The notes beneath the pieces are model-generated. The model was not told where the DNA came from. It ran no database searches and saw nothing but the letters and a program-made list of their open reading frames with translations. The translations under genes were made by a program, and so were the position numbers. Positions 1 through 64,000 of a DNA stretch of 64,000 bases are shown piece after piece; within the stretch, counting starts at the first letter, position 1; every line of letters begins with the position of its first letter. Origin of the DNA: Parvibaculaceae bacterium (lineage in GTDB: Bacteria; Pseudomonadota; Alphaproteobacteria; Parvibaculales; Parvibaculaceae). The DNA lies in assembly GCA_019636015.1 (NCBI GenBank), contig JAHBYJ010000001.1, forward strand, positions 496,001 through 560,000. The letters are read 5' to 3'.

Positions 1-1
1 G

Positions 2-688
2 ACCATGGCGGACCTCAAGGGAAAGAAGGTCTACCTCGTGCAATATTCCGTCTCGCATTACATGCTGGCGCTCGCGCTCGAAAAGGCCGGCATGTCGGAA
101 GACGACATCGAGACCGCGAATATCGCCGATGCCGATTTCGTCGCCGCCTTTTCAACGCCCGCCGTCGAGGCGGTCGTCACCTGGAACCCGGCCACGACGC
201 AGCTGAACCAGATGAGCGGCATCACATCGGTTTTCGATTCATCCGAGGTCCCGGGCGAGGTGCAGGATATTCTGGTGGTGAACACCGAAGTGCTGACCGC
301 CAATCCCGAATTCGGCAAGGCGCTCGCCGGCGCCTGGTATGAAACGCTCGCCCTCATGAAGAAGGACGATGCCGAAGGCGTCGCCGCGCGTGAATATATG
401 GCGGGCGTGCTCGGCACCGACCTCGCCGATTTCGACGGCCAGGTCGCGACCACCTATTTCTACGATGCGGCGGAAGGTGCGGCGGTCTTTGGCGGACCGG
501 TCATGCCCGGCATGATCGAAAGCACCACGGGCTTTGCCTTCTCCCATGGCCTTCTCGGGCCGGACGCGAAGGACAAGGGCCATATCGGCGTCGCCCTCGC
601 CGACGGCACGGTGATCGGCAACAAGGACAATGTGAAATTCCGCCTCGACACGAGCTACATGCAAGCAGCCGCCAGCGGCGAGATGTGA
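2..688 (+). CDS. ABC transporter substrate-binding protein, urea carboxylase-associated/taurine type (5'-truncated)
   Basis: This is the C-terminal part of a periplasmic binding protein; the reading frame is open through the left edge, so the true start lies outside the window. The LKGKKVYLVQYSVSHYML stretch near the visible start and the later TSYM end resemble binding proteins of the nitrate/taurine class found beside urea carboxylase genes. Such proteins capture a small ligand in the periplasm and deliver it to an ABC permease. The ligand cannot be read from this fragment. No permease or ATPase gene follows: the next gene is hslU on the opposite strand, so this is the last gene of its operon. 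Confidence 0.6.
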   Translation, partial: TMADLKGKKVYLVQYSVSHYMLALALEKAGMSEDDIETANIADADFVAAFSTPAVEAVVTWNPATTQLNQMSGITSVFDSSEVPGEVQDILVVNTEVLTANPEFGKALAGAWYETLALMKKDDAEGVAAREYMAGVLGTDLADFDGQVATTYFYDAAEGAAVFGGPVMPGMIESTTGFAFSHGLLGPDAKDKGHIGVALADGTVIGNKDNVKFRLDTSYMQAAASGEM

Positions 689-709
689 GGATAGATTCTC
701 AGCGCTCCC

Positions 710-741
710 CATCAGGACCACCCTCCCTCAAGGGGAGGGTG
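710..741. repeat. Dispersed GC-rich repeat, solo copy
   Basis: The first 17 bases (710-726) recur exactly at 12671-12687. The last 21 bases (721-741) recur exactly at 12818-12838 and in inverted orientation at 12680-12700. The sequence folds as a CCCTCCC/GGGAGGG hairpin. It sits between the convergent ends of the binding-protein gene and hslU, where it may also act as a weak bidirectional terminator. Confidence 0.7.
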
Positions 742-768
742 GGAACCGAAGCAGACGCAGCGCGAGAA

Positions 769-2073
769 CTACAAAATAAACTTCGACAGATCCGCGTTCT
801 TCGTCAGATCGCCGATATGCTCGCGCACATAGGCTTCGTCGACCCTCACCGTCTCGCCCGAGCGGTCGGCGGCGGCGAAGCTGATTTCGTCGAGCACGCG
901 CTCCATCACGGTGTGGAGGCGGCGCGCGCCGATATTCTCGACCGTTGAATTGACCGACGCCGCAATATCCGCGATCGCATCGACACCGTCATCGGTGAAG
1001 TCGAGCGTCACCTCTTCCGTCTTCATCAGCGCCACATATTGCTTGATGAGGCTTGCTTCCGGCTCGGTAAGGATGCGCCGGAAATCCTCTTTCGTCAGCG
1101 CGCGAAGTTCGACGCGGATCGGGAGCCGCCCCTGCAGTTCCGGCAAGAGGTCGGAGGGCTTGGCGATATGGAAGGCGCCCGACGCAATGAAGAGGATGTG
1201 GTCGGTCTTCACCGCTCCGTGTTTCGTGGCCACCGTCGTGCCCTCGATCAGCGGCAGCAGGTCGCGCTGCACGCCCTCGCGGCTCACATCGCCGCCCATC
1301 TTTTCGGAGCGCGCGCAGATCTTGTCGACCTCGTCGAGAAAGACGATGCCGTTCTGCTCCACCGAGCGGATCGCTTCCTGCGTCAGCTGTTCCTGGTCGA
1401 GCAGCTTGTCGCTCTCTTCGGCGATCAGCACCTTGTAGCTGTCGCGCACCTGCATGCGCCGCGGCTTGGTGCGTCCGCCAAAGGCCTTTCCCATGATGTC
1501 GGAAAGATTGATCATGCCCACCTGGCCGGGCATGCCGGGAATATCGAGCATCGGCATGCCGCCGCCCGTATCCGCCACCTCGACCTCGATCTCCTTGTCG
1601 TCGAGCTCGCCATTGCGGAGTTTCTTGCGGAAGCTTTCCTTCGTCGCCTCGCTTGCATTGACGCCGACAAGCGCATCGACGACGCGGGCTTCCGCGGCGA
1701 TATGCGCCTTCGCCTGCACGTCCTTGCGCTTCTTCTCGCGCGTCATGGCGATCGAGATTTCCACGAGATCGCGGACGATCTGTTCGACGTCGCGGCCGAC
1801 ATAGCCGACTTCCGTGAATTTCGTCGCCTCCACCTTCAGGAAGGGCGCTTCGGCAAGTTTCGCGAGGCGGCGCGAGATTTCCGTCTTGCCGACGCCGGTC
1901 GGCCCGATCATCAGGATATTCTTCGGCAGAACCTCGTCGCGCAGTTCCTCGGGAAGCTGCTGGCGCCGCCAGCGGTTCCGGAGCGCGATCGCGACCGCGC
2001 GCTTCGCCTCGCGCTGGCCGATGATGTAACGGTCGAGTTCGGAAACGATCTCACGCGGCGAAAAACTGGTCAT
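769..2073 (-). CDS. hslU: ATP-dependent protease ATPase subunit HslU
   Basis: AAA+ unfoldase of the cytoplasmic HslUV (ClpQY) protease; it recognises, unfolds and feeds substrates into HslV. The 434-residue product has the Walker A motif GPTGVGKT at 57-64, the GYVG pore loop at 90-93, Walker B IVFLDEVD at about 243-250, the inserted I-domain between them, and the C-terminal LSKFIL tail that docks into HslV. The reading frame continues upstream past the ATG at 2073, but the upstream residues are arginine-rich nonsense overlapping hslV, so 2073 is the start. It lies 62 bases downstream of hslV in the same transcription unit. Confidence 0.97.
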
Positions 2074-2135
2074 GGGAAGAAGGAAAACTCCGTATCGGAA
2101 AGGGAAGCGGAAATCCGCGCCGCATGAATTTGCTT

Positions 2136-2693
2136 TCAGGCGGCGTCGAGGCTTTCCACGGTCAGGTTGTCGTTCGTATAGACGCAGATCTCGGCGGCGA
2201 TCTTCATCGCCTTGCGCACGATCTCTTCCGCCGTAAGGTCCATATCGGCAAGCGCCCGGGCGGCCGACAGCGCGTAATTGCCGCCCGAGCCGATGCCGAT
2301 CACGCCGCCCTCGGGTTCCAGCACATCGCCATTGCCGGTGAGAACGAGCGTCGTCTGCGCATCGGCAACGATCATCATGGCCTCGAGCCGGCGGAGATAT
2401 TTGTCGGTGCGCCAGTCCTTGGCGAGTTCGACGCAGGCCCGCATCAGCTGGCCGGGATATTGTTCGAGCTTGGCCTCGAGCCGCTCGAACAGCGTCATGG
2501 CGTCGGCCGTCGCGCCGGCAAACCCCGCCAGCACATCGCCGCGGCCGAGCGGGCGGACTTTCCGCGCATTGCCCTTCATGATGGTCTGCCCGACAGAGAC
2601 CTGCCCGTCGCCCGCCACCACCACCTTGCCGCCCTTGCGGACGGAAAGGATCGTCGTACCGTGCCATTGAATGGGGTCGTGCGGGGAAGCCAT
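2136..2693 (-). CDS. hslV: ATP-dependent protease subunit HslV
   Basis: Proteasome-beta-like peptidase that forms the double hexamer of HslUV. The product is 185 residues. The segment GTTILSV places the catalytic N-terminal threonine at T13, so a 12-residue propeptide must be removed; E. coli HslV loses only its initiator methionine. The conserved [18 protein letters not shown] and IGSGGNYA blocks are all present. It is first in the hslV-hslU unit, and the two subunits act together in the cytoplasm on misfolded and regulatory proteins. Confidence 0.97.
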
Positions 2694-2850
2694 GTCTGTC
2701 CTTCGGTTTGAGGTTGCCGGGGCGGGCTGCCGCTACCATGTGGCCGCTTGGGACCGGCGGGTCAAGGCCGGGCTGGCGGACGGGGGCCTTGCCTTCGGCC
2801 CCGGAACCTGAAATTGATAATGTTTCTCAACAAGGGAAGGGAGGCGCCTG

Positions 2851-3465
2851 ATGTCCGGACTGCTGAAAACCGAGGAGGCGCTCCGCACCGTCTATCCCGA
2901 TCCCGGCCAGACGCGGGGCAAGGTGCTGCCCATGCTCGAGCAGCATGCCCGCGCCTTTATCGGCCTCTCGCCCTTTCTCTGCATCGGCACCTCGCGGCCG
3001 GACGGGCTCGGCGACGTCTCGCCGCGCGGCGGCGAGCCGGGCTTCGTGCATGTGCTCTCCGATACCCGCCTCGCCATGCCGGACCGGCCGGGCAACAACC
3101 TGATCGACACGCTCTCGAACCTCGCCCATTCGCCCGCCGTTGGCCTTCTCTTCTTCGTGCCGGGCTTTGAGGAAATGCTGCGGGTGAACGGCGTCGCGGA
3201 AGTAACCACGGACCCCGCCCTGATGGAGCGTTTCGTGGTGGACGGGAAGAAGCCCCGCTCCGTCATGCTGATCGAGGTGCGGGAAGTCTTCTTCCATTGC
3301 ACCAAGGCGCTGAAGCGCTCGGGCCTCTGGGACGCCTCGAAGCAGGTGCCGCGCAATGCCATGCCGAGCTTCGGCCAGATCATTCGCGACCAGATGAGCC
3401 TCGACCTCGCCCCGGCGCTGATCGACACCGCGCTCGAGGACGACGCGAAAAAGAACCTTTACTGA
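2851..3465 (+). CDS. Pyridoxamine 5'-phosphate oxidase family FMN-binding protein
   Basis: A 204-residue split-barrel flavoprotein. The FLCIGTSRPDGLGDVSPRGGEPGF stretch (split here as FLCIGTSRPDG and DVSPRGGEPGF) and the later EMLRVNGVAEV segment match the MSMEG_1061-type FMN-dependent subgroup of pyridoxamine 5'-phosphate oxidase-like proteins. The natural substrate of this subgroup is not known to me, and a role in vitamin B6 metabolism should not be assumed. The ATG at 2851 follows a GGGAGG ribosome site. The gene converges on a second flavoprotein of the same fold at 3477-4007, with about 11 bases between their stops. Confidence 0.8.
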   Translation: MSGLLKTEEALRTVYPDPGQTRGKVLPMLEQHARAFIGLSPFLCIGTSRPDGLGDVSPRGGEPGFVHVLSDTRLAMPDRPGNNLIDTLSNLAHSPAVGLLFFVPGFEEMLRVNGVAEVTTDPALMERFVVDGKKPRSVMLIEVREVFFHCTKALKRSGLWDASKQVPRNAMPSFGQIIRDQMSLDLAPALIDTALEDDAKKNLY

Positions 3466-3476
3466 CGGCGTTCCGC

Positions 3477-4007
3477 TCACTCCGGCAGGTGAAACTCGCC
3501 GGGATCGCCGCCCATCTCGCGGACCTGCGCCTCGAGCTGCCGGATGCGCCGTTCGAGCCGCTCGAAGGCGGGGCTGAGGTCCGCCGCGTCCCAGCGCGGC
3601 AGGATATGGCTCGGGCAGTTCATGTCCCATTCGTCGAGCTCGATCAGGATGGCGCGCTCGACGCGGCCCCGGTAGTTCGGGTCGGCGAGCGAGCGGGTGA
3701 GCGCCGGATCGTCGCTCACCGCCCGCGCCCGGCCCCTGATTTTCACCCTTTGCCGGTTCGGATAGTCGATCAGGAACAGGAACACCTGGTCGTTCTCGGC
3801 GAGATGGCCCAGCGTCACGAATTGCTGGTTGCCCACGAAATCGGCAAAGCCGAGCGTCTTCTCGTCCAGCACCTTGAGAAACCCTTTCGGGCCGCCCCGA
3901 TGCTGGATGTAGGGCCGCCCCGCCGCATTGGCGCTGCCCATGTAGAAATGGTCCCGCGTCGCGATGAATTGCGCGAGATCGGCGGTCATGCGGGTCTGCC
4001 AGGCCAT
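3477..4007 (-). CDS. Pyridoxamine 5'-phosphate oxidase family protein
   Basis: A 176-residue protein with the split-barrel flavin-binding signature: FYMGSANAAGRPYIQHRGGP, then LGFADFVGNQQFVTLG, FLFLIDYPNRQRVKIRGRA and WDMNCPSHILPRW. This pattern is typical of small FMN-binding pyridoxamine-oxidase-like proteins, often linked to stress or to reductive detoxification. The last 30 residues are charged and helical (RLERRIRQLEAQVREMGG) and look like a short coiled coil. Substrate unknown. It is convergent with the related gene at 2851-3465 but is not a close copy of it. Confidence 0.78.
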   Translation of the reverse strand: MAWQTRMTADLAQFIATRDHFYMGSANAAGRPYIQHRGGPKGFLKVLDEKTLGFADFVGNQQFVTLGHLAENDQVFLFLIDYPNRQRVKIRGRARAVSDDPALTRSLADPNYRGRVERAILIELDEWDMNCPSHILPRWDAADLSPAFERLERRIRQLEAQVREMGGDPGEFHLPE

Positions 4008-4378
4008 GGGGGGCGCTCCTCAAGCTCTAATTCAGGGCTTCATATGGCGTGCCGGGTGCGCCGGCGCCAGCGGAAACTCTCTTCTATATATTGTGTGAGA
4101 CAGCGAACCGGACACAATGGAACAGCAATAGAAACAATTTGAATCAAGAACTTGGCCCTTGCATCGCAAGAAAAACAGGAACAACTTGAAGTATCGGATG
4201 AGAAGAACACGGAAATACTGGTTAACGCCTCATAAGGCATTGTGATTCAAGATAATTCGGTCATTGGCGCCAAGGCGATGAAATCCCTCGCCTTTTGCGC
4301 TGGAAGGCGGGAAGCCCGCCTGTTAAAAGCGGCCCCGAAGCGCCATATCGGGGCGAAGATCAACCGGACCCGGAACCC
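4008..4378. other. Intergenic region upstream of hisB
   Basis: About 370 bases without a convincing gene. The stretch 4080-4260 is visibly A+T-richer than its surroundings. A short open frame on the minus strand (4040-4240) is cysteine/serine-rich and matches nothing I recognise, so I do not call it. A hairpin with a 7-base stem (AAGGCGA at 4272-4278, TCGCCTT at 4288-4294) is followed by TTTT and could be a weak terminator or leader structure before hisB. The promoter of the histidine cluster presumably lies here, but I cannot place it confidently. Confidence 0.5.
4272..4296 (+). terminator. Candidate hairpin with short T-tract before hisB
   Basis: AAGGCGA (4272-4278) pairs with TCGCCTT (4288-4294) around a 9-base loop, and the run TTTT ends at 4296. 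It lies 82 bases before the hisB start, so it could terminate an upstream leader transcript or act as an attenuator. The T-tract is short and no histidine-rich leader peptide is visible. Confidence 0.3.
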
Positions 4379-4984
4379 ATGCAGAGCGATAGCCGCGTAG
4401 CGACCGTCGAGCGCAAGACCAAGGAGACGAATGTTTTCGTCTCGCTCGATCTCGACGGACAGGGCGAATATGACGTCGATACGGGGATCGGCTTCCTCGA
4501 CCATATGCTCGAGCAGCTGTCGCGCCACTCGCTGATGGACCTGAAGGTCCGCGCACAGGGCGACCTCCATATCGATTTCCACCACACGACCGAGGATACC
4601 GGCATCGTGATCGGCGAGGCCGTGCGCCGGGCGCTGGGCGACTTCAAGGGCATCCGCCGCTATGCGACGGCCATCATCCCGATGGACGAAACCTGCACCC
4701 GCGTCTCGATCGACGTGTCGCAGCGCCCCTATCTGGTCTGGAAAGTGAAGTTCACGAAGCCCAAGCTCGGCGACATGGATACCGAACTCTTCAAGGAGTG
4801 GTTCCAGGCTTTCGCGCAGAATGCGGGCATCACGCTGCACATCGAAAACGTGTATGGCGAGAACAATCACCATATCGTCGAAAGCTGCTTCAAGGGCCTC
4901 GCCCGGGCGCTGCGCGAGGCGGTGGAGATCGACCCGCGCGCGGCCACCCGCATCCCCTCGACCAAGGGCGTTCTCGGCACCTGA
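4379..4984 (+). CDS. hisB: Imidazoleglycerol-phosphate dehydratase HisB
   Basis: Catalyses the dehydration of imidazoleglycerol phosphate to imidazole acetol phosphate in histidine biosynthesis. The metal-binding motifs are HHTTED at 68-73 and ENNHHIVE at 161-168, and the [10 protein letters not shown] block is intact. I start at the ATG at 4379 (201 residues, the usual length); the frame extends upstream to 4295, but the extra 28 residues are not conserved in the family. It is the monofunctional dehydratase, without the phosphatase half found in enterobacteria, and is first in the local histidine cluster. Confidence 0.96.
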
Positions 4985-5005
4985 TCCGGCAGGCCGGAGC
5001 CGCAA

Positions 5006-5596
5006 ATGCTTTTCAAGCGGCACATTCTCGATGCAATAGCAAAAGGCGAGGTCACCCTCGCCTTTCGCCGCTGGACGCGGCCGACCGTGAAGCCGGGCGG
5101 AACCCTGCGCATGGCGGCCGGCGTGCTGGCGATCGAGGCCGTGGAAAGGGTCGCGCCCGAAAACATCACTGCGGCGGAGGCAAGACGCGCCGGCCACGCC
5201 TCGCGGAAGGAACTCCTTGCCGAACTTGCATCGCGAAAGCAGGGTGAGGTCTATCGCATCCGCTTCCGGCTCGCAGGCGCGGACCCGCGGGTCGCGCTTC
5301 GCAACAAGCGCCGTCTCACCCGGGCGGAGGGAGAGGCGCTCGCGGCGCGGCTCGCTGCCATGGACAAGGCAAGCCGCCGCGGGCCCTGGACGTGGAAATA
5401 CCTCGCCCTGATCGAGGCCCATCCAGGCCTCCGCGCAGCCGATCTCGCGGCGAAGGCGGGGCGGGAAACAAAGGTATTCAAGACGGAGGTCCGCCGTCTC
5501 AAGGAACTGGGCCTGACCGAAAGTCTCGAAACCGGCTACCGCCTGTCGCCGCTCGGGCGAGCCTTCCTGCTGGTTTTCGACCGCGATCTGTCCTAG
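5006..5596 (+). CDS. ASCH-domain protein with C-terminal winged-helix-like region
   Basis: A 196-residue protein 21 bases after hisB. The first 75 residues (MLFKRHILDAIAKGEVTLAF, then RRWTRPTVKPGG) look like an ASCH domain, a beta-barrel fold related to PUA and proposed to bind RNA or nucleosides. Residues about 120-190 (LIEAHPGLRAADLAAKAG, KTEVRRLKELGLTE, GYRLSPLGRAFL) read as a winged helix-turn-helix. The function is unknown. Its place inside a histidine operon may only reflect co-expression. The codons for residues about 13-20 form a perfect 10-base hairpin (5042-5065). Confidence 0.6.
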   Translation: MLFKRHILDAIAKGEVTLAFRRWTRPTVKPGGTLRMAAGVLAIEAVERVAPENITAAEARRAGHASRKELLAELASRKQGEVYRIRFRLAGADPRVALRNKRRLTRAEGEALAARLAAMDKASRRGPWTWKYLALIEAHPGLRAADLAAKAGRETKVFKTEVRRLKELGLTESLETGYRLSPLGRAFLLVFDRDLS

Positions 5597-5638
5597 ATAG
5601 GGCGCGAATTAAAGCCGTTTGCCCGGCTTCCGGGCGGA

Positions 5639-6139
5639 ATGAGTTCCATGCGCATCTACACGGTCCACGAGCTTCCCGGCGCGCCGCTCGACGGCGACGG
5701 GATCGTGCTGGTGAAGGAGGGCTTCTCCTTTCCGGCCTTCGCCTTTTCATGGGCTTGGGCGCTTTATCACCGCATGTGGGTGGCGCTCGCGATCTGGATC
5801 GGCGTCGCCGTCACGCTTTCCTGGGCGACGCAGGCGGCTTTCGGCCCATCCGCCGCCATGGTGGTCTCGCTCGCGCTCAATTTCATGCTCGGCGCGGAAG
5901 GAAACGACATCCGCCGCTGGACGCTTGCGCGGCGGGGCTATCGCGAGGCGGGGCTTGCCACCGGCGCCTCGCTCGAGGAAGCCGAGCGCAATTTCCTCGC
6001 GAGCTGGGACCGCCCGCTCGCCGTCGAGGAAGTGAAGCCCGTCACCGCGCCCGTCTGGCCGCGCCGCCCGCAGCCGGCGCAAACCGAAAGCGGCGTCTTC
6101 GGCCTCTTTCCCGATGCCGGCCCGAAGCCCGGACACTGA
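5639..6139 (+). CDS. DUF2628 domain-containing membrane protein
   Basis: A 166-residue protein with the DUF2628 pattern: an N-terminal IVLVKEGFSFPAFAFSWAWA block, a hydrophobic pair of membrane segments at about 42-80, and AEGNDIRRWTLARRGY. The last 40 residues are proline-rich and polar, probably cytoplasmic. DUF2628 genes commonly sit just before hisH in Hyphomicrobiales, as here (3 bases separate its stop from the hisH ATG), but their biochemical role is unknown to me. The first codon could also be the second methionine four residues in. Confidence 0.75.
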   Translation: MSSMRIYTVHELPGAPLDGDGIVLVKEGFSFPAFAFSWAWALYHRMWVALAIWIGVAVTLSWATQAAFGPSAAMVVSLALNFMLGAEGNDIRRWTLARRGYREAGLATGASLEEAERNFLASWDRPLAVEEVKPVTAPVWPRRPQPAQTESGVFGLFPDAGPKPGH

Positions 6140-6142
6140 CCC

Positions 6143-6784
6143 ATGATGAAAGTCGCGATCATCGATTACGGCTCCGGCAATCTCCGCTCCGCCGCCAAGG
6201 CCTTCGAGCGTGCCGCGCGCGAAGCGGATCTCGCCGCCGACATTCTGGTGACGAGGGAGCCGGAAGCCGTGCGCATGGCGGATCGTATCGTGCTGCCGGG
6301 CGTCGGCGCCTTCGGCGATTGCGCAGCGGGCCTGCGCGCCATTCACGGCATGGAAGAAACGCTGGTGGACACGGTGCGCCGCCAGGCAAAGCCCTTTCTC
6401 GGCATCTGCGTCGGCATGCAACTCATGGCGGAGCGCGGGCTCGAGCACGGCGTCCATGAAGGGCTTGGCTGGCTGAAAGGCGAGGTCGTGAAGATCGAAC
6501 CCGCCGATGCCGCGCTCAAGATTCCCCATATGGGCTGGAACGAACTCGAGGTATTGCGTCCGCATCCGCTGCTCGAGGCGATGCCCGCGACCCATGCCTA
6601 TTTCGTCCACTCCTATGCCTTTGCGGTCGAGGAGCCGGATGCGCTTGTCGCCCGCGTCGATTATGCGGGCCCCGTCGCCGCCATGGTCGCGAAGGACAAT
6701 ATGGCGGGCACGCAATTTCACCCCGAAAAGAGCCAGGAACTCGGCCTCGCGCTGATCGGCAATTTCCTGAAGTGGCGAGTCTGA
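6143..6784 (+). CDS. hisH: Imidazole glycerol phosphate synthase glutaminase subunit HisH
   Basis: Class I glutamine amidotransferase that releases ammonia from glutamine and channels it to HisF. The 213-residue product carries the nucleophile C89 in LGICVGMQ and the H193/E195 pair in QFHPEKS, completing the catalytic triad; the oxyanion segment LPGVGAFGD lies at 51-59. It is followed by hisA after 10 bases and works as a heterodimer with HisF, encoded at 7526. Confidence 0.97.
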
Positions 6785-6794
6785 AAGAAATCCG

Positions 6795-7526
6795 ATGATC
6801 CTCTTTCCCGCAATCGATCTGAAGGACGGGCAATGCGTCCGCCTCGTGCATGGTCTGATGGACCAGGCGACGGTCTTCAATGACGATCCGGCGGCGCAGG
6901 CGCGCGCCTTCGAGGAAGCGGGCTTCGACTATCTCCATCTCGTCGATCTGAACGGCGCATTCGAGGGACGGCCCGTGAATGCCGGCGCCGTCGAAAGCAT
7001 TCTCGCGGCGATCTCCATGCCCGCCCAGCTCGGCGGTGGCATCCGCGATCTCGCGACGATCGAGATGTGGCTCGAAAAGGGCGTCACCCGCGTCATCATC
7101 GGCACGGCCGCGGTGAAGAACCCTTCGCTCGTGATCGAGGCCTGCCGGAAATTCCCGGGCCGCATCGCCGTCGGGCTCGATGCGAAGGGCGGCCACGTGG
7201 CGACGGAAGGCTGGGCCGATGTCTCCGACCTCAAGGTGCTCGACATGGCGCGCCGCTTCGAGGATGCGGGCGTCGCCGCCATCATCTACACCGATATCGA
7301 CCGCGACGGCGCGCTGCAGGGCCTCAATATCGAGGCGACCGTGGCACTGGCCGATGCGATTTCCATTCCGGTGATCGCATCGGGCGGCCTTTCCTCGATC
7401 GAGGATCTGAAGAAACTCATTGCCGCCAATTGCTCCGGCATCGAGGGCGCGATTTCCGGCCGCGCGCTTTACGATGGCCGTCTCGATCCGAAAGAGGCTC
7501 TCGCCCTGCTGAAAGGCGCCTATTGA
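6795..7526 (+). CDS. hisA: Phosphoribosylformimino-5-aminoimidazole carboxamide ribotide isomerase HisA
   Basis: TIM-barrel isomerase that converts ProFAR to PRFAR in the fourth step of histidine biosynthesis. In the 243-residue product the two catalytic aspartates are visible as D8 (FPAIDLKDG) and D129 (VGLDAKGG), and the phosphate-binding LGGGIRD and ASGGLSS loops are intact. Its stop codon overlaps the hisF start by one base (TGATG), so the two are translationally coupled. Confidence 0.97.
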
Positions 7527-8284
7527 TGCTCAAGGCCCGTGTCATTCCCTGCCTCGATGTGAAGGATGGCCGCGTCGTGAAGGGCGTGAACTTCGTCGAC
7601 CTTCGCGATGCGGGCGATCCGGTGGAAGCTGCCCGCGCCTATGATGCGGCGGGCGCCGACGAGCTCTGCTTTCTCGACATCACGGCCAGCCATGAAGAGC
7701 GCGCGATCATTTTCGACGTGGTGCGCCGCACCGCCGAGCAATGTTTCATGCCGCTCACCGTCGGCGGCGGCGTGCGCACGGTTGAAGATGTGCGTGCGCT
7801 GCTTCTTGCCGGCGCCGACAAGGTATCGGTCAACACCGCTGCCGTTTTCAATCCGGATTTCGTGCGCGTTGCGGCGGAGAAATTCGGCAATCAATGCATC
7901 GTCGTCGCCATCGACGCCAAGCAGGTCGCACCCGGCAAATGGGAAATCTTCACCCATGGCGGGCGCAAGGAAACCGGCATCGATGCTGTCGAATTCGCGA
8001 AGAAGGTGGCAGCTCTCGGCGCCGGTGAAATCCTCCTCACCTCGATGGACCGTGACGGCGCGAAATCGGGCTATGACATTGCGCTCACACGCGCCGTGTC
8101 GGATGCCGTGCCCGTGCCGGTGATCGCGTCGGGCGGCGTCGGCAATCTCGACCATCTCGTCGAAGGCATCCGCGACGGTCATGCGAGTGCCGTGCTCGCC
8201 GCCTCGATCTTCCATTTCGGCGATCACACGATCGGCGAGGCCAAGGCCTATATGGCCGGGGCGGGCCTCCCCATGCGGCTCTGA
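7526..8284 (+). CDS. hisF: Imidazole glycerol phosphate synthase cyclase subunit HisF
   Basis: Cyclase half of IGP synthase: uses ammonia from HisH and PRFAR to make imidazole glycerol phosphate and AICAR. The catalytic aspartates are D11 ([13 protein letters not shown]) and D130 (VAIDAK). The 252-residue length is standard. The start is fixed by the one-base overlap with hisA and by the conserved [12 protein letters not shown]-terminus; the frame is open further upstream, but only as a shadow of hisA. Confidence 0.97.
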
Positions 8285-8455
8285 CCACAATTCCTTGTGG
8301 CCTTGCACCGTGCGCCACACAACGGGGCCCGCGCAAAATGGCCGCAGCCCATTTGTGACAATTGCGTCCCGGTTCCACTACAGTCACAATGACCGCGAAT
8401 TGGGGCCCGTTGCGCGTGACCCTCGCCCCCCATCCAGGGCACGAACGAACGAATA

Positions 8456-9988
8456 ATGTCCGACCGCGAAATCGAACTGAAGCTCGTCTGCGAGCCTGCG
8501 GAGCTTGAGCGCGTGAAGCGAGCGCCAGCCCTGCAAAGGCTGAAGCGCGGCCGCGCCAGCGGCAAGCATCTTCATTCGGTCTATTTCGACACGGAAAAGC
8601 TCGCGCTCGGCCAGAACGGTCTTGCGCTCCGCCTGCGCAAGAGCGGCAATGAATTCATCCAGACGCTGAAAACGGAAACCGGCGCCTCCGCCGACGGGAC
8701 GGGCGCATTGGCGCGCGACACGGGCGAGCATGAAGCGCGGCTGCCGCGCGGCGCCTCGGCGCCGGACCTGAACCGCCTCCCCGCCGATCTGCGCAAGCGC
8801 ATCCGCAAGCTCGCGAATGGCTCGGCGCTCGCGCCGCGCCTCGAAAGCGATATCCGCCGCACGGTCCACAATCTGGCGACGCCCGAAGGCGACCGCATCG
8901 AGCTCGCGCTCGATCTCGGCGCGTTGCGCGCCGGCGGCCGCGATGCGCCGGTGAGCGAAATCGAACTCGAACTGAAAAAGGGCACGCCCGCGAGCCTCTA
9001 CCGGCTTGCCCTCGACCTGAACGAGGTGGCCGATCTCCGCATCGGCATGCGCAGCAAGTCGGAACGGGGCTTTGCCCTTCTGAATGAGGAGAAGCCGCAA
9101 GCGGTAAAGGCAGAGCCGATTGCGCTGCCCGCCGGTATTTCGCTTGCCGATGCCTATGCGGCGGTGCTGCGCCACTGCCTCGTGCATCTCATGGCGAACG
9201 AGGCGGCGGCGATGGAGGCGGGCCTGCCCGAGGCGCTGCACCAGATGCGCGTCGCGCTTCGCCGCGCGCGCTCGGCCTTCGAGATTTTCCGGCCCGCCAT
9301 CGGCGGCGAGCGCGCCGATCATCTCGCGGCGGAAGCAAAGTGGCTGGCGAACGAACTCGGCGCGGCGCGCGACTTCGATGTCTTCCTGTCGGATATTCTC
9401 GCGCCGGTGAAACCGGTGAATGCGGGCATCAAGGAATTGCGCATGCGCGCCGAAGCCGCCCGCGCGGAACATTGGGAAAATGCCCGCGCCGCCATTTCCT
9501 CGCGCCGCTACACGCGCTTCCTTCTCGAATACGGCCTTTTCCTCGCCGAACGCGGCTTCGAGACAAGGCCGAAGGCGCCGCGCCTCGCGCATGACTTCGC
9601 GGAAGACGCACTCGAGAAGCGGCTCAAAAAGGCGGCGAAGCTCGCCCGCGATATCGAGAAGCTCGATATGGAGGAGCGTCACGAGTTGCGCAAGCGGCTG
9701 AAGAAGCTGCGCTACGCGCTTCACTTCTTCACCTCGCTCTATGCGGAAGAGGATGTGAAGCCCTGGCTCCGCCACCTCTCGCGCATGCAGGATGTCTTTG
9801 GCGGGCTGAACGACGTCGCGACCGCGCATCTCATTCTCGACGGTTTCTCCGACGGCCGCGCGATGAAGGCGGCGTCCGCCCGCGTCATCGCCTTCCATGA
9901 AAAGCGCGCCGAGCGCGACTGGAAAGGCGCGATCCGTCTCTGGAAGCGCTTTGCCGAAACCGTCCCGTTCTGGCGCAAGTCAGCGTGA
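8456..9988 (+). CDS. CYTH and CHAD domain-containing protein
   Basis: A 510-residue two-domain protein. The N-terminus has the CYTH hallmark ExExK (EIELK at 5-9) and the triphosphate tunnel pattern through about residue 200, as in inorganic triphosphatases such as YgiF. Residues about 225-505 form a CHAD domain, an alpha-helical histidine-rich module that binds polyphosphate (LHQMRVALRRARSAF, RLKKLRYALHFF). The likely role is in polyphosphate or triphosphate metabolism, but no substrate can be assigned. It lies in the middle of the histidine cluster, 171 bases after hisF, with no metabolic link to it that I can see. Confidence 0.88.
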   Translation: MSDREIELKLVCEPAELERVKRAPALQRLKRGRASGKHLHSVYFDTEKLALGQNGLALRLRKSGNEFIQTLKTETGASADGTGALARDTGEHEARLPRGASAPDLNRLPADLRKRIRKLANGSALAPRLESDIRRTVHNLATPEGDRIELALDLGALRAGGRDAPVSEIELELKKGTPASLYRLALDLNEVADLRIGMRSKSERGFALLNEEKPQAVKAEPIALPAGISLADAYAAVLRHCLVHLMANEAAAMEAGLPEALHQMRVALRRARSAFEIFRPAIGGERADHLAAEAKWLANELGAARDFDVFLSDILAPVKPVNAGIKELRMRAEAARAEHWENARAAISSRRYTRFLLEYGLFLAERGFETRPKAPRLAHDFAEDALEKRLKKAAKLARDIEKLDMEERHELRKRLKKLRYALHFFTSLYAEEDVKPWLRHLSRMQDVFGGLNDVATAHLILDGFSDGRAMKAASARVIAFHEKRAERDWKGAIRLWKRFAETVPFWRKSA

Positions 9989-10120
9989 GCGAACGGTAAA
10001 CCGCCTTCCGCGAGAGCGGCATTTCCCCATTAATCAAATCTGAATTTGTCGGACGATAGGATCGCCCGGTCTCTTCGTTCGTTGAGTGCAGTATCCGCGT
10101 AGCGTCAAGGTTTTCCGTCA

Positions 10121-11209
10121 ATGTCAGATCGCTCCCCCACGGCCGCCGCCCGCCAGCCCGAACCGTCCCAGACGGCGCGGAGCAAGAGCGCGGACAATAA
10201 CGCTATCGTCGGGCGGCGCATCAGCCAGGAGGCGCTGAAGAAGCTCTGCGAACTTCACGAGCGCTACCTGAAGGGCATTCCGAACGGCTGGTGCGTCGTG
10301 ATGAAGGAGTGCGATCTCTCGGGTCTCGACTTCCGCAGCCTGAACTTCGCGCAGGGCCATTTCATCGGCTGTGACTTTTCCGGCTGCAATCTCGAAGACG
10401 CGCATTTCATGGGCGCAAATCTCTTCGGCGCGAATTTCGATCACTGCAACATGACCCGCACGAACTTCTCCCGCGCCGATCTGCGCGGCGCGAACTTCGC
10501 CGATGCCGAAATGACGGATGCGCAGCTCGACGGCGCGGACCTTCGCCGCGGCGCGGTGATCAAGCGCGGCGCGACAGCGCCGACCGGCCGCGAGAACTCG
10601 ACCTTTCGCGGCGCGCGCATGTACGGCACCAACATGTCTGAATGCAAGCTGCTCGATGCCGATTTCGAGGGCGCCTCGATTTCGGGCACGAGCCTGCAGG
10701 GCGCGGACCTCCGGGGCGCAAGCTTTGCGGGTGCCGAACTTCGCGGCGTCGAACTGAAAGGCGCCAATCTTGCAGATGCGGATTTCCGCCGCGCCGTGAT
10801 GGACGAGGCGACCGTTTCGCGCGGCGATCTCATGCGCGCGACGCGGCCCCGGCCTGCGCCGGGCCCCGACCGCATGAAGCGGATTCTCGTCTCGCATCTC
10901 GAATGGATTCAGACCGGCGAGAAGCAGGGCGCGCGGGCGGATTTCTCGCGCATGGATCTCTCGCGGGTGGACTTCTCGCGCCAGGTGCTTGCCAGCGCGA
11001 ATTTCCACGAGGCGATCCTGGCGGATGCAAATTTCGAAGGGGCGATCCTCGCCGCGGCCGATTTCTCGAACGCCATCCTCTACCGGGCGAACATGAAGAG
11101 CGCCGATCTGCGGGGCGCAGACCTCCGCGGCGCGGACCTCAAGGGTGCCGACCAGAGCGGCGCCAAGACCGGCGAATTGGCGGGCACGCGCCTTGCGACG
11201 CGGCTTTGA
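10121..11209 (+). CDS. Pentapeptide repeat-containing protein
   Basis: A 362-residue protein. After a polar N-terminus of about 60 residues, two blocks of A(D/N)LXX-type repeats (for example ANLFGANFDHCNMTRTNF and ADLRGADLRGADLKGAD) run from about 65 to 235 and from about 268 to 355. They are separated by a linker with MKRILVSHLEWIQTGEKQG. Such repeats fold into a right-handed quadrilateral beta-helix. The function is unknown; some family members mimic DNA and bind gyrase, but nothing here proves that. Located 132 bases after the CYTH-CHAD gene and 114 bases before hisE. Confidence 0.88.
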   Translation: MSDRSPTAAARQPEPSQTARSKSADNNAIVGRRISQEALKKLCELHERYLKGIPNGWCVVMKECDLSGLDFRSLNFAQGHFIGCDFSGCNLEDAHFMGANLFGANFDHCNMTRTNFSRADLRGANFADAEMTDAQLDGADLRRGAVIKRGATAPTGRENSTFRGARMYGTNMSECKLLDADFEGASISGTSLQGADLRGASFAGAELRGVELKGANLADADFRRAVMDEATVSRGDLMRATRPRPAPGPDRMKRILVSHLEWIQTGEKQGARADFSRMDLSRVDFSRQVLASANFHEAILADANFEGAILAAADFSNAILYRANMKSADLRGADLRGADLKGADQSGAKTGELAGTRLATRL

Positions 11210-11323
11210 CGCCGCGTAAAGCCCGGCCACTGGCCTCAACTCCGTAAATCTGCTACGCAATGCCGCCGCGCGGGGCCTCTCCGGTCCCGCGGGAACGGCA
11301 GTCAACCGCCCGGAGTGCGCCCC

Positions 11324-11653
11324 ATGGCCGCCGATGCAAAGCTGCTCGATCGCCTTTTCGAGGTCATCGCCGCCCGCAAGGGTGCCGATGCGGCCTCCTC
11401 CTATACGGCGAAGCTTCTCGCGAAGGGCGTGCCGGCCTGCGCGCAGAAACTCGGCGAGGAAGCGGTCGAAACCGTGATCGCCGCAGCCTCCGGTGACCGC
11501 AAGGGCGCCGTCTCCGAAAGCGCCGATCTTCTCTATCACTGGCTGGTGCTTCTGGCCGCGCTGGATCTCGATCCGGCCGATGTCTATGCCGAGCTCGAGC
11601 GGCGCGAAGGCCGCTCCGGCCTCGACGAAAAAGCCGCGCGCGCCGAGCGCTGA
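11324..11653 (+). CDS. hisE: Phosphoribosyl-ATP pyrophosphatase HisE
   Basis: Hydrolyses phosphoribosyl-ATP to phosphoribosyl-AMP in the second step of histidine biosynthesis. The 109-residue protein has the all-alpha NTP-pyrophosphohydrolase pattern [14 protein letters not shown] and [14 protein letters not shown], whose acidic residues bind magnesium. I use the ATG at 11324; a GTG three codons upstream is in frame, and CGGAG at 11311-11315 fits the ATG. It is separated from hisF by two unrelated genes and is followed 19 bases later by coaA. Confidence 0.95.
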
Positions 11654-11672
11654 ACGGGGGAACGCGAAACCC

Positions 11673-12644
11673 ATGTCCGCAGCCGAAATCGAAGCGAACG
11701 GCAACTCGGCCTCGCTCTCGCCCTTCCGCCATTTCACCGCCCAGGATTGGGGGCGTCTCCGCCAGGACACGCCGCTCCCCCTGTCGGCGGCGGAGCTTGA
11801 GGAACTGAAGGGTTTTGGCGAGCGTATCTCGCTCGACGAAGTGTCGGAAATCTTCCTGCCGCTCTCGCGCCTGCTGAATCTCTATGTCGGCGAGACGCAG
11901 GAGCTTTATCGCGTGACGTCGAACTTCCTCGGCCGTGCGCAGGACAAGGTGCCCTATATCATCGGCGTCGCGGGCTCGGTCGCCGTCGGCAAATCCACCA
12001 TGGCGCGTATTCTGCGCACACTGCTGGCGCGCTGGCCGAACCATCCGAAGGTCGATCTCATCACCACGGATGGTTTCCTCTATCCGAACAGGGTGCTCGA
12101 AGAGCGCGGGCTGATGCAGCGCAAGGGTTTCCCCGAAAGCTTCGACATCAAGCGGCTGATCCGCTTTCTCTCCGATGTGAAGGCGGGTTCGGCCCGCGTC
12201 GAGGCGCCGGTCTATTCGCACTTCACCTACGATATCCTGCCGGGCGATACGGTCGTGGTCGACCGTCCGGATATTCTGGTCGTCGAAGGGCTCAATGTAT
12301 TGCAGCCCTGGAAGCCCGCAGAAGGCGACGAGCCGCAGCCCTTCGTCTCCGACTTCTTCGATTTCTCGATCTATCTCGACGCCGATGAAGAGGCGATCCG
12401 GCGCTGGTATATCGAGCGCTTCCTGAGCTTGCGTCGCACCTCGTTCAAGGACCCGGCGGCCTATTTCCATCGCTATTCGAAGCTGACGGAAGACGAAGCG
12501 GTCGAGACGGCGGATTCGATCTGGACCTCGATCAACCTCGCCAATCTCCACAAGAACATCCTGCCGACGCGCCAGCGCGCCGACCTCATCCTGCGCAAGG
12601 GCGACGACCACCGCATCCGCGACGTCTATCTCCGGAAGCTGTGA
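11673..12644 (+). CDS. coaA: Type I pantothenate kinase CoaA
   Basis: Phosphorylates pantothenate, the first committed step to coenzyme A. The P-loop GSVAVGKS is at 101-108 and is followed by the family blocks [27 protein letters not shown] and EGLNVLQ. The product is 323 residues. hisE-coaA adjacency is common in Hyphomicrobiales. In E. coli the type I enzyme is inhibited by CoA, and the same feedback is likely here, by family knowledge only. Confidence 0.96.
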
Positions 12645-12670
12645 GAGCGGCCGGAAAGTAAAGAGCTTGC

Positions 12671-12838
12671 CATCAGGACCACCCTCCCCTTGAGGGAGGG
12701 CCGAACAAGCGCAAGCTTGTTCGGGGAGGGGGCTTCGCTATCGGCAATTTCATCCGTAGCCGGAATATGCCGCCTACCCCTCCCCGAAAAATCCCGCGCT
12801 CCGCTTGAATTTTTCGACCCTCCCTCAAGGGGAGGGTG
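12671..12838. repeat. Composite dispersed repeat with inverted ends and internal hairpins
   Basis: A 168-base intergenic element after coaA. A 21-base unit at 12680-12700 is the exact reverse complement of 12818-12838, which also matches 721-741 exactly. Inside lie a 10-base perfect stem CCGAACAAGC/GCTTGTTCGG with a GCAA loop (12701-12724) and CGAAAAAT/ATTTTTCG arms (12785-12792, 12809-12816). No open frame of interest is present. It looks like a non-autonomous repeat or a REP-like structure and not a coding mobile element. Confidence 0.75.
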
Positions 12839-12891
12839 ATTTGAGCATCGAACTCAAAAACGGTGGGACAAGGACGACGCTCCGCGAACTC

Positions 12892-13887
12892 TCAAGCCAA
12901 TCCCTTCGCCTTCGCCAACTCCGCCAGCGAGACCTGCGGCCGCGGCCCGTAATGCGAGATGACTTCGGCGGCGGCCAGCGCGCCGAGCCGTCCGCAGGTC
13001 ACCGGGTCCTTGCCGCGCGTGAGGCCGTAAAGGAAACCCGCGGCGAAGAGATCGCCCGCGCCGGTCGTGTCGACCACCTTCGCAACCTTCTCCGCATCGA
13101 CCACATGCACCTCGCCATCGGCGACAATGACCGAGCCCTGCTCGGAACGCGTCAGCGCGGCGAACTTGCAGTCCTTGCGCACCTGCTGCAATGCCTCGTC
13201 GAAAATATCGGTCTCGTAGAGCGAGAGGATCTCGGCTTCGTTCGCGAAGAGAAGATCGACCTCCTCCTTCGCCAGCCGGCGGAACTCGTCGCGGTAGCGC
13301 GAGACGCAGAAACTGTCCGACAGCGTCAGCGAGACGAGGCGGTCCGCCTCATGCGCGATCTTTGCCGCTTTCAGAAAAGCCTCTTTCGCACCGGGCTCGT
13401 CCCACAGATAGCCCTCCATATAGGTGACGGCGGACGCCTTGATCGTCTCGGCGTCGATATCGCCGGCGGTGAGCTTCTGCGCTGCGCCGAGAAAGGTGCT
13501 CATGCTGCGCTGCGCATCGGGCGTCACGATGATGAGGCAGCGCCCGGTCGGCGTGCCCTCGCCCGCCGGCGCCGCCGGAAAGTGGACGCCCAGCGCCTTG
13601 ATGTCGTGGATGAAGACCTCGCCAAGCTGATCGCGTTTCACCTTGCCGAAAAAGGCGCCCTTGCCGCCGAGCGAGGCAAGCCCCGCAATCGTGTTGGCGC
13701 AGGAGCCGCCCGACATTTCGACCGCCGCCGACATCTTGCCATAGAGCTCATCGGCGCGCGCCGCATCGATCAGCGTCATGCCGCCCTTCTCGATGCCGTT
13801 CGCGGTCAGGAAATTGTCGTCGGCGTTCGAAATCACGTCCACCAGCGCATTGCCGATGCCCGCCACGTCATACTTTATTTCGGTCAT
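12892..13887 (-). CDS. PfkB-family adenosine kinase
   Basis: A 331-residue sugar/nucleoside kinase of the ribokinase superfamily. The PfkB signature is present as DTTGAGD at 273-279, with the base D279, together with N-terminal GNALVDVI and GGSCANT, typical of adenosine kinase-like members. It would phosphorylate adenosine or a related ribonucleoside to the monophosphate in purine salvage; the exact substrate is inferred. It stands alone on the minus strand between the repeat element and the isoprenylcysteine methyltransferase-like gene. Confidence 0.85.
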   Translation of the reverse strand: MTEIKYDVAGIGNALVDVISNADDNFLTANGIEKGGMTLIDAARADELYGKMSAAVEMSGGSCANTIAGLASLGGKGAFFGKVKRDQLGEVFIHDIKALGVHFPAAPAGEGTPTGRCLIIVTPDAQRSMSTFLGAAQKLTAGDIDAETIKASAVTYMEGYLWDEPGAKEAFLKAAKIAHEADRLVSLTLSDSFCVSRYRDEFRRLAKEEVDLLFANEAEILSLYETDIFDEALQQVRKDCKFAALTRSEQGSVIVADGEVHVVDAEKVAKVVDTTGAGDLFAAGFLYGLTRGKDPVTCGRLGALAAAEVISHYGPRPQVSLAELAKAKGLA

Positions 13888-13991
13888 GATCCTCTGGGAG
13901 TCTTTTGAAGAAATTCGGGGTGCGGGGCCGCAGTATAGGGATTGCGCCCCATATGTCCAAAGCGGCCCGCGCGCCCCGAAAACCGGCCTTT

Positions 13992-14441
13992 CTAGATCCA
14001 GCGCCGCGTTTGCGTGCGATAGGCGGCATAGGCCTCGCCGAAATTCTCCGACATGGCCCTTTCCTCGAACCGGATGTACCAGCGGTCCGCGACGACGATG
14101 AAGGCAAGCGCCACGATGAGCCCGGTGAGGCAGTTGAGCGCAATGGCGGCACCGACAAGCGCGCCCGCGAAACCGAGATACATCGGATTGCGCGTGTAGC
14201 GGAAAAGCCCGGTGGTCACGAGCTTGTCCGGCTTCATGAATGTGTTGATGTTCGTCTTCGCCCTGGCGAACTGGCGCGAACCGGCGATCGTGATGCCGAG
14301 AAAGAAGAGCGCGATGAGGATGCCCGCAATCGTTTGCGCCGGGCTTCCCCATTTGGGTTCGGGCTCGGCGAAAAGATGCACTGCGGTCATGAGCGCGAGC
14401 GCAATCAGGAACAGGCGCGGCGGCAAGAGTTTCTGCTGCAT
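13992..14441 (-). CDS. Isoprenylcysteine carboxyl methyltransferase (ICMT)-like membrane protein
   Basis: A 149-residue integral membrane protein with the family pattern LVTTGLFRYTRNPMYLGF followed by EERAMSENFGEAYAAYRTQTRRWI, the cofactor-binding end of ICMT/NnrU-like methyltransferases. Three or four hydrophobic segments lie at about 10-30, 40-58 and 90-118. The start at 14441 has a strong GGAGGA ribosome site; an upstream in-frame extension would run into the regulator gene. It lies directly downstream of the MarR gene on the same strand and is probably its target. Bacterial substrates of this family are largely unknown. Confidence 0.8.
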   Translation of the reverse strand: MQQKLLPPRLFLIALALMTAVHLFAEPEPKWGSPAQTIAGILIALFFLGITIAGSRQFARAKTNINTFMKPDKLVTTGLFRYTRNPMYLGFAGALVGAAIALNCLTGLIVALAFIVVADRWYIRFEERAMSENFGEAYAAYRTQTRRWI

Positions 14442-14467
14442 GGGGTCCTCCCTTTCGACAGCATCGG

Positions 14468-14481
14468 TTAAGTCACTAAAC
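14468..14481. promoter_or_regulatory. Candidate MarR half-operator before the ICMT-like gene
   Basis: An imperfect palindrome centred on AGTCACT (TTAAGT-C-ACTAAA) contains the CTAAAC core that also occurs in both elements on the other side of the regulator gene (15020-15025 and, inverted, 15071-15078). It lies 27 bases upstream of the ICMT-like start, inside the promoter interval expected for that gene. Confidence 0.35.
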
Positions 14482-14499
14482 ATTTCTTGCAAAATTTTT

Positions 14500-14997
14500 T
14501 CAGATGTCCCTTGTCCTCCTCTCATGCGTGTCGATCACCCGGACGAGATCGTCGATTGCCTCACCCAGTTCTTCGAGGCGCGGCAACATCTTTCCGCCAA
14601 GCGCCGTCTTGAATGAACCGGCCATCCGGTCGTGGAAGCTCTCATGCGCCGCATGGCCGCGCTTGCCGAGCGGCGTGAGCACCAGCGTCACCTCGCGCGC
14701 GCTTTTTGGATTGGCGCGCTTCTCGACAAGTCCCTTGCTCACAAGCCGCGTTACCATCTGCGAGGCCGCACCCTTGGTGACACCGAGTACGGAGGCGAGC
14801 GCCGTCATGTTGATCTCGCCGGCGCGGCCCACCGCCTGCACGGTGTGGATTTCGGCGCGGCTGAGCACCATGCCGGTGCCGAATTCGCGGGGTCTCGCGT
14901 CGAACTCATGCGCGCGCATGAGAAGCCGGTAGAGCTTCGCCACCACTTCATCGGCACATTCACGCTCGGCTGTGCTGCATTCCGGTTTCTTCGCCAT
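14500..14997 (-). CDS. MarR-family transcriptional regulator
   Basis: A 165-residue dimeric winged-helix regulator. The DNA-binding core runs from about 62 to 115 (INMTALASVLGVTKGAASQMVTRLVSKGLVEKR), followed by the wing with SAREVTLVLTPLGKRG and a C-terminal dimerisation helix. Such proteins usually repress their own gene and a neighbour until a small ligand binds. It is divergent from an EI24-family membrane protein and upstream of an ICMT-like gene. Palindromic sites sharing the CTAAAC core sit on both sides, which supports local autoregulation. The ligand is unknown. Confidence 0.9.
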   Translation of the reverse strand: MAKKPECSTAERECADEVVAKLYRLLMRAHEFDARPREFGTGMVLSRAEIHTVQAVGRAGEINMTALASVLGVTKGAASQMVTRLVSKGLVEKRANPKSAREVTLVLTPLGKRGHAAHESFHDRMAGSFKTALGGKMLPRLEELGEAIDDLVRVIDTHERRTRDI

Positions 14998-15012
14998 GAC
15001 CGTCCTAACTGT

Positions 15013-15079
15013 ATAGTAGCTAAACTATCATGCGTCCAGCGTCGAGATTGAGCTTACCGTCCGCGGGCACTAGTTTAGC
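15013..15079. promoter_or_regulatory. Candidate MarR operator pair in the divergent promoter region
   Basis: ATAGT (15013-15017) and ACTAT (15024-15028) form an inverted repeat with a 6-base spacer, 16 bases upstream of the regulator start. The nonamer GCTAAACTA (15019-15027) recurs exactly inverted as TAGTTTAGC at 15071-15079, 34 bases before the divergent EI24-family gene. The spacing and placement fit one regulator dimer site at each promoter. Confidence 0.5.
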
Positions 15080-15112
15080 GCGGGGAGTTGCCTTGGGATT
15101 CCGGAGATTTCG

Positions 15113-15796
15113 ATGCTGTCCGATGCGCTGCGTGCCTTCCGCGGAATATTCGCCCCGCCCTATCGCCGGGTGATGTGGCTGACGCTCGCCATCACGCTCG
15201 GCGTGCTGGTGCTCTTCGGCGCGGGGCTGCAATGGGCGCTGGCGGCGCTCCCCACCTTCGGGCCCGATCTCGCCGGCGGCTGGCTCGATACGGCGATCGA
15301 ATTCATTGCCCGCTTCCTCGCGGTGATCGTGCTGATCCCGCTCGTCCATCCGGTCGTCTCGCTGGTCGCGGGCCTCTTTCTCGAGGTGATCGCCGCCCGC
15401 GTCGAGGCGGAGGATTATCCGGCCGATCCGCCCGGCACCGACCAGCCCTTCTGGCAGTCGGTGGTGGTGGCGCTCCGCTTCACGCTGGTGCTCATCATCG
15501 TGAACCTGCTGGCGCTGCCCTTCTATCTGCTGCCGGGCGTCAACCTCGCGCTCTTCTGGATCGTGAACGGCTATCTCCTTGGCCGCGAATATTTCGAGCT
15601 CGTCGCGCTTCGCCACCTCGCGCCCGCCGAGGTCGAGGCGATGCGCGCCCGCTACCGCTTCCGGATTTTCCTCGCCGGCGTTGTGGTCGCGCTCTTCACC
15701 ACGGTGCCGCTGCTCAATCTTCTTGCGCCGCTTTTCGCGACCGCCTTCATGGTCCACACCTATAAGGGCCTTGCCGCCCGCCGCACCGCGGCCTGA
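15113..15796 (+). CDS. EI24/CysZ-like membrane protein
   Basis: A 227-residue polytopic membrane protein with hydrophobic segments at about 20-48, 62-90, 115-150 and 180-210. The PPGTDQPFWQSVVVALRFTLVLII and NGYLLGREYFELVALRHL patterns place it in the EI24 family, which includes the sulfate transporter CysZ. No sulfate-assimilation genes lie nearby, so sulfate transport should not be assumed. It is divergent from the MarR gene across a region with paired operators and may be controlled by it. Confidence 0.75.
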   Translation: MLSDALRAFRGIFAPPYRRVMWLTLAITLGVLVLFGAGLQWALAALPTFGPDLAGGWLDTAIEFIARFLAVIVLIPLVHPVVSLVAGLFLEVIAARVEAEDYPADPPGTDQPFWQSVVVALRFTLVLIIVNLLALPFYLLPGVNLALFWIVNGYLLGREYFELVALRHLAPAEVEAMRARYRFRIFLAGVVVALFTTVPLLNLLAPLFATAFMVHTYKGLAARRTAA

Positions 15797-15801
15797 GGAG
15801 A

Positions 15802-16161
15802 ATGAAATTGAGGAAAGCTCTCTTCGCGCTCGCCCTGCCGCTCGCCCTCGCCGCCTGCGCCGCGCCGCAAGGCGGCATGCCGCGCTCGGCCTCGCTGGGC
15901 GCTGGCCCCCTCACCGCGCAATCGCTGATCGGGGCCGCGCCCGCCGCCATTTCCGCCCGTCTCGGCGCCCCCGATTTCCGCCGCACCGAACCCAGCGCCG
16001 AGATCTGGCAATATGGCGGGCAGGATTGCAGCCTCTTCCTCTATTTCTATGGGCAGGAAGGCGCGCGCCATGTCGATGCGCGAAAGCTCGAAGGCGGCGC
16101 GGCGGACAAGGACCAATGCCTTGCCTCCGTCATCGCGAAGCGCAACGCGCCGGTGTCGTGA
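15802..16161 (+). CDS. Small lipoprotein of unknown function
   Basis: A 119-residue protein with a lipoprotein signal peptide: MKLRKALFALALPLALAAC, with lipidation at C19. The mature part resembles SmpA/BamE-type small outer-membrane lipoproteins only in size and in the IGAAPAAISARLGAPDFRR motif, which recalls the BamE 'G-x-P' turn; I do not assign it to the Bam complex. Two further cysteines could form a disulfide in the periplasm. It begins 5 bases after the EI24-family gene and is probably co-transcribed with it. Confidence 0.6.
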   Translation: MKLRKALFALALPLALAACAAPQGGMPRSASLGAGPLTAQSLIGAAPAAISARLGAPDFRRTEPSAEIWQYGGQDCSLFLYFYGQEGARHVDARKLEGGAADKDQCLASVIAKRNAPVS

Positions 16162-16164
16162 GAT

Positions 16165-16821
16165 TCAGGCGGCCACCGTCTTCGCCTTGAAGCGGCAGAG
16201 ATCGCTCACCGGGCAGGCCGGGCAATCGGGCTTGCGCGCCTTGCAGACATAGCGCCCATGCAGGATCAGCCAGTGATGCGCGTGGAGCCTGTATTCGGGC
16301 GGCACCGCCTTTTCGAGCTTCTTCTCGACTTCCACGACATCCTTGCCGGGCGCGAGCCCGGTGCGGTTCGAAACGCGGAAAATATGTGTGTCGACCGCAA
16401 TGGTCGGCTCGCCGAAGGCGACATTGAGCACGACATTGGCGGTCTTCCGCCCCACGCCCGGCAGCGCCTGCAACGCATCGCGGTCGCGCGGCACCTCGCC
16501 GCCATGATGCTCGATCAGCATGCGCGACAGCGCGATCACATTCTTCGCCTTGTTGCGGTAGAGGCCGATGGTCTTGATATGCTGCACGAGCCCCGCCTCG
16601 CCGAGCTTCACCATCTTCTGCGGCGTATCGACCGTCTTGAAAAGCTCCTTCGTCGCCTTGTTGACGCCGGTATCGGTCGCCTGCGCCGACAGCACCACGG
16701 CGACGAGCAGCGTATAGGTGTTGCGGTATTCGAGTTCGGTCCTGGGCTCCGGCAGCTTCTCGGCGAGGCGGCGGAAGAACTCGGCGATATCGGGCTTTTT
16801 CATCAGGCTGGCGCGGGTCAT
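16165..16821 (-). CDS. nth: Endonuclease III (DNA glycosylase/AP lyase)
   Basis: Base-excision repair enzyme that removes oxidised pyrimidines and nicks the abasic site. The helix-hairpin-helix LPGVGRKTANVV contains the catalytic lysine K126, and the catalytic aspartate is D144 in IAVDTHIFR. A 4Fe-4S loop follows at C193-x6-C200-x2-C203-x5-C209. I chose the ATG at 16821 (218 residues); another ATG six codons later and one 21 codons upstream are possible, with no decisive ribosome site. It is convergent with the small lipoprotein gene and divergent from the DUF2244 gene. Confidence 0.95.
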   Translation of the reverse strand: MTRASLMKKPDIAEFFRRLAEKLPEPRTELEYRNTYTLLVAVVLSAQATDTGVNKATKELFKTVDTPQKMVKLGEAGLVQHIKTIGLYRNKAKNVIALSRMLIEHHGGEVPRDRDALQALPGVGRKTANVVLNVAFGEPTIAVDTHIFRVSNRTGLAPGKDVVEVEKKLEKAVPPEYRLHAHHWLILHGRYVCKARKPDCPACPVSDLCRFKAKTVAA

Positions 16822-16908
16822 GAGCCGGAACTTTGCGCATAAGCCGGGCGCGCCGCAAGGGCATATTGCCGCCTTGCCGGGCACGGAGCCCGGGCCTACC
16901 TTTCACGC

Positions 16909-17418
16909 ATGACCGCCTTGCCCCCGACCGCCGAGCCGCTCGCGCCGCCGCTTCATTTCGATGCGGTGATCCTGCCGCATCGCTCGCTCTCCATGCGCGG
17001 CTTCGCGATCCTGATCGGCGTCGTCGCAGCGGTGAATTTCACGGCCGGGGCATATTTCATGGCGAAGGGCGCCTGGCCGGTGCTCGGTTTTTGCGGGCTT
17101 GAAGTGCTTGCCGTCTGGTGGGCCTTCCGCGCGAATTACCGCGCCGCCCGCGCCCATGAAACGGTGCAATTGTCCGACGATGAACTGCGGATCCGCCGCG
17201 TCGATGCGAAGGGCCGCGCCGAGGCCGTGAGCCTCCAGCCCTATTGGGTGCGTGTCGCCCTGAAAAAACTGCCGGACGAGTCGACAAGGCTCCATCTCGT
17301 GAGCCATGGCCGCGAGGTCGAGCTCGCCTCGCAGCTCTCGCCCGCCGAGCGCGCCGATTTCGCCGCCGCGCTCGAGCGCGCCCTCATGAAGCTGAAGGCC
17401 GCGCCGCAACCGGCCTAA
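16909..17418 (+). CDS. DUF2244 domain-containing membrane protein
   Basis: A 169-residue protein with two membrane segments (about 30-50 and 56-72) and a soluble C-terminal part with [14 protein letters not shown] and [19 protein letters not shown], typical of DUF2244. The function is unknown. DUF2244 genes often neighbour nth in Hyphomicrobiales, as here in divergent orientation. Its stop codon overlaps the convergent gpmA stop by four bases (17415-17418). Confidence 0.8.
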
Positions 17419-18059
17419 TGCGCCTCGCGCTCGATCAGCATCTTCTTCGAGAGAACCTTGCCCTTGTCGTCGAGCTCGTAAACGATCGGCGCGCCGGTCG
17501 CGATATTGAGCTTGAGCACTTCTTCGCGTGAAAGCCCGTCGATCTGCATGACGAGCGCGCGCAAGCTGTTGCCATGCGCGGCGACGAGCACGCGCTCGCC
17601 CTTCAGCACGCGCGGCAGGATCGTGCTTTCGTAATAAGGCAGCACGCGCTCCGCCGTCATCTTCAGGCTCTCGCCGCCGGGCGGCGGCACGTCATAGGAG
17701 CGGCGCCAGATATGCACCTGTTCCTCGCCCCATTTCTCGCGCGCATCGTCCTTGTTGAGGCCGGAGAGATCGCCATAGTCGCGTTCGTTGAGCGCCTGGT
17801 CCTTCACGATCTCGATATCGCTCTGGCCGAGTTCGGCCAGCATGATGCGGTTCGTTTCCTGCGCGCGCGAAAGCGCCGAGGTGAAGGCGACGTCGAAATG
17901 GAGGCCGGCCTTCTTCATCGCCTCGCCCGATTCCTTCGCTTCGGCCTTTCCCTGTTCGGTCAGCCCCGGATCGCGCCAGCCCGTAAACAGGTTCTTCTCG
18001 TTCCATTCGCTCTGTCCGTGGCGGACAAGCACAAGCAGGTTAGCCAAGTCTCGCTCCAT
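17415..18059 (-). CDS. gpmA: 2,3-bisphosphoglycerate-dependent phosphoglycerate mutase
   Basis: Interconverts 3- and 2-phosphoglycerate in glycolysis and gluconeogenesis. The phosphohistidine motif VRHGQSEWN is at 12-20 with the catalytic H14, and the second catalytic histidine is in [11 protein letters not shown]. The 214-residue length is the short alphaproteobacterial form; E. coli GpmA has about 250. It lies 15 bases downstream of dapB and probably shares its transcript. Confidence 0.95.
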
Positions 18060-18074
18060 TCATCCGTATGGAAA

Positions 18075-18905
18075 TTATCTGAGGCCGAGCACATCGGCCA
18101 TGTTGAAAAGGCCGGGGCCCCTCCTTTGACCGTCGACGCCCTGGCCCCATTGCGCGGCCTTGAGCGCGCCGCGCGCGAAGATGCCGCGGTCCTCCGCGAT
18201 ATGGCGGAGCACGATGCGCTCGTTTTCCGTGGCGAAGATCACGTCATGCTCGCCGACGACGGAACCGCCGCGCAGGCTCGCAAAGCCGATGGCGCCTTCC
18301 GCGCGCGCGCCGGTGAGCCCGTCTCGGCCGCGCTCGGAATGGTCGCCGAGCGAGATGCCGCGCCCCTCCGCCGCCGCCTGGCCGAGCAGCAGCGCCGTGC
18401 CCGACGGCGCGTCGACCTTGTGGCGGTGATGCATCTCGACGATCTCGATATCCCATTCGGGACCGAGCGCCTTCGCGGCTTGCGCGACGAGCGCGGCGAG
18501 AAGATTGACGCCGAGGCTCATGTTTCCGGCCTTGACGATGGTCGCATGGCGTGCCGCCGCCTCGATGCGGGCCTCCTCTGCGTCCGAAAAGCCCGTCGTG
18601 CCGATCACATGGACGATGCGCGCCTGGGCGGCGAGCGCGGCGAATTCGACGCTCGCCTGAGGCACCGAGAAGTCGATCAGCGCATCGGCATCCTTGATGA
18701 CGGTAAGCGCGTCCGCCGTCGCGGCCATGCCGAGCGGCGCCGCAAGCCCCGCCAGCTCGCCGAGATCGCGGCCGAGATGGGGCGATCCTTCGGATTCGAT
18801 GCCGCCCGCAAGGGCAAGCCCGTCCGTCTCCGCAATGAGGCGGAGAAGCGTGCGCCCCATGCGGCCGCCCGCGCCCGTGACCGCGATCCTGATATCCTGT
18901 GCCAT
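18075..18905 (-). CDS. dapB: 4-hydroxy-tetrahydrodipicolinate reductase DapB
   Basis: Reduces the DapA product to tetrahydrodipicolinate in lysine and diaminopimelate (peptidoglycan) synthesis. The 276-residue product has the nucleotide-binding GAGGRMGR at 11-18, the IGTTGFS block, and the active-site [15 protein letters not shown]. The start at 18905 gives the conserved [14 protein letters not shown]-terminus. It precedes gpmA on the minus strand, an arrangement seen in other Hyphomicrobiales. Confidence 0.96.
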
Positions 18906-18950
18906 GGTTCCGTTTCCCGAGGCCTTTGCGGGCTCTATACCAGTCCCCTT

Positions 18951-19301
18951 TCAGCCGCGAAAGACAAACCACGCCCCGAGCGCGATGAAGGCGAAGCCGA
19001 TGCCCGTGTTCCAGGTCGGCGTCTGGCCGAGATAAAGCGCCGAAAACACCACGAAAACCGTAAGCGTGATGACTTCCTGAAGGGTCTTGAGCTGGGCCGC
19101 CGAGAAAACCTCATAGCCGATCCGGTTCGCGGGCACCGCGAGGCAATATTCGAGAAAGGCGAGGCTCCAGCTGAGAAGCACCACGGTCAGGATCGGCGTC
19201 GAGGTGAATTTGAGATGCCAGTACCAGGCCGCCGTCATGAAGACATTGGAGGCGACAAGAAGGGCGATCGGCACGAGATAGGCGGAGAGCGGCGCTGTCA
19301 T
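18951..19301 (-). CDS. DMT-superfamily small membrane protein (DUF486)
   Basis: A 116-residue protein with four predicted membrane helices (about 8-27, 38-55, 70-90 and 95-114). The blocks AWYWHLKF, SWSLAFLEYCLAVPANRIGY and QLKTLQEVITLTVFVVFS match the DUF486 family, related in size and fold to small multidrug-resistance transporters. The substrate is unknown. A hairpin-rich region with an intrinsic terminator lies just before the start (19318-19387), so its expression could be attenuated. Confidence 0.85.
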   Translation of the reverse strand: MTAPLSAYLVPIALLVASNVFMTAAWYWHLKFTSTPILTVVLLSWSLAFLEYCLAVPANRIGYEVFSAAQLKTLQEVITLTVFVVFSALYLGQTPTWNTGIGFAFIALGAWFVFRG

Positions 19302-19317
19302 GGGAAATCCGGACGTG

Positions 19318-19346
19318 AAAAACCCCCGGGGGAGATCCGCCGGGGG
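19318..19346 (-). terminator. Intrinsic terminator in the leader of the DUF486 gene
   Basis: On the minus strand, CCCCCGG pairs with CCGGGGG (19340-19346 with 19323-19329) and is followed directly by TTTTT (19318-19322). It lies 17 bases before the DUF486 start, and no other minus-strand gene precedes it closely. It therefore looks like an attenuator or the end of a small RNA and not the end of an upstream gene. Confidence 0.6.
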
Positions 19347-19387
19347 CTTTCAGATTAGTGAAAGGCTGCCTCTCCGAGAATAGGCAG
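19347..19387 (-). other. Two consecutive hairpins upstream of the terminator
   Basis: Read on the minus strand, CTGCCT/AGGCAG (19382-19387 with 19366-19371) and CTTTCA/TGAAAG (19359-19364 with 19347-19352) are perfect 6-base stems with 10- and 6-base loops. They come immediately before the terminator stem. The arrangement is that of a structured leader RNA; I do not recognise a known riboswitch class. Confidence 0.4.
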
Positions 19388-19389
19388 AA

Positions 19390-19409
19390 TTGACAATAGA
19401 CAATTGTCA
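19390..19409 (+). promoter_or_regulatory. higBA promoter element with inverted-repeat operator
   Basis: TTGACA (19390-19395) matches a -35 box. It overlaps a perfect 7-base inverted repeat TGACAAT/ATTGTCA (19391-19397, 19403-19409), inside which GACAATTGTC (19399-19408) is itself palindromic. The site ends 14 bases before the higB ATG, where an autoregulatory antitoxin would be expected to bind. Confidence 0.5.
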
Positions 19410-19423
19410 CATTACATTTGCGC

Positions 19424-19702
19424 ATGATCCGCAGCTTTCGGCACAAGGGGCTGAAACGCCTCTACGAGGAAGGCGACCGCCGTAAGCTCCCGTCAGAGGA
19501 TGCGGCGAAGATCACCCGTATCCTCGCCCGCCTCGATGTTGCCGGATCGCCCGAAGACATGGATGTGCCGGGCTTCAGGCTGCATCCGCTGAAGGGCGAC
19601 CTCAAGGGGTTCTGGGCGGTGACGGTGAGAGCCAACTGGCGCGTGATCTTCCGGTTCGAAGGCGGTGACGCCTTCGAGGTGGATTTTGTGGACTATCATT
19701 GA
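19424..19702 (+). CDS. higB: HigB-type toxin of a type II toxin-antitoxin system
   Basis: A 92-residue RelE/ParE-fold protein (MIRSFRHKGLKRLYEEGDRR, then RLHPLKGDLKGFWAVTV and ANWRVIFRF). HigB toxins cleave mRNA at the ribosome. The toxin-before-antitoxin order and the 13-base gap to the next gene are typical of higBA. I start at ATG 19424; a TTG two codons upstream is in frame. It lies immediately downstream of a palindromic operator-like sequence. Confidence 0.9.
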   Translation: MIRSFRHKGLKRLYEEGDRRKLPSEDAAKITRILARLDVAGSPEDMDVPGFRLHPLKGDLKGFWAVTVRANWRVIFRFEGGDAFEVDFVDYH

Positions 19703-19715
19703 GTGGAGTAACGCC

Positions 19716-20006
19716 ATGCCGATGAAGAATCCGCCGCATCCCGGCGAGCATATCCGGTACGACTGCATCGAGCCCCTCGGACTTACCATCACGGAAGCCG
19801 CTCGCCATCTCGGTGTGACACGACAGGCGCTCAACAATGTCGTGAACGGGCATTCGGGAATTTCGCCGGACATGGCGGTTCGTCTGTCGGCTGCTTTTGG
19901 CGGTAGCCCGGAGCTCTGGCTTCGCCTGCAGATGCAGTACGACCTTGCCCGCGCGGAGAAGAAGGTCGATCGGAAAAAGATCAGCCGTCTCACCGAAGCG
20001 GCGTGA
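19716..20006 (+). CDS. higA: HigA-type antitoxin (XRE family)
   Basis: A 96-residue helix-turn-helix protein of the HigA/VapI type: NPPHPGEHIRYDCIEPLGLT, then ITEAARHLGVTRQALNNVVNG and SPELWLRLQMQYDLA. It would neutralise HigB and repress the operon by binding its promoter. GGAG lies 8 bases before the ATG at 19716, which decides that start; the frame itself opens earlier inside higB. Confidence 0.92.
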   Translation: MPMKNPPHPGEHIRYDCIEPLGLTITEAARHLGVTRQALNNVVNGHSGISPDMAVRLSAAFGGSPELWLRLQMQYDLARAEKKVDRKKISRLTEAA

Positions 20007-20036
20007 CGGCTGATTCTGCTTTGCTGGATTGAAGCG

Positions 20037-21188
20037 TCAGTTCTGGAACCCGTCCCAGAACTCCTTCACCTTGGCGAAGAAGCCGGTGCTTTCCGGGCTG
20101 TTGCCGGGCGATGAAGCCTCCTCGAACTGCTTGAGGAGGTCCTTCTGCTTCTTGGTCAGGTTCACCGGCGTCTCGATGGTGATCTGGATATAGAGATCGC
20201 CCACCTCGCGGGAATTGACCACCGGCATGCCCTTGGCCCGCAGGCGGAACTGGCGCCCGGTCTGCGCGCCTTCCGGCACTTTCACCTTCACCTTCTTGCC
20301 GCCAAGCGTCGGCACCTCGATCTCTCCGCCAAGCGCGGCGGTGACCATCGAGATCGGCACGCGGCAGAAAAGGTCCGCCCCGTCGCGCTCGAACAGGCGA
20401 TGCGGCTTCACCGAGAGGAAAATGTAGAGGTCACCCGACGGTCCGCCCCGCATGCCGGCCTCGCCCTCGCCTGCAAGGCGGATACGCGTGCCGTCCTCGA
20501 CGCCGGCCGGAATGTTGACGGAAAGCGTGCGTTCCTTCTCGACGCGGCCCGCGCCGTGACAGGCGGTGCAGGGCTTGTCGATGGTCTGGCCGCGGCCGTG
20601 ACAGGTCGGGCAGGTGCGTTCGACCGTGAAGAAACCCTGAGAGGCGCGCACCTTGCCGTCGCCATGGCAGGTCGGACAGGTGACGGGGCTCGAGCCCGGC
20701 GCCGCGCCCGAGCCGTGACAGACATCGCAGGCGACAGAGCCCGGCACGCGGACCTGCGCCTTCTTGCCCTCGAACGCCTCTTCGAGCGTGATCTCCATAT
20801 TGTAGCGGAGATCGTGGCCGCGCATCTGGCCATTGCCGCGCCGGCCCCCTCGCCCGCGGCCGCCCATGAATTCGCCGAAGAGATCGTCGAATATGTCGGA
20901 CATGGAGGCGCCGCCGAAGCCGCCGCCCATGCCGCCGGGCCCGCCGCGCGCGCCCATGCCGCCATCGAAGGCGGCGTGGCCGAACTGGTCATAGGCCGCA
21001 CGGGACTGTTCGTCCTTCAGCACGTCATAGGCTTCGTTGAGCTCCTTGAAGCGCTGCTCCGCTTCCTTGTCGCCCTGGTTCTGGTCGGGGTGATATTTCT
21101 TCGCGAGCGTGCGGAAGGCCTTTTTCAGCTCATCCGCCGTCGCGTTGCGGCTCACCCCGAGCACGTCATAGAAATCGCGCTTCGACAT
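20037..21188 (-). CDS. dnaJ: Chaperone protein DnaJ
   Basis: Hsp40 co-chaperone that delivers substrates to DnaK and stimulates its ATPase. The 383-residue product has the J domain with HPD at 33-35, a long G/F-rich linker (about 75-125), four zinc-binding repeats ([32 protein letters not shown]) and the C-terminal substrate-binding barrels. I start at ATG 21188, since the GTG three codons upstream adds no conserved residues. It follows dnaK after 95 bases. Confidence 0.97.
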
Positions 21189-21283
21189 GGGGGTCACCCT
21201 GAATGGGCGGCAGCGGATGCGTGTATGCGCATCCGCTTCGCCTTATGGATTGTGAGGACTGCACGCGTCATGACGCAGCCGGA

Positions 21284-23209
<1,926 letters not shown>

Positions 23210-23351
23210 GAGCTTACTGGTCCTCTTTCACTTGCGGCGGGCCGGGCGGGCCTCGAAGGCACCCGCTGACCGGGGATGAACCCGGCAGACCGGCCCCCAA
23301 AAGGGGTCCTTCCCGGGAATTCCATCCCGGTACGGGGGTTGAAACGTTGCG

Positions 23352-23384
23352 CTGTATATAGGTTTGGGTTTTACGCCCCGCAAG
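23352..23384 (-). promoter_or_regulatory. RpoH (sigma-32) promoter of dnaK
   Basis: On the minus strand the sequence reads CTTG (23384-23381), an 18-base spacer, then CCTATATACAG (23362-23352). This is a close match to the alphaproteobacterial RpoH pattern CTTG-N17/18-CYTATNTNNG as I know it. It predicts heat-shock induction of dnaK-dnaJ. Confidence 0.75.
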
Positions 23385-23458
23385 CGTTGATGCGGCAATA
23401 TGGCCACATGGCGGGGCTTTCGGGACTCAATCTGCCCGGCAGGCCCCGAAAGCGCGAA

Positions 23459-23479
23459 AGCGGCGGAAAAACCGCCGCT
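23459..23479 (-). terminator. Hairpin downstream of the Sel1 lipoprotein gene
   Basis: AGCGGCGG (23459-23466) and CCGCCGCT (23472-23479) form a perfect 8-base stem with a 5-base loop. It lies about 70 bases past the stop of the minus-strand gene ending at 23547. The following bases on the minus strand (TTCGCGCTTT) are only moderately T-rich, so termination may be partial. Confidence 0.45.
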
Positions 23480-23546
23480 CCCGGGTTCCCTTTCGGGACC
23501 TTCTACCCTGCCCTGCGTGACGTCCCGGTGACACCCGGGAGGCGCT

Positions 23547-24110
23547 TCAAAGCTGGTTGTCGGGATAGACCCGGTTCCATTCGCAGGGCTGGTTCTGCCA
23601 GTCCTGCTTGGCCTGCCGGGCCTCGAGGATTTCGGCCTCGCTCATCTTCGAGCGCAGATCGCCGATCTCGCCGACCGCCTCGGAATAATTCTTGTCCACC
23701 GCAAGGTTGAACCACATCAGCGCGAGCGGCCTGTTCTCGCGCTGGGTGGTAAGGAAGGCGGCGGCCTTGGCGGGCGCATTCATGCCGCGCACGAGATCGC
23801 CCGAATAGATGCGGCCAAGCTCGTAAAAGGCCCGCGGCTCGCCCTGCTTCGCCGCCTTGCAGTACCACTCGGTCGCCTTCTGGTTGTTGAAGACACCGGC
23901 GGAGCCAGCAATGGTGCAGCAATGGCTGTCGCCCATCTTCATCTGGGCGGCCACATCGCCCCGCGCCGCCGCGTCCTCATTGGCCATGATCCGGGCATTG
24001 TCGGAAGCGCGCGTCGCACCCTGAATGGCCGCCGCCGCACAACCCGAAAGACTTGCCACAAGGGCAAGCCCGATGAAAACGGCGGCGAGCCGCCCTATCC
24101 TTCTTTCCAT
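23547..24110 (-). CDS. Sel1-repeat lipoprotein
   Basis: A 187-residue protein with a lipoprotein signal peptide ending in LSGC (lipidation at C24). Two or three Sel1-type repeats follow (AAQMKMGDSHC, ATEWYCKAAKQGEPRAFYELGRIY, RPLALMWFNLAVDKNYSEAVG). Sel1 repeats form TPR-like alpha-solenoids used in protein-protein contacts. Its partner is unknown. I start at 24110, where the signal peptide MERRIGRLAAVFIGLALVAS begins. It is divergent from the AlkB-like gene with 51 bases between starts. Confidence 0.8.
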   Translation of the reverse strand: MERRIGRLAAVFIGLALVASLSGCAAAAIQGATRASDNARIMANEDAAARGDVAAQMKMGDSHCCTIAGSAGVFNNQKATEWYCKAAKQGEPRAFYELGRIYSGDLVRGMNAPAKAAAFLTTQRENRPLALMWFNLAVDKNYSEAVGEIGDLRSKMSEAEILEARQAKQDWQNQPCEWNRVYPDNQL

Positions 24111-24161
24111 GATCAGATCCCCCTGTTGCCCGCAGCTTCGCGGCACCGACCCGGCCACAAT

Positions 24162-24821
24162 ATGACACACACAATGCCAAAATACCAGTCTCGCCCGGCC
24201 CCGGTCGAAACCGGCTTCGAGGGGATCGCGCTCTATCCGGGCTTGCTGGACGGGCAAGCGCAAAAGGCGCTCTTGGCCGAACTGATGGCGGTACTGGAAG
24301 CGGAAAAGCCCTACCGGCCTCACATGCCGCGCACCGGCAAGCCCTGGTCGATCCACCAGATGAATTTCGGGGAGCTCGGCTGGGTCTCTCGGCCGGACGG
24401 CTATGCCTATTCGTCAACAAACCCGGTTAACACCCGCAAATGGCCGGCCATACCGGCGGCCCTACTCGCGCTTTGGGACCTTGTAGCGGACTATCCCGCC
24501 CCGCCCGAATGCTGCCTCGTCAATCTCTACGACACGCCGAAATCGCGCATGGGCCTCCACCGCGACGAGGACGAAGCGGCGCTCGATGCCCCTGTCGTCT
24601 CGCTCTCGCTTGGCGATACATGCATCTTCCGCGTCGGCGGATTCGCCCGGGGCGACAAATCGAAAAGTTTCAGACTCGCCTCGGGCGACGTGCTGGTGAT
24701 CGGCGGGCCGTCGAGGCTGCGCTATCACGGCGTCGATCGCATCATCCACGGCTCGTCCCGCCTCGTCCCCGGCGGCGGCAGGATCAACCTGACACTGCGC
24801 CGGGTCACGAAACCGGTCTGA
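24162..24821 (+). CDS. alkB: Alpha-ketoglutarate-dependent dioxygenase AlkB
   Basis: Fe(II)/2-oxoglutarate dioxygenase that reverses N1-methyladenine and N3-methylcytosine damage in DNA or RNA by oxidative demethylation. In the 219-residue product the metal ligands are H133 and D135 (GLHRDED) and H189, and the family's RxNxTxR signature is R207-INLTL-R213, which binds 2-oxoglutarate. The ATG at 24162 opens MTHTMPKYQS; a second ATG four codons later is possible. No ada gene is nearby, so adaptive control is not evident. Confidence 0.92.
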   Translation: MTHTMPKYQSRPAPVETGFEGIALYPGLLDGQAQKALLAELMAVLEAEKPYRPHMPRTGKPWSIHQMNFGELGWVSRPDGYAYSSTNPVNTRKWPAIPAALLALWDLVADYPAPPECCLVNLYDTPKSRMGLHRDEDEAALDAPVVSLSLGDTCIFRVGGFARGDKSKSFRLASGDVLVIGGPSRLRYHGVDRIIHGSSRLVPGGGRINLTLRRVTKPV

Positions 24822-24827
24822 TCCGGC

Positions 24828-25532
24828 TCAATAAGGCATCCAGCCCGGCACCGGCGACACGCCGAAAGCCCAGAGATGGCCGTAAAAGGCCGCGCCGAAA
24901 ATGACGAGCGCGAGCAGGATTCGCCACCAGCCAAGTTCGCCGATCTTCAGCTGGTTGCGGCCGGCGATGATGGCGGCGAAGGGAAGGTTGGAGGTGCGCG
25001 CCGCAAAGCCCGTCCAGGCATCGCCGAGCTTCTTGCGCTTCTTGTCGTCGATCGAGAAGGTGCCAAGCACCGCAAGCAGTGCGAAGGTCCCGAAGAAGAT
25101 GACGGATGCCTGGTCGCCATTGATGAGAATGTGCCAGAGCGCCCAGATCGCGGTGCCCCAGAGAAAGGGATGCCGCGTGATGCGGAGCATGCCTTTGACG
25201 GTCTCCGGGTCTTTCGCCAGCTCTTCCGTGCCGACCGAGGTCGGGTTCGGGGTCGTGACGCCGATCACAACGAAAAGTGCGGCGATCAGGATGACGATGG
25301 GCGAGAGATGCATCGCCCAGACCGGCGGCGCCCAGTAGAGCGGGTTCGGCCCGATGACCGCCTCGTTATAGCTCATGGCGAGCCAGGCAATGCCGACCAG
25401 CGAGACGATGGAAAAGCTCGCAAACCAGGCCCGCTCGCTGATGACGCCGACAATCGCCGCCCGGAGCGCCGTGCCCGCCACGACGAGATGGATCGCGAGA
25501 AAGAAAGCCGCAGCCGCCCAGAGATTTGTCAT
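24828..25532 (-). CDS. NnrU family membrane protein
   Basis: A 234-residue protein with five or six membrane helices and the NnrU pattern: HLSPIVILIAALFVVIG, LRITRHPFLWGTAIWALWHI and GWWRILLALVIFGAAFYGHLW. NnrU was first described near nitric oxide reductase genes; related proteins act as isomerases in carotenoid and other pathways (the Z-ISO relationship). No denitrification genes are present here, so the role is open. It is convergent with alkB, with 6 bases between stops. Confidence 0.85.
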   Translation of the reverse strand: MTNLWAAAAFFLAIHLVVAGTALRAAIVGVISERAWFASFSIVSLVGIAWLAMSYNEAVIGPNPLYWAPPVWAMHLSPIVILIAALFVVIGVTTPNPTSVGTEELAKDPETVKGMLRITRHPFLWGTAIWALWHILINGDQASVIFFGTFALLAVLGTFSIDDKKRKKLGDAWTGFAARTSNLPFAAIIAGRNQLKIGELGWWRILLALVIFGAAFYGHLWAFGVSPVPGWMPY

Positions 25533-25615
25533 CTTGTCTTCCCCTGCTTCATAACAGCGTTATAGAAGATGGGAGAGGGCGTTTCAATCCGCAAGCCCCT
25601 TGGCAGAAACCGGCC

Positions 25616-26251
25616 TCAGGCGGTCGTATCCACCTTGCCGCCGTTCTGCGCGCCCCCGTCGTCCTTCGCGACGCCGACCCGCGCCGCGCGGAGCAGCCGG
25701 CCGCCGATACGGTAGCCTGCTTCGAGCACATGGACCACGGTTCCCGCCGGCTGGCCGGTGCCGGGCACCTCGAACATGGCCTCGTGATGGTTCGGGTCGA
25801 AGCGCTCGCCGGGCTCGGGCGTGATCTCGCGGATGCCGTTCCGCTCCAGCGCGGCGGTCAGCAGCCGCTCGGTCATCTCGACGCCCTCGATCATGGCCTT
25901 GAGGCTGTCGCCCGCGGCGTCGCGCTCGTCCTGTTTCAGCGTCTTGAGCGCGCGGCGCAGATTGTCGGAGACTTCCAGCATGTCGCGGCCGAAACCGGCA
26001 TTGGCATAGCGCGCCGCATCCTGCTTCTCGCGCTCGGCGCGCTTGCGGGTGTTCTCCATTTCGGCGGCGGCGCGGAGCAGCCGGTCGCGGAGATCGGCGT
26101 TTTCGGCCTCGATCGCGGCGATATCGGGCCCGGCAACGGCCTCCGGCGCGGCCTCGCCCTGGGCGGCGGGCTCGCTCGCCAGCGTCTCGGCCAGTTCTTC
26201 GGCCGGGGCCTCGGCGGATTCGTTTTCCTGCTTCTTGGTCTCGTCGGTCAT
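25616..26251 (-). CDS. grpE: Nucleotide exchange factor GrpE
   Basis: Releases ADP from DnaK and so resets the chaperone cycle. The 211-residue product has an acidic, alanine/glutamate-rich N-terminus (about 1-45), a long coiled-coil helix (about 45-85, ENADLRDRLLRAAAEMENTRKR), and the C-terminal beta domain with FDPNHHEAMFEVPG and VLEAGYRIGGRLLRAARV. It follows hrcA by 95 bases on the same strand, the usual hrcA-grpE order, while dnaKJ are separate. Confidence 0.96.
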   Translation of the reverse strand: MTDETKKQENESAEAPAEELAETLASEPAAQGEAAPEAVAGPDIAAIEAENADLRDRLLRAAAEMENTRKRAEREKQDAARYANAGFGRDMLEVSDNLRRALKTLKQDERDAAGDSLKAMIEGVEMTERLLTAALERNGIREITPEPGERFDPNHHEAMFEVPGTGQPAGTVVHVLEAGYRIGGRLLRAARVGVAKDDGGAQNGGKVDTTA

Positions 26252-26346
26252 TTTTCTTCCGGTTCTTCTGTCCGCTCAAGCGGCTGTCCGGTCCGATGTG
26301 CGCGCGGCAGCCCGATATGTCAACCGGGCAGGGCGCCGCAAGGTCC

Positions 26347-27402
26347 TCAGTTGATGAGCCGGCCCACAAGCTTTGCCGTGTAATCGACCATCGGGATCAC
26401 GCGGGCATAATTGAGCCGTGTCGGCCCGATCACGCCAAGCACGCCCACCACGCGCTGCTGCGTGTCCATATAGGGGCTGACGATGAGCGAGGAACCCGAC
26501 AGCGAAAAGAGCTTGTTTTCCGAGCCGATGAAAATCCGCACGCCATCGGCTTCTTCCGCGAGCCCCAGAAGCTGCACGAGGTCGCGCTTGTTTTCGAGCT
26601 CGTCGAAAAGAAGGCGGATGCGCTCGAGGTCTTCCACCGCGTGGACATCTTCGAGAAGCCGCGAGCGTCCCCGCACGATGAGCGATTTCGCGAGCGGATC
26701 GTTCGAGGCGGTGGAACCCGACCAGGTGGCAAGCCCCGCCTCGATCACCCGGGCGGTGAGCGCATTGAGTTCCGCCTTCTGCGTTTCGAGGTCGCGCGCG
26801 ATCAGGGTCTTGGCTTCTTCCAGCGTGCGGCCCCGAAGCTGCGCATTGAGATAGTTGGTGGCCTCGGCAAGCGCGGAAGGGGTGAGGCCCTTCGGAATGT
26901 CGATCACGCGGTTCTCGACCCCGCCGCCTTCCGTCACGATCACCACAAGCGCGCGGCCCTGATCGATCGGCACGAATTCGATATGTTTGAGCGCCGCATC
27001 ATAGGTGGGCGCGACGACGAAGCCCGCCGCATGGCTGAGGCCGGACAGGAGCTTCGAGGCCTCGTCCAGCACGTCTTCCACGCTTTTATGCGAGGCGGAA
27101 ACCTGCCGCTCGATAGAGCGGCGTTCCTCGTCGGTGAGATCGCCGATCTCGAGAAGCCCGTCCACGAACATGCGAAGCCCGGCTTCCGTCGGCACGCGGC
27201 CGGCGCTGGTATGCGGCGAGAAGATGAGGCCGAGGGCCTCGAGATCCGACATCACATTGCGGATCGAGGCGGCCGACAGCGAGATCGGCAGATGGCGCGA
27301 CAGGAAGCGCGAGCCCACCGGCTCGCCGGTCTCGAGATAGGTCTCGACGACACGGCGCAGGATCTCGCGCGAACGTTCGTTGAGATCCATCACGCCGACC
27401 AT
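26347..27402 (-). CDS. hrcA: Heat-inducible transcriptional repressor HrcA
   Basis: Represses chaperone operons, typically groESL in alphaproteobacteria, by binding CIRCE elements with help from GroEL. The N-terminal winged helix contains LNERSREILRRVVETYLETG (one block), EPVGSRFLSRHLP and ASIRNVMSDLEALGLI; the GAF-like and dimerisation parts follow. I start at ATG 27402 because GGAGG lies 11 bases upstream; an ATG 16 codons earlier (27450) is in frame without a visible ribosome site. No CIRCE sequence is visible near any gene in this window, so its target probably lies elsewhere. Confidence 0.93.
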   Translation of the reverse strand: MVGVMDLNERSREILRRVVETYLETGEPVGSRFLSRHLPISLSAASIRNVMSDLEALGLIFSPHTSAGRVPTEAGLRMFVDGLLEIGDLTDEERRSIERQVSASHKSVEDVLDEASKLLSGLSHAAGFVVAPTYDAALKHIEFVPIDQGRALVVIVTEGGGVENRVIDIPKGLTPSALAEATNYLNAQLRGRTLEEAKTLIARDLETQKAELNALTARVIEAGLATWSGSTASNDPLAKSLIVRGRSRLLEDVHAVEDLERIRLLFDELENKRDLVQLLGLAEEADGVRIFIGSENKLFSLSGSSLIVSPYMDTQQRVVGVLGVIGPTRLNYARVIPMVDYTAKLVGRLIN

Positions 27403-27627
27403 GTTTGAGCCATCCTCCAGCTTGCCGTTAAGTCCATGAAACTTGGACATAAATTAATGCGCTTTCCCGCCGCTGGAAACAATTTATCGGCGAAATTTCC
27501 GCACCGGGCGAAATGGGGAGGGCAGGGCCCGCCGTCAACCGCCTGCCTGCCTTTACGGCAAGCCCGCCCCCATGTAACAAGGCCCCCAAACAGAAAGACG
27601 AAACCAAGCCAGCACTGGAACCCAGAT

Positions 27628-28344
27628 ATGCGTCCTTCCGGCCGTCAACCGCATGAAATGCGGGCCGTCAGCTTCGAACCCGGCGTCGCCAAGCATGCGG
27701 AAGGCTCCTGCCTCGTCCGTTTCGGCGATACCCATGTCCTCTGCACGGCGAGCCTTGAAGAGCGGGTGCCGCCTTTCCTGAAGGGCGGCGGGCAGGGCTG
27801 GGTGACGGCGGAATACGGCATGCTGCCGCGCTCGACCCATGAGCGCATGCGCCGCGAGGCGGCCCAGGGCAAGCAGTCCGGCCGCACGCAGGAAATCCAG
27901 CGCCTGATCGGCCGCTCGCTCCGCGCGGTGGTGGACCTCCGCGCGCTGGGCGAACGCCAGATCAGCGTCGATTGCGATGTCATCCAGGCCGATGGCGGCA
28001 CGCGCACGGCCTCGATCACCGGCGCCTGGATCGCGCTTCACCAATGCATCGAATGGATGCGCGCCCGTTCCATGATTTCCGCCCCGGTCATCAAGGATCA
28101 TGTCGCGGCGATTTCCTGCGGCATCTATCAGGGCGTGCCTGTCGCCGATCTCGACTATGCCGAGGATTCGACCGCCGACACCGATGCGAATTTCGTCATC
28201 ACCGGCAAGGGCGGCATTTGCGAAATCCAGGGCACGGCCGAGGCCGATCCCTTTTCGGAGGACGAGTTCCTCTCGCTCCTGAAACTCGCCAAGGGCAGCG
28301 TTGCCGATCTCGTCCGTCTGCAGAAGGAAGCCATATCGAAATGA
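27628..28344 (+). CDS. rph: Ribonuclease PH
   Basis: Phosphorolytic 3'-5' exoribonuclease that trims tRNA 3' ends. The 238-residue product opens with [12 protein letters not shown] and has the conserved HGSCLV-type phosphate region ([17 protein letters not shown]), [14 protein letters not shown], and the RSLRAVVDL and TADTDANFV blocks. It is divergent from hrcA across about 225 bases and overlaps rdgB by four bases (ATGA), so the two are translationally coupled. Confidence 0.97.
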
Positions 28345-28946
28345 CGCGGAAGTTCGAAGGCGGGAAGCTCGTCGTCGCGAGCCACAATCCGGGCAAGGTG
28401 CGCGAGATCGGCGAATTGCTGGCGCCCTTCGGCATCGAAACGGTGTCGGCCGGCGCGCTCGGCCTCGACGAGCCGGAAGAAACCGGCGACACCTTCCGCG
28501 CCAATGCCGAACTGAAGGCGCTCGCCGCCGCGAAATCCGCAAACCTCCCCGCGCTTGCCGATGACAGCGGCCTCTGCGTGACGGCGCTGGGTGGCGCGCC
28601 CGGCATCTATTCCGCGCGCTGGGCGGGACCGTCCAAGGATTTCGGCTTCGCGATGGAAAAGCTCCGCCGCGGCATGCTGGAGGCGGGCCCCGTCGATGTC
28701 AGCGCCTGGTTCATCTGCGGCCTCGCGCTCGCCTGGCCGGATGGCCATGTGGAATATTTCGAGGGCCGCGTCGATGGCGAAGTCACCTGGCCGCCGCGCG
28801 GCGAAAAGGGCTTCGGCTACGATCCGATCTTCATCCCGCAAGGCTACGAGACGACCTTCGGCGAAATGGAGCCGCAAGCGAAGCACGACATGTCGCACCG
28901 CGCCCATGCTTTCCGGCAGCTCGTGAATGCCTGTTTCGCAAAATAG
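28341..28946 (+). CDS. rdgB: dITP/XTP pyrophosphatase RdgB (HAM1 family)
   Basis: Hydrolyses non-canonical purine triphosphates (dITP, XTP) and keeps them out of nucleic acids. The 201-residue protein begins with [14 protein letters not shown], then has [24 protein letters not shown] (split: ADDSGLCV and [12 protein letters not shown]) and [10 protein letters not shown], the HAM1 active-site motifs. The ATG at 28341 overlaps the rph stop, and its own end overlaps hemW by 20 bases. Confidence 0.96.
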
Positions 28947-30105
28947 CAGCGGCACGCCCGAGGAAACGGAAGGCGGCTTCGCCGTCTATGTCCACTGGCC
29001 CTTCTGCCAGTCGAAATGCCCCTATTGCGATTTCAACTCCCATGTCGTCGCCAATGTGGACCAGGCGCAATGGGCGCTGGCGCTCACGCGCGAGCTTGAG
29101 CATATGCGCGGGCTCACAGGTCCTCGTCATGTGCGCTCCGTCTTTTTCGGCGGCGGCACGCCGTCGCTCATGCTGCCCGCAACCGTCGATGCCGTGCTCA
29201 CGAAAATCGCCGGTCTCTGGACGATGGAGGAGGGCGCGGAAATCACGCTTGAGGCGAACCCGACCAGCGCCGAGGCGGAGCGCTTCAAGGGCTATCGCGC
29301 GGCGGGCGTCAACCGCCTCTCGCTTGGCGTGCAGTCGCTCGACGATGCTGAGCTGAAATTTCTCGGGCGCCTGCACAGCGCGGACGAGGCGCTCCGCGCC
29401 ATCGCGCTTGCGCGCGAAACCTTCCCGCGTCTTTCCTTCGATCTCATCTATGCGCGCCCCGGCCAGAAGAGAGAGGCATGGGAGAGAGAGCTCCGCGCCG
29501 CGCTCGCCCATGCGGCCGATCACCTCTCGCTCTACCAGCTCACCATCGAGCCCGATACGGCCTTTGCGAAACTCTACGAGAAGGGTGCCTTCCGCCTGCC
29601 CGACGATGACGAGGCGGCAGCCCTTTATGCGCTCACTGGCGCTGTCTGCGCGGAGACGGGATTATCCGCCTACGAAGTATCGAACTACGCGAGGCCCGGC
29701 GCGGAATCGCGCCACAATCTCGTCTATTGGCGCTATGGCGATTATGCAGGCGTCGGCCCCGGCGCGCATGGCCGCATCACGTCGGGCGGCAAGCGCATCG
29801 CCACCCGCGCGCGGAAAATGCCGGGCGACTGGATGGCTTCCGTCGGGCGGGACGGCCATGGCCTCGAAGCGATGGAAGATATTTCGCCGGGCGAGCAGGG
29901 CGACGAGATGATGCTTATGGGCCTGCGGCTTTCGGAAGGCGTCTCGCTTGCGCGCCACGCGCGGATCGCGGGCGCGCCGATTGCCGAAGCGCGCATCGCC
30001 GCGCTCGTCTCCGACGGGCTCCTCGCCCGCGACGGCGGCCTCATCCGCGCAACCGGCGAAGGCCGCATGGTCCTCGACGCCGTGCTGGCGCGGCTGCTGG
30101 CGTAA
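28927..30105 (+). CDS. hemW: Radical SAM protein HemW (coproporphyrinogen III oxidase-like)
   Basis: A 392-residue radical SAM protein. The 4Fe-4S ligands are C27, C31 and C34 in FCQSKCPYC, followed by FFGGGTPS and ITLEANPT. HemW proteins resemble oxygen-independent coproporphyrinogen oxidase HemN but act in heme trafficking or insertion and not, as far as known, as the oxidase; the CxxxCxxC without HemN's extra cysteine fits HemW. It is third in rph-rdgB-hemW and starts inside rdgB. Confidence 0.92.
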
Positions 30106-30107
30106 TC

Positions 30108-31391
30108 TCAGAACACCCGCGGGTTGAAGCTCGTCGGTGCCGGGTCGATCACCACGGCGCCTGTCGGGCGGATTTCGAGAATGGCGAGGCCGCGTTCCGT
30201 GCTGCCATCGGAGTTGAAGCGGAAAATGCCGTCGACGCCCGCGAACCCGTCCTCATTGGTGAGCGTTTCCTGCGTATAGCGTTCGCCCTCGGGAAGACCC
30301 GAAAGCGCGACGGCAAGGCTCACCGCATCATAGCCGAGGCTCGCGATCCGGGGCGGCGTCGCGCCATAGGCGCGGCGATAGCGCTCGAGGAACTGCGCAT
30401 GGGCTTCCGGCGGCGGCGCGGGATACCAGGCCGCATTGAGCGGCGGCTCGCGTGTGAGGGAGGCGTCGTCCCAGGCACCGGTGCCGAAGAATTTCACCTG
30501 CCGCGGATCGACATCGTAGTAGGGGAGCAGCGGCGCCATGGCTTTCAGCCCCTGTCCGCCTTCCGGCATGAAAAGCGCGTCATAGGTGCCGCCGCCATAG
30601 GCGCGCGCCACGCGCTGCGCCGGGTCGTACATGGATTGCGGATCGGCGGGATAGCTCGTCGAGGCGACGATGCGGCCGGCGCGGTTTCCCACCGCGCGCT
30701 CGAAAGCGGCGCGCACCCGCTCGCCATAGCTTCCTTGCGGGTAAAGCGCGGCAAAGCGCGTCATGCCCTGCGTCGAGGCGTAGTCGACGATCCGCTCCAC
30801 ATCCTGATCGAGCGGGAAGGACAGGAGATGAATGCCGGGCCCGCCGACCGAACTGTCGGAGGAAAAGGCGACGACCGGCACCTTGTATTCGCGCGCAAGC
30901 GGCGCGACGGCGGTCACCTCCTCGGCAAAAAGCGGTCCGATGATGAGTTCGGCGCCGGCATCGAGCGCCTCGCGCGCCGCTTGCCGGGCGCCCGCCGCCG
31001 TGCCGCCGGTCGGCTTCGGAATGAGCAGCATGTTGGCCGCGTCGAATTCGAACAGCGCGAGCTGCGCCGTGTTGTAAAGCGCATTGGAGAGCGTGCGCAC
31101 ATTCTCGCGCGGCGAATTGAAGGGCAGGAGCAGCGCCACGCGCACGGGCCGCTCGGTCCCCATGAAGGCCGGCGTGACGAAGCGCGACGGATCGCGGCCC
31201 ACAGTGGCGGGCGGCGTCGCGGCGGGCGGCGGCGTCACCTCCACGCGGGGCGGCACCTGCACTTGCGGCGGCGGCGAAGGCTGTTTCGGCGTCGTATCGC
31301 AGGCCGCCATGAAAAGCGCCGCACCGAGAGCGATGGCCGTCTTCAGGGCCGTGAAGCGGGAAGAACGGGCAGGGCGGGCGAGTGTCGTCAC
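30108..31391 (-). CDS. Penicillin-binding protein activator, LpoA-like lipoprotein
   Basis: A 427-residue protein with a lipoprotein signal (LGAALFMAAC, lipidation at C31), a proline-rich linker (PSPPPQVQVPPRVEVTPPPA) and a two-lobed periplasmic-binding-protein fold (VRVALLLPFNSP, ELIIGPLFAEEVTAVAPLA). This is the C-terminal architecture of LpoA, which activates PBP1A in peptidoglycan synthesis; the N-terminal TPR part of E. coli LpoA is absent. I start at GTG 31391, where the signal peptide begins; the frame upstream of it is arginine-rich and overlaps rsmI. It is divergent from rsmI, as yraM is from yraL in E. coli. Confidence 0.82.
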   Translation of the reverse strand: MTTLARPARSSRFTALKTAIALGAALFMAACDTTPKQPSPPPQVQVPPRVEVTPPPAATPPATVGRDPSRFVTPAFMGTERPVRVALLLPFNSPRENVRTLSNALYNTAQLALFEFDAANMLLIPKPTGGTAAGARQAAREALDAGAELIIGPLFAEEVTAVAPLAREYKVPVVAFSSDSSVGGPGIHLLSFPLDQDVERIVDYASTQGMTRFAALYPQGSYGERVRAAFERAVGNRAGRIVASTSYPADPQSMYDPAQRVARAYGGGTYDALFMPEGGQGLKAMAPLLPYYDVDPRQVKFFGTGAWDDASLTREPPLNAAWYPAPPPEAHAQFLERYRRAYGATPPRIASLGYDAVSLAVALSGLPEGERYTQETLTNEDGFAGVDGIFRFNSDGSTERGLAILEIRPTGAVVIDPAPTSFNPRVF

Positions 31392-31536
31392 CGGGAAAAT
31401 CCTGAACAATCGAAGGCCGGAAGCGGGGTGCCCGCCTCCCGCGGAGATTAGGCGGCGCGTCCCTGCAAGTAAACCGCAAGGGGCCGAAACCCCTTCCCGC
31501 ATTGCCAAAACCGCCCGCGGGGGCCAAGTTCCTGCC

Positions 31537-32397
31537 ATGACCAAAGCCTCACTCGACGCCCGCCTCGCGCCCGGCCTTTATGTCACGGCAACGCCCATCG
31601 GCAATGCGGGCGATATCACGCTGCGCGCGCTCGATGTGCTTGCGCGTTGCGACCTCGTGCTCTGCGAGGATACGCGGGTGACGGCGAAGCTTTTCGCGAT
31701 TCACAATATTCAGGTAAAGACCGCCCCCTATCACGACCACAATGCGGCGGAGATGCGCCCGCGCGTGCTGAAGCGGCTCGAAGCGGGCGAGGCGGTGGCG
31801 CTCGTCTCCGATGCCGGGACGCCGCTCGTCTCGGACCCCGGCCTCAAGCTCGTGCAGGAGGCGGTCGCCGCCGGGCATCATGTGACGGCGCTGCCCGGCG
31901 CCTCCTCCGTGCTTGCCGCGCTGACGCTGGCCGGCCTGCCGACAGACCGTTTCTTCTTCGCAGGCTTCCTGTCCCCGAAACAGGAGGCGCGGCGGAAGGA
32001 GCTTGCAGAGCTTGCGGCCATTCCCTCGACCCTCGTTTTCCTCGAAAGCGCGAACCGGCTCGCCGCCGTGCTGGCCGACATGGCCGCGACGCTCGGCGGC
32101 CGCGAGGCGGCGGTCGCGCGCGAACTCACCAAGAAATTCGAGGAAGTGCGGCGCGGGGCTCTCGGCGAGCTTGCCGCGCACTATGAGGAAGCGGGCCCGC
32201 CCAGGGGCGAGATCGTCATTATTGTGGGCCCGCCCGAAAAGCGCGCCGCACTCTGCGCCCATGAAGTAGACGCCATGCTCGAAAATGCACTCGCCCGCGC
32301 CTCGCTGAAAGATGCGGTCGCCGAAGTCGTCGCCATGACCGGCCTGCCGCGCCGCGACGTCTATGCCCGCGCGCTCGAACTTTCGGGCGCGAAATAG
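31537..32397 (+). CDS. rsmI: 16S rRNA (cytidine-2'-O)-methyltransferase RsmI
   Basis: SAM-dependent enzyme that methylates the ribose of C1402 in 16S rRNA. The 286-residue product has the tetrapyrrole-methylase fold with LYVTATPIGNAGDITLRALD (split: LYVTATPIGN and DITLRALD), LCEDTRVT, ALVSDAGTPLVSDPG and LPGASSVLAALTLAGL. The ATG at 31537 begins MTKASLDARL. It is followed by yraN, whose ATG overlaps the end of the rsmI stop by a few bases' spacing, in one operon. Confidence 0.95.
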   Translation: MTKASLDARLAPGLYVTATPIGNAGDITLRALDVLARCDLVLCEDTRVTAKLFAIHNIQVKTAPYHDHNAAEMRPRVLKRLEAGEAVALVSDAGTPLVSDPGLKLVQEAVAAGHHVTALPGASSVLAALTLAGLPTDRFFFAGFLSPKQEARRKELAELAAIPSTLVFLESANRLAAVLADMAATLGGREAAVARELTKKFEEVRRGALGELAAHYEEAGPPRGEIVIIVGPPEKRAALCAHEVDAMLENALARASLKDAVAEVVAMTGLPRRDVYARALELSGAK

Positions 32398-32398
32398 C

Positions 32399-32773
32399 AT
32401 GGGCCGCAAGGGCGATGCCGCGACCGGCCGCGCCGCCCATCGCCTCGGCCTGCGGGCGGAAATGCTTGCCGCCCTGCTGCTCAGGCTCAAGGGCTACCGG
32501 ATCGTCGCGCGCCGCTTGAAGACGCCCGCCGGCGAGATCGACATGGTGGTCCGCCGGGGCCGCGCGCTCGCCATTGTCGAGGTCAAGGCGCGCGGTCTTG
32601 ACGATACGGCCGTCGAGGCGCTGCTGCCGCGCCAGCAGCGCAGGCTGGAGCAGGCCGCCGCGCATTTCCTCGGCCGCCATCCGCAGCTTGCCGGTCTCGC
32701 CCTTCGTTTCGATGTCGTGCTCGTCACACCCTTCCGCCTTCCCCGTCACATGAAGGATGCCTGGCGGCCATAA
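32399..32773 (+). CDS. UPF0102 family protein YraN
   Basis: A 124-residue protein of the YraN/UPF0102 family with a PD-(D/E)XK nuclease-like core: GEIDMV (E46, D48) and AIVEVKAR (E61, K63). The enzymatic role is not established in most bacteria. Its start lies one base after the rsmI stop, and the rsmI-yraN-BON lipoprotein order mirrors yraL-yraN-yraP in E. coli. Confidence 0.88.
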   Translation: MGRKGDAATGRAAHRLGLRAEMLAALLLRLKGYRIVARRLKTPAGEIDMVVRRGRALAIVEVKARGLDDTAVEALLPRQQRRLEQAAAHFLGRHPQLAGLALRFDVVLVTPFRLPRHMKDAWRP

Positions 32774-32832
32774 TCCTGCCGCATCGCACCCTTCATCATT
32801 CGCCCGGATTATTTTTCTCGAGGATTCCCGGC

Positions 32833-33411
32833 ATGAAGAACCTTCCCCTTCTCGCGCTTGCAGCGGCGCTTTCGCTCGGCGGTTGCGTGCCGCTCGTCAT
32901 CGGGGCGGGCGGCGCGGCGGCTGTCGGCGCTTCGCAGGAGCGCGGCCTCGAACAGGCGGTGGACGACAACCAGATCGCTTTCGAAATAAACCGGAAGCTT
33001 CTCGCCGAGGATTCGTCGCTTTACCGGGGCGTCTCGACGCAGGTGCAGAAAGGCCGCGTGCTTCTCACGGGGTCCGTGCCGAAGCCCGAAGACCGCATAA
33101 CGGTAACGCGCGTCGTCTGGACCATCGGCGGCGTCAGGGAAGTGATCAACGAATTGCGCGTCGGCGAGAAGGGCGGGTTCTCCCAGTCGGTCAGCGACAC
33201 GACGATTTCGACCAAGCTGCGCACGCGCCTCACCGCCGACAGGAATGTCAGCGGCATCAACTATTCGATCGAGACGGTGAACGGCACGGTCTATCTGATG
33301 GGAACCGCGCTCAACCAGGCGGAACTCGACCGCGTCATCGCCCATGCGCGCGACATTTCGGGCGTGCGCAATGTCGTCTCTTATGTGGAAGTGAAGCGCA
33401 GCGCGAACTGA
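32833..33411 (+). CDS. BON domain lipoprotein (DolP/YraP-like)
   Basis: A 192-residue outer-membrane lipoprotein candidate: signal peptide ending in LGGC (lipidation at C18), then two BON domains at about 46-112 and 120-190 (TQVQKGRVLLTGSVPKPED; TVNGTVYLMGTALNQAELD). DolP of E. coli has the same two-BON layout and maintains outer-membrane integrity through BAM and anionic phospholipid binding. Both sequence and position after yraN support orthology, though diaA, which lies between them in E. coli, is missing. Confidence 0.87.
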   Translation: MKNLPLLALAAALSLGGCVPLVIGAGGAAAVGASQERGLEQAVDDNQIAFEINRKLLAEDSSLYRGVSTQVQKGRVLLTGSVPKPEDRITVTRVVWTIGGVREVINELRVGEKGGFSQSVSDTTISTKLRTRLTADRNVSGINYSIETVNGTVYLMGTALNQAELDRVIAHARDISGVRNVVSYVEVKRSAN

Positions 33412-33466
33412 GCGCCACCCGCCGTTCCATTTCGGCGCTTGCGGGCGCGGTCTTTTCCGCGCCAAG

Positions 33467-34321
33467 ATGGCGCCCATGGGCAGCGAGACTTCATTCATCG
33501 AGCGCGAATTGCGCGCTGCGGGCGACATGCCGGATGGCAAGATCGACATCGCGCATGTCGCGCTGCTGCTCGCGGCCTGCGACCGTCCCGGTCTGCCGCT
33601 CGCACCCTATCGCGGCCATCTCGCCGAACTCACCGCCGCCGCGCGCGACGCGATGGGCGCGGAAGATCATCCGGTGCAGGTCGCAGCGGGTATTCTCGCA
33701 GGGGTTCTGGCGGGACGCTTCCGCTATCTCGGCGATGCGGAAACCTATGACGATCCGAAGAATGCAAACCTCGCCGATGTGATCGACCGGCGGAAGGGCC
33801 TGCCCGTTACGCTCGGCATTCTCTATCTTCATGTCGCGGCGCGCCTCGGCCTCGACATGGCGGGGCTGAACTTTCCCGGCCATTTCGTGCTTCGCCTGCG
33901 CACGCAGGGCGAGGCGCTGGTGATCGACCCCTTCAATGGCGGTCAGCCGCTCACCCCTGCCGATCTTCTGACGCTGCTGCGCGGCGTCGAGGGGCCGCAG
34001 GCGCGGCTCACGCCCGAAGCCTGCGAGGCGGTCGGCACGCGCGACATTCTTCTCCGGCTCGAAAACAACATTCTCTCCCGCGCCATTCGCGGCGGCGACT
34101 ATGCCCGCGCGCGTGAGGTCGTCACGCGGATGATCTGGCTCGCGCCGCAGCGCGCAGGGCTCCGCTTCGAACTCGGCCGCCTCGAGGTTCATGCGGGCCA
34201 TATGGGGGCAGCGGCGGATGCCTTTGCGACCTGCGTCGACATCGCCACCGATATCGGCGAAACGCGGATCGCCGGCATGGCCGAAGAGGCGCTCAGAAGG
34301 CTGAAGACAAGGCTTAACTGA
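33467..34321 (+). CDS. SirB1-family transglutaminase-like/TPR protein
   Basis: A 284-residue protein. Residues about 40-160 hold the SirB1 transglutaminase-like core (NLADVIDRRKGLPVTLGILY, GLNFPGHFVLRL, DPFNGGQPL); the usual cysteine nucleophile of papain-like enzymes is not obvious, so it may be non-catalytic. Residues about 200-280 form a TPR-like tail (LENNILSRAI, GDYARAREVVTRMIWLAP). The function of this family is unclear. The start could also be the fourth residue (MGSETSF). Confidence 0.82.
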   Translation: MAPMGSETSFIERELRAAGDMPDGKIDIAHVALLLAACDRPGLPLAPYRGHLAELTAAARDAMGAEDHPVQVAAGILAGVLAGRFRYLGDAETYDDPKNANLADVIDRRKGLPVTLGILYLHVAARLGLDMAGLNFPGHFVLRLRTQGEALVIDPFNGGQPLTPADLLTLLRGVEGPQARLTPEACEAVGTRDILLRLENNILSRAIRGGDYARAREVVTRMIWLAPQRAGLRFELGRLEVHAGHMGAAADAFATCVDIATDIGETRIAGMAEEALRRLKTRLN

Positions 34322-34432
34322 GGCCCGAGATTTTTTGCTCGCAAAGCGCAGGCAAGCCCCCCATCTTTCCCCCGAACAGCCTTCAGGCCGCGTCCGCGGC
34401 CCATACCCCGCCTCGACCGCGAGAAGAACAAA

Positions 34433-35371
34433 ATGAGCCTCACCGTCGCCATCCAGATGGACCCGATCCACACCATCAACATCAATGCGGATTCGACCTT
34501 CGCCCTCGGCCTCGAGGCGCAGGCGCGCGGGCACAAGCTCTTCTATTACGAGCCGGTCGACCTTTCCATGCGCGACGGCCGCGCCTATGCCCAGATGCGC
34601 GAGCTGACGCTCCGGCGCGAGACCGGCAATCATTCGACGCTCGGCAGCCGGGAAAAGGTTCATCTGGAGAAAGTGGATGTGGTGCTCATGCGCCAGGACC
34701 CGCCTTTCGACATGAGCTACATCACGGCGACGCATATCCTCGAAACCGCGCATCCGAAAACGCTGGTCGTGAACGACCCCGCGGAAGTGCGCAACGCCCC
34801 GGAAAAACTTTTCGCCGTCCGCTTCAAGGGCCTCCTGCCGCCGACGCTGATCAGCCGCGACCCGCAGGAGATCCGCTCCTTCCGCAAGGAATTCGGCGAC
34901 ATCATCGTGAAGCCGCTTTTCGGCAATGGCGGGGCGGGCGTCTTCCGCATCCGCGAGGGCGACGAGAACCTGAACTCGCTGCTCGAGATGTTCGGCCAGA
35001 TGAACCGCGAGCCCGTCATCGTGCAGAAATATCTGCCGGAAGTGCGCCAGGGCGACAAGCGCATCATTCTGGTGGATGGCAAGCCCGTCGGCGCGATCAA
35101 CCGCGTGCCGGCCGAAGGCGAGGCCCGCTCCAACATGCATGTCGGCGGACGGCCGGAGAAATGGTCGCTGACGAAACGCGAGCGGGAAATCTGCGAGATG
35201 ATCGGACCCGAACTCAAGGCGCGCGGGCTCATCTTCGTCGGCATCGACGTGATCGGCGACTATCTCACCGAGATCAACGTGACCTCGCCGACCGGCATTC
35301 AGGAAATCGACCGCTTCGACAATGCCAATCTCGCCGGCCTTGTCTGGGACGCGATAGAGGCGCGGCGCTGA
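34433..35371 (+). CDS. gshB: Glutathione synthetase
   Basis: Joins gamma-glutamylcysteine and glycine with ATP to make glutathione. The 312-residue ATP-grasp protein has the GshB N-terminus ([20 protein letters not shown]), [30 protein letters not shown], and the metal-binding end [13 protein letters not shown]. The gene stands alone, 111 bases after the SirB1 gene. A glutathione S-transferase gene at 61515 would use the product. Confidence 0.97.
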
Positions 35372-35394
35372 CCGCAAGCCAGCGCCGCATGTCC

Positions 35395-35571
35395 TCAGTC
35401 TTCCTCGACCGTGGTCGTCGTGGTTTCCGTGCGGACCGTCTGCGGCTGGTCCTGGATGACGGTGCGCTTCGTCACCGTCTGCGTGTCGCCGCCGCCGCAG
35501 GCCGCCAGCGTGAACGAACCGAGCGCAAGCATGGGCAGAAGCAGATAAGGGGTCAGTCGGGTGCGGGTCAT
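35395..35571 (-). CDS. Tiny lipoprotein rich in threonine
   Basis: A 58-residue protein with a signal peptide ending in LAAC (lipidation at C25) and a mature part of only 33 residues: GGGDTQTVTKRTVIQDQPQ followed by a threonine run and acidic end. Start 35571 has a GAGGAG ribosome site. No function can be assigned. The long frame that continues upstream on this strand is an antisense shadow of the dipeptidase gene. Confidence 0.65.
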   Translation of the reverse strand: MTRTRLTPYLLLPMLALGSFTLAACGGGDTQTVTKRTVIQDQPQTVRTETTTTTVEED

Positions 35572-35763
35572 GCCGGTCTCCTCTTTCCTCTCATGCCCAA
35601 CCCGGCTGTGAAAACGAACGGAGAGAGAAGCTGTTCCCTTCGGGGGCAGGGGCCTCGAAGAAACCCATGTTTCGCCGCATATGTGATCGCGGCATTTGTG
35701 TGTGCGTGATTTGCGGCTACGATTCACCGGAACGAAGAAGACGGCAGGGCAAGGGGAGGCGGC

Positions 35764-37047
35764 ATGCGGATGAACAGGCTGAGATGGGGCATCGTCGCCG
35801 TCGGCGTTCTCATTTTTCTCGCTGCGCTCTGGACGCTGCGCCCGTCCTTCACGCCCGGCCCGCCCGCGCCGACGGCAGAGGAGCGTGCGGCGGAGATTCA
35901 CCGCCGCGCCATCGTGATCGACACCCATGTCGATATTCCGGGCTTTTTCGGCACAGCGCCCTATGACCCCGCCTTGCGCGGCGAATGGCCCATTCAGGTC
36001 GATCTTCCCCGCATGCGGGAAGGGGGCATGGATGCTGCCTTCTTCATCGTCTATGTCGGCCAGACGGAGCGGAACGCCGTCGGCTATGCCGAAGCGGCCT
36101 CCGAAGCCTTGCGGAAATTCGCCGCCATCCGCCGCCTCACGGATATTCAGTACAAGGATGAGATCGGCCTTGCGCTCACGGCGGCGGATGTCCGCCGCCT
36201 GCATGAGGAGGGAAAGCTCATCGCGCTGGTCGGTATCGAGAACGGCTATTCGCTGGCGCGCGAACCCGGCCTTCTCGATTTCTATTACGGTCTCGGCGCG
36301 CGCTATCTCGGCCTTGTCCATAACGGCCATAACGATCTGGCCGACAGCGCCCTGCCGCAGGACCGCTTTGGCGACAAGGCGAATGAGGAAGGCGGCGAAC
36401 ATGGCGGTCTCTCCACGCTCGGCCGCGCCATGATTGCGCGTGCAAACGATCTCGGGCTGATGGTCGATGTCTCCCACGCCTCGCGCGCGGCAACGCTTGC
36501 TGCGATCGAGGCGTCGCGCCTGCCCGTCATCGCGTCTCATTCTTCCGTTGCGGCGCTGCGCGACCATCCACGCAACCTGACGGATGAGGAGTTGAAGGCG
36601 CTCGCCGCGAAGGGCGGCGTTGTGCAGATCGTCGCCTTCGACGAATATCTCCATGAGGTGCCGGAAGAGAAGCGGGTGCGGCGGCGCGACCTCGCCCAGT
36701 CGCTCGGCGTGACGAGCCTCGATGACGTCTTCTCGATGGAGGGCGAGCGCAAGCGGCAATATCTCGACGGCATCGCGCTCCTCGATGCGGAATTCCCGCG
36801 CGCCACCGTCGCCACGCTGGTGGACCATATCGATTATGCCGTGAAGCTGATCGGCATCGACCATGTCGGCATCTCGTCCGACTTCCAGGGCGGCGGCGGC
36901 ATCGAGGGCTGGTCCCATGCCGGCGAAACGCCGAACGTCACCGCCGAGCTTCTGCGTCGCGGCTATTCGGAAGAAGACGTCGTGAAGCTCTGGGGCGGCA
37001 ATCTCTTGCGCGTCATGGAAGCGGCGGAAGCGGGGCGGCGGCGCTGA
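35764..37047 (+). CDS. Membrane-anchored dipeptidase, peptidase family M19
   Basis: A 427-residue zinc dipeptidase of the renal dipeptidase type. An N-terminal membrane anchor (about 8-27) is followed by the catalytic domain. Zinc ligands begin with H55 and D57 (IDTHVD); the bridging glutamate lies in VGIENGYSL, and further histidines in DVSHAS and VIASHSSV. The IDHVGISSDFQGGGGI block is characteristic. It hydrolyses dipeptides, often with a D-residue, in the periplasm or at the membrane. AGGGGAGG before ATG 35764 supports the start. A tiny lipoprotein gene lies on the opposite strand at each end. Confidence 0.9.
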   Translation: MRMNRLRWGIVAVGVLIFLAALWTLRPSFTPGPPAPTAEERAAEIHRRAIVIDTHVDIPGFFGTAPYDPALRGEWPIQVDLPRMREGGMDAAFFIVYVGQTERNAVGYAEAASEALRKFAAIRRLTDIQYKDEIGLALTAADVRRLHEEGKLIALVGIENGYSLAREPGLLDFYYGLGARYLGLVHNGHNDLADSALPQDRFGDKANEEGGEHGGLSTLGRAMIARANDLGLMVDVSHASRAATLAAIEASRLPVIASHSSVAALRDHPRNLTDEELKALAAKGGVVQIVAFDEYLHEVPEEKRVRRRDLAQSLGVTSLDDVFSMEGERKRQYLDGIALLDAEFPRATVATLVDHIDYAVKLIGIDHVGISSDFQGGGGIEGWSHAGETPNVTAELLRRGYSEEDVVKLWGGNLLRVMEAAEAGRRR

Positions 37048-37081
37048 GCGCCGAGGCCCCGCGTCCGGGAGGCAGCGAGCC

Positions 37082-37264
37082 TTATTCCGGCCGGTCGATC
37101 GGCAGCGACTGCGAGTTCTTCGACGGCAGGTCGGCGGTCGAGGGCGTCGAGGTCGAGCCCATCGAGCCCGGCGCCTGCTGCGAGGGGCCGATATCGTCGC
37201 TGTTGCCGCAGGCGGCGAGGAGCAGGGCGCTCGCGAAAAGCGCGGCTCCGGTGAGCGTCTTCAT
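37082..37264 (-). CDS. Tiny lipoprotein of unknown function
   Basis: A 60-residue protein with signal peptide MKTLTGAALFASALLLAAC (lipidation at C19). The mature 41 residues are low-complexity and rich in serine, proline and glycine (GNSDDIGPSQQAPGS). AGGATC precedes the ATG. It has the same overall design as the lipoprotein at 35395 but no clear sequence similarity in the mature part. Confidence 0.6.
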   Translation of the reverse strand: MKTLTGAALFASALLLAACGNSDDIGPSQQAPGSMGSTSTPSTADLPSKNSQSLPIDRPE

Positions 37265-37413
37265 GGCTGATCCTTTCAGGTTTGCCGAGGACTTGGGAAG
37301 AGAACGTTCCTGCCCGAACGGGGTTCCGGAAAGTCACGCTCGATGTTCTTACATTGTTCTTGCGGACACCGCATGAGTCCGGCTAGGGTTTTCCCGTAAT
37401 ACGGGGGCATCCA

Positions 37414-38964
37414 ATGGTCGCGCATGTCGAGACGGTGGCGTTTCAGGGCGTCGAGGCGCGGCCTGTCGATGTCCAGGTCCATATGGCGGGCGGTGTCGTC
37501 GGCTTCGCGGTGGTCGGTCTTGGCGACAAGGCGGTGGCCGAAAGCCGCGAGCGGGTCCGCGCGGCCCTGCAGGCGATCGGCCTCGGGCTCCCCGCCAAGC
37601 GCATCACGGTCAATCTCGCCCCCGCCGACCTGCCGAAGGAAGGCAGCCACTACGATCTTCCCATCGCCCTCGGCCTTCTCGTCGCCATGGGCGTGCTGCC
37701 GCCGCAGGAGGTCGAGCGCTATGTCGTGATCGGCGAATTGTCATTGGATGGCGCGATCAATCCGGTGGCGGGCGCGCTTCCCGCCGCCATCGCTGCCAAT
37801 GCGCGCGGCAAGGGCCTCATCTGCCCGCTGGATTGCGGGCCCGAGGCCGCCTGGGCCGGCATGGGCGAGGACAATCCGGGCGGCGTTCTCGCGCCGCGCT
37901 CGATCATTGCGCTGGTCAATCACTTCCGCGGCACGCAGGTGATCTCGGAGCCCGCACCCCTGAAGGCGGTGGAGACCGGGCCGGTGCCCGACCTTCGCGA
38001 CATCAAGGGGCAGGAAAGCGCGAAACGCGCCCTCGAAGTCGCCGCCGCGGGCGGCCACAACATGCTGATGGTGGGTCCGCCGGGCTCCGGCAAGTCGATG
38101 CTCGCGGCGCGCCTGCCGGGCATTCTCCCGCCGCTCACACCGCGCGAAATGCTGGAGACCTCGATGGTCGCCTCGCTTGCGGGCGAGCTCCACCGCACCG
38201 GCGTCTCGCGCCGCCGTCCCTATCGCGCGCCGCATCATTCGGCTTCGATGCCGGCCCTTGTCGGCGGCGGTCTTCGCGTGAAGCCCGGCGAAGTCTCGCT
38301 CGCGCATCGGGGCGTCTTGTTCCTCGATGAACTGCCGGAGTTCCCGCGCCAGGTGCTGGACAGTCTCCGCCAGCCGCTCGAAACCGGCGAGGCGGTGGTC
38401 GCCCGCGCCAATGCGCATGTGACCTTTCCCGCAAGGTTCCAGCTTGTCGCCGCGATGAACCCCTGCCGCTGCGGCCATGCGGGCGATGCCGCGCGCGCCT
38501 GCCCGCGCGTGCCGCGCTGCGTGATGGATTATCAGGCGAAACTGTCGGGCCCCATGCTCGACCGCATCGACATTCATATCGAGGTGCCGCCCGTCGCCCA
38601 TGCCGATCTCGCGCTCCCGCCGCCCGCCGAAGGATCGGCGGAGGTTGCCGCCCGCGTCGCCCGCGCCCGCGAGACCCAACAGGCGCGTTTCGTGGAACTC
38701 GTCGGGCCGGGCTCCATGCTGCTGAACGCCCATGTCGAGGGCGAGCTTCTCGACCGCATCGCCGCGCCGGATGATGAAGGCCGCCGCCTTCTCGTCGAGG
38801 CATCCGAGCGCATGGGCCTCACCGCGCGCGGCTATCACCGCGTATTGCGCGTCGCCCGCACGCTGGCCGACCTCGAAGGCGCGGACAGTGTCCGCCGCCT
38901 CCATGTCGCAGAGGCGCTCGCCTATCGTGAAACCGTGGCCGGACGCCTCGGCGCCGCGGCATAG
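37414..38964 (+). CDS. YifB/ComM-family Mg-chelatase-like AAA ATPase
   Basis: A 516-residue ATPase. The N-terminal 170 residues form the Lon-like (S5 D2) domain; Walker A GPPGSGKS is at 221-228, Walker B in VLFLDELPEF, and the C-terminal region carries the Mg-chelatase helical part. The CRCGHAGDAARACPRVPRC segment is a probable zinc site. ComM helicases promote branch migration during natural transformation; orthologues in species not known to be competent probably help recombination or repair. It stands alone. Confidence 0.9.
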   Translation: MVAHVETVAFQGVEARPVDVQVHMAGGVVGFAVVGLGDKAVAESRERVRAALQAIGLGLPAKRITVNLAPADLPKEGSHYDLPIALGLLVAMGVLPPQEVERYVVIGELSLDGAINPVAGALPAAIAANARGKGLICPLDCGPEAAWAGMGEDNPGGVLAPRSIIALVNHFRGTQVISEPAPLKAVETGPVPDLRDIKGQESAKRALEVAAAGGHNMLMVGPPGSGKSMLAARLPGILPPLTPREMLETSMVASLAGELHRTGVSRRRPYRAPHHSASMPALVGGGLRVKPGEVSLAHRGVLFLDELPEFPRQVLDSLRQPLETGEAVVARANAHVTFPARFQLVAAMNPCRCGHAGDAARACPRVPRCVMDYQAKLSGPMLDRIDIHIEVPPVAHADLALPPPAEGSAEVAARVARARETQQARFVELVGPGSMLLNAHVEGELLDRIAAPDDEGRRLLVEASERMGLTARGYHRVLRVARTLADLEGADSVRRLHVAEALAYRETVAGRLGAAA

Positions 38965-39008
38965 CGCGCCCCCGTGGGTAAGGGGGCGGGTAAGGGGCCG
39001 GTAAGGGA

Positions 39009-39398
39009 TCAGAGCCCCGCCAGAATGCCGGCGAATGCGAGGCAACCGGCGGCGACGGCCATCGTCCCGCCGATGTGGAACGACCTCAGCGCCATCCAGT
39101 TCGCAAGGCCGGAAAGAGCGAAGATCGTGCCGGCAGTCGCGGCGATCGCGTTCCCGGCGCCGGCAAGACCGGCCTGCACAAGGGCGACCCCGAGAATGGC
39201 CCAGGCCAGCGACGGCAAATGCCATACGCCGCGAAGCAGCTCCCGCATCCGCCCTTTCCGCAGGAAGGCCGATGCGTCCTCCGCAAAGAGCGGCCGCAGC
39301 ACGTTGCGTTCGCCGAGCAGTGAGTGACCGAACCCGGTCGCGATGCCGAGCATGCCGGAGGCGATCAGAAAGAGGCTTGCCATGTCGTGTCGCTCCAT
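39009..39398 (-). CDS. Small four-helix membrane protein of unknown function
   Basis: A 129-residue hydrophobic protein with four predicted helices (about 6-28, 58-76, 80-100 and 106-127). The first helix contains ASGMLGIATGFGHSLLGERN, a pattern I have seen in uncharacterised alphaproteobacterial membrane proteins. The start may also be the methionine five residues in (MASLFL). No function assigned. It is divergent from the histidine kinase gene with about 118 bases between starts. Confidence 0.6.
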   Translation of the reverse strand: MERHDMASLFLIASGMLGIATGFGHSLLGERNVLRPLFAEDASAFLRKGRMRELLRGVWHLPSLAWAILGVALVQAGLAGAGNAIAATAGTIFALSGLANWMALRSFHIGGTMAVAAGCLAFAGILAGL

Positions 39399-39516
39399 CC
39401 TGCCGGGCCGCCGCCACTTTACCTTTTGCTAACCATAAGACTTAGCGCTTTCTCAAGCATGACACGGGCAGATTGTCGGGCAAATCGCTCGTTTCGCGCA
39501 TCGGGATCGGCCCTTC

Positions 39517-41718
39517 ATGTCCCTGTTCCCCCTCGAACAGACCCCGCTTTATCTGCTCCTCCTCGCCGCCGCCCTGCTGCCGGCGCTCGAGGCCTGGCGC
39601 CGCGCCTCGGTGCGCGCGAAGCGCCACCTCTCCCGCATCGCCGATCTCGAGGCGCGCATCGAAAATCTCCGCGACGAGAAATGGGAACTCGCCGAGCGCG
39701 GCGAACGCTACCGCGATCTCGTCCGCGCCCAGGGCGATCTCATCCTGCGCAAGGACCTGCAGGGCCGCCTCACTTATGTGAACGACGTCTTCTGCGACAC
39801 GTTCGGCTGTCTCCGGACGGAGGTGATCGGCCGCCCCTTCGTGCCGGACCTGCCGGAAGGTGCGCGCCCGCGCATGCTGGCGAGTTTTGCCGGCCTTGCC
39901 ACACCACCCTATCGCATGCGCTACGACGAACGCTGCGTGACGGCGCGGGGCCCGCGCTGGATCGCCTGGGAGGAATTCGCCGTCCGCGACGAGGACGGCA
40001 AGCTGATCGAGATTCAGGCGGTGGGCCGCGATGTCACCGACCGCAAGGAGGCCGAAGAGCGCCTTGCCGAGGCGCTTCAGCTCGCAAAGGATGCGAACCG
40101 GGCGAAATCGCTCTTCCTCGCCACCATGAGCCATGAAATCCGTACACCGATGAACGGCGTGATCGGCATGGCAAAGCTCCTGCTCGATACCAAGCTCGAG
40201 CCCGCGCAGCGCTCCTATGCGGAGGCCGTGCGTGCCTCGGGCGAGGCCCTTCTCAACATCATCAACGATATTCTCGACTATTCGAAGATCGAGGCAGGCA
40301 AGGTCGTTCTGGAAGAGGCCCTGTTCGATCCGCGCGCCGTGCTGGAAGGCGTGGCCGAGCTTCTGGCGCCGCGCGCCTTCGACAAGCATCTCGAAATCGT
40401 CACCGAGATTTCGCCCTCCGTGCCGCGCCGCATCGTCGGCGACGAAATGCGCATCCGCCAGATCCTGCTCAATCTCGCGGGCAATGCGATCAAGTTCACG
40501 GGCGAGGGCGGCGTCGCGCTGCGCCTCTATCGCGATATGGCGAACGGGCACGGTGCTCGCGGCGAGATCGTGATCGAGGTCGAGGATACCGGCATCGGCA
40601 TGGACGAACATGCGCGCGAACACATTTTCGACGAGTTCGCGCAGGCCGATCAGTCCCATGCGCGCCGCTACGAGGGCACTGGCCTCGGCCTTGCCATCAC
40701 GAAGCGCCTCGTCACCGCCATGGGCGGCCGCATCGAAGTGGAAAGCGAGGAAGGGGAGGGCTCGCTCTTCCGCGTGCGCCTGCCGCTCCGCCGCGCACCG
40801 GGCGAGAGCGATGCGCCCGCACCTGCAACGCTGGCGGGCCTCACCGCCCTCATCCTGAGCGAACATCCGCTGGTCGGTCGCGCGCTCGCAGCCGCCGCGG
40901 AAGCCGCGGGCGCCGGGACCCATCTCGTCGCCTCGCGCGACGGGCTTGCCGATGCGCTCCGCGCCACAAGCCCCGACATCTTCATCTGCCCGCTTGGCGA
41001 AGGCGCGGCCGGCCTTGCGGCAGAGGCCCGCGCCATCATGCCGAATATCGGCACGCTGCTCCTGCTTCGCCCGCAGGACCGCGGCCGCCTCGCCGAACTT
41101 GCAGGCGGCCCCGGCGCCCCCTTCGACGGTTATCTGGTGCGTCCCGTCCGCGCCGCCTCGCTCGTCGCGCGCATGACGGCGCTTCGCGTGCGAAGCTGGA
41201 TGCCGCATGCCCCGGCGCCCGAGACGCGCGATTATGACGATACGGTCGATGCCGAAGCGCCGCCACTGCCGCCTCTCGCGCCCGCCGCGCTCTCGCAGCT
41301 CACCGTGCTTGTCGCCGAAGACAACGAGATCAACGCGCTGCTCACCCGCACCCTGCTCGAACATTCGGGCCATGAAGTCCGCCTCGCGCGGAACGGCGCC
41401 GAAGCCGTCGCCGCGCTCGAGGCCGACGCGAATGGCGAGATCGATCTCGTACTGATGGACCTTCACATGCCCGGCATGGACGGCTTCGAGGCGACAGCCC
41501 GCATCCGCGCGCTCGGGCGCCCTCACGCCTCGATCCCCGTCATCGCCCTCACCGCCAATGCCATGGCGGATGACCGCCAGGCCTGCCTCGATGCGGCGAT
41601 GGACGACTACCTCTCGAAGCCGGTGGCGGCGGAGGACCTCGCCCGCACGCTCTCGCTCTGGGCCTGCCGCCGTTCTTCCCACGGTCTCCCCGCTGGCGAA
41701 AAAACCGGGACCGCCTAA
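39517..41718 (+). CDS. PAS-domain hybrid sensor histidine kinase/response regulator
   Basis: A 733-residue signalling protein. Order: one N-terminal hydrophobic helix (about 8-25), coiled coil (32-68), PAS domain (about 70-180), HisKA with phospho-acceptor H206 (MSHEIRTPMNG), HATPase_c with N-box N323 and G-boxes DTGIGM and GTGLGLAI, a degenerate receiver-like domain (about 440-560) lacking the acceptor aspartate, and an intact receiver (about 594-715) with D648 and K701. The signal and output are unknown; no partner response regulator gene is adjacent. Confidence 0.93.
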   Translation: MSLFPLEQTPLYLLLLAAALLPALEAWRRASVRAKRHLSRIADLEARIENLRDEKWELAERGERYRDLVRAQGDLILRKDLQGRLTYVNDVFCDTFGCLRTEVIGRPFVPDLPEGARPRMLASFAGLATPPYRMRYDERCVTARGPRWIAWEEFAVRDEDGKLIEIQAVGRDVTDRKEAEERLAEALQLAKDANRAKSLFLATMSHEIRTPMNGVIGMAKLLLDTKLEPAQRSYAEAVRASGEALLNIINDILDYSKIEAGKVVLEEALFDPRAVLEGVAELLAPRAFDKHLEIVTEISPSVPRRIVGDEMRIRQILLNLAGNAIKFTGEGGVALRLYRDMANGHGARGEIVIEVEDTGIGMDEHAREHIFDEFAQADQSHARRYEGTGLGLAITKRLVTAMGGRIEVESEEGEGSLFRVRLPLRRAPGESDAPAPATLAGLTALILSEHPLVGRALAAAAEAAGAGTHLVASRDGLADALRATSPDIFICPLGEGAAGLAAEARAIMPNIGTLLLLRPQDRGRLAELAGGPGAPFDGYLVRPVRAASLVARMTALRVRSWMPHAPAPETRDYDDTVDAEAPPLPPLAPAALSQLTVLVAEDNEINALLTRTLLEHSGHEVRLARNGAEAVAALEADANGEIDLVLMDLHMPGMDGFEATARIRALGRPHASIPVIALTANAMADDRQACLDAAMDDYLSKPVAAEDLARTLSLWACRRSSHGLPAGEKTGTA

Positions 41719-41769
41719 AGTGGGTGCGGTTCCGATTCGGAGCCGCGATCCAAGGGGGAGACGGGCCGC

Positions 41770-43236
41770 ATGCCGGCAGACCAGACATCGAGCGAACGGC
41801 CAACAGCCCGGCCAACAGCCATGACGCGCGCCCGCGGCTGGGCGTCGAGCTTCGCGGTCTATCTCGAATACCGCACCATCATCATGCTGTTGCTCGGCTT
41901 CGCGGCCGGCCTGCCTTTCCTGCTTGTCTTCTCGACGCTGTCGGCATGGCTGCGCGAGGCGGGCATCTCCCGCACCGATATCGGCCTCATGTCCTATGTC
42001 GGCCTTGCCTATACGATCAAGTTCCTCTGGGCGCCGGTGATCGACCATATCCGCCTGCCGCTGCTCGACAGGCTTCTCGGCAAGCGCCGCGCCTGGATGG
42101 TGCTGGCGCAGCTCGTTGCCGCCTCCGCGCTTGTCGGCCTCTCGCTGCAGGACCCCGCCCAATCGCTGATGCCGGTCGTCATCTTCGCGCTCATCCTCGC
42201 CTTCGCCTCCGCCACGCAGGATATCGCCGTCGATGCCTGGCGCATCGAGGCCGCGCCCGACGAGAAACAGGGCGCGATGGCCGCAACCTATCAGCTCGGC
42301 TACCGCGTCGCCCTCATTGCCTCGGGCGCGGGCGCGCTCTTCATCGCCGAAGGCGTGTCCTGGTCGGCGGCCTATTTCACCATGGCGCTGCTGATGGGCG
42401 TCGGCCTTGCCGCCGCGCTGCTCGCGCCGCGCGTCGCGGAAGCGGAAGCCCCCGCCATCGGCGAGGAAACGGTGGAGCGCTTCGTTCATCGCATGCATGC
42501 GGATGGGCGCATGGCGCGCATCACGGCCTGGGTCTACCGCGCCATCGTCGCGCCCTTCATCGATTTCTTCGGCCGTTACGGCTGGTGGTCGCTCGCCCTC
42601 CTCGCGCTGATCGGGCTCTACCGGGTGCCCGATTTCGTCATGGGGGTAATGGCGAACCCGCTTTACATCGATCTCGGCTTCGAACTCTCGACCATCGCCA
42701 CCATCGTGAAGTTCTACGGCATCTGGATGACGATCGCGGGCGCGCTGGTCGGCGGCATCGTGACGGCAAAGATCGGCGTGTTGCGCGCGCTGCTGCTCGG
42801 GGCGATTGCCGCTACCGGCACGAACCTCATATTCGTCTGGCTCGTCTTCCAGGGGGCGGATGCGGCGGCCCTTACGGTGACCATCTCGATCGAGAATTTC
42901 TCGGGCGGCTTCGCCGGCACCTGCCTCATCGCCTATATGTCGAGCCTCGTGAACCACAGCTTCGCGGCCACCCAGTATGCGCTGTTCAGCTCCGCCTTCG
43001 CGCTGCCCGGCAAGCTGATCGGCGGCCAGTCCGGCGTCATGGTGGACGGCTTCTCGGCATCCGCCGCCTTCACCGAGCCCTTCATCGCCATGGCGCCGCA
43101 CCTTACCGCCCAGACGGCAGGCTATATTCCCTTCTTCGTCTCGACCGCGATCATGGGACTGCCGGCGATCCTGCTGATTCTCGCCGTCATGATCTTCCGC
43201 CCGCAGCCGAAGCCTGCCCCCGGCGCCCAAAATTAA
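41770..43236 (+). CDS. AmpG-family MFS transporter
   Basis: A 488-residue membrane protein with about 14 hydrophobic segments. The LLGFAAGLPFLLVFSTLSAWLREAG and SYVGLAYTIKFLWAPVID motifs, here given in parts, together with ATQDIAVDAWRIE, are typical of AmpG, the inner-membrane permease that imports anhydromuropeptides for cell-wall recycling. The first 18 residues are polar; the second methionine (MTRARGW) at 41821 is an alternative start. It is monocistronic or follows the kinase gene by 51 bases. Confidence 0.88.
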   Translation: MPADQTSSERPTARPTAMTRARGWASSFAVYLEYRTIIMLLLGFAAGLPFLLVFSTLSAWLREAGISRTDIGLMSYVGLAYTIKFLWAPVIDHIRLPLLDRLLGKRRAWMVLAQLVAASALVGLSLQDPAQSLMPVVIFALILAFASATQDIAVDAWRIEAAPDEKQGAMAATYQLGYRVALIASGAGALFIAEGVSWSAAYFTMALLMGVGLAAALLAPRVAEAEAPAIGEETVERFVHRMHADGRMARITAWVYRAIVAPFIDFFGRYGWWSLALLALIGLYRVPDFVMGVMANPLYIDLGFELSTIATIVKFYGIWMTIAGALVGGIVTAKIGVLRALLLGAIAATGTNLIFVWLVFQGADAAALTVTISIENFSGGFAGTCLIAYMSSLVNHSFAATQYALFSSAFALPGKLIGGQSGVMVDGFSASAAFTEPFIAMAPHLTAQTAGYIPFFVSTAIMGLPAILLILAVMIFRPQPKPAPGAQN

Positions 43237-43363
43237 CGCTTTACTTTCAAGGCCTTGCAGGCGACATCAAGCTGTCATCCAGGCCTGCGACAAGCGATCC
43301 GGACCCATGGGTCCGCCCTCGCGATTTCTTGGCAAGGGCGGGCGATGATGAAAGGATAGCGAA

Positions 43364-44380
43364 ATGACCGTTCACAGCCTTGCCGGGAACGAGGCGATCA
43401 CGGTCTGGGGGGATGGCGCGGCAGCTCTTGTGCCCGTGTCGGGTTTCGGGCGCACCGGGCGAGGTGCGGAAGTGGGTTCAGGTTCCGGCGTAATGACAGC
43501 GACAGAAACGAATGGAAGCGCCGCCGCGCTCGCGTCGGCAGCGGCGCGGCCGGTGAGTTACGGGCGCAAGGGCGCGCTCGAGGTGAGGCTTGCCCGCTCC
43601 GCGCGCGAGATCGATGCCGCTCAGGCCGTGCGCTACCGCGTCTTCTACGAGGAAATGTCGGCAAAGGCCGATGAGGCGACGAGGGCGAGCAAGCGCGATG
43701 TCGACCGTTTCGACGAGATTTGCGACCACCTTCTTGTCGTCGATCACGATCTGGTGCCGGAAGGCGAGAGCGCTGAAGGCGATCTGCCGCCCGAAGCGGT
43801 GATCGGCTGCTACCGCCTGCTGCGCCAGGAAGTCGCGGAGCGTCATGGCGGCTTCTATACCGCCAGCGAATATGACATAGGCCCGCTTCTCGCGCGCCAT
43901 TCCGATCTGCGTTTTCTGGAGCTCGGCCGCTCCTGCGTGCTGCCGCCCTACCGCACCAAGCCGACGGTGGAACTCCTCTGGCACGGCATCATGCATTATG
44001 TGACCGAGCACAAGCTCGACGTCATGTTCGGCTGCGCGAGCTTCGAGGGCACGGAACCGGAAAACCTCGCCCCCGCGCTTTCATGGCTCCATCACCATCA
44101 CGCGGCGCCCGAGGACTGGAAGGTCCGCGCGCTGCCGGAGCTTTATGTCGAGATGAACCGCATTCCGGCGGACGAGCTCGATCAGCGCGAGGCGCTCCGC
44201 ATGCTGCCGCCCATGATCAAGGGCTATCTCCGCGCGGGCTGCTATATCGGCGAGGGCGCGGTGATCGACCGGCAGTTCGGCACGACCGACGTGCTGATCC
44301 TCTTCCCCGTCGCGCAGATTTCCGACCGCTACCTGACGAAGTTCGGCGCGAAATATGGCACGCCGGGCAAGCAGGGCTGA
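43364..44380 (+). CDS. olsB: OlsB-type GNAT acyltransferase (ornithine lipid synthesis)
   Basis: A 338-residue protein of the OlsB/hemolysin-like GNAT family. The core begins at about residue 72 (LEVRLARSAREIDAAQAVRYRVFYEEM, given in part) and includes VIGCYRLLRQ, FLELGRSCVLPPYRTKPTVELLW (in part) and MLPPMIKGYLRAGC. OlsB transfers a 3-hydroxyacyl group to the alpha-amino group of ornithine, giving lyso-ornithine lipid. No olsA is adjacent. The first 60 residues are low-complexity and may be a mis-start; an ATG at 43493 is the main alternative, but AAAGGA lies before 43364. Confidence 0.82.
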   Translation: MTVHSLAGNEAITVWGDGAAALVPVSGFGRTGRGAEVGSGSGVMTATETNGSAAALASAAARPVSYGRKGALEVRLARSAREIDAAQAVRYRVFYEEMSAKADEATRASKRDVDRFDEICDHLLVVDHDLVPEGESAEGDLPPEAVIGCYRLLRQEVAERHGGFYTASEYDIGPLLARHSDLRFLELGRSCVLPPYRTKPTVELLWHGIMHYVTEHKLDVMFGCASFEGTEPENLAPALSWLHHHHAAPEDWKVRALPELYVEMNRIPADELDQREALRMLPPMIKGYLRAGCYIGEGAVIDRQFGTTDVLILFPVAQISDRYLTKFGAKYGTPGKQG

Positions 44381-44421
44381 GAAGGGATATGCGAGGGCTG
44401 CCCCTCGCTCCCTTTATCGTC

Positions 44422-44505
44422 ATGACCCGCTTTATGCGGGTCATCCACGTCTTCCTTTACATCATCTGCCGTCAAGACGTGGATGGCCCGGACAAGCCGG
44501 GCCAT
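44422..44505. repeat. Dispersed cruciform repeat, copy 1
   Basis: Two 9-base-stem hairpins, ATGACCCGC/GCGGGTCAT (44422-44444) and ATGGCCCGG/CCGGGCCAT (44483-44505), are joined by an outer stem CCACGTCTT/AAGACGTGG (44445-44453 with 44474-44482). The same structure occurs in reverse orientation at 49783-49863. It lies between olsB and maeB, whose genes end here convergently, so it may also serve as a terminator. Confidence 0.8.
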
Positions 44506-44536
44506 GACATTGTTGGCTTGAGAGACGTCTAGCCAC

Positions 44537-46801
44537 CTACCGGTAGAGATTATAAGCCGCCAGCGCCGCCATGTTGACGAGGTCGGAAACGGTCGCCGTC
44601 ATCGGCACGATCTGCACCGGCTTCTTGAGGCCGACGAGAAGCGGGCCGATCAGCGTCGAGCCGCCCAGCACGCGAAGCAGCTTGGTCGAGATCGAGGCGG
44701 CGTGGATCGCAGGCATGACGAGCACATTCGCCGTGTCGGTCAGCCGGCAGAAGGGATAGAGCGCCATCGTCTCGCGGTTGAGCGCGACATCGGCGGCCAT
44801 CTCGCCTTCATATTCGAAATCGACCTTGCGCCGGTCGAGAATGTTCACCGCCTGGCGCACCGTCGAGGGGCGCTCATGGATATGCGTGCCGAAGCTCGAA
44901 TTGGCGAGCAGCGCGACGCGCGGCTCATAGCCGAGGCGGCGCGCGACTTCGGCCGCCTGCGTCGCGATATCGGCAAGCTCTTCCGCCGTCGGCATTTCAT
45001 AGACATTGGTGTCGGCGACGAGCACGGTGCGCCCGCCTGCCACGACGAGCGTCACGCCGATGGGGCGCTTGTCGTCCACCGCGTCGATCACGCGGCGCAC
45101 TTCCTCAAGCGCCACCGAATAGGTGCGCGTCACGCCCGTCACCATCGCGTCCGCATCGCCCCGCTCCACCATCACGGCGGAGAAGATGTTGCGGTCATTG
45201 CTCACGAGCCGGTGGCAGTCGCGATAGAGATAGCCGTTGCGCTGCTGCTTCTCGTAGAGGAAGTCCGTATATTCCGGCACTTTCTCGGAAATGCGCGCAT
45301 TGCGGATGTCGAGCCCGACGCTCGCATCGAGGCCGATCTGCGCCATCGTATCGCGGATCTGTTCCTCGCGGCCGACAAGGATCGGATGGCCGAGGCCCGC
45401 ATCGCGGAAGGCGAGCGCCGCGCGGATCACGCGCTCTTCCTCGCCTTCGGCAAAGACGACGCGCTTCGGGTCGCGCCTGACCTTGTCCATGATGACCTGC
45501 AGCGTGCCGGCAGTCGGGTTGAGGCGGGCCTGCAGGCGGTTCTTGTAGGCTTCCATGTCGACGATCGGCGCGCGCGCGACGCCCGTATCCATCGCCGCCT
45601 TCGCGACAGCCGGGGGAATTTCGCGGATGAGGCGCGGATCGAACGGCACGGGAATGATGTATTGCGGGCCGAAGCGCGGACGCTCGCCCTGATAGGCCGC
45701 CGCCACTTCGTCCGGCACGTCCTCGCGGGCGAGCTTTGCCAGCGCCTCCGCACAGGCGATCTTCATTTCCTCGTTGATCGCGCTGGCGCGCACATCGAGC
45801 GCGCCGCGGAAGATATAGGGGAACCCGAGGACATTGTTCACCTGGTTCGCATAGTCGCTGCGGCCCGTCGCCATGATGGCGTCGTCGCGCACCTGCGCCA
45901 CTTCTTCCGGCGTGATCTCGGGATCGGGATTGGCCATCGCGAAGATGATCGGCCGCGCCGCCATGGAGGCGACCATTTTCGGCGTCAGCGCCCCCTTCAC
46001 CGAAAGGCCGAGGAAAACATCGGCGCCTTCCATCGCTTCCTCGAGCGTCCGCCGGTCGGTCGTCACCGCATGGGCCGACTTCCACTGGTTCATGCCTTCG
46101 CTGCGGCCCTTGTAGATCACGCCCTTGGTGTCGCAGAGGATCGCATTGTCATGCGGCAGGCCCATCGCCTTGATGAGCTCGAGACAGGCAATGCCTGCCG
46201 AGCCCGCGCCGTTCACGACAACCTTGATGTCCTTGATGTCGCGCTTGGTGAGATAGAGCGCGTTGATGAGGCCGGCCGCCGTGATGATTGCGGTGCCGTG
46301 CTGGTCGTCATGGAAGACGGGAATGTCCATGAGCTCGCGCAGGCGGCTCTCGATCACGAAGCAGTCGGGCGCGGAAATATCTTCCAGATTGATGCCGCCG
46401 AAGGAGGGCCCGAGATAGCGCACCGAATTGATGAAGGCGTCGACATCCTTCGTATCGACTTCGAGGTCGATCGAGTCGACATCGGCAAAGCGCTTGAAGA
46501 GGACGGCCTTGCCCTCCATCACGGGCTTGGAGGCGAGCGCCCCGAGATCGCCGAGCCCGAGGATCGCCGTGCCGTTCGAGATCACCGCGACGAGATTGCC
46601 CTTGCTCGTATATTCATAGGCCGCATCGGGATTTTCCGCGATCGCGCGCACCGGCACCGCCACGCCCGGACTATAGGCGAGCGACAGATCATGCTGCGTC
46701 GCCATGGGCTTGGTGGCGTTGATTTCGAGCTTCCCGGGCTTGCCCTGGGAATGGAAGAGGAGCGCTTCCTCGTCGGTAAACTGGCGGCGCTTTTTGCTCA
46801 T
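44537..46801 (-). CDS. maeB: NADP-dependent malic enzyme with C-terminal phosphotransacetylase-like domain
   Basis: Decarboxylates malate to pyruvate with NADP. The 754-residue protein has the malic N-terminal domain ([34 protein letters not shown] in parts, DDQHGTAII), the NAD(P)-binding domain ([18 protein letters not shown] in part), and from about residue 425 a domain related to phosphate acetyltransferase that is thought to be regulatory (acetyl-CoA-responsive) and not catalytic. The ATG at 46801 ([12 protein letters not shown]) is preferred over an upstream arginine-rich extension. Divergent from mutS. Confidence 0.95.
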
Positions 46802-47016
46802 TTGTCTGGTCCGGCGTGTTCGGCAAGCGGGCAGGGCGAAATGCCCCGGTCTCGAAGCCCGCTTTTTAGGCTGGCGACCCGCCAATAACAAGCGAACTCC
46901 GTTGATTTTGCGTGTCCTTGCCACGCTTTCCGGGGCCTGTCCCCCTTCTTTCGGGGGCCGTTCGGGGGCTCATCGCGGTCTTTCCGCCCGCGCCGGTTCT
47001 GATACTCTCCGGCCCC

Positions 47017-49755
47017 ATGTCCGAACGCGCCGCCTCCTTCCGCCATGAAAATGCGCCCGCCGCCGCTCCGGCGGAGGCCGGCCCCTCGCGGGAGGCGACG
47101 CCCCCCTCGCGGGAGGCGACGCCAATGATGGCGCAATATCTGGAGATCAAGGGGGCCTGGCCCGATGCGCTGCTCTTCTACCGCATGGGCGATTTCTACG
47201 AGCTTTTCTTCGAGGATGCGGTTGCCGCTGCGGAAGCCCTCGATATCGCGCTGACGAAGCGGGGCAAGCATCTCGGCGAGGACATCCCCATGTGCGGCGT
47301 CCCCGTCCATTCCCATGACGTTTACCTCGAAAGGCTGATCCGCAAGGGCTTCAAGGTCGCCGTCTGCGAGCAGGTGGAAGACCCGGCGGAAGCGAAGAAG
47401 CGCGGCTCGAAATCGGTCGTCGCCCGCGCCGTGCAGCGCCTCGTCACGCCGGGCACGCTCACGGAAGAAACCCTGCTCGATGCCCGCGCCCATAATTATC
47501 TGGCGGCGCTCGCCCGCGTCGGCGCGGAAGAGGGCTTCGGTCTTGCCTGGGCCGATGTCTCGACCGGCGATTTCGCGGTGACGAGCGTCCCCGCCTCGGG
47601 CCTCGGCGCGGAGCTTGCGCGCCTCGCGCCCGGCGAATTGCTCGTCGCCGAGGGTTTTTCGGCGGACGACTTGGCGGGCCTCTCCGCCACGCTGACGGCC
47701 CTGCCGCCCGCCCGTTTCGATTCCGGCAATGCCGAGCGGCGGCTGAAAGCCCATCTCGGCGTTGCCGCGCTCGATGCCTTCGGCGCCTTCTCCCGCGCCG
47801 AACTCGGCGCCATGGGTGCGCTGCTCGACTACGTGGAGCTGACCCAGGTCGGCCGCATGCCGGCGCTACGGCCACCGCGCCGCGTCGCCTCGGGCGACAC
47901 CATGGCGATCGACGCAGCGACGCGCGCGAACCTCGAACTCGTGAAGACGCTGCAGGGCGAGAGCGCGGGCTCGCTCCTCGCCGCGATCGACCGCACGGTG
48001 ACGGGGGCCGGCGCACGCGAACTCTGCGCCCGCCTCACCGCGCCGCTCACCGACCCCGCCGCGATCAACCGCCGCCTCGATGCCGTCGAATGGTTCTTCG
48101 AGGCGCGTAGCCTTCGCGCCGATATTCGCACTCACCTGAAATCCGCGCCCGATATCGCCCGCGCGCTGTCGCGCCTCTCGCTCGGCCGCGGCGGCCCGCG
48201 CGACCTCGCCGCGATCCGCGACGGGCTTGCCGCCGCGCACGGCCTTGCTGCTGCACTGGAAGCATCGCCGCCCGCGATCCTTCCCCTGCCGGAACTGATC
48301 GGCGCCGATTGCCGCGCGCTTGCGCAGGTCGCATCGCCCCTTCGCGCGCAGCTTCAGGCAATGCTCGCCGATGAACTGCCGCTTCTCGCCCGCGACGGCG
48401 GCTTCATCGCGAAGGGAGCAAGCGGCGAACTCGACGAGACCCGCGCGCTTCGCGACGATGCGCGCAAGCTCATCGCCGGGCTGCAGGCGAAATATGCGTC
48501 GGAGACCGATATCGCCGCCCTGAAGGTGCGCCACAACAATGTGCTTGGCTATTACATCGAAGTGCCGCCGCGCCATGGCGAGAAGCTGACGAAGGAGCCC
48601 TTCTCCGGGACCTATATCCATCGTCAGACCATGGCGAATGCGATGCGCTTCACGACGCCGGAACTTGCCTCGCTTGCGAGCCGCATCGCGGAAGCCGCGG
48701 GCCGCGCGCTAGAAATCGAACTCATGCTTTTCGATGAGCTCGTTACGGCAACGGTTGCGGAAACTGCGGTTCTGTCGCGCGCGGCGGAAGCGCTCGCCGC
48801 GCTCGACGCGACCTCGGCGCTTGCCGAAATCGCCGCCGAACGGCGCCATGTGCGCCCCCGCATCGATCAAAGCCTTGCCTTTGCGGTCAAGGCCGGGCGT
48901 CACCCGGTGGTCGAGGCGGCGCTGGCCCGCACCGGCGAGCAGTTCGTGCCGAATGACAGCGATCTCAGCGCGGGCGAAGACGGCAGCAAGCGACTCTGGT
49001 TGCTGACCGGCCCCAACATGGCCGGCAAATCGACCTTCCTCCGCCAGAACGCGCTCATCGCCGTCATGGCGCAGATGGGCGCTTTCGTGCCGGCGGATGA
49101 GGCTCATATCGGCGTGGTGGATCGGCTCTTTTCGCGCGTCGGTGCGGCGGACGATCTCGCGCGCGGCCGCTCGACCTTCATGGTCGAGATGGTGGAGACG
49201 GCGGCGATCCTCAATCAGGCAGGGCCCCGCTCGCTCGTCATCCTAGACGAGATCGGCCGCGGCACCGCGACCTATGACGGATTGTCGATCGCCTGGGCGG
49301 CGGTCGAGCATCTGCATGAGGTGAACCGCTCCCGCGCGCTCTTCGCGACGCATTATCATGAGCTCACCGTGCTTGCCGAGAAACTCCCGCATCTCGCGAA
49401 TGCGACGATGAAGGTGAAGGAATGGAAGGGCGACGTCATCTTCCTGCATGAGGTGGGGCCGGGCGCCGCCGACCGTTCCTACGGCATTCAGGTGGCGAAG
49501 CTCGCGGGGCTTCCGCCGGCAGTCATCGCCCGCGCCCAATCGGTCCTTGCCGCGCTCGAAAAAGGGGGCGAGGGCGCAAAGACTGCAAAGCTCATCGACG
49601 ACTTGCCGCTCTTTTCGGCGAGCGCGAAGCCCGAAGCCGTGGTGGAAGAAAGCGCGGTGGAGCAGGAACTGAAGGCGCTCAACCCGGACGAGTTGACGCC
49701 CAAGGCCGCGCTTGAATTCGTCTACAGGCTGAAAGGCATGGTGAGGGACGAGTAG
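47017..49755 (+). CDS. mutS: DNA mismatch repair protein MutS
   Basis: Recognises mismatches and small loops and recruits MutL. The 912-residue product has the mismatch-binding [11 protein letters not shown] (Phe-x-Glu motif), the core lever domain, Walker [10 protein letters not shown], Walker [11 protein letters not shown] and the C-terminal helix-turn-helix. I start at ATG 47017 (MSERAASF). The N-terminus is 25-30 residues longer than in many relatives and contains a perfect direct repeat (PSREATP twice, 47083-47122). The gene is divergent from maeB with about 215 bases between starts. Confidence 0.96.
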
Positions 49756-49782
49756 GCGTTTTCGTTGTAACCCCATAACGTC

Positions 49783-49863
49783 ATGGCCCGGCTTGTCCGG
49801 GCCATCCACGTCTTGGCGGCGAATGAAAAGGAAGTCGTGGATGACCCGCCTGAAGCGGGTCAT
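49783..49863. repeat. Dispersed cruciform repeat, copy 2 (inverted)
   Basis: Reverse-oriented partner of 44422-44505: ATGGCCCGG/CCGGGCCAT (49783-49805), CCACGTCTT pairing with AAGTCGTGG with one mismatch (49806-49814, 49832-49840), and ATGACCCGC/GCGGGTCAT (49841-49863). It lies between the convergent ends of mutS and the methyltransferase gene. Confidence 0.8.
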
Positions 49864-49888
49864 GACGAACGGGGAATGAGGGAGAACC

Positions 49889-50617
49889 CTACTTCCTCGC
49901 CACGTAGATGCACTCGTCGCGGAGAAGCCCCCACTTCACTTCTTCTTCCGGCTTCCGGCGATAGGCCTCCACCTTGAAGCCGGCTTCCTCGAGCTTCCTT
50001 GCGAAGTCGCGGCCATAGAAGCGCTTGTGGTCCGTGCCGCCGAAATGGACGAAGCGCTCGTCCGGATCGGTGATCGCGGGGTTCTCATAGGTCTCGTCCC
50101 GCGACAGGTTGATCGGCACCGAGAAGAAGCCGTACCCGCCGGGCTTCAGCACACGGAACATTTCTCGCATCGCTACCTTGTCGTCGTCCACATGTTCGAA
50201 GACATGGTTCGCGATCACGACGTCGAAACTGTTGTCCGGCCGGTCGATCTTCGTGATGTCGAGCTGGAACCGCGCGATCGGCGAATAAAGATCGGCGGGC
50301 TCATAGCCCGGATTGTTCTTCATCGCCCGCATCAGCCACTTCTCGGGGCCGAACTGCAGGATCGTCTTCGTCGAAAGGTCGATGCCGTGATCGTCGAGAT
50401 AGAGCTGCAGCAGGCGGTGGCGCTCGCGGCTCCCGCAATTCGGGCAGCGTGTGTCCCAGCGGGAGGGCCGCCCGACCGAGAGGAAAATCCCGTGATAGCC
50501 GCAGACGGGGCAGGTGCGGTGGATCTTCTTGCGCGAAAACTGCGCCCGGTCCTTCCACCAGCCCTGCAGCAGCCGGCTGAAAATCTTGCGCCGGTCGATC
50601 TCGGTATTATGCGTCAA
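49889..50617 (-). CDS. Class I SAM-dependent methyltransferase with N-terminal zinc-ribbon-like motif
   Basis: A 242-residue protein. Near the N-terminus, CPVCGYHG and CPNCGSRERHR (two CxxC pairs about 24 residues apart) suggest a zinc site. The methyltransferase core follows: ILQFGPEKWL (motif I position), FQLDITKIDRPDNSFDVVIA (in part), NHVFEHVDD and RVLKPGGYGFFSVP. This layout occurs in methyltransferases near polysaccharide genes, but no such genes are here and the substrate is unknown. The only reasonable start I see is TTG at 50617. Divergent from glnD. Confidence 0.75.
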   Translation of the reverse strand: MTHNTEIDRRKIFSRLLQGWWKDRAQFSRKKIHRTCPVCGYHGIFLSVGRPSRWDTRCPNCGSRERHRLLQLYLDDHGIDLSTKTILQFGPEKWLMRAMKNNPGYEPADLYSPIARFQLDITKIDRPDNSFDVVIANHVFEHVDDDKVAMREMFRVLKPGGYGFFSVPINLSRDETYENPAITDPDERFVHFGGTDHKRFYGRDFARKLEEAGFKVEAYRRKPEEEVKWGLLRDECIYVARK

Positions 50618-50826
50618 AATCCGTCCGCCTGTTCGGCTCCCGCTCGCTTTGGGGGCCCTTTGAAGTCGGGGCCACAATGTCGGCCCCGGCCAAATATTGT
50701 CAAGCAATTGAACGCCCGGCCCGCGAAAGCGGCAAGGATTTCCATACCTTGGGCCGGATGTGATAAAGCTTCTCGAATGGCGGCGCGGCCGCGCCGCCTG
50801 CCCTGCCGACGAGTGGAGATGCCCTG

Positions 50827-53619
50827 ATGGGCCGCACCCTGCCCAGCCTGCTCGAAATTGCCGATCCCGCCGGCATAAGGGAAAAGCTCGATGCCGTCCG
50901 CGCCGGCGCGAAGGACGATCTGGCGCTGAAGCGGGGCGTCGTCTCGGTGCTGAAAACGGCGCTCACCGCCGGCCGCGCCAAGGCGCGCGAGCGGCTGGAG
51001 CAGGGGGCCCACCGGGGCCGCGCCTGCGCCGAGAGCCTCTGTTATCTGCAGGATGTCATCATCCGCGAGCTTTACACCTTCGCGACGGCCCATGTCTTTC
51101 CGGCGCCCAATCCGAGCGAGGCCGAGCGCCTCGCCGTCGCGGCGGTCGGCGGCTATGGCCGCGGCACGCTCGCGCCCGGCTCCGATATCGATCTTCTCTT
51201 CCTGCTGCCCTACAAGCAGACCCCCTGGGGCGAGAGTGTCGTCGAATACATGCTTTATGCGCTCTGGGATCTCGGCCTCAAGGTCGGCCATTCGACGCGC
51301 TCCATCGCCGATTGCGTCCGCCTCTCGCGCGAGGATTTCACCATCCGCACGGCGCTGCTCGAGGCGCGCTACATCTATGGCGACCGCCCGCTCTTCGACG
51401 AATTGCAGCAGCGCTTCGACGAGGAAGTGGTGAAGGGCACAGCAAACGAGTTCGTCGAGGCGAAACTCGCCGAACGCGATGTGCGTCACCAGCGCTCGGG
51501 CGAAAGCCGCTATCTGGTCGAGCCCAATGTGAAGGAAGGCAAGGGCGGTCTTCGCGACCTCAACACGCTCTTCTGGATCGCGAAATATGTCTACCGCGTG
51601 AAACAGGCTTCCGATCTCGTCAAGGTCGGCGTCTTTACGAAAGAGGAATACCAGACCTTCCGCAAGGCGGAGAATTTCCTCTGGGCCGTGCGCTGCGAGC
51701 TGCACTTTCTGACCGGCCGCGCCGAGGAGCGCATCACTTTCGACATCCAGACCGAGATGGCGAAGCGCCTCGGCTATCAGGAGCATCGCGGCCTGAAAGC
51801 GGTCGAGCGCTTCATGAAGCATTATTTCCTGGTCGCGAAGGATGTCGGCGATCTCACGCGAATCTTCTGCGCCGTACTCGAGGATCAGGAAAAGAAGAAG
51901 AAGCCGTCCATCGGCCGCTTCATGCAGGCGATCCGCCGCAAGAAGGTCATTCGCGGCTTCGCGGTGGAGACGAACCGCCTCACCGTCGCGAACGACAATT
52001 TCTTCGAGAAGGACCCGGTCAACATCATCCGCCTCTTCCATGTGGCGGAGAGCCATGGCCTCGATATTCACCCCGACGTGCTGAAGCTCGTCACGCGCTC
52101 GCTCGGCCTTGTCGATTCCTCGCTCAGGAAGAACGAGGAGGCGAACCGTCTCTTCCTTGAAATCCTCGCCTCGAAGAAGACACCGGAAGCGACACTCCGC
52201 CTGATGAACGAGGCCGGCGTGCTCGGCCGCTTCGTGCAGGATTTCGGCCGCATCGTCGCGTTGATGCAGTTCAACATGTATCACCACTACACGGCGGACG
52301 AGCATCTCCTGCGCGCCATCGGCATTCTCTCGGAAGTCGAGAAGGGCAAGGAGCGCGAGGAATATCCGCTCGCCCATGAGCTGATGGGCAAGCTCAAAAG
52401 CCGCAACGCGCTTTACATGGCGGTCTTCCTTCACGACATCGCGAAAGGCCGCGACGAGGATCATTCGGATGCCGGCGCCGCCATCGCGCGCCGCCTCTGT
52501 CCGCGGCTTGGCATGAGCGAAGGCGAGACGGAAACGGTCGCCTGGCTCGTCCAGAACCACCTCGTCATGTCGGATGTGGCGCAGCGCCGCGACATTGCCG
52601 ACCCGCGCACCGTGAAGGATTTCGCCGATCTCGTGCAGAGCCCCGAGCGGCTGCGCATGCTCTATGTGCTTACCGTCGTCGACATCAAGGCGGTCGGCCC
52701 CGGCGTCTGGAACGGCTGGAAGGGTCAGCTTCTGCGTCAGCTCTATTTCGAAACCGAGGCGCTGCTGCAGGGCGGCGAAAGCGCGCTCAACCGCAAGGGC
52801 CGCGTCGCCGAAGCGAAGGAGGCGCTTGGCCAGCGCCTCGCCGACTGGTCGAAGGCGGCGCTCGACCGCTATCTGAAGCGCCATGGCGATGCCTATTGGC
52901 TCTCCACAGATACGGACATGCAGGAGCGCCATGCCCGCTTCATCGAGCAGGTGAAGGATCAGCCGCTGGCGATTTCCGCCGAACCCGCACCCATGCGCGA
53001 CATTACCGAGATCACGCTCTACACGCAGGACCATCCGGGCCTCTTCGCGCGCTTTGCGGGCGCCTGCGCCGTGCTCGGCATGAACATCGTCGATGCCAAG
53101 ATTTTCACGACACGCGACGGCATGGCGCTCGACATGCTCTGGGTTCAGGACCAGGACGGCACCGCCGTGCGCGAGGAGCGCCGCATCCACCGCCTCGAAG
53201 ACATGATCCGCAAGGTGCTGGCGGGCGAGGTGCTGCCGCCCGATGCGATCGAGAGCCGCCAGCGCCGCGAACGCCGCGCCGATGCCTTCACCGTCGCGCC
53301 GCAGGTCTTCATCGACAATGATGCCTCCGATGCCTTCACCGTCATCGAGGTGAACGGGCTCGACAGGCCGGGCCTCGTCCATGCGCTCGCCCGCGCGCTC
53401 TTCCATCTCGGCCTCACCATCGGCTCGGCCCATATCACGACCTATGGCGAGCGCGCGGTGGACGTCTTCTATGTGAAGGATGTGATCGGCCACAAGGTAA
53501 CGAATGCGAACAAGAAGAAGGCGGTGGAGCGCCACCTCCTCGAAGCCCTCGCCGATCCGATGAAAAAGGCACGCCCCGCCCGCCGCCGCCGCGAGGACGC
53601 GGCCGCTGCCGCCGAGTGA
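50827..53619 (+). CDS. glnD: Bifunctional uridylyltransferase/uridylyl-removing enzyme GlnD
   Basis: Senses glutamine and modifies PII proteins (GlnB/GlnK), controlling nitrogen assimilation. The 930-residue product has the nucleotidyltransferase motif GGYGRGTLAPGSDIDLLF at 108-125 with D120 and D122, the HD hydrolase with H536-D537 (FLHDIAKG), and two C-terminal ACT domains (TLYTQDHPGLFARFAGACAV in part; VIEVNGLDRPGLVHALARAL) that bind glutamine. murJ follows 11 bases later. Confidence 0.97.
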   Translation: MGRTLPSLLEIADPAGIREKLDAVRAGAKDDLALKRGVVSVLKTALTAGRAKARERLEQGAHRGRACAESLCYLQDVIIRELYTFATAHVFPAPNPSEAERLAVAAVGGYGRGTLAPGSDIDLLFLLPYKQTPWGESVVEYMLYALWDLGLKVGHSTRSIADCVRLSREDFTIRTALLEARYIYGDRPLFDELQQRFDEEVVKGTANEFVEAKLAERDVRHQRSGESRYLVEPNVKEGKGGLRDLNTLFWIAKYVYRVKQASDLVKVGVFTKEEYQTFRKAENFLWAVRCELHFLTGRAEERITFDIQTEMAKRLGYQEHRGLKAVERFMKHYFLVAKDVGDLTRIFCAVLEDQEKKKKPSIGRFMQAIRRKKVIRGFAVETNRLTVANDNFFEKDPVNIIRLFHVAESHGLDIHPDVLKLVTRSLGLVDSSLRKNEEANRLFLEILASKKTPEATLRLMNEAGVLGRFVQDFGRIVALMQFNMYHHYTADEHLLRAIGILSEVEKGKEREEYPLAHELMGKLKSRNALYMAVFLHDIAKGRDEDHSDAGAAIARRLCPRLGMSEGETETVAWLVQNHLVMSDVAQRRDIADPRTVKDFADLVQSPERLRMLYVLTVVDIKAVGPGVWNGWKGQLLRQLYFETEALLQGGESALNRKGRVAEAKEALGQRLADWSKAALDRYLKRHGDAYWLSTDTDMQERHARFIEQVKDQPLAISAEPAPMRDITEITLYTQDHPGLFARFAGACAVLGMNIVDAKIFTTRDGMALDMLWVQDQDGTAVREERRIHRLEDMIRKVLAGEVLPPDAIESRQRRERRADAFTVAPQVFIDNDASDAFTVIEVNGLDRPGLVHALARALFHLGLTIGSAHITTYGERAVDVFYVKDVIGHKVTNANKKKAVERHLLEALADPMKKARPARRRREDAAAAAE

Positions 53620-53630
53620 GGTCCGCCTAG

Positions 53631-55172
53631 ATGAACCTCGTCCGCTCGGCCGCGACAGTCGGCGGCACCACGCTGATCAGCCGGCTGCTCGGCTTCCTGC
53701 GCGACGTCATGGTGGCCGCCGCGGTCGGCACCGGGCCCGTGGCGGATGCCTTCTTCGTCGCCTTCCGTTTCCCGAACATGTTCCGTTCGATCTTCGCGGA
53801 AGGCGCATTCAATTCGGCCTTTGTGCCGCTTTTCGCCAAACGTCTCGAAGGCGACGGAAAAGATGCCGCGCGGCGCTTTGCGGAAGATGCGCTCTCTGTG
53901 CTGCTTGTCGCGCTGCTGGTCCTCACCATCGCGGCGGAACTCGCCATGCCTTGGCTCATGCTTGTCTTCGCGCCGGGTTTTGCCGACGACCCGCAGAAAT
54001 TCGACTGGGCGGTCGAGTTCACGCGGATCGCGTTCCCCTATCTCCTCTTCATCTCGCTCACCGCGCTTCAATCGGCGATCCTGAATTCGCTCGGCCGCTT
54101 CTTCCCGGGCGCCGCTGCGCCGGTCATGCTCAACATCACGCTGATCCTCGCGATCCTCTTTCTCGTGCCGCTGACGGACAATCCAGGCCGCGCGCTGGCC
54201 TGGGGCGTGGCGGCGGCGGGCGTCGTGCAGTTTCTCTGGCTCTCCGTCTCGCTCTGGCGCGCGGGTTTCGTGCTCCGGCTGCGCGTGCCGAGGCTTACCC
54301 CCGAAGTGCGCCGCCTCTTCCGCCTCGGCGTGCCGGGGGTCATCGCCGGCGGTATCACGCAGGTGAATCTCACCATCGGCACCATGATTGCCTCGCTGCA
54401 GGCAGGCGCCGTCTCCTGGCTCTATTATGCCGACCGCATCTATCAGCTGCCGCTCGCTGTCATCGGCATCGCCATCGGCATCGTGCTCCTGCCGGAATTG
54501 TCGCGCCGCCTGCGCGCGGGCGATCATGGCGGCGCAAGCTGGAGCCAGAACCGCGCCATCGAATTCTCGATGCTGCTGACCGTGCCTGCCGCCGTCGGTG
54601 CGGCCGTGCTCGCCGCCGACATCATTCGCGTGCTGTTCGAGCGCGGCGCCTTCACCAGCGCCGACACGGAAGCAACCGCGCTCGCCCTCATCATCTATGC
54701 CGCGGGCCTTCCCGCCTTCGTGCTGATCAAGGTCTTCCAGCCGGGCTTCTTCGCGCGCGAAGACACGAAGACGCCGCTCCGCTTCGCCGCGATTTCGATT
54801 GCCGTCAATATCGCAACCTCGATCGTGCTGTTCATTCCCTTCGGCTTCGCGGGCATCGCGACCGGCACCACGCTGTCCGCCTGGGTGAATGCCGGCCAGC
54901 TCGGCACGCGGCTTTACCGCAATGGCGAATTCGCACCCGACCAGCAGCTGGTGCGCCGCCTGCCGCTCATGCTCATGGCGGCGCTTGGCATGGGCGCGGC
55001 GCTCTGGTTCGGCGCCGATGCGCTTGAAGCCTTCCTGGACGATGCGCTTATCGTCAGCCTCTCGGCGCTCCTCGCGCTGATCGGCTTCGGCGTCATCACC
55101 TTCTTCTTCCTCTGCCAGGTGACGGGTGCATTGCGTATCGGCGATCTCCGCCGCGCCTTCACGCGGGGCTGA
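53631..55172 (+). CDS. murJ: Lipid II flippase MurJ (MviN)
   Basis: Moves lipid-linked peptidoglycan precursors across the inner membrane. The 513-residue protein has about 14 membrane helices and the MOP-superfamily MviN motifs: TTLISRLLGFLRDVMVAA, ADAFFVAFRFPNMFRSIFAEGAFNSAFVP (in parts) and GLPAFVLIKVFQPGFFARED (in part). glnD-murJ adjacency is conserved in alphaproteobacteria. The ATG at 53631 begins MNLVRSAATVGG. Confidence 0.96.
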   Translation: MNLVRSAATVGGTTLISRLLGFLRDVMVAAAVGTGPVADAFFVAFRFPNMFRSIFAEGAFNSAFVPLFAKRLEGDGKDAARRFAEDALSVLLVALLVLTIAAELAMPWLMLVFAPGFADDPQKFDWAVEFTRIAFPYLLFISLTALQSAILNSLGRFFPGAAAPVMLNITLILAILFLVPLTDNPGRALAWGVAAAGVVQFLWLSVSLWRAGFVLRLRVPRLTPEVRRLFRLGVPGVIAGGITQVNLTIGTMIASLQAGAVSWLYYADRIYQLPLAVIGIAIGIVLLPELSRRLRAGDHGGASWSQNRAIEFSMLLTVPAAVGAAVLAADIIRVLFERGAFTSADTEATALALIIYAAGLPAFVLIKVFQPGFFAREDTKTPLRFAAISIAVNIATSIVLFIPFGFAGIATGTTLSAWVNAGQLGTRLYRNGEFAPDQQLVRRLPLMLMAALGMGAALWFGADALEAFLDDALIVSLSALLALIGFGVITFFFLCQVTGALRIGDLRRAFTRG

Positions 55173-55297
55173 AACATGAGCAATTCCGGCCTTGCACCGG
55201 GCCCGGCGGACGCCGCTTCACCTTCCCATTGCCTTTGGGGCCCCCGCGCCGCATAACCTGCGCGAAGCCATGAAGGCCAAAGTGACGGAATTCTCGA

Positions 55298-56305
55298 ATG
55301 GACCAGCCGCAAAACCGCGTTTTCTCGGGCGTTCAGCCCACTGGCAATCTGCATCTCGGCAATTATCTGGGCGCGATCCGCAATTTCGTGGGCCTCCAGG
55401 ACACGCATGAATGCATCTATTGCGTGGTCGACATGCACGCGATCACCGTCTGGCAGGACCCGAAGGAACTCGCCGCCAATACGCGCGAAGTCGCCGCCGC
55501 CTATATCGCGGCAGGCATCGACCCCGAGCGCCACATCGTCTTCAACCAGTCGAAGGTGGCCGCCCATGCGGAACTCGCCTGGATCCTGAACTGCGTCGCC
55601 CGCATCGGCTGGCTCAATCGCATGACGCAGTTCAAGGACAAGGCCGGCAAGGACCGCGAAAAGGCCTCCGTCGGGCTCTATGCCTACCCCGTGCTCATGG
55701 CCGCCGACATTCTCGTCTACCGCGCCACCCATGTGCCGGTCGGCGAGGACCAGAAGCAGCATCTGGAGCTTGCCCGCGACACGGCGCAGAAATTCAACAA
55801 TGATTTCGAGGCGCCGGATTTCTTCCCGCAGCCCGAGCCCCTCATCATGGGCCCGGCAACGCGCGTCATGTCGCTCCGCGACGGCACCAAGAAAATGTCG
55901 AAGTCGGACCCGTCGGACCTCTCCCGCATCACCATGCGCGACAGTTCGGACGATATCGCGAAGAAAATCCGCAAGGCGCAGACCGATCCCGAGCCGCTCC
56001 CCGAAACCTTGGAAGGGCTTGAGGGCCGCGCGGGCGCCGACAATCTCGTCGGCATCTATGCCGCGCTTGCGGGCAAGTCGAAGGCCGAAGTGCTGGCCGA
56101 ATTCGCCGGCGCGCAATTTTCTGTCTTCAAACCGGCGCTCGCCGATCTCGCGGTCGAGAAATTGTCGCCCATCACGAACGAAATGAAACGCCTGATGGAC
56201 GACAGGGCCTATATCGACGGCGTGCTGGAAAAGGGCGCCGCGCGCGCCCGCGCGATAGCGGACCCCGTGGTCGCCCGCGTGCGCGAGCTCGTCGGCTTCA
56301 TCTGA
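55298..56305 (+). CDS. trpS: Tryptophanyl-tRNA synthetase
   Basis: Class I aminoacyl-tRNA synthetase that charges tRNA-Trp. The 335-residue enzyme has the HIGH-like HLGN at 19-22 ([17 protein letters not shown]), the tryptophan-pocket region with [19 protein letters not shown] (in part), and KMSKS at 199-203. The start is fixed by the FSGVQPTG block. It lies 125 bases after murJ and is followed by the DUF2333 gene. Confidence 0.97.
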
Positions 56306-56422
56306 GGGCGGACGGCGCGGGGGCGGCCCCGGTATAGCTTGATCTGCGCTGTCAAAACCCCATCTTGGGAAGGTATTATTCCCCGGGGAACCGCCCCTCA
56401 CCGCACGGAGGACCGCCCGCCC

Positions 56423-57535
56423 ATGACTTTCAGCGAACGCCTGGCCGACTGGCGCGAAAAGCTCCGCCACCGCTGGATGTATCGCCGGGGCGATGGCTCG
56501 GCCTCCCCTTCTGCCTCTTCATCGGGCGCCCCCGCATCGGAGGCGGGCGCCGCCCCCTCGGGCGCGGGCTTCGGGGCGCGCCTCGCTGCGCTCGCCGCGC
56601 TGATGAACCGGCCGGGCGCGGGCGCCATGGCGAAGCGCGCGCTGATCGCCGTCCTCGTCTTCATCCTTTTCTATTATCCGGTCGGCATGATCGTGGTGCA
56701 CAAGGTCGATGACGATCTCGATTTCGCGCCCGGCCCCGCCGACAGCGTCGAGGGCGGCAGCGTGGCGGTCTCCTATGCGGCGGCGCTCATCGACCGCGAG
56801 GTGAACCGGCATAGCTGGACCGCGAACGACCCCTTCTTCCAGCCGGGCACCATGCTCGACAACATGCCGAATTTCCAGCAGGGCATCATGTCGGCGCTGG
56901 CGCGTTTCGGCTTCGAGCTGACGGACCAGCTCGGCCGCTCGCGCGGCTCCTCCGAGGCCGATCCCGATCTGCAGCGCGCCGCCGGCCTCCTGCAATATCC
57001 CGGCAATGTCTGGATCTGGAACCCTTCGGTTTCGCTCGCGCCGCGCGCAAGCTCGGAATCGCAATATCGCGACGCCCGCGAAAAGCTCCTCGCCTATAAC
57101 CGGCGCCTTGCTTCCGGCACCGCGAATTACGACATCCGCGCCGACAATCTCATGGCGACGCTGGAGCGCTTCGCCGCCGATCTCGGCTCCTCGTCCGCGC
57201 TCATCGATCGTCACGTCACGGATGAAGCGGGCAGCTTCCTCGACACCCAGGCCGACGACATCTTCTATTTCACCAAGGGCAAGCTCTACGGCTATTACAT
57301 GGTGCTCTCCGGGCTCGAAAAGGACTTCGCCCGAATCATCGCCGAGCGCGGCGTGCAGAAATCCTGGAACGAGATGATGGACAGTTTCCGCAAAGCCGCG
57401 CTCATCGATCCCTGGGTGGTGACGAACGGCGCCCCCGACGCCCAGTTCCAGCCCAACCACCTCGCCATGCAAGGCTTCTACCTCATGCGCGCCCGCACGC
57501 AGCTGCGCGAGGTGAGCAATATTTTGCTGAAGTAA
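56423..57535 (+). CDS. DUF2333 family protein
   Basis: A 370-residue protein. After a polar, serine/alanine-rich N-terminus (about 1-60), one membrane segment (about 72-95, IAVLVFILFYYPVGMIVVH) precedes a periplasmic domain with VNRHSWTANDPFFQPGTMLDN (in part) and FQPNHLAMQGFYLMRARTQLREV (in part), typical of DUF2333. The function is unknown. The CGGAGG box 9 bases before ATG 56423 decides the start. It is the last gene of normal composition before the low-G+C Hachiman block. Confidence 0.8.
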   Translation: MTFSERLADWREKLRHRWMYRRGDGSASPSASSSGAPASEAGAAPSGAGFGARLAALAALMNRPGAGAMAKRALIAVLVFILFYYPVGMIVVHKVDDDLDFAPGPADSVEGGSVAVSYAAALIDREVNRHSWTANDPFFQPGTMLDNMPNFQQGIMSALARFGFELTDQLGRSRGSSEADPDLQRAAGLLQYPGNVWIWNPSVSLAPRASSESQYRDAREKLLAYNRRLASGTANYDIRADNLMATLERFAADLGSSSALIDRHVTDEAGSFLDTQADDIFYFTKGKLYGYYMVLSGLEKDFARIIAERGVQKSWNEMMDSFRKAALIDPWVVTNGAPDAQFQPNHLAMQGFYLMRARTQLREVSNILLK

Positions 57536-57548
57536 TAAGGATGTTCAT

Positions 57549-57842
57549 TCAACCGTAGATACAAGTCCGAAACGAAAAATCTTCTGTCGTTCCGTCTGTT
57601 CGATTGACCCAAAAACATCGAGTTCCGAAGCCGCCGCTGCGGACGCTAAAGTGGGAAATTCCGCAGCCAATTTTTTCAGTTGCCTCAGGGTGAAGAACAA
57701 GCGCCCCCATCAAGATCGCTGCATCGTCCGCGCTCACCTTGTCGCCCAAATCATATTTGTAGAGCATCACTTTCAAGTATTCTTCAGCATCACCCTTCTT
57801 GGCGAAGTGCAGTGAACCAAAGCTGATCGGCTTTGCTGGCAT
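57549..57842 (-). CDS. DUF3223 (DCL-like) protein, possible Hachiman-associated accessory gene
   Basis: A 97-residue protein. The blocks GSLHFAKKGDAEEYLKVMLY, then YDLGDKVSADDAAILMGALV, HPEATEKIGCGISHF and GTRCFWVNRTDGTTEDFSF match DUF3223, whose plant members (DCL) act in rRNA processing; bacterial function is unknown to me. I start at 57842 because GGAG lies 7 bases before that ATG; ATGs four and eight codons upstream are in frame. It begins 41 bases after the hamB stop on the same strand, shares the lower G+C, and is probably on the hamAB transcript. Confidence 0.72.
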   Translation of the reverse strand: MPAKPISFGSLHFAKKGDAEEYLKVMLYKYDLGDKVSADDAAILMGALVLHPEATEKIGCGISHFSVRSGGFGTRCFWVNRTDGTTEDFSFRTCIYG

Positions 57843-57883
57843 TTGATTCTCCATGATGAGCTTCAATCATTTGTCCACCTTCG

Positions 57884-60466
57884 TCAGGAGGAGAGTTTCT
57901 CTCGAATTTCCCGAAGGATGATCGCGGGAATGTCCATTCCCTCAAATTGTGATTCGCGCTCAGCAACCCATGCTAAGCAGTCTTCCTTACTTAAGTTGTC
58001 GGCGACGATTTTCTCATATAGCGCGACCGCGCTCATTCGCGACAACCCTAACTCCATCAATGAAAGCAGAGTGCGCGAGGATACGCCAAATTCAAGCTGC
58101 GTTCCGATATCGACGTCGGGGTCAATCAGGTCTTCCCTTCCTATCTCCCGCAAATGCCGACTAAGAACGTCCATGTAAGCAGAGAAATACTTTGGCGCTC
58201 TAAAGCGTGCCGTCTGTTCAACCAGCTCCATAGTGCTTCGGATTAATGCAGGCAGCGTGTAGGGCTTGTTGTTTTTTTTATGATAATCGATGTTCTTCCG
58301 GATCATTGCCGCCAAAGAGAAGCCACTAAGCCATTGGACGACGATCAGAGCATGAAGTGGGATCAATCCATCGGGTAAGAATGCGGGAAAAAGATGTTGG
58401 TTGATGCGCCGCATAATGGTCACGAAACGATCATAGCTATCTACGCTGTTAACCTCAGCAGGCAACAAATTTTCAACATCGCCTGCGTAACTTCGGAAGG
58501 CATCCAACAGGTGTTGGAGACCAAGGGCGCTAACGCCGGGATGACGGCCGGCGAGCTTCGCGTCGATTTCAACCTGTTCTGCTAGTAGAGCGAGACTCTT
58601 GTTTAGCCTCGCTACGGTCGCCGGATCATGGCGCTTCGCGAGATCGGCTTCCAATATCGATCCCAACCGCAGGTAAGAAGCAAGGAGATACGCTCCTACC
58701 TGCTCAAATTTGTCTGCATTGTTGATTTCAGTCAGAGCGACAGTGGCTCGGCGATCAAGATAGTCAGCCATGCTGTCGCCCATATCGAGGACTGTGTCAC
58801 TCTCGCGCTTGATCGGATAACGCAACCGCACCGGCACACCGCGAGGCCAAGCTTCTCGGTCATGCGGATCGATGCATATAATGTTACCTTGAAACTCATT
58901 GCCCCACCGGCCCGCCCGCCCGGCGAGATTCCAGAAGTCATGTGGCTCCATCGGATGTCCAACGCCCTTTCGGGGGCCGCGCAAGACAATAGTGCGGCAT
59001 GACAAATTGACACCCTCAATCAAGGTCGAAGTGCACACCAAGCAGCGGATCTTGCCTGAACGAAACAGGCGCTCAATCTCGAGTCGTATCAGTGACGGCA
59101 TATTGCCATAGTGGAAAGCAACGCCTCGCTCAACCAACGGCGCCAGCATAAAATTGGGGTGTACCCCCTTTCGAGCGAGGTCCGCCAACTCAACGAGCTC
59201 AGGATCAGGTGCCTCTGGCTGAGGGAGTAGCTGGCTGATCAAGTTGGCTACGTTCTCCGATTCTGCCGCACCAGAAACATAGACGAGCGTTCCACCCCGC
59301 TCACCCACTGCCGCAGCAATAAATGCGAGCCGCTTGCGCAAACCGGCAGGCGAGTTGGCCAGTTGAAGTGTGCCAACCGGCAACATCGCAGTTTGCTGAC
59401 GAACGGCAAGGCTCCATAGCTTTGGCTTGCGCGGAACCTGTTCGGCAACGATAACGTTCTGAAGAACCGTCGGTGCATCGCTATCTACGGCGGCTACGCG
59501 CACTCCCTCAGGTGCGTCAGCGAGAAGCTCCTCCGGATTTTGGGTCGCAGGGCTAATAAAGACCACTTTGAGTTTCGGATTGGCGCGGCTCGCGCGCTCT
59601 ACCGCATCTTGTAGGATAACGCCTCGTTGATTGTCTCCAATCTTATGTGCCTCATCCACGATCAACACATCGGTAGTGAATGCATCACTCAGGATATTGG
59701 CAAAGAGATGAAGCCGTTCCTGAGTAAACACCAGTATAAGTAACTTTCCACTTGCTCGCGCGGTATCATACTTGTCGCGCAATGGAAGTGAAGACACCTC
59801 GATGTCACGATCTTTGCCGAGCAGAGATAAGAGATTCCCCTCAATCTCTGAGACCAGAGCTCTGGTCGGGGCCAGATAAACCGCAACGCGGGCTTCGCTA
59901 GAACGAAGTTGGTCTATCAGCCACTGCAGTACAAGGAATGTCTTGCCCGATGCCGTTGGAGCTGATGCGGAGAGCCAATTGTGGTCGCCGGCATTGGACC
60001 AGAAGCGTTGTTGGAATTCATTAACTTGAAGCCATTGTCCGCTCGACTCTACGAGCACCGCCTGATCCATCTGACGCCGTTGTGCTTCGATACGCAATGC
60101 GATTCCAAGGCGGCCCTCAAGGTCGGGGGGAAGCAATTCGCGATCATTGGCGAGCTTAGTCGCACGGAAATTCGAAAGCTTGCCGAACAAAACCGCGCCA
60201 GCGTCTTTGATTGACTGCCTGTCAGAAAGCGATATGGCGCCAGTCGCAATTCGTAGTGCCGCCTCTTGATTTTCTCGAACATCGGAGCGAGCCAAAATAC
60301 TTCCGGTTAGCAAGAGTCTCGGCCAATCGATCGTTGAGACCGGGTCATCCCCTGGTTCTGTTATAAGATTGTCGAGCTCGGTCTTGACCGTACACTGCGT
60401 GATGGTGTCGAGGTCATCCCGGATACCCGTCTCGATCAGCCATGACTGGAGCTCGTTTAGATTCAT
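57884..60466 (-). CDS. hamB: Hachiman system helicase HamB
   Basis: An 860-residue superfamily 2 helicase. After an N-terminal region of about 145 residues without a recognised fold, the motor motifs are all visible: Walker A APTASGKT at 169-176, motif Ia LAPTRALV at about 198-205, DEAH at 271-274, motif III-like FISPATQN at 303-310, motif V CTSTLIEGVNLSC at 478-490 and motif VI NLAGRAGRWG at 513-522. About 330 further helical residues follow. In Hachiman, HamB senses invader DNA and restrains or releases the HamA nuclease. Its ATG overlaps the hamA stop (ATGA, 60463-60466). Base composition is clearly lower in G+C than the flanks. Confidence 0.88.
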   Translation of the reverse strand: MNLNELQSWLIETGIRDDLDTITQCTVKTELDNLITEPGDDPVSTIDWPRLLLTGSILARSDVRENQEAALRIATGAISLSDRQSIKDAGAVLFGKLSNFRATKLANDRELLPPDLEGRLGIALRIEAQRRQMDQAVLVESSGQWLQVNEFQQRFWSNAGDHNWLSASAPTASGKTFLVLQWLIDQLRSSEARVAVYLAPTRALVSEIEGNLLSLLGKDRDIEVSSLPLRDKYDTARASGKLLILVFTQERLHLFANILSDAFTTDVLIVDEAHKIGDNQRGVILQDAVERASRANPKLKVVFISPATQNPEELLADAPEGVRVAAVDSDAPTVLQNVIVAEQVPRKPKLWSLAVRQQTAMLPVGTLQLANSPAGLRKRLAFIAAAVGERGGTLVYVSGAAESENVANLISQLLPQPEAPDPELVELADLARKGVHPNFMLAPLVERGVAFHYGNMPSLIRLEIERLFRSGKIRCLVCTSTLIEGVNLSCRTIVLRGPRKGVGHPMEPHDFWNLAGRAGRWGNEFQGNIICIDPHDREAWPRGVPVRLRYPIKRESDTVLDMGDSMADYLDRRATVALTEINNADKFEQVGAYLLASYLRLGSILEADLAKRHDPATVARLNKSLALLAEQVEIDAKLAGRHPGVSALGLQHLLDAFRSYAGDVENLLPAEVNSVDSYDRFVTIMRRINQHLFPAFLPDGLIPLHALIVVQWLSGFSLAAMIRKNIDYHKKNNKPYTLPALIRSTMELVEQTARFRAPKYFSAYMDVLSRHLREIGREDLIDPDVDIGTQLEFGVSSRTLLSLMELGLSRMSAVALYEKIVADNLSKEDCLAWVAERESQFEGMDIPAIILREIREKLSS

Positions 60467-61440
60467 TTCTCTATCCCCATCGCCCTGAGGAACGCCCCGC
60501 GGAATTCGCTGGCAGATGGTAGCGGAAGGCAGAACATCTCTATTTCAAATTGGTGGAGCTTCTCAATTTTGAGGTGTTCCTCAATTTTTGTCTTCCAAGC
60601 TGAGATTTCACTCCGTGCAGCTTCAGCAAGCTCGTCCGCAACCGCTTTGACATCTTTGTCGGGGTAGAAGCTCGCATCAAATCCGACAAGGGCTACCCCA
60701 CAATACTGCACACGCTTAGAAAGCGTTGAGTCCTTATCAAAATAGCGCTTGAGTGCTTGCGTCAGTGACGGATCGCTAAGATCTGCTTTGTCGCTGAGTA
60801 GGATGAGGTCGCGCTCGCGCTCCGCGCCTTCATGCTCCTCCTCAACTAGGAACGGCGCCAGAGAAGCCAAACAATTTTTGATCGCAGCTCCGCTGTTTTG
60901 GTAGACTTTCGACTCTCCCCAATAGAGCTTCAGCATCCCTTCTTTGGTGACGCCCGCGTACACACCGTCCGCACCATGATAGTGCATCCTTCCGTCTGTC
61001 TTCAGGTCCATTTTGCAGAGTATCTGCGGCAGCTTGAGGAATCGTTCGGCCAGAAGAAAAAGGAGCATCTCGCCTCCTTCTCCTGTTGTGGCAATATCAG
61101 TGAAAGAACGCCGGGCCTCCTCCGTCAAAGCGGCGACGGCCTCGGTGCTATTGAACTTGAGATCGCGAGCCTTGGCTTGGGCAAGCTTGGATCGTGGAAT
61201 CGCGTAGTCGGCGACAGCATTGCGCATAAATTCAGCAAGTCGTCGTACTTGGGTACGCCCATTCCCATCCACAGTCAGGCAATGGCAATGAATTTTGACC
61301 AAACAGCCATCTATCAGAACATCACGCTCGACCAAGGCGAGGTGAACTTCCAACGCTTCAGGGTCCCCTGTTAGCGCTGATGTCAGGTCAGTTGTTTTTA
61401 TCGTGGACAGGCTATCCCCCTCTTTTTGCCCGAGTGCCAT
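60463..61440 (-). CDS. hamA: Hachiman system effector HamA (DUF1837)
   Basis: A 325-residue protein matching DUF1837/HamA. The PD-(D/E)XK-like nuclease core is at about 118-180: GEGGEMLLFLLAERFLKLP (120-138), D158 in YHGADGVYAG, and the ExK pair E176-S-K178 in YWGESKVYQ, followed by a helical C-terminus. HamA is the effector of Hachiman anti-phage defence, a nuclease controlled by HamB. It is first in the unit, coupled to hamB by a 4-base overlap. The start is the first ATG after the divergent glutathione S-transferase promoter region; the N-terminal 25 residues are not conserved enough to confirm it. Confidence 0.88.
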   Translation of the reverse strand: MALGQKEGDSLSTIKTTDLTSALTGDPEALEVHLALVERDVLIDGCLVKIHCHCLTVDGNGRTQVRRLAEFMRNAVADYAIPRSKLAQAKARDLKFNSTEAVAALTEEARRSFTDIATTGEGGEMLLFLLAERFLKLPQILCKMDLKTDGRMHYHGADGVYAGVTKEGMLKLYWGESKVYQNSGAAIKNCLASLAPFLVEEEHEGAERERDLILLSDKADLSDPSLTQALKRYFDKDSTLSKRVQYCGVALVGFDASFYPDKDVKAVADELAEAARSEISAWKTKIEEHLKIEKLHQFEIEMFCLPLPSASEFRGAFLRAMGIEK

Positions 61441-61514
61441 CTAGCAGAGTGCCCTAAAGAACGACGACAAATCTCACGTATACTAATACATATTCGCACC
61501 AAAGACCCCTCCGT
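61441..61514. promoter_or_regulatory. Divergent promoter region between hamA and the glutathione S-transferase gene
   Basis: Only 74 bases separate the two divergent starts. An A+T-rich patch at about 61475-61497 contains GTATACTAATAC, with GTAT/ATAC arms, and TATA-like hexamers on both strands. It must hold the hamA promoter, but I cannot assign -35/-10 boxes with good spacing. Confidence 0.35.
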
Positions 61515-62171
61515 ATGCCCCCCATCATCACAGCCTTTGAAGCCTCTCCCGACCGCGGCCGCGGGCTTGCCCGCGATACGCGCATTCGCTGGGCGCTGGA
61601 GGAGGCGGGGGTGGCTTATGAGGTGCGGCTTCTCTCCTTCGCGCAGATGAAGGAACCGGCGCATCTCGCGCTCCAGCCCTTCGGGCAGATCCCGACCTAT
61701 GAGGAAGAGGGCGTCGCGCTCTTCGAAACGGGCGCGATCGTGCTTCATATCGCGGAGCGCCATGGCGGGTTGCTGCCGGAAGACGATGCGGCGCGCGCCC
61801 GCGCGCTCTCCTGGATGTTTGCCGCCCTCAACACGGTCGAGCCTCCGATCCTCGAACGCGAGTCGGCGGGCTACGCGGAGCGGAACGAAAGCTGGTATGA
61901 GGCGCGGCTCCCCTTCATGGAGGCCCGCATCCGCGCGCGGCTCGAGCAAGTCGCCGCGCATCTCGGCGAGGCCGACTGGCTCGACGGCCAGTTCAGCGCG
62001 GGCGACCTGATGATGGTCTCCGTGCTGCAGAGGATCGCGGGCTCGGCGCTGCTGGCCGCCTTTCCCACGCTCTCATCCTATGTCGCCCGGGCCGAGGCGC
62101 GGCCCGCTTATCGCCGCGCTTTCGCCGCGCAGCTTGCCGTTTTCGAGGCCGCCTCGGCCAAAAAAGCCTGA
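61515..62171 (+). CDS. Glutathione S-transferase family protein
   Basis: A 218-residue cytosolic GST-fold protein. The thioredoxin-like N-terminal domain (about 1-85) has RDTRIRWALEEAGVAYEVRL, the cis-proline turn FGQIPTYEEEG and the glutathione-binding LFETGAIVLHIAE; the alpha-helical C-terminal domain has AGDLMMVSVLQRI. The substrate is unknown. The gene marks the return to normal G+C at the right flank of the Hachiman block and is divergent from hamA. Confidence 0.9.
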   Translation: MPPIITAFEASPDRGRGLARDTRIRWALEEAGVAYEVRLLSFAQMKEPAHLALQPFGQIPTYEEEGVALFETGAIVLHIAERHGGLLPEDDAARARALSWMFAALNTVEPPILERESAGYAERNESWYEARLPFMEARIRARLEQVAAHLGEADWLDGQFSAGDLMMVSVLQRIAGSALLAAFPTLSSYVARAEARPAYRRAFAAQLAVFEAASAKKA

Positions 62172-62210
62172 GGCTTGCTCCGCGTCCCGCCCGGTGGCAG
62201 CATCCGCCCC

Positions 62211-62708
62211 ATGAGCGCATCCGAACCGTCTTCCCCCGGCGCCAAGCGGCGCAAATTCCTCGTCATCGTGGACGGCACGCCCGAATCCGAAGTCGCGATC
62301 CATTTCGCGAGCCTCCGCGCGAGCCATACCAATGGCGTGGTGACGCTGCTCGCCGTGATCGAGCCGGGCGAGGCCGCGCAGCAATGGCTCGGCGTGAAGA
62401 CCATCATGCAGGAAGAGGCGCGCGCCGAGGCCGAGGAACTGCTCCACCGCCTTGCCGCCCATGTGAACGAATATGCGGGCATCATGCCCGAACTCGTGAT
62501 CCGCGAGGGCCGCCGCACCGAGCAGGTGATGCAGCTCATCGCCGAGGACAAGGATGTCGCGATCCTCGTTCTCGCCGCCGGCACGGGCAAGGAAGGGCCG
62601 GGCCCCCTCGTCTCCATGGTGGCCTCGGCGGCCGACAAATCCTTCCCCATTCCCGTCACCGTGGTGCCGGGCAGCCTCACCGAAGAGGCGATCCGCTCTC
62701 TCGCTTGA
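62211..62708 (+). CDS. Universal stress protein family
   Basis: A 165-residue UspA-fold protein: KFLVIVDGTPESEVAIHFAS (in part) at the N-terminus and ILVLAAGTGKEGPGPLVSMV near the end. The usual ATP-binding G-x2-G-x9-G(S/T) motif is only partly recognisable, so nucleotide binding is uncertain. I start at ATG 62211 (MSASEPSS); an in-frame GTG/TTG extension reaches 62175. It is followed by the NifU-like gene after 86 bases, a neighbour order common in Hyphomicrobiales. Confidence 0.87.
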   Translation: MSASEPSSPGAKRRKFLVIVDGTPESEVAIHFASLRASHTNGVVTLLAVIEPGEAAQQWLGVKTIMQEEARAEAEELLHRLAAHVNEYAGIMPELVIREGRRTEQVMQLIAEDKDVAILVLAAGTGKEGPGPLVSMVASAADKSFPIPVTVVPGSLTEEAIRSLA

Positions 62709-62794
62709 TTCGCCGCGCGTGAGGGTCCATCTATAGGGCAAATCGCGGGCGCGCCGCGCGCCGCTAAACCACGATACCGAAAGGGTTTTTGCCC

Positions 62795-63358
62795 ATGTTC
62801 ATCCAGACCGAGGCGACCCCCAACCCGGCGACGCTCAAGTTCCTGCCGGGCCGCGAGGTGCTGGGCGAGGGCCGCGCCGCCGATTTCCCGACCGCCGAGG
62901 CCGCCGCCCGCTCGCCGCTCGCCATGCGGCTTTTCGCGGTAGAAAACGTCTCCGGCGTCTTTTTCGGCGCGGATTTCATCACCGTCACGAAGTCGTCCGG
63001 CGAATGGCAGCATCTGAAGCCCGCGCTGCTCGGCGCCATCATGGAGCATTTCACCTCCGGCGCGCCGATCCTCTTTGCCGCCGGCGGCGCGGAGGATGAT
63101 GACGGCCATGCCGCCCATGACGGCGAGGACGGCGAGATCGTCACCCAGATCAAGGAAATCCTCGATACGCGCGTCCGCCCCGCCGTCGCGCAGGATGGCG
63201 GCGACATCACCTTCCAGGGCTATGAGGCAGGCGTCGTCTTCCTCAACATGCAGGGCGCCTGCGCGGGCTGCCCTTCCTCCACCGTCACGCTGAAGCGCGG
63301 CGTGGAAAACATGCTGAAGCATTACATCCCCGAGATCGTCGAAGTCCGCCAGATCTGA
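62795..63358 (+). CDS. NifU-like iron-sulfur cluster scaffold protein
   Basis: A 187-residue protein with an N-terminal Nfu domain (MFIQTEATPNPATLKFLPG, about 1-90) and a C-terminal NifU domain carrying the CxxC cluster ligands C156 and C159 (GACAGCPSS). Such proteins carry a 4Fe-4S cluster and hand it to target enzymes. The acidic linker at about 100-114 (EDDDGHAAHDGEDGE) joins the domains. I start at ATG 62795, since the TTG two codons upstream is a weaker choice. Confidence 0.94.
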   Translation: MFIQTEATPNPATLKFLPGREVLGEGRAADFPTAEAAARSPLAMRLFAVENVSGVFFGADFITVTKSSGEWQHLKPALLGAIMEHFTSGAPILFAAGGAEDDDGHAAHDGEDGEIVTQIKEILDTRVRPAVAQDGGDITFQGYEAGVVFLNMQGACAGCPSSTVTLKRGVENMLKHYIPEIVEVRQI

Positions 63359-63455
63359 CGCGTGACGCGCGGTCACTTCGAGGCGCGCATGGCTGGCGCC
63401 GCCGCGCGAAGCCGCTATCGTGGCGGAAGTTTCATTCGAATATCCCGGAGGCCTT

Positions 63456-64000
63456 ATGAGCAGCAAGCTCGACGACAAGTCGCTCGACATCATCTTCCGC
63501 GAGGCGCGCACGCATAATGCGTGGGCGGACAAGCCCGTTTCCGACGAGACGCTGAAAGCGCTTTACGAGCTGATGAAATGGGGCCCGACCAGCGCCAACT
63601 GCTCGCCCGCCCGCATTATCTTCGTGAAGTCGAAGGAAGCGAAGGAAAAGCTCGCGACGGTTCTCTCCGAAGGCAATCTGAAGAAGTCGATGCAGGCCCC
63701 CGTCACCGCCGTCATCGGCTATGACGTCGAATTCTACGAGCGCCTGCCCGAGCTCTTCCCCCATGCGCCGGAAGCAAAGACCTGGTTCAACTGGTCGAAG
63801 GAATGGGCCGAGCAGACCGCCTTCCGCAACGGATCGCTGCAGGGCGCCTATTTCATGATCGCCGCGCGCTCGCTCGGCCTCGATTGCGGGCCGATGTCCG
63901 GCTTCGACATGAAGAAGGCGGACGAGCTTTATTTCGCGGGCACCACGGTGAAGTCGAACTTCCTCTGCAATCTCGGTTACGGCGATCCTTCGGGCCTCTT
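63456..64000 (+). CDS. Nitroreductase family protein, RutE-like malonic semialdehyde reductase (3'-truncated)
   Basis: The first 181 residues of an FMN-dependent reductase; the right edge of the window cuts the gene. The [20 protein letters not shown] and [17 protein letters not shown] blocks, then [21 protein letters not shown] (in parts) and SGFD, match RutE/YdfG-type malonic semialdehyde reductases of the nitroreductase fold. Other rut genes are not visible, so pyrimidine catabolism is not shown. CCGGAGG lies 6 bases before ATG 63456. Confidence 0.85.

Follow-up and report, generated by a model that had tools for sequence, protein, structure and literature searches.

A small gene, hamC, lies behind hamA and hamB in the stretch of Parvibaculaceae DNA analysed here (64,000 nucleotides, hereafter the window). 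Direct reading of the sequence gives an open reading frame of 97 codons on the minus strand, with its ATG at 57842 and its stop at 57549. The product matches PF11523 (DUF3223) at 85 bits (E 3.9e-24), above the Pfam cut-off of 21 bits, and the PADLOC HamC model PDLC00203, named HamC2 in PADLOC-DB, at 143 bits. An intergenic gap of 41 nt (57843-57883) separates the hamB stop from the hamC ATG, and 13 nt separate the hamC stop from the stop of the DUF2333 gene. Sequence reading thus confirms what the earlier note had described at this position, namely a DUF3223 gene that starts 41 bases after hamB on the same strand with its own GGAG site and ends 13 bases from the DUF2333 gene. An in-frame ATG four codons upstream (product beginning MENQMPAKP) is less likely to be the start, because homologues commonly begin with MPAKP, and its ribosome site is poor. 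A promoter scan ahead of hamC found no consensus site, which is weak evidence, and the gene spacing is compatible with a putative co-transcription of hamA, hamB and hamC.

The stop of hamA and the start of hamB overlap by 4 nt. The hamB product keeps the helicase motifs APTASGKT, DEAH and GRAGR, and the hamA product carries the nuclease motif D...GESK, with WGESK starting at residue 174; GExK is retained in 49 of 49 HamAs tested. All the genes of a Hachiman type II system are therefore found at the locus, that is, a HamA with D...GExK, a HamB encoded adjacent to hamA, and a DUF3223 gene beside hamAB.

Table 1. Coordinates of the features discussed, as positions in the window or, where an L number is given, in the respective locus.
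Feature	Coordinates	Strand	Basis
hamC, 97-aa DUF3223 (DCL family) protein	57549..57842	-	PF11523; PADLOC HamC PDLC00203; fold match 2K0M
GGAG ribosome-binding site of hamC	57849..57852 (reads 57852-57849)	-	6 nt before ATG; direct sequence reading
hamB, 860-aa Ski2-like DEAD-box helicase	57884..60466	-	PADLOC HamB2 PDLC00200, 1387 bits; PF00270/PF00271
hamA, 325-aa HamA (DUF1837) nuclease	60463..61440	-	PF08878, 211 bits; PADLOC HamA2 PDLC00196, 495 bits
Low-G+C insertion holding hamCBA, between DUF2333 and GST	57536..61514	.	G+C drop; empty site in three relatives
Lamassu-family ABC-3C operons (CTD9, MC5, LmuB-like ATPase), last gene DUF3223	L089:3288-6515, L092:4905-8291, L020:2979-6291		

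The G+C content is 0.497 in hamC, 0.534 in hamB and 0.527 in hamA, compared with 0.65 in positions 1-56000 of the window, and third-position G+C (GC3) is 0.53-0.56 in the ham genes compared with 0.84 in DUF2333. Between DUF2333 and UspA, the window has the order hamC-hamB-hamA-GST. One genome of the same genus and two of other genera of the family have empty sites, with DUF2333 followed directly by UspA and NifU. Since these three relatives are without the whole block, hamCBA appears to have come as an insertion, and the three genes, alike in composition and strand, are best read as one insertion. The low G+C content that the earlier note had attributed to the DUF3223 gene in common with hamAB was borne out, and its suggestion that the gene arrived with the cassette is supported by the empty sites. 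The GST gene (61515-62171), between hamA and UspA, is also missing at that position in the three relatives; it has a native G+C content of 0.685, and its nearest same-genus relative is found on another contig.

From these analyses, and from the association throughout the clade and the divergence parallel to HamB described below, we conclude with near certainty that the locus carries a full Hachiman type II cassette, hamA-hamB-hamC, which was acquired as a single block and has the DUF3223 gene as its hamC. The combination of hamAB with a DUF3223 gene was named Hachiman type II, and the gene hamC, by Payne et al. in their 2021 PADLOC study, which reported 379 type II systems (3.8% of Hachiman) with the DUF3223 gene located either up- or downstream (PMC8565338). 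A three-gene system of Sphingopyxis (S. witflariensis DSM 14551) protects E. coli (PMC8565338). This system, which is locus L052 of our scan, shares with the window the three protein families, the gene order and the matches to the PADLOC models, and differs from it in sequence divergence only (73% identity for HamB, 62% for HamC). The HamA nuclease and HamB helicase motifs of Hachiman type I (hamAB; Tuck et al. 2024, PMC12278908) are likewise present in the window, but type I is without a DUF3223 gene, and the plasmid systems examined that have no DUF3223 encode HamBs at most 31% identical to that of the window. The earlier note had inferred a third Hachiman component from the sequence and knew of no described system joining hamAB to DUF3223. 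In view of the description by Payne et al., and with the matches to the PADLOC HamA2, HamB2 and HamC2 models, the inference was right and the suggested novelty falls. The PADLOC paper was the only relevant bacterial study on HamC, DUF3223 or Hachiman type II in the literature searched, and no functional assignment of HamC was found there, most subscription papers and preprints being outside the coverage of this search.

The association of DUF3223 with Hachiman was surveyed in genome samples of modest size. Among 385 genomes of the class, DUF3223 occurred in 5 and HamA in 13, and DUF3223 lay within ~6 kb of hamA in all 5 (hypergeometric 1.9e-8; with the window's own genome left out, 5.6e-7). 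Among 398 genomes of the phylum, DUF3223 occurred in 7 and HamA in 16, with the gene beside hamA in three of the seven and elsewhere in four. A scan of genome contigs with the HamC alignment gave 64 loci, two of which (L047 and L049) had no room upstream. Upstream of the DUF3223 gene, hamB or its remnant was found on the same strand in 50 of the remaining 62 loci (L051 having a remnant only), an ABC-3C operon in ten, and neither partner in two (L087 and L101). In 52 loci, the DUF3223 gene begins between -11 and 85 nt from the hamB stop. HamC homologues of 41-69% identity are encoded immediately after hamB in dozens of genomes that span five phyla, and because this placement is repeated so widely, the adjacency is not due to chance. 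The comparison with chance that the earlier note had called for thus speaks against a chance-only reading, and the survey supports a functional link between DUF3223 and Hachiman. That the gene is a passenger without a role in defence is very improbable, given a strong and position-specific association that recurs across several phyla.

The scan loci were selected by HamC, and the survey was therefore also run starting from HamB. A tblastn search of plasmids with HamB gave 16 full-length records of at least 52% identity, 18 records of at most 33%, and one fragment of 57% identity over 15% of the query. For the records of at least 52% identity, leaving out R. phaseoli NZ_CP013531 as one of two near-identical records, DUF3223 adjoins hamB or was found in the record concerned through a tblastn search with HamC; none was found beside the distant plasmid HamBs (at most 31% identity) in the seven loci examined. 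Among 397 genomes sampled from a Rhizobiales-like order, DUF3223 was present with HamBs of 71%, 71% and 44% identity and was not found with the HamBs of 30-33% identity in three genomes, while one genome (G1063, HamB 32%) has a DUF3223 gene upstream of hamA. DUF3223 is encoded upstream of hamA at L172:1336-4572, where the HamB lineage is 32% identical to that of the window and HamB is apparently split into two frames. At L166:4120-5577, an IS with its transposase interrupts hamC after ~11 codons, and the neighbouring hamA and hamB are intact. HamB and HamC distances correlated at r = 0.89 over 43 main-clade loci, with none of 2000 permutations as high, a correlation that can stem from shared inheritance without physical contact. 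No relative of HamB was found in a scan of viral contigs, and a scan with HamC gave only two loci; as far as these scans reach, Hachiman type II is not mainly phage-borne. A 221-aa protein of Sinorhizobium phage AP-16-3 (L178:4977-5642) matches HamC over 83 of its residues at 37% identity.

A phylogenetic tree of 91 DUF3223 domains, in which few columns were available and the fine branching is unsure, contains a main Hachiman clade of 54 rows (two of them without upstream sequence) with support of 100/99. A second HamB clade (43% identical to the window) has DUF3223s that fall outside it, as do the 240-aa DUF3223 forms adjoining HamBs of 53-61% identity; on these data, the Hachiman label must have changed at least three times on the tree. 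The same slot behind close HamB relatives is filled by different DUF3223 types, either short or of the 240-aa form. The Hachiman contexts of DUF3223 comprise the main HamB clade, the ~43% clade, the 240-aa forms with their HamBs, the position upstream of hamA in a locus whose HamB is 32% identical, and a Cap4-HamA fusion. As far as the literature was searched, the apparent joining of DUF3223 to Hachiman on several occasions is new beyond the work of Payne et al. The fusion, likewise new within that literature, is encoded at L163:4352-8539, together with HamB and a divergent DUF3223 protein that scores just under the Pfam cut-off and is matched by the PADLOC HamC models.

The 240-aa forms (L021:5989-6708, L022:6001-6687 and L024:6007-6744) have in common an additional domain at the C-terminus, in which the pattern C..TG...DH..P.F is conserved. 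A nuclease in this part was considered and rejected, as Pfam finds no family and the resemblance to HNH is by eye only. A second activity, a wider phage range or resistance to a phage inhibitor would make HamC an auxiliary effector or a counter-counter-defence component. The extra domain with its C..TG...DH..P pattern would suit such a role, as would the clade-restricted presence of DUF3223 and the swapping of its types between close HamBs, which are expected of a part in an arms race. In the 97-aa form, however, the alignment invariants, which include H51, P52, G61, F65, G73, C76, F77, W78, R81, D83 and F89, reveal no apparent catalytic set or known catalytic motif, and the sole strong fold match gives no function, which makes this role unlikely.

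That fold match is the NMR structure 2K0M of Rru_A0810 from Rhodospirillum rubrum. The AlphaFold model of HamC reached a pLDDT of 84.8 with 57 sequences and of 50 without an alignment, and it matched 2K0M with a VIA-align Z of 15.0 and an rmsd of 2.3 over 97 residues. The other PDB matches were at noise level only (Z at most 2.8, E at least 0.27), including an NTF2-like protein at Z 2.0, and the fold of HamC therefore gives no functional lead. The R. rubrum protein is 48-51% identical to HamC over nearly its whole length and was labelled HamC by Payne et al. (PMC8565338), but our tree places it with the ABC-3C DUF3223s, away from the Hachiman HamCs (support 81/84). The charge of HamC is near neutral (pI 6.3 in the window, family median ~8) and its composition is not clearly basic; DNA binding is therefore not evident.

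HamC shares homology with the DeCL domains found in Pol IV and Pol V of plants (E from 8e-10, for Pol IV, to 2e-6). This homology could point to an action on RNA, which the earlier note had thought conceivable, such as that of the DUF3223 portion in a La-related protein of Tetrahymena and that presumed for plant DCL proteins; removal of DUF3223 from Tetrahymena Mlp1 almost abolishes tRNA-mediated suppression. These eukaryotic homologues, from which the RNA reading is wholly derived, are distant, however, and both main bacterial partners of DUF3223, HamB and the LmuB-like ATPases, are DNA sensors or are thought to be, so that we regard a role in RNA as improbable.

The second of these partners was found in operons outside Hachiman. 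DUF3223 directly follows a CTD9-MC5-ATPase (ABC-3C; PF20285, PF20291) operon, or its ATPase, in ten scan loci, two plasmids and one viral contig, and the ATPases of the operons that end in DUF3223 match PADLOC LmuB at 140-156 bits. A review assigns ABC-3C to the Lamassu family, whose members are believed to act as sensors of DNA ends or hairpins (PMC10586767). These operons (e.g. L089 and L092) resemble the window in having a DUF3223 of ~96 aa right behind an ATPase gene, but have CTD9, MC5 and an LmuB-like ATPase as partners in place of HamA and HamB; no LmuB-like SMC ATPase with a middle component stands beside DUF3223 in the window. On two related Bradyrhizobium plasmids, an SMC-like ATPase is followed by a long DUF3223 gene. 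Within the literature searched, the ABC-3C and SMC-like ATPase operons with DUF3223 are new beyond Payne et al. The first gene of L089 encodes only CTD9 by Pfam, and DUF3223 was considered as the missing ABC-3C effector; this is opposed by L177, a close ABC-3C relative without DUF3223 whose ATPase is 46% identical. On balance, we lean towards DUF3223 being a portable accessory subunit of defence ATPases that sense DNA structure, probably acquired or exchanged on several occasions within Hachiman and separately ending Lamassu-family ABC-3C and SMC-like ATPase operons, and thus not specific to Hachiman.

How such a subunit might act can be considered from the type I system of Tuck et al. (2024), in which HamAB is a nuclease-helicase complex whose HamB surveys DNA; a free single-stranded DNA end triggers ATP hydrolysis, and the released HamA nuclease degrades all DNA (PMC12278908). 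HamC would be made from the same mRNA as HamA and HamB, as a small folded subunit, and may dock either on HamB, the ATPase that senses DNA, or at the site where DNA enters it. Docked there, it could tune what triggers HamA, or how easily. We tentatively propose that HamC is an accessory subunit that tunes the DNA-sensing complex in this way, with close to even odds, because the DUF3223 slot is kept, with the type sometimes swapped, behind both HamB and the LmuB-like ATPases; these have DNA-structure sensing in common but not their effectors. Against this mechanism, type I works without HamC (PMC12278908), and the basic mechanism can therefore do without it.

HamC might instead be an antitoxin-like self-protection protein that restrains HamA until infection, as its small size and its place as the last gene beside a nuclease, coupled at 41 nt, would allow. 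We consider this rather unlikely, because one relative in the order sample (G1018, HamB 65% identical) retains an intact hamA (GESK) and hamB (Walker A, DEAH) beside a hamC cut by an IS after ~11 codons, and because type I systems dispense with hamC, HamB itself restraining HamA (PMC12278908). Moreover, DUF3223 is found in operons that have no HamA. The G1018 locus thus favours an accessory subunit over an antitoxin, and Hachiman type II identity together with an accessory role of HamC is, in our estimate, the best explanation as a whole, at a probability of roughly 0.65.

The locus itself is thereby largely settled as another Hachiman type II system, and it is the function of HamC that would matter. 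RNA polymerases IV and V of plants also contain the DUF3223 domain. The occurrence of one DUF3223 family behind the ATPases of both Hachiman and the Lamassu family offers a concrete comparison between two sensors that differ in their partners but have one small protein in common. If DUF3223 is indeed portable, its use by unrelated systems would suggest a step that they have in common, such as the handling of DNA ends or of an activated ATPase. Should HamC bind either the sensor or its DNA, this would help to explain how toxic defence systems stay quiet or become armed.
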